Origin: Fimbriimonas sp.
GTDB taxonomy: Bacteria; Armatimonadota; Fimbriimonadia; Fimbriimonadales; Fimbriimonadaceae
DNA: 58,713 nt
Assembly: GCA_029866005.1 (NCBI GenBank)
Contig: JARXAE010000031.1
Coordinates: forward strand, 1-58,713
Reading direction: 5' to 3'
The notes under the pieces: model-generated
Databases searched by the model: none
What the model saw: the letters and a program-made list of their open reading frames with translations, nothing else
Told to the model about the DNA's origin: nothing
Program-made: the position numbers and the translations under genes
Shown: piece by piece, positions 1 to 58,713 of the stretch
Numbering within the stretch: the first letter of the stretch is position 1
Layout of the letters: each line of letters begins with the position of its first letter

Positions 1-303
1 AAAGTAAAGGAAGACACCAAGAAGAAGATGGATGCCCTCCGAGAGTCGATGCCAAAGCCAAAGCCGGGCGAGCGACCAAAGATGGATCCAGGCATGCGCG
101 AGAAGTACAAAGGCGTCATGGACGGTTACCAAGCCGGTATGAAGAAGGCTATGGGCGACAAGAAGTTCGCTGAGTACCAGAAGATGATGAAGGAAGCCAT
201 GGAGAAGATGCGCGAGAAAGGCGGCTTCGGCGGCGGACGCCCAGGCGGTCCCGGCGCAGGTGGTGCTGGAAAGGGCAAGGGCGGCAACCAGCCAGGCCTA
301 TAA
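1..303 (+). CDS. C-terminal part of a Lys/Met/Gly-rich protein (5' truncated)
   Basis: The reading frame is open from the first base of the window, so the gene starts upstream. The visible 100 residues are very rich in Lys and Met, likely helical (many KKxx and MMKEAMEK-type turns), and end in a Gly/Pro-rich tail (GGGRPGGPGAGG) before TAA. A strong terminator follows 12 bases later, so this is the last gene of its transcript. I recognise no family. Composition suggests an exported or surface-associated low-complexity protein, but no signal peptide is visible because the start is missing. Confidence 0.6.
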   Translation, partial: KVKEDTKKKMDALRESMPKPKPGERPKMDPGMREKYKGVMDGYQAGMKKAMGDKKFAEYQKMMKEAMEKMREKGGFGGGRPGGPGAGGAGKGKGGNQPGL

Positions 304-314
304 GCATAAGATTC

Positions 315-349
315 AAAAGCCCCCTCTCCAAACTGGAGAGGGGGCTTTT
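315..349. terminator. Rho-independent terminator, bidirectional
   Basis: A near-perfect hairpin (about 15 paired bases, arms CCCCCTCTCCA and TGGAGAGGGGG, 4-base loop) is flanked by AAAA on the left and TTTT on the right. It lies between a rightward and a leftward gene that converge, so it can serve both. Confidence 0.85.
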
Positions 350-395
350 CGTTTATCCAACGTCTCGGCAGTAGCAATGCCTCGGGCTAATGAAC

Positions 396-971
396 CTAAA
401 TGGTCTGCCCGACTGGACTCTCCGCCATGTCCCGATAAGCGACATACCCCCGAATCCACTGCCCCTGAATCTCGGCATCCCCAATCGACCCTTCGCCGCA
501 AGTCTCAAAAACCCGTCGCGAACACTCGTACTCGAGTGATCCTTCGCCCGGAGTCCGCATGCGGACGAAGAACCGAAGATCATCGTGGCTATCAAAAAGC
601 CGTTCGTCAACGATATAGCTGCCTTGCGAATCTACGCCGTACCGCGCAATAATCCGGGCTCGCTCCAGCACCCGGGGGACCCCCAGGTTCTTCTTCTTGT
701 CTTCCAAGATCCCGTACAAGAAGCCTACCAGCGTAACGCAGACCCCAAAGACGATCCCCGCCATCGCGAGCCAAACGAGCACCTGCGTAGTAAGGCTTTG
801 CACGCGCAAGTAGCTCGGGTTGGTTGAGTCGCCCGTAAACACCAGCCGACCAGCTTCCAAAGCGTAGATCCCAAATCCCGACAGCACGCTGAAGCAAAGC
901 CCGCCCACAATCACCCAGCCAAGATGTTTCTGCTTCTGAACGTCAAGCTCTTCCGTGGTGAACCATCGCAT
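396..971 (-). CDS. Two-pass membrane protein of unknown function
   Basis: 191 residues with two hydrophobic segments at about 18-38 and 62-89, a short loop between them and a soluble C-terminal half (about 95-191) containing an acidic patch and two Cys. I recognise no family. The ATG start is supported by a TAAGAT box ending 7 bases upstream and the lack of a ribosome binding site, so the transcript is probably leaderless. It converges on the gene at the left edge and shares its terminator. It is likely a cytoplasmic-membrane protein; nothing in the context suggests a role. Confidence 0.65.
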   Translation of the reverse strand: MRWFTTEELDVQKQKHLGWVIVGGLCFSVLSGFGIYALEAGRLVFTGDSTNPSYLRVQSLTTQVLVWLAMAGIVFGVCVTLVGFLYGILEDKKKNLGVPRVLERARIIARYGVDSQGSYIVDERLFDSHDDLRFFVRMRTPGEGSLEYECSRRVFETCGEGSIGDAEIQGQWIRGYVAYRDMAESPVGQTI

Positions 972-978
972 AAACGAT

Positions 979-984
979 ATCTTA
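979..984 (-). promoter_or_regulatory. -10 box TAAGAT, leaderless start
   Basis: TAAGAT ends 7 bases before the ATG at 971, placing the transcription start at or next to the start codon. No -35 match is obvious. Confidence 0.5.
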
Positions 985-1024
985 CGGATAATCGCGCGTA
1001 ATCCTGTTTGGAACTTGTTTGGGA

Positions 1025-2206
1025 CTACAGTTTCAGCAACCCAGCCACGGTGACCATGTCCTTGTCACCTCGACCCGACATGTTCACAATCACTCGCTCG
1101 CCCGGCTTAAACAGCCCAGGTATCCGCAGCGCCGCAAACGCGTGCGCCGTTTCCAACGCACAAATCAGCCCCTCGCGGTGCGCGACCCACTGAAGCGCAT
1201 CCAATGCCTCCTCATCCGTCACCGCAACGTACTCCGCTCTGCCCAGATCCTTGAGATAAGAGTGCTCCGCCCCCACGCCCGGATAGTCCAGACCTGCCGA
1301 CACCGAGTGCGTCCCGATCACCTGACCGTCATCATCTTGCATGAGGTAGCTATAAGATCCATGCAAAACCCCCGGCGTACCCGCCGTCAGCGGAGCCGCG
1401 TGAGACCCTGAAGAAAGCCCTCGCCCTCCCGCCTCAACACCGACCATCCGCGTCGAATCATCCCCATAAAAGCCTGCGAAGAAGCCAATCGCGTTACTGC
1501 CTCCGCCAACACAAGCCACCACCGCGTCCGGCGTCATTCCATATCTGTCGAAGTACTGCGCCCGAGCCTCGTCCCCAATCACCCGCTGAAACTCGCGGAC
1601 CATGTAGGGATAGGGATGCGGCCCCGCTGCCGTCCCAATAATGTAGTGGGTTGAATCGACATTCGTGACCCAGTCCCGCATCGCTTCATTCAAAGCGTCC
1701 TTCAAAGTCTTCGTGCCGCTACTGACGGGATTGACGCGAGCCCCAAGAAGCTTCATTCGGAAAACGTTCAGCATCTGCCGCTCGATGTCCTCCTCGCCCA
1801 TATAAACCTCGCACTCCAGCCCAAGTAGCGCGCAAACCGTAGCGGTTGCTACTCCGTGCTGACCCGCCCCCGTCTCGGCAATGATCCGTTTCTTGCCCAT
1901 CCGAACCGCAAGCAAAGCCTGACCTAAAGCATTGTTGATCTTATGCGCTCCGGTGTGATTCAGGTCCTCGCGCTTGATCGTGACATGCAGACCAGTATCT
2001 TCCGACAACCTCTTCGCCTCAGTCAGCGGGTTCGGACGCCCCACATACTCGTGGAGCAAATCATTAAATTCCTTTCGAAACGCCGAATCCTGCCATGCTC
2101 GCTCGAACTCAGCATCAAGCTGTTCGAGGGCAGGCATCAATGTCTCCGGCACAAATCGCCCCCCAAACGCGCCAAAACGGCCACGAGCGTCAGGTTTGGT
2201 TTCCAT
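1025..2206 (-). CDS. trpB: Tryptophan synthase beta chain
   Basis: TrpB joins indole (normally channelled from TrpA) to serine, using PLP, to make tryptophan. The 393 residues match the usual length. The PLP lysine sits in HTGAHK (K89), the catalytic stretch ETGAGQHG is at 111-118, and the phosphate-binding GGGSN loop is at about 234-238. All are canonical for the TrpB1 type that partners TrpA. No trpA or other trp gene lies nearby, so the pathway genes must be dispersed. The ATG start has no ribosome binding site but has a TAGACT box 7 bases upstream, implying a leaderless message. Confidence 0.97.
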
Positions 2207-2213
2207 TCTTCAT

Positions 2214-2219
2214 AGTCTA
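2214..2219 (-). promoter_or_regulatory. -10 box TAGACT, leaderless trpB start
   Basis: TAGACT is separated by 7 bases from the trpB ATG. The MFS gene at 55176 has the identical hexamer at the identical spacing. Confidence 0.5.
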
Positions 2220-2270
2220 CAGTCTTTAGCGATAAACCATTAGCCAACGACAAATCGCAAACCGAAAACG

Positions 2271-2276
2271 TACAAT
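2271..2276 (+). promoter_or_regulatory. -10 box TACAAT, leaderless start
   Basis: TACAAT ends 7 bases before the ATG at 2284; no ribosome binding site is present. Confidence 0.5.
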
Positions 2277-2283
2277 GAGGTAG

Positions 2284-2628
2284 ATGGACAGAATCCTAAC
2301 CTTCGGAAAGTGCTTCGCCGACCCTATTGCCATCCGAATCATGAGAGTGACTTACCGCTCTGCTTCCACCATCCAAGATCTCCAAAGCATCCTGGATCTT
2401 GACCGACACACGGTCGATCTTCGCCTGCTAAAGCTCCGAGAAGCGGCGATCCTCAAACCGCGCCAAGATGGCCGCTGGTTGACCTACGAGATGAACGCCG
2501 AGATGCGTCCTGTCATCAAGGTACTGATCTCAAGCTTCTACGACGAGGTGAAGTGGTCGCCAGAGTGTCTCGAAGACGATCGTCGCTTTCAAGAGATCAA
2601 AGCGAGTCGGGCCAGCGCTCAGGACTAA
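2284..2628 (+). CDS. ArsR-type winged-helix transcriptional regulator
   Basis: 114 residues. The N-terminal segment FADPIAIRIMRV matches the ArsR-family opening (normally LADPTRLRIL), followed by a helix-turn-helix at about 28-60 and a beta-wing near DGRWLTYEM. No metal-binding Cys motif of the classical ArsR sensors is seen; the lone Cys residues (about 10 and 95) are not arranged as a site. It is divergent from trpB with 77 bases between the starts, so it could act on either promoter. Its 3' end overlaps the convergent amidohydrolase by 32 bases. The DNA-binding fold is fairly secure; the target and ligand are unknown. Confidence 0.75.
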   Translation: MDRILTFGKCFADPIAIRIMRVTYRSASTIQDLQSILDLDRHTVDLRLLKLREAAILKPRQDGRWLTYEMNAEMRPVIKVLISSFYDEVKWSPECLEDDRRFQEIKASRASAQD

Positions 2629-4126
2629 GGAACTGGTAGTCGGCAAGTTCGCCAACTGCGAGCGATCCCATGTTTGTGTCTCCGCAAACCTCCGCGCCTG
2701 CCAGGGTGTATGCCCGCACCGCCTCGTGCAAAGAAACATTCTCGGTCTGGTCAAACCCAGCCGGACGCCGCACCGCTGTCCGAATCCCGTCCATGGGATC
2801 TCCAGGCACAATCGGCCGATCTGAGTTGTAACTCAACCGAATCCCCGCATCGAGAACGCTCCTCGAACGCTTGAGCAGGGAAGTCCGTTCTTCGCCCAAT
2901 TGCAAACGATAAGCGTGCCCAAAGCGCATCAGAAACTCGGGTTGGAACGTCACAAACGGGTTCAGCCTCTGAATCCGCTCAATCTGAGCATCGCTGAGAA
3001 TCATGGCATGCTCCAGCCGGTGCCGCTCCGGGCATCCCGTCGCCTCGAAAGCGTCCAAAACCAGGTCCGTCGCGTAGTCCCCGATCGCATGAATCGCCAC
3101 CTGGTACCCCGCGTCGCTCGCGGTTCTCGTCATCTCGATGAGCTTCTCTGGCGAGTAGATCAACTGCCCGCTCGTCCCCTCCGCTTCCGTCTTTCGTCCA
3201 TGCCGCGACACTTTCGGACCATTCGCCTCCTGGCCCGAATACGACCCATAAATCGCCGCCGTGGCTGACCCAATCGCCCCATCCGCAAACAGCTTGATCC
3301 CGCAAATCCGAGTCTGATCAGGATCGTACAAGGAAGCCTCAAGCTCCCGTAATCGCGCCAAACCAACCCCCTTTGGACCAAACACTTCGCGCCACTGAAC
3401 ATACAGCCGGGTCCGAATCCGGCATCCCCGTCGAGCCGCCTCGCGGTACGCCCACACCTCGTCCTCTAGGTTAAAACGGCCCGTCATCATGTCCGCCGCC
3501 ATCCCGATCCCCAGGTCCGCCATCTTCTCGCCCGCCGCAAGAATCGCCGTCACCATCTCCTCCCTGCTCACCTTCGGAGTCCGCTCCCAAACGTACTCGT
3601 GCGCCGTCTCGAGGAGAAGCCCGTTCAAAAGCCCATCCTCTCCCCGACCAAACTCTCCGCCCGCCGGATCAGGAGTCTCCTCATTCACCCCCGCCGCCGA
3701 CAAAGCCGCCGAATTCGCCACACTCGCGTGTCCGTTGTAGTGCCTCAACAGGATAGGACGCGAACCAGAAACAGCATCCAACTCAGCCCGTGTAATATGC
3801 CGTCCGCCCGGATACTTCGTCTGGTCGTACTGCACCGCCATGACCCACCCTTCGGTAGTAGCAACTCGATCTCGAACCGCATCCAAAACCTCCTCCTGAG
3901 TCGCGCACCCCGAAAGATCCAACTTCAAAAGATCCAACCCCGTCGGCAAAATGTGGCAGTGCGCGTCAATGAACTTCGGCAACAAAACCTGTCCGCCACA
4001 ATCGAAAACCTCGCCCCCACTTAGCGGCTCACTGGTCGGCGAAACCACCACCCGCCCCCCGTCAATCAGCATCGACCGAGGCGACATATCCGCCCACCAC
4101 AAGAAGTTCGTCAGAAGCGTTGCCAT
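2597..4126 (-). CDS. Metal-dependent amidohydrolase, YtcJ-like
   Basis: About 509 residues. It begins with the beta-sandwich typical of the amidohydrolase superfamily (MLIDGGRVV...) and then the metal site DAHCHILPTG. Later motifs include AIHAIGD and RLEHAMI (metal or substrate His) and a C-terminal Asp region (NSDRPIVPGDP) preceding VRAYTLAGAE. This layout is that of YtcJ / exoenzyme regulatory protein AepA-like hydrolases, which act on amide or related bonds of largely unknown substrates. I chose the ATG at 4126 because CATAAT lies 7 bases upstream; an in-frame TTG at 4150 is possible. The 3' end overlaps the convergent ArsR gene. Confidence 0.88.
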   Translation of the reverse strand: MATLLTNFLWWADMSPRSMLIDGGRVVVSPTSEPLSGGEVFDCGGQVLLPKFIDAHCHILPTGLDLLKLDLSGCATQEEVLDAVRDRVATTEGWVMAVQYDQTKYPGGRHITRAELDAVSGSRPILLRHYNGHASVANSAALSAAGVNEETPDPAGGEFGRGEDGLLNGLLLETAHEYVWERTPKVSREEMVTAILAAGEKMADLGIGMAADMMTGRFNLEDEVWAYREAARRGCRIRTRLYVQWREVFGPKGVGLARLRELEASLYDPDQTRICGIKLFADGAIGSATAAIYGSYSGQEANGPKVSRHGRKTEAEGTSGQLIYSPEKLIEMTRTASDAGYQVAIHAIGDYATDLVLDAFEATGCPERHRLEHAMILSDAQIERIQRLNPFVTFQPEFLMRFGHAYRLQLGEERTSLLKRSRSVLDAGIRLSYNSDRPIVPGDPMDGIRTAVRRPAGFDQTENVSLHEAVRAYTLAGAEVCGDTNMGSLAVGELADYQFLSPERWPDSL

Positions 4127-4133
4127 GAACAGA

Positions 4134-4139
4134 ATTATG
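4134..4139 (-). promoter_or_regulatory. -10 box CATAAT, leaderless amidohydrolase start
   Basis: CATAAT ends 7 bases before the ATG at 4126. This decides between that ATG and the upstream TTG at 4150, which would lie inside the promoter. Confidence 0.45.
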
Positions 4140-4191
4140 GACTGCGGCAACTAGTTACCGCATTCTGTTGAACAGAGCTTTGCTCGGCGAG

Positions 4192-5484
4192 TTAGTGACC
4201 AATCTCCGCCGCAACCCGCTCCGCACTCTCCAGCGCACCCTCGATGAACCCCACCCAGGTCGCCGTATGCTCCCCGGCAAAATGAATCCTGCCCTCCGCG
4301 GTTCCAATGTTCCCCGCGTGATCCAAAGCAAATCCCGGCGCATGGTGACTAAACGCCCCCAGCGAGTAAGGATCGTTGATCCAGTCATGGATCTCCCCGT
4401 GGACAAAAAATGCGGGCGCCTCCGGAAACATCTGCGCGATCTCGTACAGCCCCGCGCTCACCGGATCACCCAGCCGCGTCCACTCCACCGCCCGATCTCC
4501 GCAGATGTAAGCCGTCAAAATCGGCTCAGTGCCCCGAGTTCCTTCCCAAAGCTGATGCAGCGGCCCATCACAATGCAACCGTCCACAGAACCCACGGTCC
4601 CGCCACCAAGCCTGCGAAAACCGCCAAACAATCTTGATCGCCCGGCTCATCCCACAAGCCTCCAAAGCGCACCGCCTCGCCACCGGCAAGGCCGGCTCGA
4701 AAACCACCCGCTCGGCACAAGGCGGCGGCAACGTGAGAACAACACGATCAAACCGCTCGGCCGAATCCGCAAACTGCAGCTCGACGCCATCCGCATCCTG
4801 AACCACCTTTTGCAAAGGACAACCCAGAAAAACCTGCCCCCGCAAACTATCGCGCATCTTGGCCAACAGACCCGAGAATCCGCCCGGAACCCGGAACGCC
4901 GACATCTCGCTCTCGCCGCGATTCAAGTTCTCGCGATTGATGTAGTGAACATAACCGCCGAGCCAACCAAGCAAACCGATCCGCTCAATATCATCACCCT
5001 CATCGCTTCGAAGATTTGCCCGTAGCCACCACTGCCCCTGCTCCGACTGACAGTTCTGCCGAAGAAACGAGTCCAAGTTCAAGCTGTCATATTTCGCAAA
5101 CTCAACATTCTTCCAAACCGGCAACTCTAACTGCCGAGCCAACGCCCGAGCCGAGAGCTCAAACCGCTCCTCGTCTTCGGCCGCCTCCGGCCAAAGATCC
5201 GCGGTATCGCGCATCTCGCCGTTGTAAAAAGCCAAAGCCGGCTCCTGATCCGCCGATTCAAGCTCCCCGCAGTACTGTTCAACCAAAGCGCGGCATCGGT
5301 GATGATCAGCATCCAGCCACTCGCCCCCTGCCTCATACTCCGCGCCTTTCCCGAGGTCCGTTGTGTAAACCCGACCCCCGATCCGATCGCGAGCCTCAAA
5401 AACCGAAACCTCGTGCCCCTGCTCCTCAAGCAGCTGAGCAACCCGAAGTCCCGAAACCCCCGCGCCAACAACGCCGATTTTCAT
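4192..5484 (-). CDS. FAD-dependent amine oxidase / protoporphyrinogen-oxidase-like protein
   Basis: 430 residues. The start MKIGVVGAGVSG carries the Rossmann GxGxxG at 7-12, followed by the acidic end of strand 2 (FEARDRIGGR), a hallmark of flavin amine oxidases. The C-terminus has the second FAD contact (IHFAGEHTATWVGFIEGALESAERVA), also canonical. The substrate is unknown: amine oxidases, phytoene-desaturase-like and protoporphyrinogen oxidases all share these motifs. The start overlaps the stop of the preceding small membrane gene as ATGA, and three such overlaps tie it to the UbiA gene at the head of the operon. This suggests oxidation of a prenylated or quinone-related molecule, which is inference. 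Confidence 0.88.
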   Translation of the reverse strand: MKIGVVGAGVSGLRVAQLLEEQGHEVSVFEARDRIGGRVYTTDLGKGAEYEAGGEWLDADHHRCRALVEQYCGELESADQEPALAFYNGEMRDTADLWPEAAEDEERFELSARALARQLELPVWKNVEFAKYDSLNLDSFLRQNCQSEQGQWWLRANLRSDEGDDIERIGLLGWLGGYVHYINRENLNRGESEMSAFRVPGGFSGLLAKMRDSLRGQVFLGCPLQKVVQDADGVELQFADSAERFDRVVLTLPPPCAERVVFEPALPVARRCALEACGMSRAIKIVWRFSQAWWRDRGFCGRLHCDGPLHQLWEGTRGTEPILTAYICGDRAVEWTRLGDPVSAGLYEIAQMFPEAPAFFVHGEIHDWINDPYSLGAFSHHAPGFALDHAGNIGTAEGRIHFAGEHTATWVGFIEGALESAERVAAEIGH

Positions 5485-5708
5485 TTCCGCCTCGCAATGA
5501 ACGGCAAAGCAACCAACATGACCAAAAGCGTACCAATACAGGCAAACCGAATCCACCCCGTCGTGAACGCCGCGGCCAGAAGGAGGGCCCCTGCCCCCAG
5601 GATCGCCAACGCAGGTCCAGCTCGAAACGGCTTGTGCACCGCAACGAATCCTCCACCAAACAAGACGACCAAAGCCGCTACCGCCAAAGCCGTCTTGACT
5701 AGAATCAT
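5481..5708 (-). CDS. Small three-helix membrane protein
   Basis: 75 residues, almost wholly hydrophobic: segments at about 5-24, 31-50 and 53-71, ending in a positive IARRK tail. No family recognised. Both ends are coupled by ATGA overlaps, upstream to the reductase-like gene and downstream to the amine oxidase, so it is translated as part of this operon. A membrane subunit or anchor for its soluble neighbours is possible, but nothing in the sequence proves that. Confidence 0.7.
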   Translation of the reverse strand: MILVKTALAVAALVVLFGGGFVAVHKPFRAGPALAILGAGALLLAAAFTTGWIRFACIGTLLVMLVALPFIARRK

Positions 5709-6337
5709 CCCGCCACCTGGCGGATTTCCTCACTGCTTCTTACCGTCACCAGACGAGGATCACCGAAACCAACCCCGATAACGCCCACTCGGCGCTGCTT
5801 TGCCAGTGGCTCCAAAGTCGTTCGTGCATCCTCATCGTCAGGCAAAAGTACAACCTCAAAAGCATCATGAAACTGCCAAAGTCCCAGGGCAGCTAATGGG
5901 TGTCCCGTGGCATGCAGCCCCAAGAAGCGCAAATGCCCTTCCCCCCGAGCGGCTTCCAGCGCGGCAAGCGCACCGTTCACCTGAAACTCCTCAAGAGTTC
6001 GCCGGATGCGCAGGAAGTAGAAGTCGAGACAATCTCGTCCAACGGCGGAGAGAGTTTCGATCAGGTGCGCCTGAACCAGGTCTGTTGCGTGATCCTCGCT
6101 CGTCGCTCGCTCGATCTGGTAAGTCCCTTGTTGAACCAAGACGACCTCATCGGCACCTCGCATGCATCCTCCCCAAAGGGCGGGTTGAGAGGAGAAGTCA
6201 ATCGGCAAGCCAGAGTCGCGTGCCGTTTGCACTAACTCCTGCGGAGACTCTTGCGAGAAACCACCATCCGGCGCAGCCAAAGCGAGCCACCGAGAAGGGA
6301 ACTCCTGATTCGTTCTGCCAAGCAAGTTCTTGTTCAT
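5705..6337 (-). CDS. Aldo/keto-reductase-like protein, degenerate
   Basis: 210 residues, shorter than the usual 280-320 of aldo/keto reductases. The pattern LIETLSAVGRDCLDFYFLR resembles the family's SLxxLGxDYIDLYLLH, and the following helix/strand (ALEAARGEGHLRFLGLHAT) resembles KxGKIRxIGVSN. The family's catalytic His at the end of LLH is Arg here, and I see no Asp/Tyr/Lys catalytic set, so it may not be a working reductase. The ATG at 6337 was chosen because it overlaps the ubiA stop as ATGA; a longer frame upstream lies inside ubiA. Confidence 0.7.
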   Translation of the reverse strand: MNKNLLGRTNQEFPSRWLALAAPDGGFSQESPQELVQTARDSGLPIDFSSQPALWGGCMRGADEVVLVQQGTYQIERATSEDHATDLVQAHLIETLSAVGRDCLDFYFLRIRRTLEEFQVNGALAALEAARGEGHLRFLGLHATGHPLAALGLWQFHDAFEVVLLPDDEDARTTLEPLAKQRRVGVIGVGFGDPRLVTVRSSEEIRQVAG

Positions 6338-7221
6338 CGTGTTACCAAATAATCTACGAGAAGTAGCAAGAAGACACCAACCGAGATGCAGCCGTTGAGC
6401 GTGAAAAACGCCATGTTGACCTTGCTCAGGTCGTTCGGTTTGACTAGACTTTGTTCGTAAATCAGCATGCCCGCAGCAAAAATCCCCGCCAAGACACCGA
6501 TCCAACCGACCCCATAAACGCTTAACGCTAGGCCGAGAAAGAAAAGGCTCACACAGTGCGAGCCCCGAGAGATTTGCAAGGCCTTCACCTTCCCAAACTT
6601 GGCAGGGACCGAGTGAAGCCCGTTCTTCTTATCAAACTCCTCGTCCTGAAGAGCGTAAATGATGTCAAACCCAGCGGTCCAAAAGGTGACCGCTCCGAAG
6701 AGGAGGATGGGAACAACAGCAAGCTTTCCAGTGACCGCAATCCAGGCCGCCGCCGGGGCGATGCCCAAAGACATTCCCAGCCAGAAGTGGCACAGCCAAG
6801 TGAATCGCTTCGTTCGCGAATAGAAAACGGTCACGAAGATCGCTACGGGCGAGAGCAATAGTGTCACCGGATTCAGCAATCCTGCAGCACCGAAAAAAAG
6901 AATCATCGATCCAAAGAAGTAAAGATTCGTCGTTCGAAGGCTCAGCAGCCCCGCCGGAATTGCCCGCCGAGCGGTTCGCTCATTTTTCGCATCGATATCT
7001 CGATCCGAAATCCGGTTGTATGTCATCGCTGCCGTTCGGCAGCTGACCATTGCGACCAGGATCAGAATGAAAATTCGCCACCCCGGAAAGCCTGGGGTCG
7101 CCCACATCATTCCGATTAGTGCATAAGGCAAAGCGAAGATCGAGTGCTCAAACTTGATCATCTCAAGAAACGCCCGGAAAGCGGGGAGCCCTTTGAGTTC
7201 AGAAGTTGACGCCGTTGCCAT
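6334..7221 (-). CDS. UbiA-family prenyltransferase
   Basis: 295 residues, about eight or nine membrane helices. It attaches a polyprenyl chain to an aromatic acceptor in the cytoplasmic membrane. The first diphosphate-binding motif NRISDRDID (N69, D73, D77) and the second DEEFD (193-197) are intact, and HSIFALPYA near residue 26 fits the 4-hydroxybenzoate / menaquinone (MqnP-like) group. First gene of a four-gene operon with three ATGA overlaps. Which quinone pathway it serves cannot be told from here; no mqn or men genes are in the window. ATG at 7221 is preferred over the adjacent TTG at 7224; a CACAAT sequence lies 8 bases upstream. Confidence 0.9.
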   Translation of the reverse strand: MATASTSELKGLPAFRAFLEMIKFEHSIFALPYALIGMMWATPGFPGWRIFILILVAMVSCRTAAMTYNRISDRDIDAKNERTARRAIPAGLLSLRTTNLYFFGSMILFFGAAGLLNPVTLLLSPVAIFVTVFYSRTKRFTWLCHFWLGMSLGIAPAAAWIAVTGKLAVVPILLFGAVTFWTAGFDIIYALQDEEFDKKNGLHSVPAKFGKVKALQISRGSHCVSLFFLGLALSVYGVGWIGVLAGIFAAGMLIYEQSLVKPNDLSKVNMAFFTLNGCISVGVFLLLLVDYLVTR

Positions 7222-7235
7222 CAACCTCTATTGTG

Positions 7236-9089
7236 TCAGAACATATACGCGGCGGGACCGATTTCGATCGTCCCGCCGCGTTCTCGTTCAGCTTCGACGG
7301 CAAAAAGTGAGACCCATTCGACTCCTGTGCCCTGAAGCGGAATCTTCACGACTCGCCATCCATTGCGGTCTGTAGCACCCTCCATTGAACCTAGGTCAAT
7401 GGATACGATTTGACCCGAGGAGTCTTTGAACTCCGATTTCAGTCGGTTCCCAGACCCGTCCGGTCGCACCCACACCACCAGTGATTTTGCTCCGTCTGGA
7501 ATAGCCATCCGACTCTTTGGAGCAACAAGAGCTTTTCCGGCACCCTCATAGCTGACGATCGCCCCGCGTTGTCCCGCGCTTAACTCACCGCTGAGCTTGC
7601 CTTCTTTTTGGAGACTCCACTCATCAAAATTGAGTGGTGCTCTTTGAATTCGGTAAGAACTCGCGATTGCGCCGTTCATACCGACGGAAAAGGAAGTTGT
7701 GTCCTCGGTCGTCGCGAGTGGCTCTACGGCGCGAGCGCTTTCGATTCTGGCGTAGCAAGTCACGTTTGCGCCGTTTGCCCGTTGGTATCGGAACTCAAGC
7801 TTGGCGGTCTCCGCAGAGGATTTTTGGATGAGAACACACCATCCGTCGTCGTCGAGCGGAGGCGCAAATGCGAAGTCTAGCCCTGCCATCAATTGAGCAA
7901 TTGGCTTGGTTGGACTGATCTTGGGTGCCAAAGATTTTGGCACCAGCGCCAGTTCCGATGAACCCGTGAGGCTGGCGTAAAGAGTCTTGAACTTCTTATC
8001 TTTTAATGAAAGGTTGGAGAACTTGACTCCGGCCTCTTTTTGGTACCAGCGAGCCTGAACAAGCTTGCCACCGCCTGCCCCAACAATCACCCAGTCTAGC
8101 GGGTCCTTCTGTGGAAGCCAGCGGAAACTAGTGCAACCGCGAAACTTCTCTTGGACCTCTTTGGCGGCGATAAACGAAGGCTTCAAGTCAAAGTTCTCTC
8201 TGACCAGTCCAAGGCGATGTGTTGGGTTATCGGGATCAGGGCCGTTGTCTTGCCATGTGTCGAAGATTGTGAGCGTAACCCCCAATGCAGAGTTCAGAAG
8301 CCAAATCCTCGAGGTGTACATCGCCTGCCGACCCTCGCTATTCTTCCCGCGTGCCGTGCTGTAACCCCAGCCCGAGCAAATGATCGGTAACCGCTTTCTG
8401 CCTTCGGGAGCCTTCAGAGAGATGAGGTCGCGAAGTTGCTGAATTTCTCCCGCGAAACTCTCGGGACCCTCTTCGCGATTGGGTCTTATCGAAACGCCAT
8501 CAATCAGACCAAGAAGCTCCTCATTCAGGAATGAGTTGATAGATTGTGTACCTGCACCGACGACCCCGGGCGCAACGACACGGCATGCAGGATCCGCACC
8601 GCGCATCGATTTTGCCGTTTCCACGAGCAGCACCGAGGTGTCTACGGTTGAAGCTGAAGCCTTTGACGCGAGATCGGAATAGGCTTCATTCCAAAGTTCC
8701 CACACGATCTCTTCTCCTTTGAAGTGGTTGACGAGTTCTCCCGCCCAGCGAACATAGCCAGCTCGGACTTCGGGCGTTGCCGGGGCACCAGCCTGAGCCG
8801 CGGAGTTCGGGCCAGAGAGAGAAAAAATCGGTCGGATCCGCTTGGTTTTGAGGTCACGAAGTAAGCCGTCATACTTCGAAAAATCGTAAGAACCCGGGGT
8901 GCGTTCGGTTTCACTCCATGAGACGGCGGAGCGAACATAGTTAAAACCGCCTTTTGCCAGCAGGTCCATCTCACCTTTAGCGGGTGCAGTGAACTGAATC
9001 GAGACACCAACCCCAGACCAGATTGGTCGTGGCGCATCGACAAACAATGTCGCCACCGCAGACGCGGCCATAACTGCGGCGGAGAGCAT
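7236..9089 (-). CDS. Secreted glycoside-hydrolase-like protein (GH5/GH39 clan), active site altered
   Basis: 617 residues: a short hydrophobic N-terminus (1-15), a TIM-barrel cellulase-superfamily domain (about 25-330) and C-terminal beta-rich domains that look carbohydrate-binding. The acid/base segment WELWNEA has E135 in place. The segment that normally carries the nucleophile (SEWGYS type) reads CSGWGYS, with Gly240 instead of Glu, and the usual VSxHPY segment reads VSIRPN. A retaining mechanism therefore looks lost, and it may bind rather than cleave glycans. The ATG has TATAAT 6 bases upstream and no ribosome binding site. Its stop lies 14 bases before ubiA. Confidence 0.75.
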   Translation of the reverse strand: MLSAAVMAASAVATLFVDAPRPIWSGVGVSIQFTAPAKGEMDLLAKGGFNYVRSAVSWSETERTPGSYDFSKYDGLLRDLKTKRIRPIFSLSGPNSAAQAGAPATPEVRAGYVRWAGELVNHFKGEEIVWELWNEAYSDLASKASASTVDTSVLLVETAKSMRGADPACRVVAPGVVGAGTQSINSFLNEELLGLIDGVSIRPNREEGPESFAGEIQQLRDLISLKAPEGRKRLPIICSGWGYSTARGKNSEGRQAMYTSRIWLLNSALGVTLTIFDTWQDNGPDPDNPTHRLGLVRENFDLKPSFIAAKEVQEKFRGCTSFRWLPQKDPLDWVIVGAGGGKLVQARWYQKEAGVKFSNLSLKDKKFKTLYASLTGSSELALVPKSLAPKISPTKPIAQLMAGLDFAFAPPLDDDGWCVLIQKSSAETAKLEFRYQRANGANVTCYARIESARAVEPLATTEDTTSFSVGMNGAIASSYRIQRAPLNFDEWSLQKEGKLSGELSAGQRGAIVSYEGAGKALVAPKSRMAIPDGAKSLVVWVRPDGSGNRLKSEFKDSSGQIVSIDLGSMEGATDRNGWRVVKIPLQGTGVEWVSLFAVEAERERGGTIEIGPAAYMF

Positions 9090-9095
9090 AAAGGC

Positions 9096-9101
9096 ATTAT
9101 A
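9096..9101 (-). promoter_or_regulatory. -10 box TATAAT, leaderless start
   Basis: A consensus TATAAT ends 6 bases before the ATG at 9089, with no ribosome binding site. Confidence 0.6.
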
Positions 9102-9306
9102 GTCGGTTGGCCTACTAGGTGCGAAAAGAAAACTCCCGGGCCATGCCTCTGCCGATGAGAAGTGCTGAAGAAACACCGGGGCGCAAACCGGTACGGTTGC
9201 CTGAAGCTGAGGCTCAGAACAAAAGAGGGCTAGTCGTGTCATCCTTTTCGTGTTCATTCAGTGGAATCCCTAATTCACGGGTAATACTTAACCGAAGGAG
9301 AATGAA

Positions 9307-10713
9307 ATGAAATCTCGACTGATCCAAATCTGCGTAGCGGTTGTCCTGGCTTTAGGTGCCCTTATCGGTGCTCAGGGTTGTGGCGGAAGTAGCTCCGGGT
9401 CCGGCGGAACCGGTAATTTCCAGCTCTTCCTGACCGATGACCTGCATGCTGGCTATAGCGGTGTTTGGGTGAAGGTTTACAAAGCCCAAATCAAGAACTC
9501 GGCAGGCGCTTCGACGACGCTTTTCGACAGCGTTGCCGGCACAACAATCAACCTTCGTCAGTTAAATGATGGAGCTTCACGCTTCCTCCTTTTGGCTCCA
9601 GGGACATTGCCCGACGGCACCTATAACAAGATCGAGTTTGTGCTTGACAAGGCAGTGACGCTGGTTGCGACTCCTTCTGGAACCAGTACCAATGGTAACT
9701 TTGCCGCCGCGCTGGATGATTCCACTGCCGGACGAAGCAAGCTTGAGATCAACCTCACGCCAGCACTGGTGGTCCCCGGAGCAACTCGAGTTTGTATTGA
9801 CTTCGATCTTCGCAACTGGACGTTTGTGGGCGGAATCGTCACTCCAGTTCTTGGAGTCCATCCTGGAACTGGCTTGGATGACTCGTCGCGACATGAGCGG
9901 TTTGAGTTTAAGGGTCTGATTCGAGACCTCTCGGGCGTGGCCCCAACTCAGACGTTTATTCTCGGTCTTAGAACTGGTGGTTCGGTGGCGGTTTCAACCG
10001 ATGCAAACACTTCCATCGTTGGAGATGTTGCATCTGCTTTGGGTAACGGCCTAAAAGCTGAAGTCTACGGCGATTTCAATCCAACCACGAAGACGGTTGC
10101 TGCGCGAGTGATCAAACTTGAAAGTGAGTTCGAGGACGAGGCTAAGGCTATCGGACGGGCACTCAATGTTGTTGAGTTGTCAAATTCATTTGACGTTAAT
10201 CCAAAGTTCACCCGTGGCTTCGCTCCTCAGGGCGAGAAAGTAGGTGTCGTCACGAACCCGACTACGACCCGATTCCGCGGAAACCGCGGCACAACGTTAA
10301 CTTCGTCGCAGTTCTATGCTGCCGTTGTTGCAGCCGGCGCGAACGCGATTGTTGAGGTCGAAGGCACCTATAGTTCAGGAACGAACTCCATTGCAGCCAA
10401 GAGTGTTCACATCGAGAACGAAAGTGAATTGGGTGGAGACGAAGCAAAGGGCGCTTCTTCTGAACCAAACATCGACGCCAAAACGTTCAAGATCACGGTG
10501 TCAGAGCACGAAGGCTTCGACGTTCCGGGGGGCGGAATTATCAACATTAAGGTCACCCCGGGAACTCGATTCCGCAATGTCAACGGCTCAGAAATGACCT
10601 TGGCGGGATTCTACGAGGTTCTCGCCGGTGGAAGCCGAAACGTGAAAGTTGAAGGAATCTTCCGCGATGGCGTCTTCAACGCCGGTAAGGCTCAGTTCAG
10701 AAACGGCGACTAA
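9307..10713 (+). CDS. DUF4382/DUF5666-type lipoprotein
   Basis: 468 residues. The N-terminus is a signal peptide ending at Cys25 ([11 protein letters not shown]), a slightly atypical lipobox followed by a Ser/Gly linker. The next 160 residues ([22 protein letters not shown]...) match the DUF4382 pattern, a beta-sandwich of exported proteins. The rest is three or so beta-rich repeats containing [12 protein letters not shown] and KVEGIF motifs like the OB-fold-like DUF5666. Probably an outer-membrane or periplasmic lipoprotein of unknown role. A good AAGGAG lies 6 bases upstream of the ATG, and a strong terminator follows. Confidence 0.8.
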
Positions 10714-10722
10714 CCTCGCATC

Positions 10723-10756
10723 AAAAGCCGCCCCGAGAATCTCGGGGCGGCTTTTT
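10723..10756 (+). terminator. Rho-independent terminator
   Basis: A 15-bp GC-rich hairpin (arms GCCGCCCCGAG and CTCGGGGCGGC, 3-base loop) is followed by TTTTT, ten bases after the lipoprotein stop. Confidence 0.9.
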
Positions 10757-10775
10757 CGTTCATAATCTCAGCACA

Positions 10776-11843
10776 ATGGCGTTCAAAGTAGCGGTTTTGC
10801 CGGGTGATGGAATCGGACCCGAAGTTGTGGCCGAAGCAGTTAAGGTCATCCGTGCTGTATCTTCTGATTTTGAGTTTGAAGAGGCACTGATCGGTGGTAT
10901 CGCCTACGATCAGACCGGTCACCCTCTTCCGGCGAAGACGCTTGATCTGTGTCACGAAGCTGACGCCGCTCTGATGGGCGCGGTCGGCGGGCCCAAGTGG
11001 GACAACATCCAACCGACGTCTCTTCGACCGGAAGTCGGGGCACTTCTAGCCTTGAGGTCCGAACTTAACCTCTATTCCAACGTCCGTCCCGCTAAGACGA
11101 TGAAGGCACTCCTGACGGCATCTCCGCTCAAGGGTGACCATGGGATGATCGACCTCTGTGTCGTTCGAGAACTTACGGGAGGAATCTACTTCGGAGAGCC
11201 TCGCGAGCGGCGTGAAAATGGCACGGTTGCTGTCGACACCTGCATTTACTCGCGAGCTGAAATCGAGCGCATCACGCTCAATGCGTTTGATGTTGCCCGT
11301 GCAAGACGCCGAGAGGTTGTGAGCGTGGACAAGGCCAACGTTCTTGAAACTTCGCGCCTTTGGCGCGAGGTCGTCACCGAACTCGCTGCACAGAATCCCG
11401 ATGTCAAGGTGACCCACATGCTCGTTGATAACTGCGCGATGCAGCTCATCCGCGATCCGCGCCAGTTTGACGTGATTCTTACCGAGAACATGTTTGGGGA
11501 CATCCTTTCGGATGAAGCGTCCATGATCACAGGATCGCTGGGGCTTCTGCCTTCGGCCTCTCTTAGCGATGCAAAAGGTGATCTGCCATTTGGATTGTAT
11601 GAGCCGGTTCACGGTTCAGCTCCCGATATCGCGGGGCAGGGAAGGGCGAATCCGGTCGCGACAATTCTTTCTGCGGCGATGATGCTTCAGTACACCTTCA
11701 AAAATCTGGAGGCCGCGAAGCGCATCGAGGATGCCTGTAACAAGGTGCTCGAAAGCGGTTTGCGAACGGCGGACATCTTCGAACCTGGCTGCCAATTGGT
11801 CAGCACAAGCAAGCTCGGCGACGCGATCGCAGCGGCAGTATAA
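10776..11843 (+). CDS. leuB: 3-isopropylmalate dehydrogenase
   Basis: 355 residues, full length. LeuB oxidises and decarboxylates 3-isopropylmalate with NAD in leucine synthesis. Visible are the N-terminal [10 protein letters not shown], the GAVGGPKWD segment, [20 protein letters not shown], the substrate-site [17 protein letters not shown], the metal-site [17 protein letters not shown], and the NAD adenine loop [18 protein letters not shown]. No leuA, leuC or leuD nearby. No clear ribosome binding site; TAATCT lies 7 bases upstream of the ATG. rpsJ follows after 92 bases. Confidence 0.97.
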
Positions 11844-11855
11844 AACTCGCCAAGG

Positions 11856-11861
11856 TATACT
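11856..11861 (+). promoter_or_regulatory. -10 box TATACT for rpsJ
   Basis: TATACT sits about 75 bases upstream of rpsJ, giving a leader of roughly 65-70 bases. No good -35 is visible. The leader contains a short ATG frame (11884-11919). Confidence 0.35.
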
Positions 11862-11935
11862 CTTCTTCGCTCCCGAGAGGTTGATGCTGGTTTTGCCGCC
11901 ATGCATGTTTTCACGGTGAGCGAAGGAAATATCAA

Positions 11936-12244
11936 ATGGCAGGAATTCGAGTCCGAATCAGACTGCGTTCGTACGACCACCGGTCGATCGACACCAGCGC
12001 AGAGAAAATTGTAGAAACCGCGAAGCGCACCGGCGCACGAGTCAAGGGTCCAGTGCCCCTACCGACTCACCTCCGACGCTTCTGCGTCATCCGAGGGCCG
12101 CACATCGACAAGGAGTCGATGGAGCACTTCGAGCTTCGCACCCACAACCGTCTCATCGATATCATCGAGCCGAACAATAAGACGATCGACGCCCTCATGC
12201 GGCTCGACCTTCCTAGCGGCGTCGATATCGAAATCAAGATGTAG
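11936..12244 (+). CDS. rpsJ: 30S ribosomal protein S10
   Basis: 102 residues, the normal size. S10 sits in the head of the small subunit and, with NusB, in antitermination complexes. The N-terminal [17 protein letters not shown] and the central GPVPLPTH loop are diagnostic. AAGGA lies 8 bases before the ATG. In most bacteria rpsJ heads the S10 ribosomal operon; here no rplC follows and a terminator comes 23 bases after the stop, so it is a single-gene unit. Confidence 0.97.
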
Positions 12245-12267
12245 TCTCTGGGTTTATCCGAAACGTC

Positions 12268-12295
12268 AAAAGTCTCCCGCAAGGGAGACTTTTTT
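12268..12295 (+). terminator. Rho-independent terminator of rpsJ
   Basis: Hairpin arms AAGTCTCCC and GGGAGACTT with a 4-base loop, followed by TTTTTT. Confidence 0.9.
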
Positions 12296-12377
12296 GTTGA
12301 GCGTTTCCTATTCAAGCATTTCGAGTGGCTCCAGAGTCAATCGACGCGCCACATCGGGGTGATATGCTTAACGAGAA

Positions 12378-13172
12378 ATGTCTAACCTAGTCGACGCCGC
12401 GAAAGGCAACTTCACTGACGAGCTGATAGAGCGCTTGGTTCCGTTTCTCGGGGTTGATGCCGAAACCGTTCGCGCCATTGTGGATTCGGGAATCGACGCC
12501 CTTGCGCCTTTTGTTCCGACAGTTCAAGTGGGCAGTGTACAAGGAGATTTCGCAGAGACTTGGCAAGCTGACGGTGGACTCATCGCGCTCGCTGGTCAAG
12601 GAGCGACGGTACTGAACGCGCTTCCCGAGAATCGCAAGAGCGAGTTGGTGTCCCAAGCCGCCACGGCAACGGGTACCAAGGGCGAAGTCGTCGAGAAGGC
12701 GCTTTGCATCGTTTCGGCGGCGATGCTCAGCATTGCAACCGGAAGTACGCCGGCAAGCGACGAGATTCAGCCAACTGCGGTGCAAACGCCTCCGGCACCT
12801 CAAAAGAAGCGGATTACGGTGGGGAACTTGGAGGAGGTCCAGGAAGCGGTTGTAGCCACCGCCGAAACTCCTGCTCCTGCACCCTTGAACTTCCCGGTGA
12901 CGGAGCCAACGCCAGCGAAGTCACCGAGCAAGGTGAGCGAGCCTGCCCCAGCGGTGAGTGCTCCAGGAGTCAAAGACACCCGCATTCCGACGTTTGTTGC
13001 TCTCGTCGTTGTGGGGGTGCTGAGCGTGATCGGTCTCATGAAGGGGTGCGGATCGGCTCCTGCCGAGACACAACCAACCCTTCAGCCCAATCAGACCCCC
13101 ATCTCGTCGGGTGCAAAAATTGAGGATCCCGCGTTTCCGGTTAATCCTGAAATCAATGCCCCGACGAAGTAG
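12378..13172 (+). CDS. Membrane-anchored protein with DUF937-like N-terminal domain
   Basis: 264 residues. The N-terminal 120 residues are helical and resemble the DUF937/YidB pattern (short repeated helices, LVPFLGVDAETVRAIVDSGI). A Pro/Ala-rich linker follows (about 130-200), then one membrane segment at 204-221 and a Pro/Thr-rich tail. The family assignment is tentative. Flanked by terminators on both sides, so it is a single-gene unit. A TATGCT lies 9 bases upstream of the ATG. No function can be assigned. Confidence 0.6.
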   Translation: MSNLVDAAKGNFTDELIERLVPFLGVDAETVRAIVDSGIDALAPFVPTVQVGSVQGDFAETWQADGGLIALAGQGATVLNALPENRKSELVSQAATATGTKGEVVEKALCIVSAAMLSIATGSTPASDEIQPTAVQTPPAPQKKRITVGNLEEVQEAVVATAETPAPAPLNFPVTEPTPAKSPSKVSEPAPAVSAPGVKDTRIPTFVALVVVGVLSVIGLMKGCGSAPAETQPTLQPNQTPISSGAKIEDPAFPVNPEINAPTK

Positions 13173-13186
13173 GAACATACAGATAC

Positions 13187-13220
13187 AAAAACGCCCCAAC
13201 GTGAGTGTTGGGGCGTTCTT
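13187..13220. terminator. Rho-independent terminator, shared by convergent genes
   Basis: Hairpin AACGCCCCAAC / GTTGGGGCGTT with a 6-base loop. AAAA on the left and a T-rich stretch on the right allow it to act on both converging transcripts. Confidence 0.8.
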
Positions 13221-13233
13221 CTAATTGTCGAAG

Positions 13234-14385
13234 TTAAGCGTGAGCCAATTCGACGATCATCTTCGCGGCTTCCTGAACGGTTGCAGCTGGGATGACTTGG
13301 GACCCTTCGAGGATCTTTCGACCCTCTTCAACGTTGGTACCTTCAATTCGAGCAACGACCGGAATTGTCACGTTCATTTCGCCGAACGCGGTGAGAACGC
13401 CCTTGGCAACTTCATCAACCTTGGTGATTCCACCAAAGATGTTGATCAGGAGTCCCTTGACATTAGGGTCCATCATAATGAGCTCAACGCAGGTCTTGAC
13501 GCGCTCTGCGTTTGCTCCTCCTCCAACATCGAGGAAGTTAGCTGGGCGACCACCGGCCGCGTTGATTTCGTCCAGTGACTGCATCGTGAGTCCTGCACCG
13601 TTCGCCATGATTCCGATCTCGCCACCGAGATTGACATAAGCGATTCCACGTCGCATGGCCTCTGCTTCGATCGGGTGATCGGCTGAGTCCGACGAAGTCT
13701 CGTTGTAGCCTGGGTGTCGGAAAAGAGCGTTGTCGTCGATGGAAACCTTGGCATCCGCCGCGATCAGCTTGCCGTTTGCATCAAGAGCGCAAGGATTGAT
13801 TTCAATCATGTCCGCGTCGTTCTCTTCGTAAACTCGAACAAGCTTCTTGATCATCTGGACCATTTGACCAGCGGCTTCCTTCGGAATATTTGCCTTCTTA
13901 ACTGCGCCCCGAACCTCAAAGTCGGAGAGACCCCAAGCTGGGTCAACCACGAGCTTGACGATCGCGTCTGGATTGTGCTCGGCAACTTCCTCAATCTCCA
14001 TGCCGCCTTCTTTGGAGATCATCACAACATTGCGTTGCAGAGATCGGTCCAGAAGAACCGAGAGGTAATACTCCTGTGCGATGTCGATCGTCTCGGTAAC
14101 TAGGACCTTCTCAACGATCATTCCATCGGGGTTCTGAATGCTGATCAGCCGCTTGCCAATCAATTCCTTGGCAAAAGTTGAGGCGTCGTCAGAGTTGGTG
14201 AATAGCTTCACACCGCCAGCTTTGCCTCGTCCTCCCATCAGGACCTGGGCCTTGACGACGACATTGCCGCCTAGCCTTTCGGCAATGGCTTTGACTTCGG
14301 CAGGATCGGACGTGACGTCCCCAGCGGCGACGGGGACTCCGTACTTCGCCAACAAGTCCTTCGACTGATACTCGTGGAGCTTCAT
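13234..14385 (-). CDS. sucC: Succinyl-CoA ligase (ADP-forming) beta subunit
   Basis: 383 residues. With SucD it converts succinyl-CoA to succinate with nucleotide triphosphate formation in the TCA cycle. The start MKLHEYQSKDLLAKYGVPV is canonical, followed by the ATP-grasp region (VVKAQVLMGGRGKAGGVKL) and the C-terminal CoA-ligase domain (FLDVGGGANAERV, INIFGGI). The family normally has sucD directly downstream; here a terminator comes next, so sucD must be elsewhere. Starts upstream of 14385 in the same frame lack any homologous sequence. Confidence 0.97.
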   Translation of the reverse strand: MKLHEYQSKDLLAKYGVPVAAGDVTSDPAEVKAIAERLGGNVVVKAQVLMGGRGKAGGVKLFTNSDDASTFAKELIGKRLISIQNPDGMIVEKVLVTETIDIAQEYYLSVLLDRSLQRNVVMISKEGGMEIEEVAEHNPDAIVKLVVDPAWGLSDFEVRGAVKKANIPKEAAGQMVQMIKKLVRVYEENDADMIEINPCALDANGKLIAADAKVSIDDNALFRHPGYNETSSDSADHPIEAEAMRRGIAYVNLGGEIGIMANGAGLTMQSLDEINAAGGRPANFLDVGGGANAERVKTCVELIMMDPNVKGLLINIFGGITKVDEVAKGVLTAFGEMNVTIPVVARIEGTNVEEGRKILEGSQVIPAATVQEAAKMIVELAHA

Positions 14386-14452
14386 TTGAACCGCAAGTTT
14401 ACCGGGGAACCCTTTAGAAAAAACCTCACAAGCCGACATAGAAATTGAGCTT

Positions 14453-15364
14453 ATGAGTTCTGCGATTGAAGTTAAGGATCTGTACGTCCAGTACAAGACC
14501 AAAAAGGGCGAGAAACTGGACGCTGTCCAGGGGCTAACCTTTGAGGTTAAAAAAGGCGAAATCGTCGGATTTCTGGGGCCAAACGGAGCTGGAAAGTCTT
14601 CCACCCTTAAAGCCCTGATGGGATTTGTAGAAGCCAAGTCTGGCGAGGCTTTAGTTTTCGGCGAGACAGCCGGAACGCCCGAAGCGCGAAAGCGAATCGG
14701 CTACCTACCAGAAGTCGCCATGTACTATCCGTTCTTGACTCCCATGGAGACGCTCACCATGTACGGAGAGCTTCAAGGAATGCGAGGCAGGCTGCTCCGC
14801 AACGAGATAGAAGATTTGCTCGAAGTAGTGGGCATTGCTCACGCCAAGAACAAACTCAATCGAAGCATGAGCAAAGGCATGCTCCAGCGAGTTGGCATTG
14901 CTCAGTCCCTCCTTGGAAATCCGGAGCTCTTAGTTCTCGACGAAGTTACCAGCGGGCTCGACCCCGTCGGCCGAAAGGAACTCCGCAACCTCCTCAAAAG
15001 CCGACAGGAGCAGGGAACCACCCTCTTCTTCAGCAGTCATGAACTCGCCGAAGTTGACATGCTCTGCGACCGCATTCTTTTGATCCACAAGGGCAAGTTC
15101 GTCGAAGAGCGCGACATGAGCGAGCTCAAAGCGACCCTTCGCAATTTTTATGTCACCTACCGAGGAGATGTTTCGATGCTCGGACTCACAGAAGCTTGGA
15201 ACGAGAACCACGACGGTAGCAAGACCGCACGATTTGAGGCAAAAGTCGGTTTGGTCCAGGCGATCACGAGATTGCAGGACAAAGGCGGTCAGATTCTCGA
15301 CGTTGTGAGCCAAGAAGGCTCCCTGGAAGACTATTTCATCGATACCGTGGAGGCAGCAGCATGA
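14453..15364 (+). CDS. ABC-2-type transporter ATP-binding protein
   Basis: 303 residues. Walker A GPNGAGKS at 42-49, Q-loop region PEVAMYYPFLT, and Walker B LLVLDEVTSGLDP are present. The signature loop reads RSMSKGMLQRVG rather than LSGGQ, typical of ABC-2/NatA-like exporters. The last 80 residues form the usual C-terminal accessory region. It energises the membrane protein encoded next, with which it shares an ATGA overlap. Divergent from sucC (67 bases between starts). Confidence 0.93.
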   Translation: MSSAIEVKDLYVQYKTKKGEKLDAVQGLTFEVKKGEIVGFLGPNGAGKSSTLKALMGFVEAKSGEALVFGETAGTPEARKRIGYLPEVAMYYPFLTPMETLTMYGELQGMRGRLLRNEIEDLLEVVGIAHAKNKLNRSMSKGMLQRVGIAQSLLGNPELLVLDEVTSGLDPVGRKELRNLLKSRQEQGTTLFFSSHELAEVDMLCDRILLIHKGKFVEERDMSELKATLRNFYVTYRGDVSMLGLTEAWNENHDGSKTARFEAKVGLVQAITRLQDKGGQILDVVSQEGSLEDYFIDTVEAAA

Positions 15365-16134
15365 ACTTTTCCGCTTACCGCGCCCTGGCGCGCTGTGTCG
15401 TTTTAGAATCGCTTCGGCGCAAAGATCTCTGGGTCGTGGCAATTCTCGGCTTCGTCATCCTGCTCGCCAGCAGCACCCTTGGTTTCTTCGGCTTCAGCGG
15501 GTTGGAGATCTTCGCAAAGGACATGGCAGTGACGGTTCTGGGAATGTTCTCAACGATCATTGCAGTTCTGACCTCTTCACGACTCGTTCCCGATGAGATC
15601 AAGAATCGGACACTTTATCCGTTGCTCGCTCGACCCATTTCCAGGCTGGATTTGTTGGTTGGAAAATTGATCGGAGCAGTCATCGTCACTTGGATTTCGT
15701 TTCTCCTTTTGGCCGCATTGACCGCAGTCGCCCTCATGATTTTTCACGTCAAGTTTGAGCTCATCATGGTCCAGTACTTGGTCGCTAAGATGCTTGGCCT
15801 AGTCGTTGTCTGTTCATTCGCGATGATGCTCAGTACCTACATGACACCGAGTGCCGCGGCTACGATGTCGTTCATCTTTGCCTTTGGCTCACCCATGATC
15901 GGTCGTGGTTTGGTAATGGCATCTGCCGAGAACCCTGCGATCAAACCTGTTTGTGCGGCGATCAACAGCCTGTTGCCCCAGACCGGGCTGTTCGACCTGG
16001 GAGGTCGAGCGGTCTACATCGGGTGGTCAATGGTTCCTGTTTGGGTGATGGGATTCCTCCTCGCCTACGGTATTGCTTACTCTGGCGCTGCGCTCGCCCT
16101 CAGCTGGGCAAAGTTCCGAAGGCAGGCGGTTTAA
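15361..16134 (+). CDS. ABC-2-type transporter permease
   Basis: 257 residues with about six membrane segments in the ABC-2 arrangement. The cytoplasmic segment VPDEIKNRTLYPLLARPISRLDLLVGK is characteristic of ABC-2 permeases. Its start overlaps the ATPase stop as ATGA, so the two are translationally coupled and form one exporter. The substrate is unknown. Confidence 0.9.
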   Translation: MNFSAYRALARCVVLESLRRKDLWVVAILGFVILLASSTLGFFGFSGLEIFAKDMAVTVLGMFSTIIAVLTSSRLVPDEIKNRTLYPLLARPISRLDLLVGKLIGAVIVTWISFLLLAALTAVALMIFHVKFELIMVQYLVAKMLGLVVVCSFAMMLSTYMTPSAAATMSFIFAFGSPMIGRGLVMASAENPAIKPVCAAINSLLPQTGLFDLGGRAVYIGWSMVPVWVMGFLLAYGIAYSGAALALSWAKFRRQAV

Positions 16135-16137
16135 CCT

Positions 16138-17115
16138 ATGAAAGTTGCATCCGTTGTCGTAGGTGGAACCGTGCTGGCGGCGGCCCTTGTAGGTTCCAAC
16201 ACCGGCTCGATCAAAGAGAGCGTGAATCCTGCTATCAAGCCCGTCGGGCTTGAGGCACAAGATTCTCACGCGGCAGCATCGCTTCTCGGGCAGTTTCGGA
16301 CCAGTGCATCCTCGTGGCTCTTCCTTCACGCAGATTTGTATTTGCACAACGGGGTCGAAATGCGCCCGCTAACGGACGCAGAAATCAGGAACGGGCGAAA
16401 GGGTGTAGGGAGCAATCCTAACGAAGCGAAGATTCACGATGACTCAAAGATCGTCACCGTCATCCCCTCGGAGAAGATCGATTTCCGCGGAATTTTTGGC
16501 GATGTTGAGCGTGCAACCACGAGCTATAAGGACATGACCGGACACAGTCACAACACTCCTCGTGACTCATTGCCTCTATTTCGGCTCATGACCTTTCTAG
16601 ATCCCCAATTCGTTCCTGGCTGGACGACTGGAGCCAACATCATGCTTTGGGAGAAGGACCGCGAGGGCTTCCGAAAGGCGCTGACTTATCTCAACGAGGG
16701 TCTTCAACACAACCCAAAGAGCATCGACATTCTCTCCCAGATCGCTTTTTGCCATCTTAAAGAGTTCGGCGGAAAGCGGGACTTTGCTCAGGCGCTGCCG
16801 TTTCTCAAGCAAGCAAGCGCGATTGCTCACGAGAACTGGACCAGACTTTCGGATGATGAAATCGCTGCGACCAAAACGAACTACCAACGACTGGTCGTGA
16901 CTCTCCGGGAGCTTGGAAAGCCCGAAGAGGAGCGCCTGGCTGTTATGGAAGGTCTGGATCATTTTCCAGACGATGTGCCTCTAGGGCGAATGCTTCGCGA
17001 ATTGAATGGTGAAGTGATTCCGGAAGCCGAACTGAGTCCCCCACTCATCATCAAGCCGAAAACCGACTCATCTGAGCCAGAAGAAACACAGAAACCCAAA
17101 ATTCGGTTTATTTAG
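16138..17115 (+). CDS. TPR-like protein associated with an ABC exporter
   Basis: 325 residues starting three bases after the permease stop, so it is the third gene of the exporter operon. A hydrophobic N-terminus (about 3-19) suggests export or membrane anchoring. Residues about 145-290 look like tetratricopeptide helices (ALTYLNEGLQHNPKSIDILSQIAF, LPFLKQASAIAHENW). The C-terminus is Pro/Glu/Lys-rich. Likely a scaffold or accessory protein acting outside the membrane; the partner is inferred from position only. Confidence 0.7.
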   Translation: MKVASVVVGGTVLAAALVGSNTGSIKESVNPAIKPVGLEAQDSHAAASLLGQFRTSASSWLFLHADLYLHNGVEMRPLTDAEIRNGRKGVGSNPNEAKIHDDSKIVTVIPSEKIDFRGIFGDVERATTSYKDMTGHSHNTPRDSLPLFRLMTFLDPQFVPGWTTGANIMLWEKDREGFRKALTYLNEGLQHNPKSIDILSQIAFCHLKEFGGKRDFAQALPFLKQASAIAHENWTRLSDDEIAATKTNYQRLVVTLRELGKPEEERLAVMEGLDHFPDDVPLGRMLRELNGEVIPEAELSPPLIIKPKTDSSEPEETQKPKIRFI

Positions 17116-17163
17116 ACCATCGTCGAAACTTGAATTAGCTGAAGGGCGTACTATGGAGGCAAG

Positions 17164-19476
17164 ATGTCCCCATTGTTGCTCGCCCTTCATTTCCAAGCCA
17201 CCACAAAGGAGTTCGTCTTTCGCTTCGACGGGAAGGAGTCCGGAACGAGCATTTATCGAAAATTAGGTGAGGGAAAGGCTGAATCGGTCAGCGAACTTGA
17301 CCTCCAAGGTCTTCATATTTCGTCGAAGCTGGCCATCGAATCCAAAGACGGCAAAGTTGTCTCCATCGATTTCGACGAAAAGATGCTCCAAGGCACAAAG
17401 ACAGTTCGTGGGGCAACGATCAAGTTTGCCAATGGTAAGGCGACCTTCATCAGCGGGGTCGGAGGAAAGCCAACCACGATTTCGGTGACTCCAACCCTGC
17501 CGACCTTCGCGAGCTTCCACCCCGGCTTTTTGCAGGGTCTCAAACTTTCGACGGTCAACGGTCCGACAAAGATCAAAACGTTCATGTTGGAAGGGTTAAG
17601 TCCCTACGAGCTCGAATTCGACGCACCCAAAACTCAAACCATTTCGATGGACGGTAAGGCGACCGAAGCGAAGATCTATCCCCTCAAAATTGCCACTGTT
17701 GCGGGGTCCGTTGCCATGGATTCCTCCGGTGAGCTGTTGGGCTGGATAATTCCTTCGCAAAAGATTGGCTTCGAACTGAAGGGAGCAAGCGGACTCTTCG
17801 TTGACCCAATGGCAAAATTTCCCGAATTGAGCCAGGCAACAATGGAAACGCTCATCGAAGATGCGGAGATCAAACTCCGCGATGGGGTGATCACGAAAGC
17901 CACCGTTTATCGACCGAAGGAAGCAGGTCGGTATCCGGTCATTCTTTCTCGCACGCCTTACGGGCGCAGGGCCTCGGCGACGAACGCCAATTTCTTCGCG
18001 AGTCGAGGGTACGCGTTCGTCCTCCAAGATGTCCGAGGTACCGGAGAGTCGAAGGGAGAGTTTCTTCCTTTGGAGTCCGAAAGACCTGACGGCTACGACA
18101 CCCTTGATTGGATCGACAATCAGCCCTGGAGCAATGGCAAGATTGGCATGATCGGAGCTTCGTATGTGGGCTTCGTCCAGTGGGCGGCAGCGGTGGAGAA
18201 TCATCCAGCGCTCAAGTGCATCGTCCCCCAAGTCTCCCCTCCGGGCAGTGCAATGTGGAACTTGCCCTACGACGGCGGAACACTGCTTTTGATGAGTGAC
18301 CTGTGGTGGATGCGTATCGTGGATAATCCGAGCGGAAACGGAGCGATGGACGCGATGGCAGAAATGAAGAATCTCAAAGCCCTCAACACGCTTCCGCTTT
18401 CAAACGTGGACAACAGAATGTTTGGCTTCAACAGCAAGATTTATGATCGCTGGCTGACGAAAGAAGGCACTAAACAGTGGCCGACGTTTGATTTTGAAAA
18501 CCTGATTGGCAAAGTCCAGATTCCGGTTTTGCACATCAGCGGCTGGTTCGATGGCGACGAGATCGGAACCCAACGAAACTGGATGCTCGGACGGGCGGCT
18601 GGAAAGACAAATCAGTGGCTGATCTACGGCCCCTGGACCCATTTTTTCAACTCAACGTCCAAATTGCAAGATGTGGATTTTGGCGACCATGCGATCCTCG
18701 AACTCGATTCCCTCTACCTCCGGTGGTTCGATACATGGCTGAAGGATAAATCAGTCGGTCTTGACAAGGTGGCAAAGTCGAAGTTCTTTGTAACCGGCAC
18801 TAACAAATGGGTCGAAACGAGCGACTGGCCAATGACGGGAAGTATCGCGCAGACCCTCCAATTTGACCTGGCTTCAGGAAAGCTGGTCGAGAAACGGGCC
18901 AAGGCAACTGCCAAGACCTACACGTTCGACCCCGCCAAAACGAAACTTGAGATCGATACCATGGACATCGCTGCACAAAACGGCAGTCTATTCTCCCCAA
19001 AAAAAGATCTCAGCAGTGCACCCATCTACCTGGAATCAGAACCCCTGAAACAAGACACCACGATCACGGGACCGATGAGCCTGGAGTTTGACTTCAAGAG
19101 CCAAGCCAAGGATACGGACTTCTTCGGTGATGTGTGGGACATGGACGAGAAAGGGAAGGCATATCCCGCCTTCCGAGGAGCTAAGCTTCGAGCTGCATAC
19201 GTCAACGGAATGGACCAGCCCCGAGCCTTAGCTCCCGGTAAAACCTACCGAGCGAAGATGATGCTGTGGGATGCCGCTCACACAGTCAAGAAGGGGCATC
19301 GACTCGTGCTGAGAATCAAAAGCGAGAACTTCCCGTCCGCCGCTCGAAATCTGGGCGGGATGGAGCCGATTGCGACCGCCACAAAGATTTTCAAGCAAAC
19401 GAACACTGTCCTGAGCTCCCCCGCGAGTCCGGCGGTGTTCAAGTTCCAAGTTCTTCCGGCGGGTGCGGTCAAGTAA
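17164..19476 (+). CDS. CocE/NonD-family serine hydrolase (X-Pro dipeptidyl-peptidase S15-like)
   Basis: 770 residues. The N-terminal 225 residues are a beta-rich region of unknown type. Then comes an alpha/beta-hydrolase (VTKATVYRPKEAGRYPVILSRTPYG, RGTGES at 291-296) with nucleophile Ser333 in GASYVG, the acid in SGWFDGDE, and the His in GPWTHFF. A C-terminal jelly-roll domain (about 600-770) completes the family layout. Members cleave acyl or X-Pro peptide bonds; the substrate is unknown. GGAGG lies 6 bases before the ATG, yet a TACTAT also sits 9 bases upstream. The N-terminus MSPLLLALHFQA is a very short possible signal. Confidence 0.88.
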   Translation: MSPLLLALHFQATTKEFVFRFDGKESGTSIYRKLGEGKAESVSELDLQGLHISSKLAIESKDGKVVSIDFDEKMLQGTKTVRGATIKFANGKATFISGVGGKPTTISVTPTLPTFASFHPGFLQGLKLSTVNGPTKIKTFMLEGLSPYELEFDAPKTQTISMDGKATEAKIYPLKIATVAGSVAMDSSGELLGWIIPSQKIGFELKGASGLFVDPMAKFPELSQATMETLIEDAEIKLRDGVITKATVYRPKEAGRYPVILSRTPYGRRASATNANFFASRGYAFVLQDVRGTGESKGEFLPLESERPDGYDTLDWIDNQPWSNGKIGMIGASYVGFVQWAAAVENHPALKCIVPQVSPPGSAMWNLPYDGGTLLLMSDLWWMRIVDNPSGNGAMDAMAEMKNLKALNTLPLSNVDNRMFGFNSKIYDRWLTKEGTKQWPTFDFENLIGKVQIPVLHISGWFDGDEIGTQRNWMLGRAAGKTNQWLIYGPWTHFFNSTSKLQDVDFGDHAILELDSLYLRWFDTWLKDKSVGLDKVAKSKFFVTGTNKWVETSDWPMTGSIAQTLQFDLASGKLVEKRAKATAKTYTFDPAKTKLEIDTMDIAAQNGSLFSPKKDLSSAPIYLESEPLKQDTTITGPMSLEFDFKSQAKDTDFFGDVWDMDEKGKAYPAFRGAKLRAAYVNGMDQPRALAPGKTYRAKMMLWDAAHTVKKGHRLVLRIKSENFPSAARNLGGMEPIATATKIFKQTNTVLSSPASPAVFKFQVLPAGAVK

Positions 19477-19479
19477 ACT
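19474..19479 (+). promoter_or_regulatory. -10 box TAAACT, leaderless kinase start
   Basis: TAAACT overlaps the stop codon of the preceding hydrolase and ends 7 bases before the ATG at 19487, suggesting the kinase has its own leaderless promoter. Confidence 0.45.
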
Positions 19480-19486
19480 AGGCAGA

Positions 19487-20788
19487 ATGGATGTCAACGG
19501 TCGGCTGATACGCGCTGTTCAGCTGGCAACCCATAAGTTGTCCTCCCATGGCGAGTTTGATACCTTGTTGCGGGACGTTCTCAAGATCTGCGTCGAGGCT
19601 GTCGGAGCTAACGGTGGGACGATCTACCTTCACGACCCCGCGACGAATCGACTAGTCTTCCAGCACGTTCTGCCAGCCGAGGTCGAGCCGTTGCTCCCAA
19701 TGAAAGATATTGCCGATGATTTCGGCATGGCAGGAGCGGCTTTTCAATCCCAGAAAACCCTTCTTCGAGAGATTCCGGAACGACCCGAGAGTGAACTGAA
19801 TCCCTTCGAAAGAGCCACCGGCATCATCGTGCGAAGCATGGTAGCAACCCCACTGATGATGGAAGATGAGCAGCCCATCGGGGTTGTCCAGTTGTTGAAC
19901 AAGCAAGATGAACCGTTTAATGAGACCGACGGTGCGGTTCTTGACACGATCGCCTCGGTTGCTACGATGGCGTACCTCAACTTCCGTCTGCAAGAGGAAT
20001 CAACTCGTGCGTCGACCCTGCTCGGTATGGGCAAAGTGTCGCACGACATCGGCAACCTTGCGGCTTCATTGTACGCCTCTCTGAGTTTCGGACAGATGGC
20101 GATCGGAGAGCTCAAACGAACGCTCGAACCCGCATCAGTTTCCGAAGAGGCGCAAGGAAATCTTGAATCGCTCGACCCGTTGGTCGGAGACCTTCGGCAG
20201 TCTGTGGATCGGATCGTGGGCTACTCAAGGCTGATCAGCGACATGTCCGCAGGTCGTTCACTACGACCAAACCTACAACTTGGCAGCATGGCAAAAACAA
20301 TCGAAAATGGCGCTGCTTACTTGGAGTCGGAAGCGCGATCGAAGCACGTGTGCATGAGTTACGACATTGAAGCCGGCACGCCCGATACGGCATACGACGA
20401 TCTCTACGTCTTCAGAATCGTCCAAAATCTGGTTGGGAATTCGATCAAAGCAGTTTACGAGACCATCGAAGAAGAGACCCTGGCCAGCACCGACGAAGAC
20501 GAGTTTTTAGGCACTGTCCTCGTCCGGTACAGCTTCAAAAATAGCGAACATTGGTTCGAAGTGGTCGACTCGGGCCCAGGGATGCCTCCTGAAGTAGCTC
20601 GAAGAATTCTGAGCGGAAACGCTCGAAGCCAATGGTCAAAAGCTGGAGGAAGTGGCTGGGGAACCAAGATCGTCCTTGAACTCGCCAATAGCCATGACGG
20701 TAAAGTAGAAATAGAAAGCGAACCAGGGCACGGAAGCACCTTCAGAGTTCGGTTTCCCCACTGTCCAACAGCGGAACAACGGAACTAG
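19487..20788 (+). CDS. GAF-domain sensor histidine kinase
   Basis: 433 residues, no membrane segment, so a cytoplasmic sensor. Residues about 20-168 form a GAF domain (GGTIYLHDPATNRLVFQHVLP, VVQLLNKQDEPFNETD). The phospho-acceptor is His186 in KVSHDIGN. The ATPase part has an N box (RIVQNLVGNSIKAV), G1 (VDSGPGMPP) and G2 (GGSGWGTKIV). No response regulator is next to it, so the partner is elsewhere. The LCP gene follows after 16 bases, and the DUF1559-like gene is coupled to that. Confidence 0.9.
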   Translation: MDVNGRLIRAVQLATHKLSSHGEFDTLLRDVLKICVEAVGANGGTIYLHDPATNRLVFQHVLPAEVEPLLPMKDIADDFGMAGAAFQSQKTLLREIPERPESELNPFERATGIIVRSMVATPLMMEDEQPIGVVQLLNKQDEPFNETDGAVLDTIASVATMAYLNFRLQEESTRASTLLGMGKVSHDIGNLAASLYASLSFGQMAIGELKRTLEPASVSEEAQGNLESLDPLVGDLRQSVDRIVGYSRLISDMSAGRSLRPNLQLGSMAKTIENGAAYLESEARSKHVCMSYDIEAGTPDTAYDDLYVFRIVQNLVGNSIKAVYETIEEETLASTDEDEFLGTVLVRYSFKNSEHWFEVVDSGPGMPPEVARRILSGNARSQWSKAGGSGWGTKIVLELANSHDGKVEIESEPGHGSTFRVRFPHCPTAEQRN

Positions 20789-20804
20789 GGAAGGACATCA
20801 GTCG

Positions 20805-21872
20805 TTGAAATCAAACATCGAACCGAACGAAACTCAAGAAGCGCGGATTCCCGTGCGTCAGCGTGCGGCTAAGCGAAGGCGCCGACCTGTCTGGGGCAAC
20901 ATTTTGTGGGTGCTCTGGATCGGTCTTTTTCTGTTTGGTGGCACCGTTGCCGGATGGCTTGGTCGAAGCAAAGTCATGACCGAAGTGATTCCGGGATTGA
21001 CCGCTGATCCCAAAGAGACGTTTGGTAAGAGTGCAGTCAATCTGCTCCTTCTGGGTTGCGATGAAGACCTTGCCCCGGGCGGGCAGCAAGTGCTGAAATC
21101 GGCAGGAAGGGCAGATATGATTCTGCTCGCCCGGCTTGATTTCGAAAAGAACACGATCACAGGAATTTCCATCCCTCGCGACACAAGAGTTCGCCTCAAG
21201 GGTGGAACCGACCACAAAATCAACGCTTATCACAATCTTGCAAAGCCTGGAAAAGCCAATGAACTTCAACAAAAAGCCGTGGAAGTTTTAACTGGAGTCA
21301 AGATTGACAGAACCATCCAGATCGACTACACCGCATTTCAGGAGCTAATCGACACAGTGGGTGGGGTTGAGGTGATGATCAAACACCGGATGGATTACGT
21401 GGACAAGGCGGGTGGGCTGTTCGTCGACTTCCGCCCGGGGCGCAAACTCCTCGACGGATACGATGCCATGTGCTATGTCCGCTATCGAAAAACAACTCCA
21501 CGGAGTTCCTTGTATCCAAAGGGTGGAGAAGGCGATCCAAAAGCCGAGGGAGACTTCGTCAGGACCGAGCGACAGCGTCAGCTACTCTTGGCGTTTCAGG
21601 GTTCGGTTTTGAAGCACATCACCGCTCTTCCCGAGATCGTAGAGAAGGGTGTCGCCGTGCTTGGTGGAGCCCTAACCACGAGGGAGATTGCGGCGCTTGC
21701 AACATTTCAAAAGAAGGTCGGGCAGAAAAACGTAAAGATGCTCCGGATGCCAACCAAGCCAGGGCGAGGAACGTTTGAAGAGATGGCGCGCCCCGGTGCA
21801 ACCAAGATGTTCAAAGACAACGGTTTTGTGCCTTCGAAAAGTGCTGAGCCCACCGAGGATGTGAATCAATGA
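20805..21872 (+). CDS. LytR-CpsA-Psr (LCP) family protein
   Basis: 355 residues. A basic N-terminus, one membrane segment at about 30-50, then the LCP catalytic domain. The conserved pattern NLLLLGCDE, GRADMILLARLDFEKNTITGISIPRDTRV, KINAYHNL and the Arg-rich YVRYRKTTPRSS region is clear. LCP enzymes transfer undecaprenyl-linked polymers onto cell-wall or surface acceptors outside the membrane. The start is TTG, supported by AAGGA 9 bases upstream. Downstream partner is linked by an ATGA overlap. Confidence 0.92.
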   Translation: MKSNIEPNETQEARIPVRQRAAKRRRRPVWGNILWVLWIGLFLFGGTVAGWLGRSKVMTEVIPGLTADPKETFGKSAVNLLLLGCDEDLAPGGQQVLKSAGRADMILLARLDFEKNTITGISIPRDTRVRLKGGTDHKINAYHNLAKPGKANELQQKAVEVLTGVKIDRTIQIDYTAFQELIDTVGGVEVMIKHRMDYVDKAGGLFVDFRPGRKLLDGYDAMCYVRYRKTTPRSSLYPKGGEGDPKAEGDFVRTERQRQLLLAFQGSVLKHITALPEIVEKGVAVLGGALTTREIAALATFQKKVGQKNVKMLRMPTKPGRGTFEEMARPGATKMFKDNGFVPSKSAEPTEDVNQ

Positions 21873-22690
21873 GCGAGAATTCAGCATACGACGTCGACGC
21901 GCCAGAAGGTGCCAAAGCGCCCGGCGCTCAGTACATGAGCCGTAAGGACGTTAAATGGATTCTGCTTGCGACCAGTTTGATCATTGTCGGTCTAATTCCG
22001 GTCTACATTTCGATGCGCGACAAGGCCTACGCCACAACATGTAAGAAAAACCTCAGCCGCATAGGAGAGGCTCTCCAACTGTATGCGGACCAGCATGATG
22101 ATCGGCTTCCGCCCCTCTATGAAGAAGGTGCTAACGGAGAGCCGGCAATCGGTCCTGATGGCTATCCCTACACTTGGATCAGTGACATCCAACCGCTGAT
22201 GAACGCTCGCGCTTCGTTTGTCTGTCCCAGCGCCGATCCGTCCGAGTACGCATTTTCGGCAAGCCCAACGGGTGGAGAACCGATTCCCTCTACTTACGGA
22301 ATGTACAGCGCATACTCCAGTAGTCCAACGAAAGATGTTGAAGGTGGCGACATCATTGTGTTGGTCGCCGAAACCGCCAATGCTGGCGCGATGGGTAGCT
22401 TTGACCCCAGGCCTTTCTCGGGCAAGCAAGATGGCTTCCTGATTGGATGGGACAACAGCAATCAGGCACCGGACGAGGCAACGACAATGATGACTCGTTT
22501 GGCCTTCAAGAACACGGCCAAAGGGAACTTCACACAAGCCGACGGCCGTCACGGCTTCATCTCCCACGCGATTTCGGTCAACCGGGGGCTGATTTACCTG
22601 AGGTCGGAAGATATTCAAACCGAATACGACCGCACCAAATACTCCCTTGCCGGCAAGTGGCGAGAGCCGTTATTGAACAAAGGCCGCTAA
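21869..22690 (+). CDS. DUF1559/H-X9-DG-like membrane-anchored protein
   Basis: 273 residues. One membrane segment at 29-48, then CKKNLSRIGEALQLYADQHDDRLPP, which matches the prepilin-like helix of DUF1559 / H-X9-DG proteins. A Cys-containing middle region (FVCPSADPS) and a late ADGRHGFISHAISVNRG segment resemble the H-X9-DG end. The classical prepilin cleavage motif is missing, so it is a pseudopilin-like protein kept in the membrane. Its start overlaps the LCP stop as ATGA. Confidence 0.75.
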   Translation: MSENSAYDVDAPEGAKAPGAQYMSRKDVKWILLATSLIIVGLIPVYISMRDKAYATTCKKNLSRIGEALQLYADQHDDRLPPLYEEGANGEPAIGPDGYPYTWISDIQPLMNARASFVCPSADPSEYAFSASPTGGEPIPSTYGMYSAYSSSPTKDVEGGDIIVLVAETANAGAMGSFDPRPFSGKQDGFLIGWDNSNQAPDEATTMMTRLAFKNTAKGNFTQADGRHGFISHAISVNRGLIYLRSEDIQTEYDRTKYSLAGKWREPLLNKGR

Positions 22691-22695
22691 CCTGC

Positions 22696-22724
22696 TTGAC
22701 TTTGGAGCTTAACGCTGTCATAAT
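22696..22724 (+). promoter_or_regulatory. Promoter of the initiator tRNA
   Basis: TTGACT at 22696-22701, a 17-base spacer, then CATAAT at 22719-22724. Predicted start about 22731, seven bases before the tRNA. Confidence 0.8.
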
Positions 22725-22737
22725 CATAGACTGTCAC

Positions 22738-22813
<76 letters not shown>

Positions 22814-22814
<1 letters not shown>

Positions 22815-22849
22815 AGTCTGGAATTCAGCAAGAATTCCAGACTTTTTTT
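22814..22849 (+). terminator. Rho-independent terminator of tRNA-fMet
   Basis: A 12-13-bp perfect hairpin (AGTCTGGAATTC / GAATTCCAGACT, 5-base loop) is followed by TTTTTTT, starting right at the tRNA 3' end. Confidence 0.93.
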
Positions 22850-22863
22850 GCCCCCATCTCGGC

Positions 22864-22869
22864 TAAACT
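22864..22869 (+). promoter_or_regulatory. -10 box TAAACT, leaderless start
   Basis: TAAACT ends 8 bases before the GTG at 22878, supporting that codon over the TTG at 22848 lying inside the tRNA terminator. Confidence 0.4.
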
Positions 22870-22877
22870 TTGCAACG

Positions 22878-23855
22878 GTGTCGATCTCACACAAACTCAA
22901 GGAACGGTTCAGGTTGATCGTGGAGGCGGCGGTCAAAAATGCCTTACTTCAACACGGAATCGAACCCAAGCCAGGCACCCAAAAGCTGAGGTCGGATGAG
23001 GAGCACAACCGCTTTCTCGCGGCTCAGGTGATTGCGACCATTAATCGAGATCGCACTTACCCGCGACTCCATGATTACGCATTTCGCGGCTTTTCGCAGT
23101 TTAATGAAGATGGCATCATTCAGCAATTGATTCGTGAAGTCGAGTGCCCGAACCAATCCTTCGTTGAGATTGGCACCCAAGACTATCGGGAATCTAACAC
23201 CCGGTTCCTGCTTGAAAACAACTACTGGTCGGGAGTCACGATCGATGCAGATGGAGCGGCGGAGAAGTGGCAGCGAGAGAGCGGGCTGACGTTCATGCAC
23301 AACATCCGGCATATCTCTGAATTTGTCAGCATAGAGAACATCAACTCGCTTCTGTCAACCACATTTCCTGAGATTGACCTATTGAGTATTGATATCGATG
23401 GCGTTGATTACCACCTTTTGCAAGCGATCGAAGCCCGTCCAAGAATCCTCGTGATGGAGTTCAACCCGCTCTTCGGTCCTGAGAAGAGAGTTACTGTGCC
23501 ATATCGACAAGACTTTGAGCGTCAGACACACCACTGTTCTATGACTTGCTTTGGGGCATCCTTGAGGGCTCTAGCGGACTCAGCATCCAGTAAAGGATAT
23601 GCACTCGTCGAGACGTCAGATGGTCCCAACGCATTTTTCGTCCGAAGGGATGTAATGGGGAGGTTGCCGGAGCGATCGGTCGAGGAAGTTTGGAGAAACT
23701 GGAACTTCAAAGAAACGAGAGACTCGTCAGGTAAGCAGGTGTTTCTACATAGCCACGTAGAGAGGCTGAATGCGATGGCTGATGCAACGGTACTAGATTT
23801 GGATACGGGAAGAGAGTCAACTGTTGGCCTACTTTATGAGCTGGCAGGTCGTTAG
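22878..23855 (+). CDS. FkbM-like methyltransferase / glycan-modifying protein
   Basis: 325 residues from GTG 22878. The core has SFVEIGTQDYRESNTRFLL (motif I-like SAM loop), VTIDAD (acidic end of strand 2) and DLLSIDIDGVDYHLLQAI (the post-motif Asp pattern of FkbM-type enzymes), then RILVMEFNPLFG. FkbM relatives O-methylate sugars of surface glycans or natural products; the acceptor is unknown. It opens a cluster with a second FkbM protein and two glycosyltransferases, so surface-polysaccharide decoration is the likely job. Confidence 0.7.
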   Translation: MSISHKLKERFRLIVEAAVKNALLQHGIEPKPGTQKLRSDEEHNRFLAAQVIATINRDRTYPRLHDYAFRGFSQFNEDGIIQQLIREVECPNQSFVEIGTQDYRESNTRFLLENNYWSGVTIDADGAAEKWQRESGLTFMHNIRHISEFVSIENINSLLSTTFPEIDLLSIDIDGVDYHLLQAIEARPRILVMEFNPLFGPEKRVTVPYRQDFERQTHHCSMTCFGASLRALADSASSKGYALVETSDGPNAFFVRRDVMGRLPERSVEEVWRNWNFKETRDSSGKQVFLHSHVERLNAMADATVLDLDTGRESTVGLLYELAGR

Positions 23856-23871
23856 CGAGGGCTTGTTTATT

Positions 23872-23892
23872 AGTGGTTTTACCACTGCCTTT
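23872..23892 (+). terminator. Weak candidate terminator
   Basis: AGTGGT / ACCACT hairpin with a TTT loop followed by GCCTTTT, 16 bases after the methyltransferase stop. Short stem, so uncertain. Confidence 0.3.
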
Positions 23893-23930
23893 TCCTCCAT
23901 CCGTTTGCTTCCAGATGAGTCTAGAGTGTG

Positions 23931-23936
23931 TAACAT
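23931..23936 (+). promoter_or_regulatory. -10 box TAACAT, leaderless start of the split FkbM gene
   Basis: TAACAT ends 6 bases before the ATG at 23943. No comparable box precedes the GTG at 24081. Confidence 0.4.
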
Positions 23937-23942
23937 GGTTGG

Positions 23943-24080
23943 ATGAGAAGTGTTGGTAGTGCGCTGGGAGCGATAATGTTCCACTTTGGCTCGCCATTCC
24001 GATTCGTTGGGAATGTTTTCCGGTACCGCAGTATTTCCGATGCGGTGAAGTATTCCGAATTGAGAGAACGTTTTGAATAG
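23943..24080 (+). pseudogene. N-terminal fragment of the following FkbM gene, cut off by an in-frame TAG
   Basis: This 45-codon frame starts at an ATG with a correctly placed -10 box and runs to TAG at 24078-24080. The next codon in the same frame is the GTG that opens the FkbM methyltransferase gene. Residues such as FRYRSISDAVKYSELRERF, followed by VVTRLDGHVVVE, read naturally as one N-terminus. I infer a nonsense change (or sequencing error, or readthrough) splitting a gene of about 330 codons. A separate tiny peptide with reinitiation is the alternative. Confidence 0.5.
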
Positions 24081-24935
24081 GTGGTGACTCGCTTGGACGG
24101 GCATGTTGTCGTTGAGCACACTTTCTTCAGCTTTCAAGCACCAAAGGGGCACTGGATATTCTTGTGCTTTCCCGAATTGATCCGATTGGCGGCGCGATTT
24201 CAGCTAACGATGAGCGTTGAGAATGGGATCCTCGACATCACATTGCAGGATAGGACAACCGACGAAGTCTTCCAATTCCGACTGATTTCCGGGCAGGAGA
24301 TCAACATCTTAGTTGAAGTGTTTATCGAACAATTCTATCAATTTGTTAACTCGATGGACTGTTTAGACGTTGGAGCCAATATCGGTGCTTCTGCGATCTA
24401 CATGGCCCGCTTTCACGGCTGTAAGGTCATCGCTTTTGAACCAGTCCCCGAGACATTTAGGCGCTTGGTCGACCACGTTAAGCTAAACAAATTGGAGTCT
24501 CTAGTCGAGTGCCACTGTACCGGCCTATCCGACCGATCTGGATCTGCCCAGGTGCTCTACGATCCCAATTTTTCTGGGTCAGCCTCCGAGAAGGGGATCT
24601 ACGGATCATCGAGTGTTGTTGGGAACATAAAGCTAGAAGGAGAACTGGTTGATATTCAGCTGACGGATGCGCTTAACGTTTTCGAAACGACGCTGACGGA
24701 ACTGTCAGAAAACATTTTTCTCAAACTTGATTGCGAGGGTGCCGAGCATCGGATTCTTGCCTGGTTGAAGTCAACTGACGAATTTAAGCGAGTGAAGATG
24801 ATTGCGACCGAAGTCCATGCGACTTCTTCAAACTCCATAAGGGAGTTTCGTGAATCGCTCGTTCAGGAAGGCTTCTTCCTCTTTGAACGCTCTGCTTCGG
24901 TTGATGATCTCACTTTTTTACAAGGGTCTCGGTAA
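24081..24935 (+). CDS. FkbM family methyltransferase (possibly 5'-truncated by a stop codon)
   Basis: 284 residues as an open frame. SAM-binding motif I DVGANIGASAIYMARF, motif II VIAFEPVPETFRRL, and the diagnostic FLKLDCEGAEHRIL and ATEVHA segments are canonical FkbM. It transfers a methyl group, typically to a sugar hydroxyl. The first codon follows directly after an in-frame TAG and has no ribosome binding site, whereas the sequence upstream in the same frame has a proper start signal. The gene may therefore be interrupted. The catalytic domain itself is intact. Confidence 0.85.
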   Translation: MVTRLDGHVVVEHTFFSFQAPKGHWIFLCFPELIRLAARFQLTMSVENGILDITLQDRTTDEVFQFRLISGQEINILVEVFIEQFYQFVNSMDCLDVGANIGASAIYMARFHGCKVIAFEPVPETFRRLVDHVKLNKLESLVECHCTGLSDRSGSAQVLYDPNFSGSASEKGIYGSSSVVGNIKLEGELVDIQLTDALNVFETTLTELSENIFLKLDCEGAEHRILAWLKSTDEFKRVKMIATEVHATSSNSIREFRESLVQEGFFLFERSASVDDLTFLQGSR

Positions 24936-24966
24936 AGACTCCTTCGCACCGTATCTGGGTAGCAGT

Positions 24967-26148
24967 TCATTTTTTTGCAACCACAGATGCATACAACTGT
25001 GACCACATCGACGCGATCTTCTTAGGCTCGAACTGTTCCGCTCGTACCCGTCCTGTCGATCTCCAGGACTCAGAGGTGCTTGCGGCGAGTACTTCTATCA
25101 TCACCTCGGCCACCTCGTCAACCGAATTTGGATCAACAAGCAAGCCAACATCTTTCGCAATCTCACCCTGGGCCGAAAACTTGCTTGTAATGACCGGGGT
25201 TCCCGCTGTCATCGCCTGGGCCACGGGGAGTCCAAAGCCTTCCATCTGCGACGGACTCACCAACGCAATCGCATGTTGGAAGTAGGAAGCCATTTGCTCC
25301 TCAGGGACGAACCCCGTGATCTCAAAACGATCTGCGACTCCACATTGCTCCGCAAACTCGCGCATCATGGGTGCTAGCCAATCATCCTGAGGGCTGATAA
25401 AGATCAGCTTTGCGTCGGTTTCAAGTCTTGAGAAAGCCTCGATCACCACCTTGGGGTTCTTGTGAAAATCTGGAACGCTACAGAACAGGAAGTAGCGATC
25501 TTTGAGGATGGGGTCAACGGGCTCACCATATTTCGGATCAACGGAAGGATAAATGACATCCTTGATCACTATCCCAAAGACTTCTTGTGCATCATTTGCT
25601 GCCGACTGGGAGATCGCAACGATCCTTGTCGCTTTCTTCAAGTGCTCAACTTGTTGAAGGTAGTAGCTCTGCAAGTCGGACGGGCAACGTTCCCAGAAGT
25701 CCTTACTCTTGTAGACAATCGCATCAAGAAATGTGGCGACGTATGGGCAGTTGGGAGTGTAGATCGGATAGCTTCCGATATCCAAGGCAGAGGGGTTGTG
25801 AAGGATATCTTGGGGATTCTTTGCGAGGGCAACTTCCATCGCGTGCCCCTGAGAGCGAATCGCCCGATTCATGTGCATTTTTCTCAGATATGGGCGGCTT
25901 CGGATGTAGGGAATCTTTTGCCAAAGTTGAAGTTTCTTGGAATCCCAATCTCGACCTCCAACGGTCACGGACTTCAGGCCGTCTAACTCGGTTGGAATCG
26001 GGAAGCCCTCGCGAACGAATAACGTCAGTTCATGCTCAGGAGCATAGCGATTGAGGTCTAGAATCAGGTTGACGACATACCGACCAATCCCTCGATTCAT
26101 ACTGCCGCCGGCGCATTGGGCACCCCGAAAATCGATCCCGATTCGCAT
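24967..26148 (-). CDS. GT4-family glycosyltransferase
   Basis: 393 residues of GT-B fold. The N-terminal domain opens with MRIGIDFRGAQ and has the GIGRYVVNLI segment typical of mannosyltransferase-like GT4 enzymes. The C-terminal nucleotide-sugar domain has SQMEGFGLPVAQAMTAGTPVI, the conserved E...E region that binds the donor. A cytoplasmic enzyme adding a sugar to a growing glycan; donor and acceptor are unknown. Start at 26148 is chosen by homology; CAATAT lies 6 bases upstream. Divergent from the next GT with 32 bases between starts. Confidence 0.9.
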   Translation of the reverse strand: MRIGIDFRGAQCAGGSMNRGIGRYVVNLILDLNRYAPEHELTLFVREGFPIPTELDGLKSVTVGGRDWDSKKLQLWQKIPYIRSRPYLRKMHMNRAIRSQGHAMEVALAKNPQDILHNPSALDIGSYPIYTPNCPYVATFLDAIVYKSKDFWERCPSDLQSYYLQQVEHLKKATRIVAISQSAANDAQEVFGIVIKDVIYPSVDPKYGEPVDPILKDRYFLFCSVPDFHKNPKVVIEAFSRLETDAKLIFISPQDDWLAPMMREFAEQCGVADRFEITGFVPEEQMASYFQHAIALVSPSQMEGFGLPVAQAMTAGTPVITSKFSAQGEIAKDVGLLVDPNSVDEVAEVMIEVLAASTSESWRSTGRVRAEQFEPKKIASMWSQLYASVVAKK

Positions 26149-26167
26149 GGCAACATATTGGCACAAG

Positions 26168-26173
26168 TATCAT
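26168..26173 (+). promoter_or_regulatory. -10 box TATCAT, leaderless GTG start
   Basis: TATCAT ends 7 bases before GTG at 26181, inside a 32-base divergent gap. Confidence 0.5.
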
Positions 26174-26180
26174 TGAGGCG

Positions 26181-27377
26181 GTGAAGATTGCAGTCTGGTA
26201 TTACCTGCCGAGTGGCGGCGCAAAGCGGGCCCTGTTCGATCATGTTTCGGGTCTTGTAGCGCGCGGGCACCATGTTGAAGCGTTTCATCCGCCGGCTCCG
26301 CATGAAGATTGGTTGCCGCTGCCCTGCAAGGAACATGTTGTGTCCCACGGTCACGTGATCGGTCACGGGAACTACTTTCAGCGCGTTTGGAAGCATATCA
26401 TGCGGCCGACTTTGGCTATGAAAATGATGCAGGATCATTCGAAGGAAGTCGCCCAGCTCATCGAAGAAGGCGGATTTGATGTCGTGTTCACCAATACTTG
26501 CTGTCAATACCACTCGCCGTTTCTTGGGCGTTACACGAAGAAGCCAAAGCTGCTGTACCTTCAAGAGCCGAATCGCTTTCTCTATGAAGCCCTACCTCGG
26601 CTAGCTTGGATTGACGCGCCGGAAGGTGCATCCTGGCGGAGAAAGCTCCGAACCTGGTTCGACCTAGTTGCCTTGCGCCAACAAGCCATGGCGGAGCTAA
26701 CGAACGCTCAGAGTTACGATCGAATCTTGGTGAACTCTTACTTCTCTCGAGAGTCAGTTGCGCGTTGCTATGGTCTCGATTCCACGGTCTGCTATCTTGG
26801 AATCGATCTCGGGCGACTTGGGTCGGGTTCCGAACCGCGAGAGAATTACCTTTTGGGGGTTGGTGCCTGCGTTTATCCCAAACGAGTGAAACTTGCGATC
26901 GAGGCAGTCGGACAGCTGCCGGAGCCTCGGCCAAAACTGATTTGGAGCGCGAACTTCATCGATGATCCTTACGCCGAGGAATGCAAGGATCTTGCTCAAC
27001 GGCTGGGCGTTGACTTCGAGCTACGCGAGCTTGTGCCCGACGATGAGCTCTTGGTCCTGATGCAACGCGCGTCTTGCGTCTTGTACGTTCCTCGCCTCGA
27101 GCCGTTTGGTTATGTGCCCCTGGAGGCTGCGGCATGCGGTGCATCGGTTGTCACGGTCATGGAAGGAGGTCTCAGAGAAACGATGTCGGAAATCGGTTAT
27201 CTCGCGGATCCGAACCCAGATTCCATCGCCCAGCAGATTTGCCGGGTTCTTGATGATCCTTCAGCCGCTCGCGAGAAAGCCCTGGCAAATATTCCAGCGA
27301 TCCACGCACAATGGGGGCTTGAGGCGGCCACGGATCGACTAGAGGCGCACCTTTTGCAGATTACTAGACGTCCGTAA
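26181..27377 (+). CDS. GT4-family glycosyltransferase
   Basis: 398 residues from a GTG. The N-terminus MKIAVWYYLPSGGAKRALF has the family's GGA..A loop; the C-terminal donor site reads RLEPFGYVPLEAAACGASVV with ADPNPDSIA after it. GT-B fold, retaining. It forms a divergent pair with the preceding GT4 gene and probably builds the same glycan. It ends 9 bases before rmuC. Five or so Trp and several Cys in the N-terminal half are unusual but not diagnostic. Confidence 0.9.
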   Translation: MKIAVWYYLPSGGAKRALFDHVSGLVARGHHVEAFHPPAPHEDWLPLPCKEHVVSHGHVIGHGNYFQRVWKHIMRPTLAMKMMQDHSKEVAQLIEEGGFDVVFTNTCCQYHSPFLGRYTKKPKLLYLQEPNRFLYEALPRLAWIDAPEGASWRRKLRTWFDLVALRQQAMAELTNAQSYDRILVNSYFSRESVARCYGLDSTVCYLGIDLGRLGSGSEPRENYLLGVGACVYPKRVKLAIEAVGQLPEPRPKLIWSANFIDDPYAEECKDLAQRLGVDFELRELVPDDELLVLMQRASCVLYVPRLEPFGYVPLEAAACGASVVTVMEGGLRETMSEIGYLADPNPDSIAQQICRVLDDPSAAREKALANIPAIHAQWGLEAATDRLEAHLLQITRRP

Positions 27378-27386
27378 ACGTGTTCT

Positions 27387-28871
27387 ATGCCAAAAGATGG
27401 TTCTTTAATGCTGTTGGTTGTCGCATTTTTGGCGGCGGTTGTCGGGTTCGCGGCGGCGTTTTTCTTGTCAAAATCCCGAGTTGATGGGCTCGCTCAGGCC
27501 TCCGAAGATCGGCTCGCCGACGCCAAAGCAAACTTGGATCGGGCCACAGCGGAACGCTCCACTATTCAGGCGCGCCTTAACGAGGTATTGCCATTAGAGG
27601 GCGAAGTTTCGACTTTGCGGGAGTCTGTGACGACCGTTCGGAACACGCTAACTTCATTAGAAGCTGAAATAGAGGCTCTCCGCCAAGCCAACGAACAGGC
27701 AAACCTAGAAATCCAAGGTTTTGAACTCAGAAGTCAAAGCCAAGAGGCGCTGATCCGAGAGCGCGAAGATGCTCTTGAGCGTCAGCGCAAGCAGTTCGCA
27801 GAAGACAAAAAGCAACTGGAAGACTCATTTGCATCTTTATCCAAACAGGCTCTTGCGCAGGCCCAACAGAGCTTCCTTGAGGTCGCCGAAAGTAAGTTCA
27901 AAGATGCCCGGCAAGTCTCCCAAAAAGAGATTGACCAACTTCTGTCACCCATGAAGGAGACGCTTGGGCAACTCAAAGAGCACACGCGGGACCTTGAAAT
28001 CAAGCGGACCGAAAGCTACGCCGAACTCTCGCAACAAGTTCGGAGCCTTCTCTCATCGACCAACCAACTCTCTAACGCGCTTCGTCGCCCTGAAGTTCGC
28101 GGTTCGTGGGGAGAAATCACCCTCAAGCGCGCCGCTGAGGCCGCGGGCTTGGTTGAGGGTAACGACTTCGAGATGCAGGTGTCCTCGAACACCGATGAAG
28201 GTCGCCTTCGCCCCGACATGGTCGTTCGGCTTCCTAATGGAAAAACGATTGTTGTAGATTCAAAAGTACCGCTCGATGCGTATCTCGCGGCGATCCACAG
28301 TGAAGACGCCGCCGAGAAGGGTGCAAAGCTGAAAGAGCATGCGGCTCAAGTGCGCAAGCATATCCAGCAACTCTCGAGCAAACAGTACCAAGGAATTTAC
28401 GCCGACTCGGCAGACTTTGTCGTCATGTTCGTCCCGAGTGAGGCCCTGTATCAGGGTGCGATTGAACAAGACCCTAGCCTCCTTGAGGAAGCGTTCAACA
28501 AAAAGGTGATTCTCGCCAACCCGATGACGCTGGTCGCGCTCCTGCGCACCGTTGCGAGTGGAATGCAGCAGCAAAAAGCCTACGAAAACGCCCTCCAGAT
28601 CGCCAAACTTGGCGGCGAACTTCACGACGCCGTTGGTGTGATGACCGAGCACTTCGTCAAGGTTGGAAAGAACATCGGTCAGGCGGCGAACAGTTACAAC
28701 CAAATGGTTGGGTCGGTCGAAAGAAACGTGCTGAGCAAGGCGCGCAAAATGCGCGAACTTGGCGCAAAAGGAACTAAAGATCTGGATGAGCCGGAGATCC
28801 TGAATGCTGTGATTCGCCCTTCAGCGTTACCCGGAAGTCAAGGCAAGGAGGAGCCAGATGCTCTTTTCTAG
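27387..28871 (+). CDS. rmuC: DNA recombination protein RmuC
   Basis: 494 residues. One membrane helix at about 8-27, a long coiled coil (about 30-175), then the RmuC nuclease-like domain (ALRRPEVRGSWGEITLKRAAEAAGL, RPDMVVRLPNGKTIVVDSKVPLDAY, VMFVPSEALYQGAIEQDPSLLEEAF). Domain order and length are standard. RmuC limits DNA inversions and is thought to act at membrane-proximal DNA ends. The stop shares a CTAG with the convergent gene's stop. Confidence 0.95.
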   Translation: MPKDGSLMLLVVAFLAAVVGFAAAFFLSKSRVDGLAQASEDRLADAKANLDRATAERSTIQARLNEVLPLEGEVSTLRESVTTVRNTLTSLEAEIEALRQANEQANLEIQGFELRSQSQEALIREREDALERQRKQFAEDKKQLEDSFASLSKQALAQAQQSFLEVAESKFKDARQVSQKEIDQLLSPMKETLGQLKEHTRDLEIKRTESYAELSQQVRSLLSSTNQLSNALRRPEVRGSWGEITLKRAAEAAGLVEGNDFEMQVSSNTDEGRLRPDMVVRLPNGKTIVVDSKVPLDAYLAAIHSEDAAEKGAKLKEHAAQVRKHIQQLSSKQYQGIYADSADFVVMFVPSEALYQGAIEQDPSLLEEAFNKKVILANPMTLVALLRTVASGMQQQKAYENALQIAKLGGELHDAVGVMTEHFVKVGKNIGQAANSYNQMVGSVERNVLSKARKMRELGAKGTKDLDEPEILNAVIRPSALPGSQGKEEPDALF

Positions 28872-29101
28872 GCCGACATCCGCAGATCATCTTCAGAAGA
28901 CGAGGCAATAGCCCTCGCCAATTTGCTCAAAACAAGTTCGGAAAGAGGACTGTCTTCATCCGGCGAACGAAGGCATCGGAAAAACAAATCCGTCGCCTCC
29001 TCGTGCGTTAAAACCAGTTGAACAGTGCCGACAGCCGCCATCTCTCCGTGATTTGAACTTGCGCCCAAAAACCTCCCTCTGGCTAGTTTTTTCCACAACA
29101 A
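28868..29101 (-). CDS. Small acidic hypothetical protein
   Basis: 77 residues, no recognised family. The C-terminal part is helical and acidic (LTHEEATDLFFRCLRSPDEDSPLSELVLSKLARAI). I favour the TTG at 29101 because TAAACT ends 7 bases upstream; the ATG at 29041 (57 residues) is the alternative. Its TAG stop and that of rmuC on the other strand lie within one CTAG. No function is suggested. Confidence 0.55.
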   Translation of the reverse strand: MLWKKLARGRFLGASSNHGEMAAVGTVQLVLTHEEATDLFFRCLRSPDEDSPLSELVLSKLARAIASSSEDDLRMSA

Positions 29102-29108
29102 TGGGCCA

Positions 29109-29114
29109 AGTTTA
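29109..29114 (-). promoter_or_regulatory. -10 box TAAACT, leaderless TTG start
   Basis: TAAACT ends 7 bases before the TTG at 29101. Confidence 0.4.
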
Positions 29115-29188
29115 GCAATATCACAGAAAAACCACTGAAACCTGTCAAATGTATGGACGTTTAGACTAGAGAGCTAGGTGAAACCCGC

Positions 29189-29194
29189 TATAAT
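29189..29194 (+). promoter_or_regulatory. -10 box TATAAT of the outer-membrane protein gene
   Basis: Consensus TATAAT. The expected transcription start near 29201 gives a leader of about 45 bases that contains TTGGAGA before the ATG at 29245, so this gene is not leaderless. Confidence 0.6.
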
Positions 29195-29244
29195 CTATGG
29201 AGAGCAATCTCGATGGAGAGGGATCTCATCTTGGAGACGTCCAG

Positions 29245-32200
29245 ATGAAAAACGCACGGAGGACAATCGCAATAGCCATGACGGCTTTGCCGCTATCAGC
29301 GGTAGCCCAGGTTGTCGCGCCTCTCACGTTCAATGAGCGCGCGAACGTATCAAACTCCACCACCGAAGTCGGCGGCACGCCAGCGGTAGATATCATTCGG
29401 CTCAACAGTGGCGGAATGGGAGCTCCACTTCGCTTCGGTTCAGTTCTCAACGGATCCGAAGTCGTCACCCTCAACGGTGTTCGGCTACGCCCCGGTGCAG
29501 ACTACTCTTTCGACTATTCCGTCGGTGTCGTTTACGTCAGCCGGGCGGTAAAAGAAGGCGATTCGCTGAATGTTTCATATCGCTACGACGGCAAGAAAAA
29601 AGTTGACTCCGGATCGGCTTCAATGGGCATCGCTCCAATGAAGTTCAACCTGCTTGGCAAAGCAATGCCGCTCAGGCTTGGGCTTGGTCAAATCGAGCGA
29701 ACTGCCGACGGCAAGGTCATGCGAACAAACATCTACGGAACGCGCAATTCGTTCTCGGGTGGTGGGCTAGGATTGTCGGGTGCTTACTTCTCTGGCTCAC
29801 GAAGTGAAGAGGGTGTTGGTGCGGGCATGTCTTTCGACGGTGCCAAAGGCGGAAATCTCACATCTGACACCGGTAGCTCATCGTTCTTAGTCCAGTCTTT
29901 CCGATCCAGCCTTGCTGGCGGAAGCTTCACCGCCGACCTTCAAGATGTTAGTAGTAACTTCACCGGATTTAACGCAGTCAAGGATGCGGGCTACACAGAC
30001 CAACAGATCGCAGCGTTCGCTCGCGAAAAAGGACTGAAGCGAAGCGGCTTTGGCGCAGAAGGGCTGAAAGTCGGTGGACTCAATTTTAACGGCAACCAAA
30101 AGCTCGTCAAGGATAACGACAAGGGCATCTCAGTCAGTTCCTACTCGGTCGGAACTGGTGGATTCACTTACTCGCAGAACAAAGAGAATGTCGAGCGAGG
30201 ATTCAACCGATTCAAAGACCTCGGTGTTGCCGACTGGCAAAGACTCCAATTGTCCCAAGGAATCAGCAAGGCTGCCGAGACTGCAGGATTCAAGTCGAAG
30301 TTCCTATCCCTCGGATATGAAAGCTCTCGAGTCCAAGATTTTGAGCGCAACAAAGGGATTGAGAAGCAAAAGGTAAGCCTAGATTCAAAGAACTGGGCCT
30401 TCGAGATTGGCTCGCAATCTGTCGATGCAGGCTTCAACCGATTCGAAGCCGAGCGTGGTGCTTTTGGATTGGAGGCTGGGCTAAGTCGTCAGTCAGCCGC
30501 GCTCACCAAGGGAATCATCGGCAAAGGACTGAATCTTAGCTACTCGAAGAGTTCGATTGACAACGGTGTTGGAAGTTTTGATGCCAACGATATTGCGATC
30601 TCTGGTAAGACCTGGGCGCTCAACATGGGCTCAAGGGGATCCGACAAGCGCTTCAATCGGCTCGGTTCCATGCAAGCTGGCGAAATCGACTCGCATATGC
30701 GAGCAGTTGCCGGAATGTATGGACCCAATGCTGCCCTCCAGCCCGGAGATCGACAGGCCTTCATCAATTCCAGCGGAATTCAGCGTGACGGTACGAGTTT
30801 CAAGACGAACCTGAAAGGTGGAACGCTCAACGTTAACCAAGTAAAGGTTGCCGGTCAAAAGGATTCTGCGAGCATTCACACCGCCAACATCGTTGGAAAG
30901 AACCTTCAGTTCAGCATGCGAAAGCTGAACACGGGCACGGCATTCACTGAAATTTCCCGTCTGATGCCTTACGAGCAGCAGCAAATCGGTCTCCTCAGCG
31001 GAATCAGCCGAACTGACCTCAACCTTGCAATGCAAATGAGCAAGGGGCAGACGTTCTCGTACTCTTCGATGTCCGCTGAAGTCAACGGAACCAGTGCGGG
31101 ACGAACGAACTTGGCTTACCGAGGCAAGGGCCTAGAGATTGATTTCAATCAGCGAAATGTCGATAAAGGATTCAACGCCATGGGTCTCGTCGATTCTCAG
31201 AGAGATCTGATGAATTCGATGACAGGATTCTCGCAGAAGGACAGCAGAGTTAAGTTCAACGCGCTGAAAAATATTCAGTTTGAGTATTCGGCTTCGAGTG
31301 CGTACCGAAATGCCACAGAGGAACTTCGCGCCAGCGATGCCCTGATGTTCTCCATGGCTCTCGACCCAACTCTGCAGGTTGATTTTGCCAAAGCGACGCA
31401 GGTCAATAAGCAGTCAACCAGCACGCTCTTTGCCGCAAACATGGAGCGAGTGAGCCTCAGCAAGCGATTTGGAAACCAAAGCCTGAGCATTACTAACGAG
31501 AAGCGGGAAAATGAGGGTTCAAACAACGGAGCTCCTGACTCAAACCGCACGACGGTTGCCCTCGAAACTAAGCTTTCAAACAACACGAGCTTCCGAACTG
31601 AGCAGACTCGAACCGCATTTAATGACGGCGGTAAAGAGGACGTCAACAGTAACTCGATCTCAACCAAGATTGCTAAGAATGTCGGCGTCAGTGTCACAGA
31701 TACGAACATTGACCGAGGTTCGTCGGATCGGAATGAAGTCAAGCGTGACTATGGGGTCTGGTTTGACTTTGGCAAGGGTGTCCGTGCATCGTACGGTTAT
31801 GTGCGACAACTTAACGGCGACAACGCCGGCTTCGGCTCCAACTCGCTTTCATTTGGCCAAGACGCAACCCGCATTGCCGCAGATAAGGCCATGGGTGGTG
31901 CGACTGGGGCAAATGTGAACGGGACGATGCTTGGATTCCAGAACGGAACCAACACCTGGGACGAGCAAAATGGTCGAGCCCAGGCATTCAGCAGCGCATC
32001 GCTCCAAACCACCAAGCCGTTTTCACTCGGATTCCTCAAAGATTCCAAGTTCAGTCTTAACAGCTACATGGCCTCCGATAACTCTCGCTGGCTGCGAGAG
32101 GATATTGTCTCGTCATTCGATTCTAAGGTGGGCAAATACGGCGTAGGAATGAACTACCGAGGTCAGGTCGATCAGACCGGTAGTCGAGCTATCGACCGTA

Positions 32201-32778
32201 CCTACAAGTTCAACACCGACACCACTGGTAAAGCACCGTTCTCAGCGTCCATGAGCTACAAGCAGAGGGTGCTACCAACCAATCAAGAGTACGCCATCCG
32301 CGATTACAAGGCCGACTACAAGGGAATCAAGGGCTTTACACTTTCGAATCAGATTCAGACGAATCCAGAAGGTCCGGCGAATCCAAACATCGTTCTTGGA
32401 ACTCAGCCCCTTGCTCAGCGACGCAATACGTGGCGCATGGATTACACCGCGCACAAAGACTTCACGCTCGGTGGGCAATTTGATGAGCTGATCGATGACG
32501 CCATCAGAAGCGTTCGACGTACTGCAGGATTCAACCTCGTGTTGAACCAACGATCCGGTTCACCGCTCAGTTTCTTCTACGGTATTGAGCAGAGTGACCT
32601 GGCTGGAAACAGACAGGACTTCGTGCGCTTTGGCCTGACCTTCGAGCAAAAAGCATCGACCAACCAGGTTTTCAGCCTCGCCCTTACCAACCAGGGCTGG
32701 CTCAATAATGCGAATGCAACCCTCGCTAATCAAAACGATTGGGTTGGTCGCCTCAACTACCAGTGGCGATTTAAGTAA
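29245..32778 (+). CDS. Large repeat-built outer-membrane beta-barrel-like protein
   Basis: 1177 residues from ATG 29245 (GGAG 8 bases upstream). Signal peptide 1-21 (ending AVAQ). A short domain at about 68-115 carries LNGVRLRPGADYSFDYSVGVVYVS, like the DYxxDYxxG repeats near barrels of large porin-type proteins. The rest alternates amphipathic beta-strands with short helical inserts. Six inserts starting with a phenylalanine motif (about residues 239, 320, 398, 470, 567, 643) recur every 72-97 residues. Very rich in Ser/Asn/Gly, low in Cys. The C-terminus ends NYQWRFK, close to but not the classical terminal Phe. Likely an outer-membrane protein; function unknown. Confidence 0.7.
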   Translation: MKNARRTIAIAMTALPLSAVAQVVAPLTFNERANVSNSTTEVGGTPAVDIIRLNSGGMGAPLRFGSVLNGSEVVTLNGVRLRPGADYSFDYSVGVVYVSRAVKEGDSLNVSYRYDGKKKVDSGSASMGIAPMKFNLLGKAMPLRLGLGQIERTADGKVMRTNIYGTRNSFSGGGLGLSGAYFSGSRSEEGVGAGMSFDGAKGGNLTSDTGSSSFLVQSFRSSLAGGSFTADLQDVSSNFTGFNAVKDAGYTDQQIAAFAREKGLKRSGFGAEGLKVGGLNFNGNQKLVKDNDKGISVSSYSVGTGGFTYSQNKENVERGFNRFKDLGVADWQRLQLSQGISKAAETAGFKSKFLSLGYESSRVQDFERNKGIEKQKVSLDSKNWAFEIGSQSVDAGFNRFEAERGAFGLEAGLSRQSAALTKGIIGKGLNLSYSKSSIDNGVGSFDANDIAISGKTWALNMGSRGSDKRFNRLGSMQAGEIDSHMRAVAGMYGPNAALQPGDRQAFINSSGIQRDGTSFKTNLKGGTLNVNQVKVAGQKDSASIHTANIVGKNLQFSMRKLNTGTAFTEISRLMPYEQQQIGLLSGISRTDLNLAMQMSKGQTFSYSSMSAEVNGTSAGRTNLAYRGKGLEIDFNQRNVDKGFNAMGLVDSQRDLMNSMTGFSQKDSRVKFNALKNIQFEYSASSAYRNATEELRASDALMFSMALDPTLQVDFAKATQVNKQSTSTLFAANMERVSLSKRFGNQSLSITNEKRENEGSNNGAPDSNRTTVALETKLSNNTSFRTEQTRTAFNDGGKEDVNSNSISTKIAKNVGVSVTDTNIDRGSSDRNEVKRDYGVWFDFGKGVRASYGYVRQLNGDNAGFGSNSLSFGQDATRIAADKAMGGATGANVNGTMLGFQNGTNTWDEQNGRAQAFSSASLQTTKPFSLGFLKDSKFSLNSYMASDNSRWLREDIVSSFDSKVGKYGVGMNYRGQVDQTGSRAIDRTYKFNTDTTGKAPFSASMSYKQRVLPTNQEYAIRDYKADYKGIKGFTLSNQIQTNPEGPANPNIVLGTQPLAQRRNTWRMDYTAHKDFTLGGQFDELIDDAIRSVRRTAGFNLVLNQRSGSPLSFFYGIEQSDLAGNRQDFVRFGLTFEQKASTNQVFSLALTNQGWLNNANATLANQNDWVGRLNYQWRFK
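29959..31230 (+). repeat. About six degenerate 72-97-residue repeats inside the outer-membrane protein
   Basis: Each unit has a hydrophobic-Phe-Asn turn (GFNAV, GFNRF, GFNRF, RFNRL, AFTEI, GFNAM), then a short helix with an Asp/Glu-x-Gln pattern (TDQQIAAF, ADWQRLQL, YEQQQIGLL, SQRDLMNSM), then Gly and a polar strand. Repetition is visible at protein level only. Confidence 0.6.
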
Positions 32779-32781
32779 GCT
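32776..32781 (+). promoter_or_regulatory. -10 box TAAGCT, leaderless GTG start
   Basis: TAAGCT overlaps the stop codon of the outer-membrane protein gene and ends 6 bases before GTG at 32788. Confidence 0.45.
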
Positions 32782-32787
32782 AAGCCC

Positions 32788-33678
32788 GTGCTGATTGAGT
32801 ACGAAGACTTTGCCGATTTTTCTGACTGCGCAGTGTTTCGTCACGCGGGTCTGAAACTCATCGTAACGACCGCGATCGGTCCCAGAATCCTCTATTTTGG
32901 AAAGGAGGAGGGTCCCAACCACCTGCTTGCCCGCGAAGAACATCGAGGGCTAGTCGGTGGCGATTATCGTTCCTACGGCGGGCACCGGCTTTGGACTGGG
33001 CCAGAACAGAGACCAAAAACCTACTCCTCTGACTCCTTCCCCGTTGATGTCCTCGAGGAAGGTGAAGCCGTCCGCTTTCTTTCCCAGGTTGATGAGTTTC
33101 ACATCCAAAAGGTGATCCGAATCTCGTTCATTCCCACCGGATTTCGAATTGAACACCAACTCATCAACCACGGTGCATACGAAGTAGACCTCTGTCCCTG
33201 GGCAATCACCGTAATGGATCCTGGCGGGGAGTGCCTGGTGCCGATGCACCCGATTCGACCTCAGTCAGCTGGCCTTCTTCCAGCTCAGCCCGTCGTGCTG
33301 TGGGCATACGCTCGAATGGACGATCCTCGATACACATGGGGTGGCAGGGTGGCTCGTTTGAGATCGACCGAAGATCCGAACCCCACGAAATTCGGAACCT
33401 ATGTTGCCAGCGGTCTTGCCGCTTATTCTAACCATGGAGAGACCTTTATTAAACGGTTCTCTGTCCAGCCGCTTGGTGCCAGCCACATTGACATGGGATG
33501 CAATTTCGAGAGTTATACGAAGCAAGGAATGCTCGAAGTGGAGAGTCTAGGCGTTCTCCAAAGGGTCAATTCCGGGAACTCAACGTCGACTCACACTGAA
33601 GAGTGGTTCCTGCGCGATGGACACGTCCCTGAGGGCGACGAAGAGGCGGGCCGTTGGTTCGACGATCTAAAGCTTTAG
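32788..33678 (+). CDS. Aldose-epimerase-fold protein (DUF4380-like)
   Basis: 296 residues from a GTG. The opening (GLKLIVTTAIGPRILYFG), the GGHRLWTGPE turn and later beta-rich pattern match galactose-mutarotase-superfamily proteins of the DUF4380 type, which bind sugars. No signal peptide, so cytoplasmic. No catalytic assignment is possible from sequence alone. It overlaps the convergent serine hydrolase by 12 bases at the 3' end. Confidence 0.7.
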   Translation: MLIEYEDFADFSDCAVFRHAGLKLIVTTAIGPRILYFGKEEGPNHLLAREEHRGLVGGDYRSYGGHRLWTGPEQRPKTYSSDSFPVDVLEEGEAVRFLSQVDEFHIQKVIRISFIPTGFRIEHQLINHGAYEVDLCPWAITVMDPGGECLVPMHPIRPQSAGLLPAQPVVLWAYARMDDPRYTWGGRVARLRSTEDPNPTKFGTYVASGLAAYSNHGETFIKRFSVQPLGASHIDMGCNFESYTKQGMLEVESLGVLQRVNSGNSTSTHTEEWFLRDGHVPEGDEEAGRWFDDLKL

Positions 33679-34506
33679 CATCTCTGTAGCCAACCACTGA
33701 AGAAGCTTTGGATTATCGACTTGATACCGAGTGAAAATCGCGTAAACCTTCTTCTGTCCATCCATCTCCACGCATGCGACGTCGTGCCGGGTCGATGAAG
33801 TCCACCCGGCCTTCGACCACAGCTTTGCGCTAGCCGGGAGAACCTCTCCCAAAAATCCTTCGACCTGTCCATCTTTGCTGCCGGCCTTTCGGCTCAGGAG
33901 CGAAAGCATCTCTTCCGATCCCGAGAGCTTCCTCTGGATGATCATCGACATCATCTGGACACAAGAATCCGCCGTCAGGGAGTTGCGGTACTCGAAGTTC
34001 GGCCCATAGCCTTGCCGCTCACGCCCATAGGGTCCTTCATTCCACGTCTTTTGGTTGGCATTGATCCCCTTGATTCCCAGTGTCTGGAGCCACCGATTGA
34101 CCGCCTGCCGCTTTTCGCTCCACTCTTTAAGTTCAGAATCGGAAAGGGAAGGCCCACCCGTTGTGCCGGTGATTATGTCCAAAACCAAGCCGGTGGCATC
34201 ATTGTTGGACTCCTTGATCATGTCTACCAATGCTCGATCAAACTCCGCGTGACGAACGAGCTTCTTCTTGGCAACAAGTTCCTCGGCGTATGCCATGTAG
34301 AACATCTTGACAACGCTCGCCGGATACATCGGCAGACCGCCGTTGTGCGTCATCTCCGCACCCGTTTCCAGGTTTTTCCAGCTCATCGCAAAGTCAGTTG
34401 CCTTGAGTCCAGGAAATGCCGATTGCGCCCTATTTGCAATGTCCTGCATCACCGTAGGGATTCCAGATTGGGATGATATTGCCATCAGAGCGACCAGTGT
34501 GACCAC
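33667..34506 (-). CDS. Serine beta-lactamase-fold / PBP-like hydrolase
   Basis: 279 residues. The three active-site motifs are visible: SVVK (S64-K67), SNN (100-102) and KAG (231-233, in place of KTG). The Omega-loop Glu needed for class A deacylation is not apparent, so it may be a D,D-peptidase or other acyl-serine hydrolase rather than a resistance enzyme. The N-terminus MVTLVALMAISS is a very short hydrophobic stretch that would have to serve for export. GTG start supported by TAGAAT 6 bases upstream. Divergent from the next gene with only 23 bases between start codons. Confidence 0.82.
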   Translation of the reverse strand: MVTLVALMAISSQSGIPTVMQDIANRAQSAFPGLKATDFAMSWKNLETGAEMTHNGGLPMYPASVVKMFYMAYAEELVAKKKLVRHAEFDRALVDMIKESNNDATGLVLDIITGTTGGPSLSDSELKEWSEKRQAVNRWLQTLGIKGINANQKTWNEGPYGRERQGYGPNFEYRNSLTADSCVQMMSMIIQRKLSGSEEMLSLLSRKAGSKDGQVEGFLGEVLPASAKLWSKAGWTSSTRHDVACVEMDGQKKVYAIFTRYQVDNPKLLQWLATEMLKL

Positions 34507-34512
34507 ATCTAG

Positions 34513-34518
34513 ATTCTA
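34513..34518 (-). promoter_or_regulatory. -10 box TAGAAT of the leftward hydrolase gene
   Basis: TAGAAT ends 6 bases before GTG at 34506 and overlaps the opposing -10 box by two bases. Confidence 0.6.
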
Positions 34519-34522
34519 TACT
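34517..34522 (+). promoter_or_regulatory. -10 box TATACT of the rightward esterase gene
   Basis: TATACT ends 7 bases before GTG at 34530. The two opposing boxes overlap at 34517-34518. Confidence 0.6.
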
Positions 34523-34529
34523 GTTAGCC

Positions 34530-35117
34530 GTGTCGTTGATCTCAGTTTCTCGCGCAGCTTCCACTCCATCGAAAGGGAAGTTCTTCCTGATGCACGGCTT
34601 TGGAAGCGACGAGCAAGACATGTTTGGACTAGCGCAGGTACTCGATCCCGCGTATGAAATCATCTGCCTGCGCGCACCGATGGCGTACGGACCGGGCTTC
34701 GCCTGGTTCGAGATCGCCTTCACCCCGATGGGAATCGACCCAAACTTCGAACAGTTTTGGGATTCGGTAGAGAAGGTTGCCCAAATCATCCAAGAAGAGG
34801 AGCCAGACCGCACTGTCATCGGTGGCTTTAGCCAAGGAGCCATGATGACAGCTGGACTCATGGTCCGCCATCCCGAGAAGTTCGGCAAAGCCGTTTTGCT
34901 CAGTGGCCGAGGCGTCGGGCTTGAGCCTGGTGGGTTCCCCGGAAGAGCCTTTCAGGCTCACGGCACGTTCGACGATGTTATCCCATTCCGCGATGGAGTT
35001 CAGCTTCGGAGTGAGCTCAGCCCAATGGCTGAGCGGCACGAGTTTCATGCATACGAGATGGGACACTCGATTTGCCAAGAAGAGGTTGACGACTTAAACG
35101 CCTGGCTCAGAGGCTGA
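34530..35117 (+). CDS. Carboxylesterase/phospholipase-family alpha/beta hydrolase
   Basis: 195 residues. Nucleophile Ser101 in GGFSQGAM, Asp148 or 149 in GTFDDVIP, and His179 in MGHS. This is the compact carboxylesterase (YpfH/LysoPLA) layout with no lid. The oxyanion region is FLMHGFGSDEQDM. Cytoplasmic, as no signal is present; it probably hydrolyses small carboxyl esters. GTG start; its 3' end overlaps the convergent membrane-protein gene by 11 bases. Confidence 0.9.
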   Translation: MSLISVSRAASTPSKGKFFLMHGFGSDEQDMFGLAQVLDPAYEIICLRAPMAYGPGFAWFEIAFTPMGIDPNFEQFWDSVEKVAQIIQEEEPDRTVIGGFSQGAMMTAGLMVRHPEKFGKAVLLSGRGVGLEPGGFPGRAFQAHGTFDDVIPFRDGVQLRSELSPMAERHEFHAYEMGHSICQEEVDDLNAWLRG

Positions 35118-35478
35118 AATCCTGCTGATCAAAATAGGCTTTTACTTCGGGCTTCTGCCATTGAATCGCCAGCCATACGCAATATGGGGCTAATAAGCAT
35201 GTTGAAATTCCCAAACAAATGTTGATGAAGTGCGCCAGATGCGCCTTTGGAGTCTTTGGTTGCCGCATGAGAGAAAGGTTCGCAAGCCCAAACCCGACCC
35301 CCATCACAACCAAGGCAAAACACGCAAACTGGAAGACGCCCTGACTTTCGGTCGGAAGCACATCTGGATCAGCGGTCCGAGCCAAAGCCAACCCGGCGAA
35401 GCCAAGAAAGCACAAGAAACCGTACCAAGCTGTATTGATCCAGCAGTAGATTTGATAGTGTTTAAGCGTTTTCTCCAT
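35107..35478 (-). CDS. Small membrane protein of unknown function
   Basis: 123 residues with three likely membrane segments (about 13-33, 47-67, 84-105). It contains four Cys and is rich in aromatic residues. No family recognised and no -10 box near the ATG. The gene is convergent with the esterase and divergent from the Lys-rich protein gene. Confidence 0.6.
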   Translation of the reverse strand: MEKTLKHYQIYCWINTAWYGFLCFLGFAGLALARTADPDVLPTESQGVFQFACFALVVMGVGFGLANLSLMRQPKTPKAHLAHFINICLGISTCLLAPYCVWLAIQWQKPEVKAYFDQQDFSL

Positions 35479-35576
35479 AGCCCAATCCGCAACGTGTCTA
35501 CCTAGTAGAAATACTTACCCCCAAAAGGCCATTCGTTGTACAATGAGTTCGGAGTCTCCAAAGGAGAATAGCATTG

Positions 35577-36380
35577 ATGCTGAAAAAAATCTTATCTACA
35601 GTTGTTTTTGCCCTGGCCGTAGGCGCGGTCCACGCAAAGAAGGATGAAACGGTTAGCGTTTCCGGATTTGTCAAAGGGACCCCATCGGCCACGAAGTTCA
35701 CCGTCGGTTCCCGCAAAGGCGAGTTCACCGTCGACTGCAGCAACGCAAAAGTCACCTACGATGGTAAGCGTTTTGAGGTAGCAAAGCTTACAGGTGGTTC
35801 GCAAGTTTCGATCACCGGCAAGCTCTCTGGCAAGACGATCAAAGCGGAACAGGTTTTGATCGGCAACGTACGCGGAATGTCATCGACGAAAAAGGATGAC
35901 GTCAAGAAAGATGATTCGAAAAAGACAGAAACCAAGAAGTCTGAATCACGAACAACCAAGAAGGATGACGCCAAGAAGTCAGACGAAGTAGCCAAGACCG
36001 ACGAGAAGAAGGATTCCAAATCAACTCGTTCGACCAAGTCGAAGAAGGACGACACCAAGAAGACCGACGAGACAACTAAGGCAGACGAGAAAAAGGACTC
36101 CACTGCTAAGAAGTCAACGAAATCAAAGAAGGACGATGCCAAGAAGGCTGACGACACCGTAAAGACTGACGAAAAGAAGGATTCAAAGACCAAGAAGTCT
36201 ACGAAGTCGAAGAAGGACGACGAAAAGAAGACCGACGACACAGCAAAGACCGACGATCAGAAGAAAGCTGACGCAAAGAAAAAAGCTGACGCCAAAAAGA
36301 AGGCAGCTGCCAAGAAGAAAGCAGACGCTAAGAAGAAGGGTGACGAGAAGAAGGACCCTCCCAAGTCCGACGGAAACTAG
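35577..36380 (+). CDS. Secreted Lys-rich repeat protein with OB-fold-like N-terminal domain
   Basis: 267 residues. Signal peptide 1-20 (MLKKILSTVVFALAVGAVHA), a small beta-barrel-like domain (about 25-100, VSVSGFVKGTPSATKFTVGSRKG... AEQVLIGNV, similar to DUF5666), then a highly charged tail of over 150 residues. The tail has three near-perfect 28-residue repeats and ends in KADAKKK units like histone-H1-type tails. Strongly basic and exported, so it probably binds polyanions or DNA outside the cytoplasm (inference). AAGGAG 10 bases before the ATG; a TTG at 35574 is also possible. Followed by a terminator. Confidence 0.75.
   Translation: MLKKILSTVVFALAVGAVHAKKDETVSVSGFVKGTPSATKFTVGSRKGEFTVDCSNAKVTYDGKRFEVAKLTGGSQVSITGKLSGKTIKAEQVLIGNVRGMSSTKKDDVKKDDSKKTETKKSESRTTKKDDAKKSDEVAKTDEKKDSKSTRSTKSKKDDTKKTDETTKADEKKDSTAKKSTKSKKDDAKKADDTVKTDEKKDSKTKKSTKSKKDDEKKTDDTAKTDDQKKADAKKKADAKKKAAAKKKADAKKKGDEKKDPPKSDGN
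35982..36233 (+). repeat. Three tandem 84-bp repeats
   Basis: Units at 35982, 36066 and 36150 each encode 28 residues of the form DxxxKxDEKKDS....STKSKKDD.KKx, with only a few differences between copies. A partial fourth unit follows. Confidence 0.85.
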
Positions 36381-36398
36381 GCTTCGTCAAATCAACAT

Positions 36399-36433
36399 AA
36401 CCCCATTGCCAATTGGCAATGGGGTTGTTTGTT
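36399..36433 (+). terminator. Rho-independent terminator
   Basis: AACCCCATTGCC / GGCAATGGGGTT hairpin with a 4-base loop, followed by a T-rich GTTTGTTT tract, for the Lys-rich protein gene. On the other strand it lacks a T tract. Confidence 0.75.
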
Positions 36434-36759
36434 TACGGACCCTCCGGCGGAGTGACAACTTGAATGATCGCCTGTTTGGCAATGAGTTCCCCCACCACTC
36501 GAATCGGAACCACCCGCCTGATCTTGCCCTCAAAGTCCGGGCCAACAAAGTCGTCCCCCTCGGTGACGGCTGCAGAAGAGAGGAAAATTCCCGAATACAC
36601 GGGACGCTCCCAACTTGCGAACTCGCCGCTCGAGACATAAGTCTGTAGCTGTCCAATTGCGATCGGGCGAAGCAGGGCAATCTGCGTCAAGCTGTCAACG
36701 GTCACCGCCAAACCAAGCCGCTCAATCGCTCTGGCAACCCGATCAAGTCGTAGGCTCAA
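36433..36759 (-). CDS. Phage head-completion-like protein, last gene of a capsid module
   Basis: 108 residues, no clear family. The N-terminal helix (LDRVARAIERLG) followed by a beta-rich part (VVTPPEGP end) fits small head-tail connector proteins, but the call rests on position. TTG start overlapping the previous stop as TTGA, so tightly coupled within the module. Confidence 0.5.
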   Translation of the reverse strand: MSLRLDRVARAIERLGLAVTVDSLTQIALLRPIAIGQLQTYVSSGEFASWERPVYSGIFLSSAAVTEGDDFVGPDFEGKIRRVVPIRVVGELIAKQAIIQVVTPPEGP

Positions 36760-37148
36760 GATCGGTCACCGGAGCCGAACACCCGAGGATCTTCCGGAAT
36801 CATATCGCGCTTCATAAACGGCGTCAATCGAGCCCAGCCACGTTGGCGCATCGGCTCGGCAGTGCTGTAAGGCGATGGCTCGATGCGCACATCTCCAATG
36901 GTGATCACATCGGTCGCCCCTGGCTCACGCCGAAGGATTTCGACAAAGTCTGCCGCGACGAGATCAATCACGCCCTGCGAAATCGCCCAAGTCAATGACT
37001 CATCCGCCAGGGCAGAGGGCAAAAGCATGGCGTTGAAGGCCGCGGCAAACTCTCCGGCCAAGGAAGACGCTCTGGTCGAATAGGTTGTGCCTGTTCCGCT
37101 CAGTCCGCAACGCTCAAGGATGCGGTCGGTCGGAAGCGAGATCGGCAC
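36756..37148 (-). CDS. Phage head-completion-like protein
   Basis: 130 residues. Helical N-terminus (LPTDRILERCGL), a central helical part (SQGVIDLVAADFVEILRR) and a beta-rich stretch with IGDVRIEP. This resembles small gp36-like adaptor proteins following Mu-type capsid genes, but without a recognisable motif. GTG start overlapping the previous stop as TAGTG. Function by context only. Confidence 0.5.
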   Translation of the reverse strand: MPISLPTDRILERCGLSGTGTTYSTRASSLAGEFAAAFNAMLLPSALADESLTWAISQGVIDLVAADFVEILRREPGATDVITIGDVRIEPSPYSTAEPMRQRGWARLTPFMKRDMIPEDPRVFGSGDRS

Positions 37149-37393
37149 TACGCCACCCTCAGTTGGTTCATGATTCGGTGCAACAAGTTCGAGTTCTCCC
37201 CGACATTCGCCGATAGAGTCTCCAGCGTTGTCATCATCCGGTTCGTAAGCCCCTCGCGCTGCTCAAACGAGCGTTCCAGGAACTGGACAAACTGGTCGGC
37301 GAGCCGACGATGCTGCATCATTCCGAATCGAAGAAGACCCGCCATCGCAACGATGAACAGGCCGATAACACCAAGACTTTGAGTTTCCATCAT
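37148..37393 (-). CDS. Small membrane/coiled-coil protein in the capsid module
   Basis: 81 residues: one membrane segment (about 7-23), then a helix (LADQFVQFLERSFEQREGLTNRMMTTLETLSANVGENSN) likely to form a coiled coil. Coupled to the previous gene by ATGA. Holins and spanins can look like this, but such genes rarely sit inside a head module. Confidence 0.55.
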   Translation of the reverse strand: MMETQSLGVIGLFIVAMAGLLRFGMMQHRRLADQFVQFLERSFEQREGLTNRMMTTLETLSANVGENSNLLHRIMNQLRVA

Positions 37394-37632
37394 GTATTTC
37401 GTTTCATTGCCCTCCGCAAAAGGTCGAGGGCGACCTTGAGACGGTCAAACGCCTCCCGAAAGTCGTCGAACTGAGTCTGAATCTTCGAACGAGCCTCCGG
37501 CGCGACTTTGATGATCGCTTCATTCAGCTCATCGAACTTCTGCTTAGCGTTCTGGGTGGCGGCGAAGACGCCAATAATCGCGCCCAATGCTCCTCCCAGC
37601 CCCAGGCTCGATGCAATCTGAAGCCAGTCCAT
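37390..37632 (-). CDS. Small membrane/coiled-coil protein in the capsid module
   Basis: 80 residues from the ATG at 37632: a Gly-rich membrane segment (about 5-24) then a charged helix (AKQKFDELNEAIIKVAPEARSKIQTQFDDF). The ATG overlaps the capsid stop (TAATG), so it is coupled to the gpT-like gene. It resembles its neighbour in layout but not sequence. No function can be assigned. Confidence 0.55.
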   Translation of the reverse strand: MDWLQIASSLGLGGALGAIIGVFAATQNAKQKFDELNEAIIKVAPEARSKIQTQFDDFREAFDRLKVALDLLRRAMKRNT

Positions 37633-38537
37633 TAGAGTTCGATTCCTCCTCCGAAAACGGTCTGCCACATTCCCGGTCCCGCGTTGTAACGAGCCCGAAC
37701 CCCGTAGTAGAAGCGGTCATGAAAGAACGCCGAATCAGAGCCCTTCGCTGACTCCAGAGCCGCAAACTCAACCGGAACGTCGCTCCTCTGCTGGAGAATA
37801 ATTCCCCGCATCGGTCGAGTCGTGTCGAGCAGGTACCACGACTCATCGGTGATGAACGGAGACAGCACAACTTTGAGCATGCCGTTAAACACGTTCACTT
37901 GCCCCGAAGACTGAACGGTGCCCTTGCTGTCCACAAGTTCGATCGCCGTCCACATGTTTTGCGGACCAACCAACAGTACGTTCGGCGCAATGCCGAGGGG
38001 AACGCCTTCGTTGTCGCGCCGCGAGATCATAGCCGAGCACGCAGCTTTCAGGCCCGCCGAACCGAGCGCATCCGCGCTCACATTCGAAGCGGTACCCCCA
38101 GCTTCGGGATGGTCAGCCGCAAGGAGGTTTGCGCCATCGTAGCCAAGAATGCTTGTCCCATGAGTCAATGTGTTGACAACCAACTCGTGGCGGTGGTGCA
38201 CAACTCGGTTCGCAAGGTCCCGAATCCGTAAACGGATGAGGTCAAGCTGATCGTCTTCGAGCGCCTTCCGCTCGACGGCAATCGTCGATTCAAACACCTT
38301 ATCTTCGATGCTAATCGCCTGACTCGTCAGGCCCGTGGCGCGTCGCTCATCCACAAACTCGCGCATCGCCGGAGCGTTGTCTAGAAGTGGGTACCGCTGC
38401 ACGGGAAGAGTGGTCTGAATAACGGTGGCGAGCTGGGAGACGACGTCGGCTTGTTGCTCGTTTCGGTACGCGAGCGCAAACTCGGCTTTCAGACCAGGAA
38501 GAAGAAGATCGGGGATATCAGATTTGGTAAGTGCCAT
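37632..38537 (-). CDS. Mu gpT-like major capsid protein
   Basis: 301 residues. The pattern matches the Mu-like major head subunit gpT: ISIEDKVFESTIAVERKALEDD near residue 75-96 (Mu has NKTFEGTVGISRDDFEDD), GYDGANLLAADHPEAGG near 132-148 (Mu: YDGQNFFDKEHP), LVGPQNMW, and the C-terminal FYYGVRARYNAGPGMWQTVFGG. It would form the HK97-fold shell. Neighbours (protease upstream, decoration protein) are right for a phage head operon. Confidence 0.85.
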   Translation of the reverse strand: MALTKSDIPDLLLPGLKAEFALAYRNEQQADVVSQLATVIQTTLPVQRYPLLDNAPAMREFVDERRATGLTSQAISIEDKVFESTIAVERKALEDDQLDLIRLRIRDLANRVVHHRHELVVNTLTHGTSILGYDGANLLAADHPEAGGTASNVSADALGSAGLKAACSAMISRRDNEGVPLGIAPNVLLVGPQNMWTAIELVDSKGTVQSSGQVNVFNGMLKVVLSPFITDESWYLLDTTRPMRGIILQQRSDVPVEFAALESAKGSDSAFFHDRFYYGVRARYNAGPGMWQTVFGGGIEL

Positions 38538-38539
38538 GG

Positions 38540-38965
38540 TTACTTGGTGTGATTGTCGATTCGTATTCGGTATCCGCCGAGATTGTCGGAGGTTGATTCA
38601 GTGCCGACGATGGTGCCGATGATGTAGGCGTTCGTCAAGCCAGTTGCAACGTCTTGAACCTCGCCATCAAACTTCGCCCAAGCGTCCCCGCCGGTCTTGT
38701 TGACATTTGCCGAGGCGGTGGCGAAAACAAAAGTGCCCGACTTGGTCACGGTGATTCGCTTGGTCTCCGTCGTGGTGACGACTGACTCGTTCGCGACGCC
38801 GACGAACTTGAGATTCGCACTGGCGTGACTCATCGGAACAATGTTTCCAGATGCATTGACGCCGATAAGGGCACCTTTGAAGATGGTCGTGTTTGTACCG
38901 ACGTTGTAGCTCACAACGATTCCCGGCTTTTCGTATGTTTCGAATGGTTTGGTAAGTGCTGGCAT
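38540..38965 (-). CDS. Capsid decoration-like protein
   Basis: 141 residues, all-beta by pattern (IVVSYNVGTNTTIFKGALIGVNASGNIVPM, FVFATASANV), with Asn/Thr/Val richness typical of phage head-decoration (DUF2190-type) proteins. Position between protease and capsid genes, 2 bases from the capsid start, agrees. Exact family not certain. Confidence 0.65.
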   Translation of the reverse strand: MPALTKPFETYEKPGIVVSYNVGTNTTIFKGALIGVNASGNIVPMSHASANLKFVGVANESVVTTTETKRITVTKSGTFVFATASANVNKTGGDAWAKFDGEVQDVATGLTNAYIIGTIVGTESTSDNLGGYRIRIDNHTK

Positions 38966-38971
38966 GGTTTG

Positions 38972-39871
38972 TTAGCGCCGTTTGGCGATTTCTTTGAGGT
39001 CAACTCCAGGGAAGTGGCGGCGATAGAACGCCGACTCCTCGGGCAGAAGAAGGTTAAGGGCTGATTCGTGATCGGCGGCGGCCGGTGCCTGCTGGCTGAA
39101 GATGTTCGCTTTCGGGAGGTCTTCAAGGAGCTTGCCGACTAACTCCGCGACTGGCTGCCCGTCGATCTCGGCTTCACAAGCGAAGAGCAGCGCAGCAACC
39201 TTCGCCTGACGAGGCACAAGCTGCCCGCTATTCACCAGCTTCTCCACCCGATTTCCCGCTTCTTGCTTCCTACTTTCCGCTTGCGCTTGGTGAGCCAGCT
39301 TGGCGTAGTCAACGTCCGCAAAACCACTACTGAACAGCGGTCTGGTGTCGAAGAGGCGAGCCGACTCTACCCGGGGATTCCGGACGACACTCACTTCGCG
39401 AATATGCTCAAGATCGCGCTCAAGGCCTACGGAGAGGCTCTGTGCGCCACTTTTGATGAGTAACTGATCTGCCTCTCGGGTGAGGGCGATCAGACCAGAG
39501 AGGTTTGCACCGTCGGCATCAACCGCGATGAGGAAGCCTAGGTGAAGGGGCGAGTCGCCGTGCTCGATGAGGACGGGGACGGGAAGGTCGAAGTTGGCGG
39601 CAATGGCTTGCAGATTTTCTGTCGAGACGGAGACGCCCTTATCCGGATAATCCCCAGCCTCAAAGAGCTTGGCGCGCCGCTCGACCCAACTGGTGGGGTG
39701 AGTGAGGTACGCCGGAGCCTGGATTCCGTGGGTTCGAAACTCTGCCACCATAGCAAGGCGGGTTGCCTCGCTGACTTCGTTTCGTGTTCCTTGGTATCCC
39801 GGACCCGCAAGGGCAGCCCGCCGTAAGAGGTCGAGTCGCGCCTCGGCGACCGTTGTGTCGTTTGCGATCAT
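38972..39871 (-). CDS. Mu gpI-like prohead protease/scaffold
   Basis: 299 residues. The protease part has VLIEHGDSPLHLGFLIAV, with the catalytic-type His, then LLIKSGAQSLSVGLERDLEHIREVSVVRNPRVESARLF, where Ser and the VSxVRNP segment match the Mu I / prohead protease pattern. The C-terminal 110 residues are helical and charged, as expected for an attached scaffold. It would process the capsid during head assembly. ATG at 39871 is preferred; a GTG at 39877 lies inside the promoter. First gene of the module. Confidence 0.78.
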   Translation of the reverse strand: MIANDTTVAEARLDLLRRAALAGPGYQGTRNEVSEATRLAMVAEFRTHGIQAPAYLTHPTSWVERRAKLFEAGDYPDKGVSVSTENLQAIAANFDLPVPVLIEHGDSPLHLGFLIAVDADGANLSGLIALTREADQLLIKSGAQSLSVGLERDLEHIREVSVVRNPRVESARLFDTRPLFSSGFADVDYAKLAHQAQAESRKQEAGNRVEKLVNSGQLVPRQAKVAALLFACEAEIDGQPVAELVGKLLEDLPKANIFSQQAPAAADHESALNLLLPEESAFYRRHFPGVDLKEIAKRR

Positions 39872-39877
39872 AGTCAC

Positions 39878-39908
39878 TATATAGTAGACGTATGTGCGCT
39901 ATTGTCAA
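39878..39908 (-). promoter_or_regulatory. Promoter of the capsid module
   Basis: On the minus strand TTGACA (39903-39908) is followed after 16 bases by TACTAT, or after 19 by TATATA. The TATATA ends about 6 bases before the ATG, giving a leaderless transcript. The -35 is a perfect match to consensus. Confidence 0.7.
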
Positions 39909-39919
39909 CCTGATGCATG

Positions 39920-39945
39920 AAAAATCCCCTCAACATTGAGGGGAT
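39920..39945 (-). terminator. Rho-independent terminator of the leftward membrane-protein gene
   Basis: A 9-10-bp perfect hairpin (ATCCCCTCAA / TTGAGGGGAT) with a tiny loop, followed on the minus strand by TTTTT. It insulates the capsid promoter from the gene to its right. Confidence 0.8.
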
Positions 39946-39971
39946 CAAGTGGTTCTTTTTAACACCCTAGG

Positions 39972-40721
39972 TTAGGCGTGAGATCGGAAATCTCGATATG
40001 TGAGGCCCAGCACGATTGAGTAAATCGGCCACGTTACGATGAGTCCAATTCCGCAAGCAATAATGCCAAGTCCCGAGCAGATCACCGAAACCAGGATGAG
40101 GCCGAACATAGAGAACGCGTATGGCTTCATTCGCTCCATTGATGCCTTCAATCCATCCACCCCATTAAGCCCTTCCTTGATGATGATCAACAGCGAGATC
40201 GAAAGAGCGCCCGAAAGGTAGATACCTGGAACAAGGCAGAGAATCATTCCGATATAGACTGCTAGCGTGTAAAGAATCGAGCCGACGAACAGGTTTCCAA
40301 AGTTCTTGAAGCCTGAGAACAGCGTCTCGAACCTTGTTGACCCCGTATCTGCCTCTTCAATAGCGGCGAGCGACATGCCAGTCATCAAGGCGGTGGTCAC
40401 CGCACTAGAAACAAGGCTCAGTACCAGTGTCACCGGAATCAGAGCCAGGCTCGGTCCACCCGTTGTCGCACCGGTAGTTGGATCAACTTGAAACGTCGAC
40501 CCTCCCATCAACGCAGAAACGATCTGCGCGGGCATTTGCACCGCAAACGCCGCGATCAACATGACGATCCCACCCACGATATAAACCGAAGGATTCTTCG
40601 TGATCATCTTCCAGGCGATTCCGATGTAGTCGAAATAGACGCCCGGGCCCCGCGTTGGCATGGCGTAATTTGCGTTCCCGCCATCACCACGGGGGTAGTT
40701 AGACATTGGAGGAGTTTCCAT
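39972..40721 (-). CDS. Polytopic membrane protein of unknown function
   Basis: 249 residues. A Gly/Tyr/Pro-rich 35-residue N-terminus, then about six membrane segments with the motif CLVPGIYLSGALSISLLIIIKEGLNGVDGLKASMERMK, which resembles DUF975/glycerophosphodiesterase-associated membrane domains. ATG at 40721 chosen; TATGCT ends 8 bases upstream. A single-gene unit ended by a terminator. Confidence 0.7.
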   Translation of the reverse strand: METPPMSNYPRGDGGNANYAMPTRGPGVYFDYIGIAWKMITKNPSVYIVGGIVMLIAAFAVQMPAQIVSALMGGSTFQVDPTTGATTGGPSLALIPVTLVLSLVSSAVTTALMTGMSLAAIEEADTGSTRFETLFSGFKNFGNLFVGSILYTLAVYIGMILCLVPGIYLSGALSISLLIIIKEGLNGVDGLKASMERMKPYAFSMFGLILVSVICSGLGIIACGIGLIVTWPIYSIVLGLTYRDFRSHA

Positions 40722-40729
40722 CTCCACGT

Positions 40730-40735
40730 AGCATA
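40730..40735 (-). promoter_or_regulatory. -10 box TATGCT, near-leaderless start
   Basis: TATGCT ends 8 bases before the ATG at 40721. Confidence 0.4.
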
Positions 40736-40754
40736 ACGGTTCTGCCGTCTGGAA

Positions 40755-41417
40755 TCAAGGGGTAATGAACTTTTTCAGCGGATTCGGAGACTTTAGAAAT
40801 GGTTTTAGTTCGGCCCAACTAAACTCAAATGAGAAAGGTCCCGAGGCGTAGCTGCCGAGCGCGTAAGGATCGAACTCCCAAGTGCAACCAGCCTTGCCCT
40901 TGACCCAGAACTGAGTAATGTCGCTCGGCACGAGCTTTTTCTTCATGTCGCTATCCTGAAGCCAGTCCGTCATCGGGTTCTTTTTGGCTTTCACGCGAAT
41001 CAGTTCGCACAGTCCCTTTGCCTTGTTGATGTTAAAAACGTCCCAAAGCTTGATCTGTTTGGGTTTGCCGTTGACCATCGCAAAGTTCATGCACTCCGTC
41101 ACGCCGACGCCATGCGCTCCTCCAAGAAAGCGGTAGGTAGAGATCGTATACGACTGGGCGAGGGTATCCCCAAGTTGACGGGTTGCTCCAGACTCGAGGC
41201 CGTAGGGCGCGCTCTCGTATCCTGGCACCCAATCCTTTTTGACTTCCTTCATGAAGTCTCGGAAGTCCTTGGTCATTTTTGCCGTAATTGCCTTTTTTGC
41301 CAGTTGCGATAACGGATCCTTCCCCGCGAAAGCAGGAATCGTGGCGGTGACCGACCACTTATTCTCCATCTTGTCGGAGAGGACGGTTGGTTGCTGAAGC
41401 ATCAATGCAAGGATCAT
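40755..41417 (-). CDS. Exported DUF3298-like protein
   Basis: 220 residues. The segment YRFLGGAHGVGVTECMNFAMVNGKPKQIKLWDVFN matches the DUF3298 pattern (GGAHG...F....G..L.L.D.F) found in the sensor part of anti-sigma factors such as RsiV and in exported proteins. The N-terminus MILALMLQQ is too short for a normal signal peptide, though the family is usually extracytoplasmic. Function unknown. Confidence 0.7.
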   Translation of the reverse strand: MILALMLQQPTVLSDKMENKWSVTATIPAFAGKDPLSQLAKKAITAKMTKDFRDFMKEVKKDWVPGYESAPYGLESGATRQLGDTLAQSYTISTYRFLGGAHGVGVTECMNFAMVNGKPKQIKLWDVFNINKAKGLCELIRVKAKKNPMTDWLQDSDMKKKLVPSDITQFWVKGKAGCTWEFDPYALGSYASGPFSFEFSWAELKPFLKSPNPLKKFITP

Positions 41418-41463
41418 CGCCGTTACTGACGCTCACTGGGGCCGAACAGATTCGATGATTTGC

Positions 41464-41469
41464 TAGAAT
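41464..41469 (+). promoter_or_regulatory. -10 box TAGAAT of the MNT/HEPN operon
   Basis: TAGAAT ends 6 bases before the ATG at 41476; another ATG directly abuts the box at 41470 and is less likely to be used. Confidence 0.55.
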
Positions 41470-41475
41470 ATGGTG

Positions 41476-41760
41476 ATGGACGAGCAAGTGAGAACAGCAA
41501 TTCTGGAACTCCTGCCCCAGCTCCGCGAGCTTGGGGTGACGAGCCTTAGCGTCTTCGGCTCGGCCAGCCGCTCCCAACTCCGCCCAGATTCGGATGTGGA
41601 CGTTCTCGTCGAACTTGGGATCGACAACCAAGAAACCTACTTCGCAGTTCTCTTCATGCTCGAAGACAAACTGGAGCGGAAAGTTGACCTAGTATTGCGC
41701 GATACCCTCCACCCCAGAATCAGAGATCGGGTAGTCAGTGAGGCCGTCCGTGTCGCGTGA
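41476..41760 (+). CDS. MNT-type nucleotidyltransferase antitoxin
   Basis: 94 residues. The minimal nucleotidyltransferase motif GSASRSQLRPDSDVDVLVEL (GS...DxD) with a third Asp later (KVDLVLRD). MNT proteins of HEPN/MNT pairs neutralise the HEPN toxin, in studied cases by adding AMP to it. The next gene overlaps by 11 bases and encodes the HEPN protein, so the pair is complete. An upstream ATG (41470) adds two residues. Confidence 0.9.
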   Translation: MDEQVRTAILELLPQLRELGVTSLSVFGSASRSQLRPDSDVDVLVELGIDNQETYFAVLFMLEDKLERKVDLVLRDTLHPRIRDRVVSEAVRVA

Positions 41761-42088
41761 CGAGCATCTTTACCTAGACGACATCATAGAGCGATGTGAG
41801 CGGCTCACATCGTGCTTTGGCCCCGATTTTTCGAAGCGCTTCTTGTCAGATCCAATGTTTCATGACGGAGTACTCATGCAACTTACTGTGATCGGAGAAG
41901 CAGTAAAAAACGTGTCGAAGTCGCGCAAAGACGCTCATCCTGAAATCCCTTGGCGAAAGATAGCTGGACTAAGAGACATCATTGTCCATGTCTATTATGG
42001 TGTTCGGGACGAGTACATTCTTGAAATCATCGAGAAGGACATTGAAACTCTGCACAAAGTCGTGACGGAGATGAGCGAGTCCATTTGA
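41750..42088 (+). CDS. HEPN-domain (DUF86) toxin
   Basis: 112 residues, all helical. RDIIVHVYYGV contains the RxxxxH active site (R-DIIV-H), the RNase motif of HEPN toxins. SRDEHLYLDDI at the start matches DUF86 relatives, so I prefer the GTG at 41750 over 41738. The pair with the MNT gene is a classic toxin-antitoxin module. Its TGA overlaps the TTG start of dtd. Confidence 0.88.
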   Translation: MSRDEHLYLDDIIERCERLTSCFGPDFSKRFLSDPMFHDGVLMQLTVIGEAVKNVSKSRKDAHPEIPWRKIAGLRDIIVHVYYGVRDEYILEIIEKDIETLHKVVTEMSESI

Positions 42089-42540
42089 GAGCCATCGTCC
42101 AACGCGTTTCTGCCGCCACCGTCCAAGTCGACGGAAGGGAAGTCGGCCGGTGCGGGCGTGGCCTGCTACTCCTCGTCGGAGTTCATAAAAACGACACTCT
42201 TGACCAAGCCAAGAAGCTCGCCCTAAAGATCAGCACCCTAAGAATCTTCAACGACCACGAGGGCAAAATGAACCTCAGCATCCAGGATTTCAAAGACGAA
42301 CCCTACGAGATTCTTGCCGTCAGCAACTTCACCGTCTACGGTGACGCAAAGAAGTCAAACCGCCCAAGTTTCACCAACTCCGCCCCCTATTCCCATGGTG
42401 AAGAACACTTCCACGCTTTCGTCAATGAACTAAGAATCCTCGGAATCCTGACCCAAACCGGCACATTTGGTGCAGATATGCAAGTCTCACTTATCAATGA
42501 CGGCCCGGTAACGGTTATCCTAGATGTAGACGCCGCATAA
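42085..42540 (+). CDS. dtd: D-aminoacyl-tRNA deacylase
   Basis: 151 residues. Dtd removes D-amino acids wrongly attached to tRNAs. The opening MRAIVQRVSAATVQVDG, SNFTVYGDAKKSNRPSF (family: SQFTLYAD...RPSF, with Asn for Gln here) and the Gly-cisPro loop DGPVTVILD are present. The start is TTG in a TTGA overlap with the HEPN stop, fixed by homology to the family's first residues. Being coupled to a toxin-antitoxin pair is unusual for this housekeeping gene. Confidence 0.95.
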   Translation: MRAIVQRVSAATVQVDGREVGRCGRGLLLLVGVHKNDTLDQAKKLALKISTLRIFNDHEGKMNLSIQDFKDEPYEILAVSNFTVYGDAKKSNRPSFTNSAPYSHGEEHFHAFVNELRILGILTQTGTFGADMQVSLINDGPVTVILDVDAA

Positions 42541-42600
42541 AACCGAAACGCACGCCATTCCCGTACGTCCATTCCTATACAAAACAAGGACGGACCGAAG

Positions 42601-43218
42601 ATGGCACGAACCCTAGCAATGAGCCTTAGAACCGCGATCAGCACGAAGATCGATGACGATTCAGATGAATCGCTCGTCAAGCGTGCCCGTGACGGTGACT
42701 ACGCCGCTTTCGAGCAGCTTTTCGAGAGGCATCGCCTCATGGTCTACCGGTTCTCTTACCAAATGACTCATAAGCGCGACGATGCTGAGGATCTGGTTCA
42801 AGAGGCCTTCGTGCGTGCATACCAAAATTTGCACCGCTACCGCGACGAAGCAAAGTTCACCACCTGGCTCCTTCGTATCGTCAGCAACCTCGGAACCGAT
42901 CAAGCTCGAATGAGCACCCGGCGCAACAATCTGGAGCAGAAAGAAGCTCAGGGCGCCCTTGACTGGATGACGGTTGGGAACTTTGAGAATCCAATCGCAA
43001 ACCTGGAACAAGATTCGCGACGGAATATCCTCAGAAAAGCGATCCTCGCCCTGCCCGACCATCATCGCCAAATGATAATCATGCGGGATTTGGAAGAGAG
43101 GGAATACGACGAAATCGCTGAGATTTGTAATTGTAGTGTGGGCGGAGCTAAGCTCCGCGTATTGCGAGCCCGACGCGCACTTCGGGACCGGGTAACCCCC
43201 ATGTTAGGAGAGCTATGA
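42601..43218 (+). CDS. ECF-type RNA polymerase sigma factor
   Basis: 205 residues. Region 2 at about 38-105 (FEQLFERHRLMVYRFSYQMTHKRDDAEDLVQEAFVRAYQNL) and region 4 at about 145-200 (LPDHHRQMIIMRDLEEREYDEIAEICNCSVGGAKLRVLRARR). Group IV sigma, no extra domain. The next gene overlaps by ATGA and encodes a membrane protein that is probably its anti-sigma. The gap upstream has GAAACG and CGTACGTCC about 15 bases apart, reminiscent of ECF promoters, so autoregulation is possible. Confidence 0.95.
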   Translation: MARTLAMSLRTAISTKIDDDSDESLVKRARDGDYAAFEQLFERHRLMVYRFSYQMTHKRDDAEDLVQEAFVRAYQNLHRYRDEAKFTTWLLRIVSNLGTDQARMSTRRNNLEQKEAQGALDWMTVGNFENPIANLEQDSRRNILRKAILALPDHHRQMIIMRDLEEREYDEIAEICNCSVGGAKLRVLRARRALRDRVTPMLGEL

Positions 43219-44021
43219 AGAACTGGAAGAACGATGACGAACTGCTTAACCTTGCCTTTGGCGAGCTGAGCGACCGTGACTCCCAAGCATTTGAAGCGAA
43301 GCTTCTGGGTGATGCTTCAGCTCAAAAGGAACTTGAACTTCTCCGAACTTTGCGATCTGACTTCACCGCTATCCGAGACGACATCCCCGAGATGCAGTTT
43401 AGCAAGGAGCGCCTTCGCGAAGCGATCCTCGCGTCTGGCAAGCCCGCTCGACCAGCCACCAACTGGCTGAACTGGGTTCTTGGTCCAGCCGCAATGGCAA
43501 GCGTTGCTGCGCTTGCGTTCGTCATGATGAAGGGCACGGGCTCAAAAGAAACTGTCTTTGTGGCTTCGAACACGAAGCCAGCTGTGGAAAGAGTTTTGCC
43601 AAGTGTCGAAATCAAGCCACCGGCGGGATTGACGGAAGATCGAGTCGCAATGAACACTCAACCTGGTCAAAGCGAAGTTGCCGACAATTCCCAGAGTCTG
43701 CCCACAAGCGTCAAGCAAACGGTCTCTAAAAAGTTTAAGTCGTCGGGCAAGCGATCTCGAACCCGAACGAACACCTCGATCCTCGTCGCCTCTCGCGACG
43801 AAGCAAAGCCACCAATCAGCGCAGTTTCGAATCCAACATCAGGACGAGAAGTGAGTACCGATGACGCGGCGATCACTGCGGCCGTTCCTTCCGCTGCGCT
43901 AGCCCAGCCAACCAGCGACACATCACCGATCATTCTCATCGACGCCAGAACCGACTCCGGTGTCGGTGCCCCGACTGCGACGGAGGTCCGCAACCCAATC
44001 AATGTTGCTATCGGCGGTTAA
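43215..44021 (+). CDS. Putative anti-sigma factor, single-pass membrane protein
   Basis: 268 residues. The N-terminal 80 residues are helical and acidic (DDELLNLAFGELSDRDSQAFEAKLLGD, an anti-sigma-like pattern without the zinc-binding HxxxCxxC), then a membrane segment at about 87-106 and a Ser/Thr/Pro-rich outer part. ATGA overlap with the sigma gene. It probably holds the sigma factor at the membrane and releases it on an external signal. The 3' end overlaps the PDZ gene by 20 bases. Confidence 0.7.
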   Translation: MKNWKNDDELLNLAFGELSDRDSQAFEAKLLGDASAQKELELLRTLRSDFTAIRDDIPEMQFSKERLREAILASGKPARPATNWLNWVLGPAAMASVAALAFVMMKGTGSKETVFVASNTKPAVERVLPSVEIKPPAGLTEDRVAMNTQPGQSEVADNSQSLPTSVKQTVSKKFKSSGKRSRTRTNTSILVASRDEAKPPISAVSNPTSGREVSTDDAAITAAVPSAALAQPTSDTSPIILIDARTDSGVGAPTATEVRNPINVAIGG

Positions 44022-45051
44022 TCTAGCCTTCGCCCTTGGAGTACGAACCCAGTTCACGGGACCGGAGGTTGTCACAATCAACAACCTCCGCCCTGCCTTA
44101 GCGTACATAAAATTGGGTGCGGTTAACTTTGGCGCGGTCGCCTTTATCACCAAGGATGGCTATGCCGTCACCCACCAACTTAGCCTCGGCGCGGGGGCAA
44201 AGGAACTTGTCACCTCCAGCGGCGAGAAGCTCAACTTCACCACTGTTCACAAAGACACGCCATCACAACTCGTGCTCATAAAAACCACAAAGGTTCCAAG
44301 CAAAGTCGAGACGGTGAGTTGGGCAGATGACACCGATGGCGGACGCGGAATGATTCTCGCCGTCCTCCCAACCGGAACTGTTCGCGCCGAAATCACCTCA
44401 TCCGAGCGCATTGGCGTGGACGACCGCAGCCGTCGCGCCGTTCCCATGAACGAAGTTCGAATCGAACAGACCCCAACTGCCATCGGTGGAGCCCTGCTGT
44501 TTAGCGGTAAAGGACGCCTGATCGGTTCGATTGCGGCAACTCTAGCCGTCGCCCCCGGTTCTGTCTCGCAAGATCAGAGTCGAGTTGGAAACCAGAACGC
44601 CGGACTTCAGTCCAACGTCAACGCAAAAGTTGCAGCGTTCGGACCCACGGGTCTTGTCGTTGGCTACACGCCAACCTGGGAAGTGACCAAACGAGCAATC
44701 GCCGGATTCCTCACGCCGGGACACAAAGCCCCAACCGCCCTCCTCGGCGTGCTCATCGTCAACTCCCTTGGCGGAGTCAGCGTCCAGCAAGTCGATGTTG
44801 ATTCACCTGCTGCTCAAGCCGGAATCCTCGTCGGTGATGTCATCTCCGACATCGGCGGAAAAAAAATTCGAGACCAAATCGACTTTGCGCGTATGACCTA
44901 CGACTTTAAACCCGGCGACAAAGTGGCGATCCAGATCCAGCGCGGAAATCAGAAAATCACCCTCGAAGCCACGCTCGGAGCGCAGTCTACACAGCTCGCC
45001 GAACGTCGGCTAGCTTCCATTGAAGCGACTCTTGCCCCTGGTAAGTATTGA
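44002..45051 (+). CDS. PDZ-domain protein with a degenerate HtrA-type protease domain
   Basis: 349 residues. A short N-terminal hydrophobic stretch (1-14), a trypsin-like fold (about 25-215) and a C-terminal PDZ domain (about 245-340, LGVLIVNSLGGVSVQQVDVDSPAAQAGILVGDVISDIGG). All three catalytic positions are lost: VTHQL for VTNNHV, PSQLVLIK for TDLAVLK (Gln89), and TAIGGALLF for GNSGGPLL (Ile161). It cannot be an active serine protease of this family. With the sigma/anti-sigma pair it may sense envelope peptides. Its 3' end overlaps convergent recJ by 65 bases. Confidence 0.8.
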   Translation: MLLSAVNLAFALGVRTQFTGPEVVTINNLRPALAYIKLGAVNFGAVAFITKDGYAVTHQLSLGAGAKELVTSSGEKLNFTTVHKDTPSQLVLIKTTKVPSKVETVSWADDTDGGRGMILAVLPTGTVRAEITSSERIGVDDRSRRAVPMNEVRIEQTPTAIGGALLFSGKGRLIGSIAATLAVAPGSVSQDQSRVGNQNAGLQSNVNAKVAAFGPTGLVVGYTPTWEVTKRAIAGFLTPGHKAPTALLGVLIVNSLGGVSVQQVDVDSPAAQAGILVGDVISDIGGKKIRDQIDFARMTYDFKPGDKVAIQIQRGNQKITLEATLGAQSTQLAERRLASIEATLAPGKY

Positions 45052-46720
45052 GCTGAGGCTCGAAAGCCACATCCACCCGGTCACCTGACCGCAGCTCGCT
45101 CATCGCGGCAAACATCCCCCAGCCAACGCACCGTACGGTTCCGCCCGAGTGCTTCAGGGTCAGAGCGATGTGCTGGCGCTCCTGGCCCATTGACTTAATA
45201 TAAAGCACCTCTAGATTCTGCGCACCAAAGATTGGCTTAGGATTCATCATCCCAAAAGGCTCCAAAGCAGAGAACTCGTCAATCGAGCTTCGATCGACTT
45301 TTGCTGGATCAACAAACGCCGCAATCTCCAAGGAAGGGAACAGGTCCTCTGGACTCAGCGTTGCGATAGCATACGAGTTAAACGCAGCTCGAATCTCCTC
45401 TAGGTGCGCCTCAGGGAAGCCAATGCCCGCTGCCATTGCATGCCCCCCACCTTGCACCAGCGCCGGGTGAGCAGAAATCAACTCCGCAAGGCTAAGTCCC
45501 GGAATCGAGCGTCCACTTGCTTTCCCCTTGCCAGTTTCAGGATCAATGGTTCCCGCAAATACTGGTCTTGCATAATGCTCCTTCAGCTTGCCCGCAAGCA
45601 GTCCGACGATGCCGGGATGCCACTCGGGATTGAAAACCATGATCATGTGCTGATCCTTTCCGCCCTGCGCTTCGGCCTGAGCAAACGCCTCCTCAAACAT
45701 CAGATCCTGCATCGCCCGACGATCCAAGTTGTGTTTATCAAGCTCAAGCGCAACGTCGCGTGCTTCGGTGGCATCTTCGGTCAACAGCAAACGCAACGAC
45801 AAAGCCGCATCGTCAATTCGGCCCGCCGCGTTCAGTCGGGGTCCGAGCTTGAATCCGACGTCGTAAGACATCACCTTCCCGCGAATGTCGGAGACCTCTT
45901 TAAGTGCAACCAACCCCTTCTTCTTCGTATCCGTGAGCTTCTCCAGCCCAAACCGGGCAATGATCCGGTTGTCGCTGCTGAGGGGCATCACGTCGGCAAT
46001 GGTGCCGAGTGCGGCGAGATCGACGAAGTTCTTGCGGTAAGAATCAACTCCCTTCTCATCAAGCGATCGCGTGAGTCCCTCGCACAACCGATAAACAACT
46101 CCTGCGCCCGACAAGTGAGAGAAAGGATATCGCGAATCTTTGCGGTGCGGATTCACCACAGCCTGTGCCTCCGGAAGCGTCTCTTTCAGTTCGTGGTGAT
46201 CAGTAACCACCACGCGCATTCCCAGTTCTCGCGCCTTGAGAACTTGAGCGTGGGCGGTGATGCCGCAGTCGCAAGTCAAAAACAGCTTCGCTCCCCGTTC
46301 GTGCGCAGCGTCGACCGCCGAGAGATTGATTCCGTACCCCTCGTTTATCCGGTGAGGAACGTGCGTGTGGACGTTGCAGCCAATCTTCTTCAGATAGCGA
46401 TCAAAGATCGCCGCCGATGTAACGCCGTCAACGTCATAGTCGCCGTGAACATAGATGAGCTCTCCTCGCTCTTTGGCTCCAAGAATCTCGTCTCGCGCGG
46501 CATCAAAATCGGGTAGCAAGAACGCATCGCCAAGGTCATCCAAAGACGGATTCAGGAACTTACTTGCGTCTTCTGGCGAAGCGTAACCTCGCTGAATCAA
46601 CACCTCCGCAGTTGAAGCAGAGACTCCAAGCTCAGCAGAGAGCCGTCCCGCGGCTTCCGGATCGGGAGCGGTGACTAGCCACCGTTTGCCGGTAAGCGAA
46701 AGCTGAAGTGGGCTTGACAT
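44987..46720 (-). CDS. recJ: Single-stranded-DNA-specific exonuclease RecJ
   Basis: 577 residues, normal length. 5'-3' exonuclease of repair and recombination. DHH motifs HGDYDVDGVTS, CDCG and VVTDHHE, the DHHA1 GGGHAMAAG, and the C-terminal OB-like domain (MGQERQHIALTLKHSGGTVRCVGWGM) are all present. ATG start has no clear ribosome binding site. The C-terminal 21 codons are antisense to the end of the PDZ gene. Confidence 0.96.
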   Translation of the reverse strand: MSSPLQLSLTGKRWLVTAPDPEAAGRLSAELGVSASTAEVLIQRGYASPEDASKFLNPSLDDLGDAFLLPDFDAARDEILGAKERGELIYVHGDYDVDGVTSAAIFDRYLKKIGCNVHTHVPHRINEGYGINLSAVDAAHERGAKLFLTCDCGITAHAQVLKARELGMRVVVTDHHELKETLPEAQAVVNPHRKDSRYPFSHLSGAGVVYRLCEGLTRSLDEKGVDSYRKNFVDLAALGTIADVMPLSSDNRIIARFGLEKLTDTKKKGLVALKEVSDIRGKVMSYDVGFKLGPRLNAAGRIDDAALSLRLLLTEDATEARDVALELDKHNLDRRAMQDLMFEEAFAQAEAQGGKDQHMIMVFNPEWHPGIVGLLAGKLKEHYARPVFAGTIDPETGKGKASGRSIPGLSLAELISAHPALVQGGGHAMAAGIGFPEAHLEEIRAAFNSYAIATLSPEDLFPSLEIAAFVDPAKVDRSSIDEFSALEPFGMMNPKPIFGAQNLEVLYIKSMGQERQHIALTLKHSGGTVRCVGWGMFAAMSELRSGDRVDVAFEPQLNTYQGQESLQWKLADVRRAV

Positions 46721-46734
46721 AACTGCTCTAACAG

Positions 46735-46762
46735 AAAAGCCTCAACAGCGAGCTGTTGAGGC
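46735..46762 (-). terminator. Rho-independent terminator of nusG
   Basis: GCCTCAACAGC / GCTGTTGAGGC perfect 10-11-bp hairpin, followed on the minus strand by TTTTC. A second smaller hairpin (46770-46787) lies between it and the nusG stop. Confidence 0.8.
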
Positions 46763-46793
46763 AATAGGAGCGGACTTCCTAGTCCGCAGCTGA

Positions 46794-47321
46794 CTACATT
46801 TTTTCGACTTGATCGAACTCGAGTTCCACCGGAGTGTCGCGACCAAAGATGTTGATCAAAACTTTCAACATTTCCTTCTCGCCCATGACTTCCTCGATCT
46901 TTCCGCTAAAGTCGCTAAATGGTCCAGCAACAACGCGAATAGCCTCGCCCTTGTTCCACATCACCTTTGGAGCTTCTTGGCTCGCGGCAAGGTTGGTCAT
47001 AATCCGACGAACCTCATACTCCTCAAGAGGAATCGGCTTGTTGCCCGACTGGACGAATCCCGTGACTCCAGAAGTTGACTTGACGAGTTTGAAAGAGTCG
47101 TCGCTCAACATCATGTTGACCAAGATGTATCCAGGGAAGACTTTCTTATCCTTCTCAACTCGCTTGCCATTTCGCGTCTGGAGTTCCTTCTCGGTTGGAA
47201 TAAGGATCTCGAAAATGTCGTAATCCCAAAGCCCCTCGACTTGGGCACGACGGGTGAGAACGTCACGAACCTTATTTTCGTGACCAGAAATAGTGTGTAC
47301 TGCGTACCAGGCTTTTGGCAT
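46794..47321 (-). CDS. nusG: Transcription termination/antitermination protein NusG
   Basis: 175 residues. NGN domain MPKAWYAVHTISGHENKVRDVL...VFPGYILVNMML and C-terminal KOW (GEAIRVVAGPFSDFSGKIEEV). NusG binds RNA polymerase and Rho or S10. Three bases after secE, so one operon. The usual rplKAJL genes do not follow; a terminator does. Confidence 0.97.
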   Translation of the reverse strand: MPKAWYAVHTISGHENKVRDVLTRRAQVEGLWDYDIFEILIPTEKELQTRNGKRVEKDKKVFPGYILVNMMLSDDSFKLVKSTSGVTGFVQSGNKPIPLEEYEVRRIMTNLAASQEAPKVMWNKGEAIRVVAGPFSDFSGKIEEVMGEKEMLKVLINIFGRDTPVELEFDQVEKM

Positions 47322-47324
47322 CTC

Positions 47325-47564
47325 TTACGCTCCAGTCCCTGTTCGAGTGATGAGGTTGATCAGCGTCTCGAAGAAGAATCCGAGAACACCCATCACCACA
47401 ATGAGCAAAACGCAAACCGAGACAACGACGCCGAATAATCGGTTCGTTTCTTTAGTGGTCGGCCAGGAGACCTTTTTCAGCTCTCGCTTCACGCCAGCGA
47501 AGAACGGCTTGATGCCGCGCTTGACGTTTGGAAGCGCAATTGTTGAAGTCTGTTTTTCTGACAT
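47325..47564 (-). CDS. secE: Preprotein translocase subunit SecE
   Basis: 79 residues. The conserved RELKKVSWPTTKET amphipathic stretch precedes the single membrane helix (FGVVVSVCVLLIVVMGVLGFFF). SecE clamps SecY in the translocon. ATG at 47564 chosen; an upstream TTG (47603) would add 13 residues without homology. Next to nusG as in most bacteria. Confidence 0.94.
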   Translation of the reverse strand: MSEKQTSTIALPNVKRGIKPFFAGVKRELKKVSWPTTKETNRLFGVVVSVCVLLIVVMGVLGFFFETLINLITRTGTGA

Positions 47565-47628
47565 AGACAGTTTCGCCCGGCTCTCTTTTGAGGGGGAAGC
47601 CAAAGTGTACCGTTAAAGACGCCAAATG

Positions 47629-48132
47629 TTAACGTCCGATTGCGTGGATTTTGATCTTCTTTGGCCCATCAGGTGCCTCGAAGCTCACGACCTCGCCTTT
47701 CGACTGACCGTAAATGGCCGAACCCATTGGCGATTCTGCTGAGATGTAGTCTCGATCCGGGTTCGCCTCTGCCGAGGAGACGATTCGAACCTCAAACTTG
47801 TCGCCAAATTCGATATCCTCGATGAGAACGAGGGCACCAATACCGACAGTTTCAATCGAAATCGAGTCCATCTCTAGGATGTAACAGTGGCTCAAAGTAG
47901 AGCGTAGCTCGGCGATGCGATTTTCGACGAAAGCCTGCTCGGTCTTAACCTGATCGAGTTCGCTGTTATCCTCGCTAAACTCGCCATGCTGTTGGCTCTC
48001 TCGGATTCGCTCGGCGATGTCTGCCCGAACTTCAATTGTTAACCGCTGTAACTCAGCGGTAAGTGCAGCGTGACCGTCCGGGGTAAGCGGAGTCAGCGTG
48101 CCATGTTCCATTGCGATTTCGGGTTGATTCAC
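47629..48132 (-). CDS. greA: Transcription elongation factor GreA
   Basis: 167 residues. N-terminal coiled coil with the acidic tip (FSEDNSELDQVKTEQAFVENRI) that reaches into RNA polymerase, and the C-terminal FKBP-like domain (AESPMGSAIYGQSKGEVVSFEAP). It restarts backtracked polymerase. GTG start with AAGGA 9 bases upstream; the ATG 21 bases later is a less likely alternative. Upstream of secE-nusG, possibly co-transcribed. Confidence 0.95.
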   Translation of the reverse strand: MNQPEIAMEHGTLTPLTPDGHAALTAELQRLTIEVRADIAERIRESQQHGEFSEDNSELDQVKTEQAFVENRIAELRSTLSHCYILEMDSISIETVGIGALVLIEDIEFGDKFEVRIVSSAEANPDRDYISAESPMGSAIYGQSKGEVVSFEAPDGPKKIKIHAIGR

Positions 48133-48159
48133 AGGTCAAATCCTTTTGTGGGAGGGAGC

Positions 48160-48165
48160 ATTATA
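48160..48165 (-). promoter_or_regulatory. -10 box TATAAT of greA
   Basis: Consensus TATAAT giving a leader of about 20 bases that contains the AAGGA ribosome binding site. Confidence 0.6.
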
Positions 48166-48283
48166 GCTGATCCTTCGCTAGATATACGATCTATCTGTCT
48201 TAGACGTTCATCTTCGGCAACATTTCTCAACAAAAGAGTGTTTTCAAACCGTCTCTTCACTGAATGAAGGACAATAATGGGAG

Positions 48284-48961
48284 ATGAAGCGTTTTTGGGT
48301 GGTGTTCTTAGGTCTTTTGACCGTTTTCGGATTGGCTCAAACTAAGTTCTTCTCTTCGGTGACTCCCCAGGCTACTGTCGTTGTAAAGCAACATCCAATG
48401 GGAGCCGACCTTGTGGAAGTAACCGTCTTGGGTGCCAAGTATCCTCAAGTCGCGCTTCAGAAGCATATCGAGGCTCTTGGTAAGGAACTCGGCATGGCGC
48501 CGAGAGGAGTCGTAATCTCTATTGTTGGAGACTCCTTCGTGAAGGCAACCTTTGCCGTTCCAGGCCTGATCCAAGATAAAGAGCCAAAGTTCAATCTCCC
48601 CGCCATTGCCCGCGCCTTCGCATTCGGGGATGCACCCCTGAATCAGTTGAGTGTCATGTTTATGGACATGGTTCCCGACTCCAAGACGCCAGCCTACTGG
48701 TTCGCCCCAAACGATGCCTGGATGATGGAAGGCGTCGGTACGAAGTCACCACTCAGCATCGAATACCGGCTCAAGGTCAACACCAAGGACCCCAAAGAAG
48801 TGAATCTTCCCGGTCCCGCAACCGAAAAGAAAAACAGAGAAACTCAGGAAGCGCAAAAAAAGCCTGACTTTGTCTTGATTGGGGCGATAGCCGCAGCCTC
48901 CATTTCGATCGGGGTGTTGGTATACTCCGCCTTTATTCGAGGTCAACGCAAGTCAAAATGA
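48284..48961 (+). CDS. Exported protein with C-terminal membrane anchor
   Basis: 225 residues. Signal peptide (1-18, VFGLAQ), a soluble region of about 170 residues without recognised family, and a membrane helix at about 195-215. Glu/Lys-rich linker before the anchor. Upstream of the pilT-like genes, 31 bases before the first; co-function is possible but unproven. Confidence 0.6.
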   Translation: MKRFWVVFLGLLTVFGLAQTKFFSSVTPQATVVVKQHPMGADLVEVTVLGAKYPQVALQKHIEALGKELGMAPRGVVISIVGDSFVKATFAVPGLIQDKEPKFNLPAIARAFAFGDAPLNQLSVMFMDMVPDSKTPAYWFAPNDAWMMEGVGTKSPLSIEYRLKVNTKDPKEVNLPGPATEKKNRETQEAQKKPDFVLIGAIAAASISIGVLVYSAFIRGQRKSK

Positions 48962-48992
48962 TGAGCGATTTCGAGGGAAGGAAATAGCAGAT

Positions 48993-50072
48993 ATGATCGA
49001 TGTCAACACATTGACGATGGCGCAACTTTGCGAGATGGGCTTTGACCGGGGGTCTTCGGACGTTATGGTCAAAGGTAACTGCCGCCCAAAGATGAAAATT
49101 CACAGCGCCGTCCACGAAATCGACGAGTCGCTTCCCCTCATCGACTCTGCGAACGCCGAGCGAATGATTACCGCCCTCATGAACGATCGCATGAAGCGGA
49201 TCTTTGATGAGACCTTCGAGATGGACCTTGCCTTCGAAGTTCCTGGAAAGTGCCGAGTCCGCGCCAACATTTACCGCGCCAAGGGCGAATGCGCCATCGT
49301 AGCCCGAACGATCCCGTTCAAAATTCGTTCGCTCGAAGAGTTGGGAATGCCTTCTGTTCTCGGCGAACTGACAAAGCACAAGACCGGTCTGATCTTGGTC
49401 ACCGGACCCACTGGCTCCGGAAAAACCACGACCCTTGCCGCGATGCTCGACATCATCAACCGCGAGCGTGCTTGCCACCTGGTCACCATCGAAGACCCGC
49501 TTGAGTACGTCCACCCCGACAAAATGGCTTACGTTAGCCAGCGCGAAGTCGGAATCGACACACTCGACTTCCAACCTGCCCTCCGTGCCGCTCTCCGAGA
49601 AGCTCCGGACGTTATTCTTGTTGGTGAAATGCGCGACGTCACCACCATGGGCGCATCGCTCCAGGCTGGTGAAACCGGTCACCTCGTCTTCTCCACCGTC
49701 CACACCTCCTCGGCGTACGAGACCATGGACCGTATCATGAACATGTTCCCGCCGCACGAGAAGATGTACCTCTGCCAGCGAATGGCAAACTCGCTTCGTG
49801 CAATCGTTGCCCAGAAGCTTGTTCCAACCGTGGACGGCAAAGGACGCGTCTGCGCGTCCGAAATCCTGATCTGCACCCCAACCGTCACCAAGGCGATTGA
49901 GGACGGACACTTTAGCGATCTTTATCAGCACATGAACGATGGCACCTACTGGGGCATGCAAACCATGAACCAGAGCCTGCTGAAGTATGTTCGAGCTGGA
50001 CTCATTAGTGAGCAAGTTGCGATTCAATATGCTGGAGTTGCTTCAGAGTTGAAGCAAATGCTTCGCCGATAA
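48993..50072 (+). CDS. PilT/PilU-like type IV pilus retraction ATPase, divergent
   Basis: 359 residues. Walker A GPTGSGKTTT, Asp box TIEDPLEYVH, Walker B ILVGEMRD and His box GHLVFSTVHTSSA are intact, so it should hydrolyse ATP. Where PilT has AIRNLIRE, this protein reads TVTKAIEDG, more PilU-like. First of three tandem paralogs. AAGGA about 10 bases before the ATG. Confidence 0.88.
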   Translation: MIDVNTLTMAQLCEMGFDRGSSDVMVKGNCRPKMKIHSAVHEIDESLPLIDSANAERMITALMNDRMKRIFDETFEMDLAFEVPGKCRVRANIYRAKGECAIVARTIPFKIRSLEELGMPSVLGELTKHKTGLILVTGPTGSGKTTTLAAMLDIINRERACHLVTIEDPLEYVHPDKMAYVSQREVGIDTLDFQPALRAALREAPDVILVGEMRDVTTMGASLQAGETGHLVFSTVHTSSAYETMDRIMNMFPPHEKMYLCQRMANSLRAIVAQKLVPTVDGKGRVCASEILICTPTVTKAIEDGHFSDLYQHMNDGTYWGMQTMNQSLLKYVRAGLISEQVAIQYAGVASELKQMLRR

Positions 50073-50073
50073 A

Positions 50074-50086
50074 CAGGTTAAACCTG
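50074..50086. repeat. Short inverted repeat between pilT paralogs
   Basis: CAGGTTAAACCTG, a perfect 6+6 palindrome around one A, 2 bases after the first ATPase gene. No T tract follows, so it is not a terminator; it could bind a regulator or be chance. Confidence 0.3.
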
Positions 50087-50135
50087 GAACAAGGAAGGTA
50101 TGAGAGGCGTCTCGGAGAAGATATGGGGGGAGTAA

Positions 50136-51224
50136 TTGTCATTGCCAATTGATGATTTGCTGCGCCTGCTTGTCGAGCGAGATGCCTCTGATCTCCACCT
50201 CAAAGCAGGCGTTGCCCCATGCATGAGAATCCGGGGTCATCTGGTTCGGCTAGACGTTCCTGCTCCAACTGCCGAGCAACATAACGGACGGCTCTTCAGC
50301 ATTCTCAACGACGAAAGACGCCACAAGCTCGAGACCTTAAAGGAAGTCGACCTGAGCTACAACGTTCCCGGTCTCGCGCGATTCCGAGTCAACATGTTCT
50401 GGCAACGAGGCAACCTTGGCGCAGTCTTTCGTGTCATCCCGTTCCAAATCAGAACCATCGACGAACTCAATCTTCCTCAGGTCTGCAAAAAAATCGCGGG
50501 CCTCGCGCGAGGGATGGTCCTCGTCACCGGACCGACTGGCTCGGGTAAATCGACGTCACTCGCCGCAATCGTTAACCACATCAACCAAGAGCGCCGATGC
50601 CATATCATGACGGTTGAAGACCCGATCGAATACGTCCACAAGGACATCACCTCGATCATCAACCAGCGCGAACTCGCGACCGACACCCACTCGTTCGCCC
50701 ACGCACTGAAGCACGTGCTTCGCCAAAATCCAGACGTCATCCTCGTCGGCGAAATGCGCGATCTCGAAACGATTCAACTCGCAATCACCGCCGCAGAGAC
50801 AGGGCACTTAGTCTTCAGCACGCTCCACACCGTTGACGCCGCACAAACCATCGACCGCATTGTCGACGTCTTCGACCCCGAGCAACAAGCCCAAGTTCGC
50901 ACCCAGCTCTCTGTAACCCTCCAGGCTGTCGTCTCCCAAACCCTCATCCCCCGCAAAGGGAAGCCAGGCCGAGTTGCCGCATTCGAGGTCATGCTCGCGA
51001 CCCCGGCAATCCGCAACCTTATTTGCGACGGGAAAACCCACCAGATTCCAACCGACATTCAAACAGGTCAGCAATTCGGAATGCAATCCTTGGACGGGCA
51101 CCTCCTCAAGCTCGTTGAGCAAGGTGATATCGAGTACGAAGATGCTCTTGCCAAGTCCTCAAATGTCAACGAGTTCCAGCACCGCGCCGCTACTCATGGC
51201 CTCATCGGAGGAGTGACGGCTTAA
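50136..51224 (+). CDS. pilT: PilT-like type IV pilus retraction ATPase
   Basis: 362 residues. Walker A GPTGSGKSTS, Asp box TVEDPIEYVH, Walker B ILVGEMRD, His box GHLVFSTLHTVDA, and AIRNLICDGKTHQI close to the PilT AIRNLIRE motif. PilT hexamers depolymerise pilin to retract pili (twitching). Starts with TTG: 50136, or perhaps 50142, which is better spaced from GGGGGGAG. Its stop overlaps the next start (TAATG). Confidence 0.92.
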   Translation: MSLPIDDLLRLLVERDASDLHLKAGVAPCMRIRGHLVRLDVPAPTAEQHNGRLFSILNDERRHKLETLKEVDLSYNVPGLARFRVNMFWQRGNLGAVFRVIPFQIRTIDELNLPQVCKKIAGLARGMVLVTGPTGSGKSTSLAAIVNHINQERRCHIMTVEDPIEYVHKDITSIINQRELATDTHSFAHALKHVLRQNPDVILVGEMRDLETIQLAITAAETGHLVFSTLHTVDAAQTIDRIVDVFDPEQQAQVRTQLSVTLQAVVSQTLIPRKGKPGRVAAFEVMLATPAIRNLICDGKTHQIPTDIQTGQQFGMQSLDGHLLKLVEQGDIEYEDALAKSSNVNEFQHRAATHGLIGGVTA

Positions 51225-52453
51225 TGCAGTCAATCGATTACTACCTTCGACGCTGTGTCGAGGTCGGTGGCTCCGACGTTCACTTTAAGACGGATACCGG
51301 GCATGTCTACATCCGAGTAAACGGTGACCTGCAACTTGTCGAAGCTGATCCTTTCCATAACCGAGAATTTCGCACCGAACTCTTCAAAATGCTCCGGGAT
51401 GAGCAGGTCACGTACTACGAAGAGGAACTTGAGCTCGACTTCGCCATTGAGATCAAAGGCGTCTCTCGTTTCCGCGGTAACGTTTACCAGCAACGTGGAT
51501 TCACCCAAGCTGCTTTCCGCGTGATCCCTTACGAGATTCAGACAATGGAGGACCTTCAGCTACCGGGAGCGTGCTACGACTTCCTCAATCGCCCTCGTGG
51601 TCTCGTCCTCGTCACTGGCCCCGCCGGTTCCGGAAAGTCGACCAGTCTTGCGGCAATGATCGATCGGGTTAACCGAACTCAACCCGTCCACATCATGACG
51701 GTCGAAGACCCAATCGAATTTGTCCACTCCGACCAGCACGCTCTGATCAATCAACGCGAACTCGGCGTTGACACCGATTCGTTCGCCAACGCCCTCAAGT
51801 ATGTCCTTCGCCAAGATCCCGACGTGATCCTCGTCGGTGAAATGCGAGACCTGGAAACCATCCACCTCGCAATCACCGCAGCTGAAACCGGTCACCTAGT
51901 CTTTGGCACCCTACACACTGTCGACGCGGTCCAGACCGTAGACCGCATCGTGGACGTCTTCCCAACCCACCAGCAACAGCAGGTGCGGATGCAGCTCTCC
52001 GTCAACCTCGTCGGCGTCATTTCGCAAACACTGCTCCGACGAAAAGATGGTCGTGGCCGAGTCGCCGCCTACGAAACCCTCGTCGCCACCGGTGCCGTGC
52101 GCAATCTTATCCGCGAGAACAAGACCTTCCAAATCAGTTCGCTCATACAAACCGGAAGCCGAGCGAAAATGCAGTCGCTCGACCAATCGATGGCAAAGCT
52201 CGTGGACATGGGTGTCGTGTCCCACGAAGATGCAAAAGCACGCGCCAAGGACCCTGGCGAGTTCGAGCGCCTTGTCAACCTCGGTAAGAGCGCATCCCCC
52301 AGCACTCCGACTCCGGCTCAAGTTACTCCGGCCGCCACCCCGATACAAACAACGTCGGCTAAATCCACCCAAACACCTCCGACAGCGCCCGCGGCGCCTC
52401 CAACTCCTCCCATCCGTGGTGCACAATTTAGGCCCGGATATCAGTCGAAATGA
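51224..52453 (+). CDS. pilT: PilT-like type IV pilus retraction ATPase with Pro/Thr-rich tail
   Basis: 409 residues. Walker A GPAGSGKSTS, Asp box TVEDPIEFVH, Walker B ILVGEMRD, His box GHLVFGTLHTVDA, and AVRNLIRENKTFQI nearest to the canonical PilT motif. Unlike the other two copies, it carries a C-terminal Pro/Thr/Ala-rich tail of about 50 residues, likely disordered. 1-base overlap with the previous gene; metX follows with an ATGA overlap. Confidence 0.92.
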   Translation: MQSIDYYLRRCVEVGGSDVHFKTDTGHVYIRVNGDLQLVEADPFHNREFRTELFKMLRDEQVTYYEEELELDFAIEIKGVSRFRGNVYQQRGFTQAAFRVIPYEIQTMEDLQLPGACYDFLNRPRGLVLVTGPAGSGKSTSLAAMIDRVNRTQPVHIMTVEDPIEFVHSDQHALINQRELGVDTDSFANALKYVLRQDPDVILVGEMRDLETIHLAITAAETGHLVFGTLHTVDAVQTVDRIVDVFPTHQQQQVRMQLSVNLVGVISQTLLRRKDGRGRVAAYETLVATGAVRNLIRENKTFQISSLIQTGSRAKMQSLDQSMAKLVDMGVVSHEDAKARAKDPGEFERLVNLGKSASPSTPTPAQVTPAATPIQTTSAKSTQTPPTAPAAPPTPPIRGAQFRPGYQSK

Positions 52454-53529
52454 TCGACCCCGCCCTATTTCAAGAAAACGAACGCACTGCGTCCGTTGTT
52501 GACGAGCGCAAATATGTTGAAGTTGGAGCCCTTGACTGTGAGTGCGGTAAGCGGCTGGAATCCGTAACCGTCGCATATGAAACCTGGGGAACGCTGAACA
52601 ACGAGAAGTCCAACGCCATTCTCCTCTTCCACGCTCTCAGCGGAGACGCTCACGCAATCGGCTGGTGGGATCGCCTCGTCGGTCCCGGTAAGGCATTCGA
52701 CACCGATCGCTACTTCGTCATCTGTTCCAACGCACTCGGCGGATGCCAAGGCACCACCGGACCGTCTTCGACCGGACCAGACAATTACTTCTATGGTTCG
52801 TCCTTCCCCATGATCACTGTCGGAGACATGGTCGAAGTCCAGTCCCGACTCCTCAATCACCTAGGTATCGAAAAACTTCTCGCGGTCGCTGGCGGCTCGA
52901 TGGGTGGCATGCAAGCCCTCGAGTGGACCGTTCGGTTTCCAAACCGTGTTAGCAAATGTGTCCTCACGGCAACCTGCGGTGCACATGGGGCAATGCAGAT
53001 TGGATTCAACGAGGCCGGACGTCAGGCAATCCTTCGGGATCCGAACTTTAATGGTGGCGACTACTACGAGAATAAACCACCCGACAACGGCCTCAGTGTT
53101 GCCCGCATGCTCGGTCATCTCAGCTTCCTGAGCCAAGAGGCATTCGAGGCAAAGTTCGGCCGCCGACTCCAGGGCAAGGAAAAGCCCGACATGAACTTCG
53201 GTGTCGAGTTCGAGGTCGAAAGCTACCTCAGCTACCAAGGCGACAAGTTCACCAAGCGCTTCGACGCCAACTCCCTCCTCCACCTCACCCGCGCCATCGA
53301 CTACTACGAGTTCCAACAAGCCGAACGAGCCGAGGCCGACTACCTAGTCATCTCCTACACCAGCGACTGGATCTACCCAACCTCCCAATCCATCGCCCTT
53401 GAGGCCCAACTCAAGCAAGCCGGAAAGAACGTCACAAGACACGAAATCGACCTCCCCTACGGCCACGACGCCTTCCTCCTCGACGGCGAGCATCAAGCTA
53501 AGCTGATCGCGCAGTTTCTAGTGTCATGA
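52450..53529 (+). CDS. metX: Homoserine O-acetyltransferase
   Basis: 359 residues. Alpha/beta-hydrolase fold acyltransferase of methionine synthesis. Nucleophile Ser150 in AGGSMGGMQ, the GGCQGTTGPSS loop, and the Asp/His in YTSDWIYP and YGHDAFL. It acylates homoserine from acetyl-CoA (or succinyl-CoA, not distinguishable here). Sits at the end of the pilT run with ATGA overlap, and is itself overlapped by the next gene, so it is in an unexpected operon. No metY or other met gene nearby. Confidence 0.94.
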   Translation: MIDPALFQENERTASVVDERKYVEVGALDCECGKRLESVTVAYETWGTLNNEKSNAILLFHALSGDAHAIGWWDRLVGPGKAFDTDRYFVICSNALGGCQGTTGPSSTGPDNYFYGSSFPMITVGDMVEVQSRLLNHLGIEKLLAVAGGSMGGMQALEWTVRFPNRVSKCVLTATCGAHGAMQIGFNEAGRQAILRDPNFNGGDYYENKPPDNGLSVARMLGHLSFLSQEAFEAKFGRRLQGKEKPDMNFGVEFEVESYLSYQGDKFTKRFDANSLLHLTRAIDYYEFQQAERAEADYLVISYTSDWIYPTSQSIALEAQLKQAGKNVTRHEIDLPYGHDAFLLDGEHQAKLIAQFLVS

Positions 53530-53912
53530 AAGTCAACTTCATGGTGATGTGCGAATACGCCACCCAGCAAGCCAACGGCTCGCCCATCCTCTGCGGAATC
53601 TTCCGAGGAATCACCACCGAAACCCTCCCCTCTCGCCTCGCCCCGTTCTGGCTCGCCCTCGAAATCGAAGCCGAACCCCACGAAGCCGGCGAACACCACT
53701 TTTCACTCAGATTCGTCGACGAGGACGGCAACATCTTCTTCGAAGACCACCTTCTCGGCCAGTTCAAACGCCGCCCCGACCTCTCCCCCAGCTACCTCTA
53801 CATGGCCGAAACCATCGAAGTCATGAAGGAAATTGAAAAGCGTGGAACCTATCGCTTCGACATGGTCTGGAATGACCAAGTCCTTGGGCAAGTCAGGCTA
53901 GAAGTAAGCTGA
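53526..53912 (+). CDS. Hypothetical protein (DUF6941-like)
   Basis: 128 residues, beta-rich (FMVMCEYATQQANGSPILCGIFRGI, FWLALEIEAEPHEAGEHHFSLRFVDEDG, VLGQVRLEV). The overall pattern resembles the DUF6941 family of small proteins, with low certainty. ATGA overlap with metX. Function unknown. Confidence 0.6.
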   Translation: MKVNFMVMCEYATQQANGSPILCGIFRGITTETLPSRLAPFWLALEIEAEPHEAGEHHFSLRFVDEDGNIFFEDHLLGQFKRRPDLSPSYLYMAETIEVMKEIEKRGTYRFDMVWNDQVLGQVRLEVS

Positions 53913-53927
53913 AGCCTGAAAAGAATT

Positions 53928-54004
53928 GGCCCGGACGAAGGGATTCGAACCCCCAACCCTCAGTTCCGAAGACTGATGCTCTATCCATTGAGCTACGTCC
54001 GGGC
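53928..54004 (-). tRNA. tRNA-Arg (anticodon TCG)
   Basis: A 77-base cloverleaf on the minus strand. Acceptor GCCCGGA pairs with TCCGGGC, D-arm GTAGCTCAATGGATAGAGC, anticodon loop CTTCGGA (anticodon TCG, codon CGA), T-arm GGGTTCGAATCCC. CCA is not encoded. It reads arginine. Confidence 0.96.
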
Positions 54005-54009
54005 GCGGA

Positions 54010-55176
54010 CTAAGATGATACCATACCGGGATCGGATGTCTGCCCAACAATCCAGGCAGAAAACAGCGGAACCATGAGCACCGCCGCTCCGATCAGCCCC
54101 ATCGCCACCCGGATCCCCAAGTGCTGAGACGCTGAGCCAATCGCCGCCGGACCCAGCAAGAATCCCGCGTAACCCATGATCGTAACGATCGATAACGCCA
54201 CCGGAGCCGGCATCGCCCGTTGGCGACCTACCGCCGAGAACAGCACCGGAACAATGTTCGAGGCCCCAAGCCCCACCAGTCCAAACCCAACCAAGCCCAG
54301 AAAGGGAAGCCTCCCCAGCCCCGCCATCCAGAACCCGATCACACTAACTAACCCTCCAAACATCAAAACCCGCAACGGCCCTAACGAAGCCACAATCTTG
54401 TCCCCCGTCAACCGCCCCAAGGTCATGCAAAAGGCAAACGCCACATAGCCAAACCCCGCCGCACCTGCGCCCAGCTGGTACTCCCGAGTCAGCAACAGCG
54501 CGCTCCAATCCGTCACCGACCCCTCGGCGCAAAACACCGTTCCCGCCAGAATCCCAATCACCAAAACCACTCCCCGCGGAATTTGGAATACCAAACGATC
54601 CCCCTCCCCCGCGTCCGATAGGAAGCCAGGAATCGCGTAAAAAAGCACCGCCAGGCCCGTCAGGAAAGTCGCCAGTGTCGCCGCAACCGCCGAAGCCCCC
54701 GCCGCCAAGAGCAAAGTTGCCGCTCCCGCTCCAACAATTCCGCCCAGGCTATAAAACCCATGAAATCCCGACATCAACGGCCGACCCAACGCGTTCTCCA
54801 CCTGAACTCCTTGCAAGTTGATAACAACATCCAAAGACCCCAAAACCCCGCCGTAAACCAGCAAAACCAATCCCAAAGCCCAGAACGACGGCGACAAGGG
54901 AATCAGCGGAACGCTCATCAAGAGCACCGAACATGAAGCCACCAGAACCTTCCGACACCCGTACCGATGCGCCAAAGACCCCGCAAAAGGCATCGTCACC
55001 ACCGATCCAATCCCAATCAAAAGGATCATCAGCCCCAGCATCGTATCGCTCAGCGCCAGTCGAGCCTTAACCAAAGGAACCAAGGGCGCCCAGGTCGAAG
55101 CCGCCAATCCCAGAATCAAAAACCCAAGCCGCGTCGAAACCGCCTCCCTCTCTCCAATCCGCACGCTCAATTCCAA
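54010..55176 (-). CDS. Major facilitator superfamily transporter
   Basis: 388 residues, about 12 membrane segments. FAGSLAHRYGCRKVLVASC is the loop 2-3 motif (usually GxLADRxGRK). Resembles the YbjJ-like MFS group of unknown substrate. The start is TTG at 55176, supported by TAGACT 7 bases upstream. Its stop is 6 bases from the tRNA-Arg 5' end. Confidence 0.88.
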   Translation of the reverse strand: MELSVRIGEREAVSTRLGFLILGLAASTWAPLVPLVKARLALSDTMLGLMILLIGIGSVVTMPFAGSLAHRYGCRKVLVASCSVLLMSVPLIPLSPSFWALGLVLLVYGGVLGSLDVVINLQGVQVENALGRPLMSGFHGFYSLGGIVGAGAATLLLAAGASAVAATLATFLTGLAVLFYAIPGFLSDAGEGDRLVFQIPRGVVLVIGILAGTVFCAEGSVTDWSALLLTREYQLGAGAAGFGYVAFAFCMTLGRLTGDKIVASLGPLRVLMFGGLVSVIGFWMAGLGRLPFLGLVGFGLVGLGASNIVPVLFSAVGRQRAMPAPVALSIVTIMGYAGFLLGPAAIGSASQHLGIRVAMGLIGAAVLMVPLFSAWIVGQTSDPGMVSS

Positions 55177-55183
55177 GTCCCAT

Positions 55184-55189
55184 AGTCTA
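55184..55189 (-). promoter_or_regulatory. -10 box TAGACT, leaderless TTG start
   Basis: TAGACT ends 7 bases before the TTG at 55176, the same hexamer and spacing as trpB. Confidence 0.5.
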
Positions 55190-55292
55190 CGAGAAGACCC
55201 AACCCAAATCCCGCTCCCCGCACAACTACCAGAGAATCTCTAAAGACCGGGCTTAACCTACCGATAACAACCATAAAAGAGGTTTCAAAAAG

Positions 55293-55601
55293 ATGTCACA
55301 AACAATCGTCATGCCCCTGCTAGGACTCGATACCGAGTTCCCCGACAGCGTTTACGTGTTGCACCACTCGCCCACCAAGCGTTACGGCTGCTATTGCCAC
55401 CAGGGCGTCCACGGTTTGGCCTGCTTCAGCAGTCAGGGCGGAGCCGTCAACTTCGGCGAATTCATCGACCTCGACGGCCTCTCCATCATGCAACTCAGTT
55501 TCGACGATGCCCGCGAAGTCGCCAAAGAGCGCCCCATGCCCGTCACGGCACTAATGCTCCTCGACAATATGAGCGACCCCAAAGTCCACTTCGTGCGCTG
55601 A
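55293..55601 (+). CDS. Small hypothetical protein
   Basis: 102 residues with a Cys/His-rich patch (RYGCYCHQGVHGLACFSSQGG), which could be a metal site, then a mixed region. No family recognised. AGAGG about 11 bases before the ATG. Between a MFS gene and another unknown gene. Confidence 0.6.
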   Translation: MSQTIVMPLLGLDTEFPDSVYVLHHSPTKRYGCYCHQGVHGLACFSSQGGAVNFGEFIDLDGLSIMQLSFDDAREVAKERPMPVTALMLLDNMSDPKVHFVR

Positions 55602-55629
55602 GCGGTACCGTTCTGAGCCAAAATGGGTC

Positions 55630-56262
55630 ATGGAGCCGAGGCGATTCTATGCCCAAACATGGCAACGAGTATCACTCTTCGTGGAACCAGAGCTGCTTGA
55701 ATCCATTTTCAGTGATTGCTGCGTCGTCATACTGAACCACCATCGCGGAAAGTACTTTGTCGAGGATCACTCAGCACCATATCGAATGACCGCGTTTTAC
55801 CGGCACTATGTCGAGACGCTTATCACAACTTCTCGTCGTGAATGGAGCGATTGGAAGGAGCTATATGGACCCGAGCTGACTTCAAGCAGTTCGTTGTTGG
55901 CCGACGGAACTCCAGATCGATCTGTTCCAGCCATTGTAATTCAGACAGAGGAGTTGTATTACAACGCTTATCGGAAACAATTGATGACGAAAGTGGCCAA
56001 TACGGGGGAGCTGAAGTTTGGAATCATTCTCAGTTTTCCAAATACAATCACTTATGATTTCGAGTCTATCCTCGAAACTGCCGCCACGCCGAACGGAGAA
56101 CTCTTCGCCCTTCTCAAGAAGACAATCATGTCCAGAACCAAGCCCTGCAAATTCCGCTCACCCTCCGGAATTCACCGATCTTCCATCCGAATCAGCGACG
56201 GAATTCACGCGAGACTAAAGTCTCACCCCATGCTCGCCGCCCATCAGCTTGAAGTCATCTGA
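55630..56262 (+). CDS. Hypothetical protein
   Basis: 210 residues, no family recognised, no signal or membrane segment. Mixed alpha/beta with two Cys near residue 30 and a basic, Ser-rich C-terminus. 28 bases after the previous gene. No clear ribosome binding site. Codon use looks less biased than its neighbours (visibly more AT in third positions), which may hint at acquisition. Confidence 0.6.
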   Translation: MEPRRFYAQTWQRVSLFVEPELLESIFSDCCVVILNHHRGKYFVEDHSAPYRMTAFYRHYVETLITTSRREWSDWKELYGPELTSSSSLLADGTPDRSVPAIVIQTEELYYNAYRKQLMTKVANTGELKFGIILSFPNTITYDFESILETAATPNGELFALLKKTIMSRTKPCKFRSPSGIHRSSIRISDGIHARLKSHPMLAAHQLEVI

Positions 56263-56286
56263 CATCGAAAAGATTTGCTCTATAAT
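56259..56286 (+). promoter_or_regulatory. Promoter of the ParD/ParE-like pair
   Basis: CTGACA (56259-56264), 16-base spacer, consensus TATAAT (56281-56286). The ATG at 56293 is 6 bases beyond, so the message is leaderless. Confidence 0.75.
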
Positions 56287-56292
56287 AAGTCC

Positions 56293-56457
56293 ATGAGCAA
56301 ACAAGAGGAACCACTCCAACTTAGCCCTGAGCAGATGGCAAAGGTTCAAGAGGCTATCGATAGCAAAAAGCGCGGTGAGCCGAGTTACTCAATTGAGCAA
56401 GTGATGGAGCATATTCAATCTGCTCGCACAGCGCGTCAACTCGAACGCGGCGCATGA
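56293..56457 (+). CDS. Antitoxin of a ParD/ParE-like pair
   Basis: 54 residues. LSPEQMAKVQEAIDSKKRGEPSYSIEQVMEHIQS is an antitoxin-like helical pattern. Coupled to the toxin gene by ATGA overlap (56454-56457). Leaderless start as described for its promoter. It should bind and neutralise the downstream toxin and repress its own promoter (family knowledge). Confidence 0.75.
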   Translation: MSKQEEPLQLSPEQMAKVQEAIDSKKRGEPSYSIEQVMEHIQSARTARQLERGA

Positions 56458-56771
56458 TTGAGTACGGTCGCTTTGCCCGATATGACCTAGAGGACATTGC
56501 GTCCTGGACGAGTCAAAACTACGGCGACGAGCAAGCTGATCGGTACATCGCGATGTTGCACGACTCTATTCAAGATCTTGCCGATGGTCAGTATGCTTCT
56601 AGACCACTTAAAGACTCCGAGTCAATCCGCGTCTCGTATGTCCGCTGGCCAAAGGCAACTTATGGGCACAACGTATTCCACGAACGGACTCCAGACGGCA
56701 TCTACATTTACAGAATTCTTCATTCATCAAGCGACCTACCGCTCGTCCTCGTCGTGGATTCTGGGGAATGA
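56454..56771 (+). CDS. RelE/ParE-family toxin
   Basis: 105 residues. The pattern RYDLEDIASWTSQNYGDEQADRYIAML, VRWPKATYGHNVFHERTPDGIYIYRILH matches ParE/RelE-superfamily toxins (ParE type inhibits gyrase; RelE type cleaves mRNA). Which activity applies is not clear from sequence. The operon order antitoxin-toxin is normal. Confidence 0.8.
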   Translation: MIEYGRFARYDLEDIASWTSQNYGDEQADRYIAMLHDSIQDLADGQYASRPLKDSESIRVSYVRWPKATYGHNVFHERTPDGIYIYRILHSSSDLPLVLVVDSGE

Positions 56772-56839
56772 CCTGCCCTTGCTCTGGGCATATTGACCAG
56801 ACTTCAGGCTGTTCCAAACCTGTTCATCGACGCTTAACG

Positions 56840-56845
56840 TACTCT
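56840..56845 (+). promoter_or_regulatory. -10 box TACTCT, leaderless start
   Basis: TACTCT ends 6 bases before the ATG at 56852. Confidence 0.4.
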
Positions 56846-56851
56846 CAAGCT

Positions 56852-58513
56852 ATGTCGCGACGAATGAACCAGCAGGGATTCTTCTCCCTAATGCTTGCAA
56901 CCCTAGTCTCTTTAGTTACAGCCCAAGCCCCCACCGAAAAGCTCGACAAAATCGTCGCCAAGTACGACACCAAAACCGCCCCCGGAGTCGAGATCCTCGT
57001 CGTCCAAGATGGCAAAGAACTCTACCGCCGCACCGCCGGCATGGCGAATGTCGAGTACGGCATCCCCATCACCAAAGACTCGATCTTCCATATCGCCTCC
57101 GTCTCCAAACAGTTCACCGCCTTCGCCGCCTGCCTGCTCGAGCAAGAAGGGAAGCTGAACCTCGATGACGACGTCCGCAATTACCTCCCCGAACTCCCCA
57201 ACTACGGAACGAAGATCACTCTTCGCAATCTCGCCACCCACACCAGCGGCCTCCGCGACTTCTACGCCCTCAACGCCATGGTCGGCTTCACCGAGGCGGA
57301 TGTCTCCTATAACAGTCAAATCCTCCAGCTCCTCTTCCAGCAAAAGAACCTCAACTTCAAGCCCGGAACCAAGTTCGAATACGGCAACTCCAGCTTCACC
57401 CTCCTCGGCGAAATCGTCTCCCGAGTCGCCAAAAAGCCCCTCACCGAATTCCTCAAAGAAAGAGTGTTCGCCCCGCTCGGAATGACCCAAACTCAACTCG
57501 TCAACGACCCCGAGTTCATCATCCCGAACCGCGCCTACTCTTACTACACCCAAGGCGGAGTGCTCTACAAGCGCCTCCTCGGTCCGGTCAACGTGGGCTC
57601 AACTGGAATCAATTCCACCGCCGATGACCTTGTCCGCTGGTCACAGAACTTCGAGAATCCCAAAGTCGGCAACCAAAAGCTCTTCCAACGAATGAGCGAA
57701 AGAAACAAAAACTCCGGCGGCTACGCCCTCGGCCAAGAGTTCAAGAGCTACCGTGGCGTCAAGATAGTCTTCCACGGCGGCGGAGACGCCGGCTACCGCT
57801 CCTATCTCATTCGAGTCCCCGACGAGAAACTCACCGTTGTCGTCCTCGGAAACTCCCGCGAATTCTTCCCAGTTGACTTGGCGTACGGCGCCCTCGACGC
57901 CTTCCTGTTCAATGGCCCAGCCCCGGAAAAACCGAAACCAAACTTTGACCCGAAACTCTTAACGAAGTTTGTCGGCGACTATGAAATCTTCCCCGGCAAC
58001 ATCGTCCGCCTCACCACCGAGAAAGGAAAACTCTACCTCCAGCCCCTCGGCGATCCCAACAAGATGGAGCTGCCTCAAGTCGGGAATTACGAGTTCGACT
58101 ACCCAGTTTTCACGCACAGCAGGTTCACCTTTGGCAAGTCTGGAAACTTCAAATGGCAACTCTTTGACATCCCTTACGGCGGAACCCGGGTCCATCTCAA
58201 ACCGTTCAAACCCGCCCAAGCGAATTTGAAAGAGCTCATCGGAACCTACTACTCGCCCGAATTGCGCGACGAATACACCCTCAGCGTCGTGAAAGGACAA
58301 CTGATCGCCTCGCATCGACGAAATGAAGACACCACTCTCATGCCCATCCAGCGCGACTGGTACCACGGCAGCTCCTACTTTTTCGGAAAGGTCATCCCGA
58401 CAAGAGACGGCAAAGGGCGGATCACCGGCCTGAGAGGCTCGACCCAAGGTGCGAGCAACATTCTCTTCAAGCGTGTGCCTGCACGGCGCCCCTTGCTCTT
58501 GACGGCTTGGTAG
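56852..58513 (+). CDS. Exported beta-lactamase-fold serine hydrolase (class C-like)
   Basis: 553 residues from ATG 56852. Signal peptide about 1-25 (SLVTAQA), then a class C / esterase-type beta-lactamase domain: SxxK in HIASVSKQFTAF, YxN in KFEYGNSSFTLLGEI, and HGG in VVFHGGGDAGY. The C-terminal 190 residues are a beta-rich DUF3471-like region. Probably a peptidase, esterase or D-Ala-related hydrolase in the periplasm. I prefer this ATG because a -10 box stands 6 bases before it; an earlier frame start would add 28 unlikely residues. Confidence 0.88.
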   Translation: MSRRMNQQGFFSLMLATLVSLVTAQAPTEKLDKIVAKYDTKTAPGVEILVVQDGKELYRRTAGMANVEYGIPITKDSIFHIASVSKQFTAFAACLLEQEGKLNLDDDVRNYLPELPNYGTKITLRNLATHTSGLRDFYALNAMVGFTEADVSYNSQILQLLFQQKNLNFKPGTKFEYGNSSFTLLGEIVSRVAKKPLTEFLKERVFAPLGMTQTQLVNDPEFIIPNRAYSYYTQGGVLYKRLLGPVNVGSTGINSTADDLVRWSQNFENPKVGNQKLFQRMSERNKNSGGYALGQEFKSYRGVKIVFHGGGDAGYRSYLIRVPDEKLTVVVLGNSREFFPVDLAYGALDAFLFNGPAPEKPKPNFDPKLLTKFVGDYEIFPGNIVRLTTEKGKLYLQPLGDPNKMELPQVGNYEFDYPVFTHSRFTFGKSGNFKWQLFDIPYGGTRVHLKPFKPAQANLKELIGTYYSPELRDEYTLSVVKGQLIASHRRNEDTTLMPIQRDWYHGSSYFFGKVIPTRDGKGRITGLRGSTQGASNILFKRVPARRPLLLTAW

Positions 58514-58622
58514 GTGTAGGTTTCTTGTAGGATTTTTGCCGATGAGGCTCTCAAAATCTCATGGGAGTTTGGAGCGCTGATCCTGCGAGCAAAGATTCTT
58601 CATCTGCATATTTCAGAAAAAA

Positions 58623-58652
58623 TTGAAAAAAGTGAAATCGTTGTGGTAGGAT
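58623..58652 (+). promoter_or_regulatory. Promoter upstream of the last partial gene
   Basis: TTGAAA (58623-58628), 18-base spacer, TAGGAT (58647-58652). The rest of the gap from 58514 to 58682 holds no other recognisable feature. Confidence 0.5.
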
Positions 58653-58682
58653 CGCATTATCAGCCTCTGAACCTGATGAAAT

Positions 58683-58713
58683 ATGGCGGACGATAAACAC
58701 CAGAACTCAGATC
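58683..58713 (+). CDS. Start of a gene cut by the window edge
   Basis: ATG followed by an open frame of 10 codons (MADDKHQNSD) to the end of the window. A promoter is visible about 30 bases upstream. No identity can be inferred. Confidence 0.35.
   Translation, partial: MADDKHQNSD

Follow-up and report, generated by a model that had tools for sequence, protein, structure and literature searches.

Genes and features at the locus

The window (the whole stretch of DNA that was analysed, 58,713 nucleotides from a Fimbriimonas sp.) contains two divergently oriented genes, encoding a serine hydrolase and a carboxylesterase, whose GTG start codons are separated by only 23 bp. The genes and the features of the gap are listed here; G000 denotes the host genome, and the other G numbers denote the genomes with which it was compared.

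33667-34506, minus strand: serine hydrolase of the Beta-lactamase2 family (PF13354), GTG at 34506; orthologues at 83% (G018) and 78% (G001)
34530-35117, plus strand: carboxylesterase/phospholipase (PF02230, Abhydrolase_2), GTG at 34530; orthologues at 75% (G001) and 69% (G018)
34507-34529, no strand assigned: predicted bidirectional leaderless promoter, the 23-bp intergenic region, with the gap sequence ATCTAGATTCTATACTGTTAGCC; same length in G018
34511-34522, no strand assigned: invariant 12-bp core AGATTCTATACT; same in G000, G018 and G001
34513-34518, minus strand: predicted hydrolase -10 element TAGAAT, 6 nt from its GTG; identical in G000, G018 and G001, with a genome-wide TANNNT peak at spacing 6
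34517-34522, plus strand: predicted esterase -10 element TATACT, 7 nt from its GTG; identical in the three genomes, with a genome-wide peak at spacing 7
34525-34527, plus strand: TAG within the esterase discriminator; retained in G018 and G001

The gap was read base by base. The minus-strand GTG finishes at 34506 and the plus-strand GTG starts at 34530, and an ORF check of hydrolase and esterase verified that each is the first ATG, GTG or TTG codon past an in-frame stop. The hexamers TAGAAT and TATACT overlap in the TA at 34517-34518 and, as this dinucleotide is self-complementary, it can serve as positions -12/-11 in both boxes. The original prediction had placed two boxes with two common bases at these positions, each 6-7 bases from its GTG, and proved exact to the base, with spacers of 6 (minus strand) and 7 (plus strand). 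Alternative overlapping hexamers are partly possible, e.g. the minus-strand TATAGA at 8 nt from the GTG. Reading by eye revealed no Shine-Dalgarno-like sequence within the 23 bp, and the bases that precede the starts (GTTAGCC-GTG on the esterase side and CTAGAT-GTG on the hydrolase side) leave the normal Shine-Dalgarno position without such a motif. A -35 element was also sought by reading the site and was not found; as the consensus promoter scanner requires a -35 hexamer, it missed the site at 34507-34529.

The N-terminus of the hydrolase is short and hydrophobic and resembles a minimal signal peptide, and NCBIfam did not yield a specific name for the hydrolase or the esterase. Beyond the esterase, a 123-aa minus-strand ORF (35107-35478) is convergent with it and the 3' ends of both overlap. 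Recognisable relatives of this ORF adjoin the esterase in G001, G018 and G003, and it is therefore probably a real gene. The plus-strand gene at 35574-36380 encodes a predicted protein with a hydrophobic N-terminal stretch followed by a long lysine/aspartate-rich low-complexity repeat (KKDDAKKTDE-like), for which no Pfam match was found. Between this gene and the minus-strand ORF 36433-36759, a 14-pair inverted repeat (ATAACCCCATTGCCAATTGGCAATGGGGTTGT, 36397-36428) looks like a two-way terminator bordering a phage-like block. Within 36756-39877, the minus-strand genes at 37632-38537, 38540-38965 and 38972-39877 have matches among phage families for head and packaging functions (the major head protein phrog_371, the virion structural protein phrog_1731 and the head maturation protease phrog_976), and a prophage thus appears to start soon past the conserved gene block.

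Probable leaderless -10 elements in the host genome and the chance expectation

The statistics were obtained from 1.19 Mb of the 2.81-Mb host genome and, in addition, from 0.4 Mb of G018 and another 0.4 Mb of G014. Genes were predicted by hexamer coding potential with a home-made caller and TANNNT was then counted 5' of their starts; the resulting fractions are approximate, because at least one small gene that is conserved (35107-35478, minus strand) escaped this caller. In the host genome, TANNNT occurred at 9.0% for spacing 6 and 4.4% for spacing 7 against a background of 1.06% per position. The corresponding values at spacings 6 and 7 were 5.9% and 5.1% in G018 and 6.2% and 4.2% in G014, with a background per position of 1.0-1.1% across the three genomes. 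At the heads of divergent genes the motif reached 12% (spacing 6) and 9% (spacing 7), and Shine-Dalgarno-like tetramers amounted to 3% or less at each spacing. The aligned leaderless set has a consensus of about GTAAACT, and no -35 information was found in it. As TANNNT is enriched exactly 6-7 nt before starts and is not accompanied by a -35, leaderless -10-only promoters are very probably in use in the host genome. Leaderless genes in Actinobacteria and Deinococcus-Thermus follow the same pattern of an adjacent TANNNT -10 (PMC3160421, PMC12340547). A report of leaderless initiation in Fimbriimonas-type Armatimonadota was not found in the literature searched, for which lineage the present counts provide sequence evidence that it is common. 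Both genes at the locus have TANNNT approximately 6-7 nt 5' of the start codon, as leaderless genes do, and the claim that both are leaderless is supported, as a prediction, by this genome-wide peak and by the constraint on the core described below.

The arrangement of overlapping boxes at 34507-34529 is beyond chance. Of random 22-24-mers drawn from host intergenic DNA, 0.24-0.49% match the arrangement with a shared TA and, over the start combinations of the 173 divergent pairs in 1.19 Mb, approximately 0.04 shared-TA pairs were expected and two were seen. Eleven of 302 divergent pairs from the three genomes have two-sided -10s at 6-8 nt in a gap of less than 70 bp, with 0-1 pairs at control spacings. 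Three of these 11 have the TA in common: the pair in the window, the orthologous pair of G018 and, unrelated to them, a pair at G000:C20:225973/225998. Under the class definition applied here, a bidirectional promoter has opposite-strand start sites 7-25 bp apart, and its hallmark of opposed -10 elements with common key positions was found at the site, in G018 and at this second locus. A strict search of the whole G000 genome, with ATG/GTG starts and 6-7-nt spacers only, gave 15 motif sites, two of which lie between two coding ORFs (the window pair and a metallophosphatase/GNAT pair). The raw counts of the strict motif were unremarkable at 6/7 spacing (five sites, control seven) and mildly high for 7/7 and 6/6 (five each, control one each). 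With such weak raw counts and just two of the 15 sites between coding ORFs, the motif by itself is no evidence.

The second pair (L224, G000:C20:225973-225998) consists of divergent, predicted leaderless genes for a metallophosphatase and a GNAT acetyltransferase, whose -10s again have a common TA. Its 24-bp gap and an 18-bp block, CTCAGTTTATACTAGCTA, are kept in G000, G018 and G001. The first of two adjacent ATGs at this pair was lost in G001, which identifies the second ATG, at 7 nt, as the start. Matches to the GNAT acetyltransferase in G017, G008 and G012 (L233, L237 and L238) contain one stop codon each within the aligned stretch.

Conservation of the gap in relatives

Fourfold-degenerate sites are saturated among G000, G018 and G001 (three-way identity 12%), and despite this AGATTCTATACT is identical in all three genomes. 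At a three-way identity of 0.12, the invariant run of 12 bases corresponds to p of approximately 1e-11 before correction for the choice of run. Judged from this alignment, the 12-bp core is under strong constraint, which also supports the view that the control region is contained essentially entirely in the 23 bases. The TAG of the esterase discriminator is present in just 5-6% of the genome's leaderless discriminators, and TTTAG is found 5' of the esterase orthologues of G002, G003 and G011, which have other neighbours or gaps.

Hydrolase and esterase are divergent in G018, G001, G009, G011, G014, G015 and G006, and other sequence, including an apparent acylphosphatase gene, lies between them in G008 and G017. 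Conservation of the gap had been proposed as a check, and its length is exactly 23 bp in G018, 34 bp in G001, 24 bp in G011 and 40 bp in G014 and G015; close relatives thus keep the arrangement, which relaxes further out. The longer gap of G001 looks like the result of an 11-bp tandem duplication, AGATTGTATCA-AGATTCTATACT. In the outer copy, a minus-strand TACAAT precedes the hydrolase GTG by 6 nt and a plus-strand TANNNT is lacking; the inner copy retains TATACT, 7 nt ahead of the esterase GTG. This split of the copies, with one box each for hydrolase and esterase, points to independent selection on each box. The 11-bp copy may have been gained in G001 or lost in the others, and the three genomes are compatible with either. 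In G011 the boxes are weaker (TACCCT/TACAAG) and the TA is again common, in the same place. The same gene pair in G014 and G015 lacks a good esterase TANNNT box, and the design is therefore not universal within the genus. Since some orthologous pairs have gaps of 34 and 40 bp, an essential role of the overlap as such was rejected.

A probable bidirectional promoter for two apparently leaderless genes

Most probably, the 23 bp form a minimal bidirectional promoter that would produce two leaderless mRNAs in largely independent directions. A sigma factor, which we infer to be the housekeeping one, would recognise the pseudo-palindromic ANNNTANNNT, whose TA would act in both -10 elements simultaneously, and polymerase would bind in either of two orientations, one at a time. 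Transcription is predicted to begin at or beside the G of the respective GTG, and both mRNAs would be translated without a Shine-Dalgarno sequence. As the -12/-11 positions are common to both strands and the optimal distance from box to start is 7 bp, simple arithmetic gives start sites 23 bp apart, and the model accordingly allows 23-24 bp. Leaderless mRNAs have no 5' UTR, so that the promoter can fill the whole gap. With initiation at ordinary rates, transcription in one direction would be mostly independent of that in the other, and steric interference would be expected only when one of them is strongly active.

The original prediction went further and proposed that hydrolase and esterase are expressed in mutual exclusion on single DNA molecules. 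Its physical part stands, since it is near certain that two polymerases cannot occupy the site together. Most divergent promoters that are closer than the polymerase footprint likewise admit one polymerase only, and the two-base overlap adds little to this steric exclusion. Steric exclusion is not an expression switch, and mutually exclusive expression of the two genes is not supported by the present analysis. That the overlap, with the same anatomy, was selected for such exclusivity is very unlikely; the inability of opposed polymerases to bind together and the retention of both the overlapped core and the exact gap in G000 and G018 would fit it, but each blocking event should last seconds and be averaged over mRNA and protein lifetimes, overlap is absent or relaxed in the orthologous pairs with longer gaps, and there is no sign that hydrolase and esterase act against each other. 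Moreover, five E. coli bidirectional promoters with starts 10-23 bp apart exhibit no appreciable competition at basal activity; weakening of one direction left the other unaffected, and the opposite direction was repressed only upon strong activation of one direction (PMC12825309).

The conserved core could also be mainly a transcription-factor operator for both genes, its likeness to -10 elements being secondary, and we rate this slightly lower still. The core is partly symmetric and exceeds the informative positions of two hexamers, the AG at 34511-34512 being invariant too, but the positions that carry its information coincide exactly with those of two -10 elements, set at the leaderless spacing enriched throughout the genome. 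In addition, neither gene has another evident promoter, and the core of the metallophosphatase/GNAT pair differs, having only the ANNNTANNNT frame in common with the window core. Just as improbable is a single real promoter whose symmetry created the second box as a by-product, the other gene being read from elsewhere (e.g. from within its neighbour): -10 symmetry easily yields spurious opposed boxes, and G001 keeps the old minus-strand box despite the new hydrolase box, so that the old box may be conserved for the sake of the other direction, but both boxes are optimally spaced for leaderless initiation with respect to their own start codons, and G001 preserves this spacing on either side despite its 11-bp insertion.

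The bidirectional leaderless promoter thus remains the preferred reading. With a bidirectional promoter and leaderless genes coinciding at this site, the symmetry of the -10 elements would by itself determine how far apart the two coding sequences lie. The site also offers a natural and conserved object of very small size on which polymerase competition could be tested (23 bp, no -35 and predicted to lack 5' UTRs). A more far-reaching idea, which we consider unlikely, is that promoter compaction reaches its limit in Fimbriimonas-type bacteria. A 23-24-bp pseudo-palindrome would then provide the full transcription and translation control for two protein-coding genes, and selection would maintain the shared TA at some loci because polymerase direction sets the product ratio.

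The bidirectional promoters described by Warman, Grainger and colleagues in E. coli (PMC12825309) and on Salmonella plasmids (PMC10268837) have opposed -10s with common bases, as is the case here. Common start-site spacings in E. coli are 18, 10 and 23 bp, one of which fits the spacing predicted here, and 24% of the E. coli bidirectional promoters lie between divergent genes and yield two mRNAs (PMC12825309). In contrast to these systems, both mRNAs are here predicted to be leaderless, the promoter is the entire intergenic region, the gap length follows the start-site spacing, no -35 is visible and the starts are predicted from sequence. Leaderless TANNNT genes of Deinococcus-Thermus and Actinobacteria (PMC3160421, PMC12340547) resemble the two genes in that the first T of the box lies approximately 12 bp before the start, a Shine-Dalgarno sequence is absent and a -35 is optional; they are single-direction, whereas the present genes are divergent and the consensus is nearer to GTAAACT. 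A text search did not find 'divergent' or 'bidirectional' in PMC12340547, nor 'divergent' or 'Armatimonadetes' in PMC3160421. In Mycobacterium tuberculosis, Rv1130 (prpD) and Rv1129c form a divergent pair in which both transcripts begin at the start codons, as predicted here; according to the available passages of that study, which do not state a -10 overlap, the two genes are upregulated together without alternation (PMC3898074), which also speaks against mutually exclusive expression. The divergent C-R/M promoters of the EcoRV system have overlapping core promoters, cannot be occupied by polymerase simultaneously and were proposed to couple two genes, but they belong to a restriction system regulated by a C protein and their transcripts are not leaderless (PMC5333194). 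The site is well explained if leaderless genes and a bidirectional promoter, both of them known kinds, are combined in it, and its mechanism is not new; on the best reading, its compactness and conservation are unusual and the mechanism is ordinary.

Follow-up and report, generated by a model that had tools for sequence, protein, structure and literature searches.

Gene layout of the operon

The window, the whole stretch of 58,713 nucleotides that was analysed, is one complete contig (G000:C38) of a 2.8 Mb genome. It contains an operon with overlapping genes, in which an ECF sigma factor is followed by a membrane anti-sigma factor that lacks zinc ligands and by a catalytically dead protein of HtrA fold with a PDZ domain (Table 1). 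The first-pass annotation had described this trio at 42601-45051, with the HtrA-like gene chained to the sigma/anti-sigma pair. Its boundaries are right and the three genes are confirmed, and both junctions are gene overlaps, of 4 nt between the sigma and anti-sigma genes and of 20 nt between the anti-sigma and HtrA-like genes. The longer overlap suggests translational coupling. The trio is kept across an order and recurs across the phylum.

Table 1. Positions in the window of the operon, its elements and the adjoining genes
Feature	Position	Strand	Basis or remark
D-Tyr-tRNA deacylase gene	42085-42540		directly before the promoter-like element
Putative autoregulatory ECF promoter	42545..42569	+	GAAAC (-35-like) + 16 nt + CGTC (-10-like)
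ECF sigma factor, 205 aa	42601..43218	+	Pfam regions 2 and 4; 41-97% identity to 28 aligned orthologs
Membrane anti-sigma factor, 268 aa, without Cys or His	43215..44021	+	sequence, alignment, AlphaFold model
Cytoplasmic anti-sigma domain, helices (aa 4-56)	43224..43382	+	pLDDT above 90 over most
Predicted transmembrane helix (aa 83-107)	43461..43535	+	hydrophobic helix in model; topology inferred
Extracytoplasmic linker, disordered, poorly conserved (aa 110-235)	43542..43919	+	pLDDT mostly under 50; alignment-variable
Conserved anti-sigma tail (aa 237-268)	43923..44018	+	predicted beta-hairpin, then ..NVAIGG-COOH
Coding overlap of anti-sigma end and HtrA-like start, 20 nt	44002..44021	+	
Dead HtrA-fold protein, one PDZ, 349 aa, probably exported	44002..45051	+	ATG 44002, stop 45051
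Catalytic His position, now Leu60	44179..44181	+	alignment to active HtrA of same genome
Catalytic Asp position, now Gln89	44266..44268	+	alignment to active HtrA of same genome
Motif R145..P148..E151-x-R153-x-E155, leading into dead active site	44434..44466	+	40 non-f2 sequences
Nucleophile Ser position, now Ile161 or Gly162	44482..44487	+	one-column alignment dependence
PDZ domain (aa 247-325), invariant carboxylate-loop glycine G249	44740..44976	+	PDZ_2 match
recJ	44987-46720	convergent	downstream of HtrA-like gene

Sigma factor and promoter

The first gene encodes sigma-70 regions 2 and 4 within a short protein, as expected of an ECF factor (Pfam Sigma70_r2 5e-18, r4_2 7e-13; TIGR02937 above cut-off). 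Self-driven promoters are usual for ECF sigma factors. Of 51 distinct loci, 45 have the pattern G[TA]AAC-N16-CGTC upstream of the sigma gene, where mononucleotide shuffles predict 0.21. The putative promoter here is the sole GWAAC-N16-CGTC match in the window, where 1.39 would be expected by chance, and is thus unsurprising in the window alone. By itself the pattern occurs too often by chance to delimit a regulon. The conserved sigma promoter is among the new elements of the operon.

Anti-sigma factor

No family profile recognized the anti-sigma above its cut-off: Pfam gave no match, an NCBIfam anti-sigma model matched weakly (7e-5), and a profile of the protein found nothing among PDB sequences. 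Zero Cys and zero His occur in its 268 residues, and therefore it has no zinc site of the usual type and no HxxxCxxC stretch such as zinc-binding anti-sigmas (ZAS) carry, in line with the first-pass claim that zinc ligands are lacking. The anti-sigmas of families f2 and f12, read by eye, do carry an HxxxCxxC-like stretch. The AlphaFold model predicts a membrane anti-sigma, with a cytoplasmic helical domain and one transmembrane helix.

The part of the protein conserved outside the cytoplasmic domain is a C-terminal tail that sits behind a disordered linker of 125 residues. Mean column identity is 52% in the tail (25 rows) against 28% in the whole anti-sigma (14 rows, another set), and the model places two strands in it (residues 239-246 and 253-258) with modest confidence (pLDDT about 55). 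In families f1 and f5 the tails end in ..V-x-[IVF]-G-G. Counted back from the end of the chain, the last residue (-1) is Gly in 36 of the 41 tails of f1/f5 type and residue -2 is Gly in 37; Val stands at -5 (33 tails), Glu at -12 (34), Ala at -14 (37) and Gly at -18 (31). This set includes L063 (f3), whose end differs. Cut, split or near-duplicate sequences (L008, L036, L039, L047, L048, L050, L051, L054), duplicate loci and loci without the dead HtrA were left out of the count; the excluded L008 and L047 also end in GG.

Other lineages have other ends. All 7 f2 tails finish in Ser-Phe, which resembles a PDZ ligand; those of f8 finish in ..GAVE or the like, that is in Glu, in a single genus where kinship alone may explain it; and those of f12 finish in ..SAY/SPY and ..KAW. 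The f8 and f12 operons, which lack the overlap of anti-sigma and HtrA genes, have repeated ends of their own. Tail class and PDZ sequence vary together between families, over few independent events. Searching the own genome with the tail profile at E up to 10 returned the anti-sigma only and no second copy, and we dropped the idea that other envelope proteins share the tail as competitors.

Some of this conservation can have a nucleotide-level cause. The HtrA-like ATG lies inside tail codons and a GGAGG inside the ATEV codons, and such a ribosome-binding-like stretch and the next start codon (ATEV, NV) can explain part of the tail conservation. Each of the last two anti-sigma codons begins at a base that is a wobble position in the HtrA-like frame, and this base is G in 37/40 and 35/40 loci, against 31% at the other wobble bases of those genes; p-values for this bias take no account of kinship among the loci. 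The bias shows that the anti-sigma protein end is under selection, and that selection does not act on the gene overlap alone. In loci with the HtrA start at another place (L017, L034, L035, L070) the ..GG end persists, and the conserved strand PIVLI, like the TGA motif, is located upstream of the overlap. We count the conserved anti-sigma tail, too, among the new elements of the operon.

Further observations concern the anti-sigma stop region. The stop codon in the overlap is TAG in 30 of 40 loci, TAA in 10 and TGA in none; this bias would arise if the HtrA frame favours Ser or Asn over acidic residues. Six of the seven f2 anti-sigmas (L043, L045, L049, L052, L053, L055) end TCT TTT TAG with the HtrA frame at +1, a sequence that resembles a +1 slippage site and could fuse anti-sigma and HtrA. 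Such a programmed +1 frameshift would not fit the f1/f5 ends. Anti-sigmas beside an active HtrA end in Arg (L251 ..GYSR, L059 ..SLR, L061 ..GWR, L093 ..YYR), unlike those beside a dead one; that of L203 ends ..FGF.

A protein of HtrA fold without its triad

The third protein has the chymotrypsin-like fold followed by PDZ that typifies the HtrA/Deg family. Structure prediction, which the first-pass annotation had proposed as a check, gave an AlphaFold model with pLDDT 80 and pTM 0.74, built on 14 rows, whose fold is that of MucD, DegS and Rv1223. Foldseek (E about 2e-19) placed MucD first, VIA gave Z up to 24 with Rv1223 (about 24) among the best, and the matches of the two programs, which include MucD, DegS, Rv0983 and Rv1223, span residues 12-338. 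In sequence searches phmmer aligned residues 44-327 with HtrA/DegP chains, and Pfam PDZ_2 matched at 59 bits (5.8e-16); Trypsin_2 gave no match to the window protein at E up to 1, and matched 22 of 46 orthologs at E up to 0.01. A hydrophobic N-terminus suggests that the protein is probably exported.

The catalytic triad is absent. Leu60, Gln89 and Ile161 or Gly162 occupy the His, Asp and Ser positions, which bears out the loss read in the first pass, and the protein would thus lack the catalytic machinery with which a DegS-type site-1 protease cleaves its anti-sigma. What precedes the former nucleophile is well conserved: among the 40 non-f2 sequences R145 is found in 37, E151 in 38, R153 in 33 and E155 in 38. 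This E-x-R-x-E motif beside the dead active site is another new element. The PDZ domain, as the first pass had also read, is retained. All 46 members match PDZ_2, and all 46 have G249, which from PDZ structures we take to belong to the carboxylate-binding loop; the loop glycine of a DegS-type PDZ sensor is therefore in place.

Spread and maintenance of the dead HtrA

We surveyed 61 genomes, the own genome and 60 relatives from families f1-f5, taking the best locus of each. A dead HtrA was found in 59; of the two exceptions, G010 gave only an active paralog, and in G053 the contig ends after the anti-sigma. The first-pass annotation had held that orthologs with an intact triad, or a lack of association with sigma factors elsewhere, would speak against it, and neither was encountered. 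Among 58 readable dead HtrAs, His is kept in none, Asp in 9 and Ser in 4 (the Ser count depends on the alignment by one column). In 55 of the 59 dead-HtrA genomes a sigma gene sits just upstream in the same orientation, which rules out a chance neighbourhood, and in the other four (G009, G052, G057, G060) the contig ends 4 to 1045 nt away. One genome with 4% contamination, G059, has two dead-HtrA loci (L043, L049) and may be a mixture.

A phylum search added 14 further f1 genomes with sigma and dead HtrA as well, while the reduced f1 genomes G228 and G232 are without a sigma ortholog and gave only weak HtrA matches. Dead-HtrA operons recur in two further Armatimonadota families. In f8, outside the order, the 9 genomes fetched of 10 listed have sigma, anti-sigma and an altered HtrA (His to Asp, Asp to Asn, Ser kept). 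In f12, six loci in four genomes have the same layout, with His replaced by Asp or Glu and Ser again kept (for L268-L270, L274 and L275 the triad was judged by eye). The loss of catalytic residues is thus not uniform: f8 and f12 retain Ser, as do 4 of 58 relatives, and 9 of 58 retain Asp. A sigma-only search of the other families of the phylum was unspecific.

Between close species, dN/dS is 0.045-0.067 for the dead HtrA, 0.02-0.03 for the sigma factor and 0.16-0.19 for the anti-sigma, as approximate values with dS near or above 1. With a ratio of about 0.05-0.07 the HtrA-like gene is under strong purifying selection and is not decaying, and with open frames across an order this rules out a pseudogene. 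Several independent losses of catalysis are likewise unsupported: a quick tree of 30 dead and 20 active sequences, built on columns that include the catalytic positions and with long branches for five of the dead rows, separates active from dead on one branch with SH-aLRT 100 and needs a single change. The catalytic loss is old and maintained.

Proteolysis genes elsewhere in the genome

The same genome encodes a second ECF operon, L251 (678-4317), whose four genes are a sigma, a zinc-finger anti-sigma, one left unnamed and an active HtrA that has two PDZ domains. The third gene was considered as an RseB/MucB, but it matched no profile and no PDB sequence. The genome also has another active HtrA (L001), an M50 site-2 protease homolog, S41 peptidases and 19 sigma region-4 matches. 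Catalysis has therefore not been lost from the cell, which has the components that regulated proteolysis needs; the dead HtrA comes in addition to these, as a specialised extra. The first-pass suggestion that it acts in place of a DegS-like protease needs care, given the active HtrA of L251.

A proposed non-catalytic switch

We lean towards the view that the dead HtrA serves the anti-sigma as a dedicated partner without catalytic function, holding or shielding its tail and sensing a competing ligand. The operon would then be an autoregulated envelope-stress switch. At rest the ECF sigma factor would be held by the cytoplasmic domain of the anti-sigma, as is general in this family of regulators. 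The anti-sigma would cross the membrane and present outside a long disordered linker bearing the hairpin-plus-C-terminus tail, for which the exported, non-cutting HtrA-like protein would be the receptor, binding it in the PDZ groove, in the cleft of the former active site or in the two together. In the bound state the tail would be protected, a task that falls to RseB in E. coli. Once the HtrA-like protein is occupied by misfolded envelope proteins or by some other ligand, the anti-sigma would be freed for a real protease and then the site-2 protease, and the released sigma would drive its own operon from the GAAAC-N16-CGTC promoter. The computed support for this scheme comprises the operon, promoter conservation, the catalytic loss, purifying selection, conservation of PDZ loop and tail, and the M50 gene. 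The first-pass idea of a peptide-binding decoy or sensor fits this evidence and is sharpened by the tail, G249 and the motif; the binding itself, as well as the shielding, the ligand, the export and the order of cleavages, we infer.

The tail is a natural candidate ligand of the dead HtrA. In a more specific form that we offer tentatively, the anti-sigma would carry a built-in C-terminal PDZ ligand, the dead HtrA would keep the switch off, and the ends of misfolded proteins would compete. With similar reserve, the ligand end may vary by lineage (..GG, ..SF, ..AY, ..AW), the PDZ changing alongside. The main doubt about a tail lodged in the PDZ is the f1/f5 end: to our knowledge C-terminal Gly-Gly is not a usual PDZ ligand, and therefore the f1/f5 tail may bind elsewhere or bind another protein.

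That last option leads to a reading in which the tail serves another protein, an S41-type C-terminal protease or an envelope protein, as a signal for recognition or processing, and the dead HtrA works as a co-transcribed chaperone for clients of its own. S41 peptidases in the genome, the oddness of Gly-Gly for a PDZ and the ability of HtrA proteins to act as chaperones favour it; we nevertheless consider it unlikely, as tail and dead HtrA are near-always neighbours and are missing together, and as families with a different tail class also have a different PDZ sequence, if over few independent events. Since the two are nearly always found together, however, co-occurrence cannot show contact. 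It is quite unlikely, in our estimate, that the dead HtrA instead partners an active HtrA, L251 or L001, and switches its activity against the anti-sigma. Both active genes are available in the genome, yet nothing links them to the dead-HtrA operon, and the L251 copy sits in a sigma operon of its own. There is a precedent for a non-catalytic HtrA aiding an active one: in the accessible part of its source, the HtrA pseudoprotease MamO is reported to promote MamE proteolysis without a triad of its own (PMC4794232).

The conserved anti-sigma end might also act chiefly at the level of RNA or translation, as a signal that couples the HtrA-like gene to the anti-sigma gene; the ATG and GGAGG embedded in tail codons and the prevalence of TAG, as the HtrA frame would favour, could be cited for this. 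We hold this to be very improbable, because the PIVLI strand and TGA motif lie outside the overlap, ..GG outlasts a displaced HtrA start, G is favoured at HtrA wobble bases, and operons that lack such an overlap have repeated ends too.

Relation to known systems

Envelope-stress sigma systems are textbook examples of regulated proteolysis, with the cutting done by the HtrA-fold member, and operons of sigma, anti-sigma and HtrA are already known. In Pseudomonas AlgU-MucA-MucB-MucD, one operon holds sigma, anti-sigma and an HtrA-family gene whose product, MucD, is an active protease; MucD is our top Foldseek match, and the L251 operon of the window's own genome is the nearer counterpart. Mycobacterium tuberculosis Rv1223 is encoded beside sigE and rseA in the same order of sigma, anti-sigma and HtrA. 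It is among the best fold matches (Z about 24) and keeps its triad, unlike the window protein.

In E. coli, according to the accessible part of one source, the PDZ of DegS reads the C-termini of misfolded outer-membrane proteins and thereby unleashes RseA cutting, and RseB binds RseA and must leave before cleavage (PMC8103513). The operon described here shares with RpoE-RseA-RseB-DegS-RseP an ECF sigma factor, a membrane anti-sigma, an envelope protein of PDZ/HtrA fold and a site-2 protease. It differs in that the HtrA-fold partner is triad-less and encoded in the sigma operon, and in that the conserved C-terminus is on the anti-sigma itself. By this analogy, the operon fits a system in which the HtrA-fold protein is reduced to the half that senses or shields.

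MamO of magnetotactic bacteria is likewise an HtrA-fold pseudoprotease with a non-catalytic role; it differs in binding metal and serving magnetite formation, and no sigma operon is described in the accessible part of that source (PMC4794232). HtrA pseudoproteases are thus already known, and what appears new is their union with a sigma operon and a conserved anti-sigma tail. A literature search that was short on most subscription journals found no paper on a dead-HtrA sigma operon with such a tail, and the accessible part of a mycobacterial HtrA paper (PMC12735335) has no combination of this kind.

An operon kept throughout a lineage therefore retains the HtrA fold and the PDZ, drops catalysis and has a conserved anti-sigma tail. 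If tail and dead HtrA bind, the sensing half of an HtrA works without the cutting half, and the tail peptide and the dead HtrA would be a simple pair for testing PDZ sensing apart from proteolysis. If the competition reading holds, the logic of DegS would have shifted from cutting to competition.

Neighbouring genes

The HtrA-like gene and the convergent recJ overlap tail to tail at their 3' ends over 65 nt (44987-45051). A nucleotidyltransferase and HepT-like pair (41470-42088), which we take to be the MNT/HepT toxin-antitoxin layout, immediately precedes the deacylase gene and with it the sigma operon. Three phage head genes on the minus strand (37632-39877) adjoin the region, encoding a major head protein (phrog_371, 8e-54), a virion structural protein and a head maturation protease; they are a prophage or its remnant.
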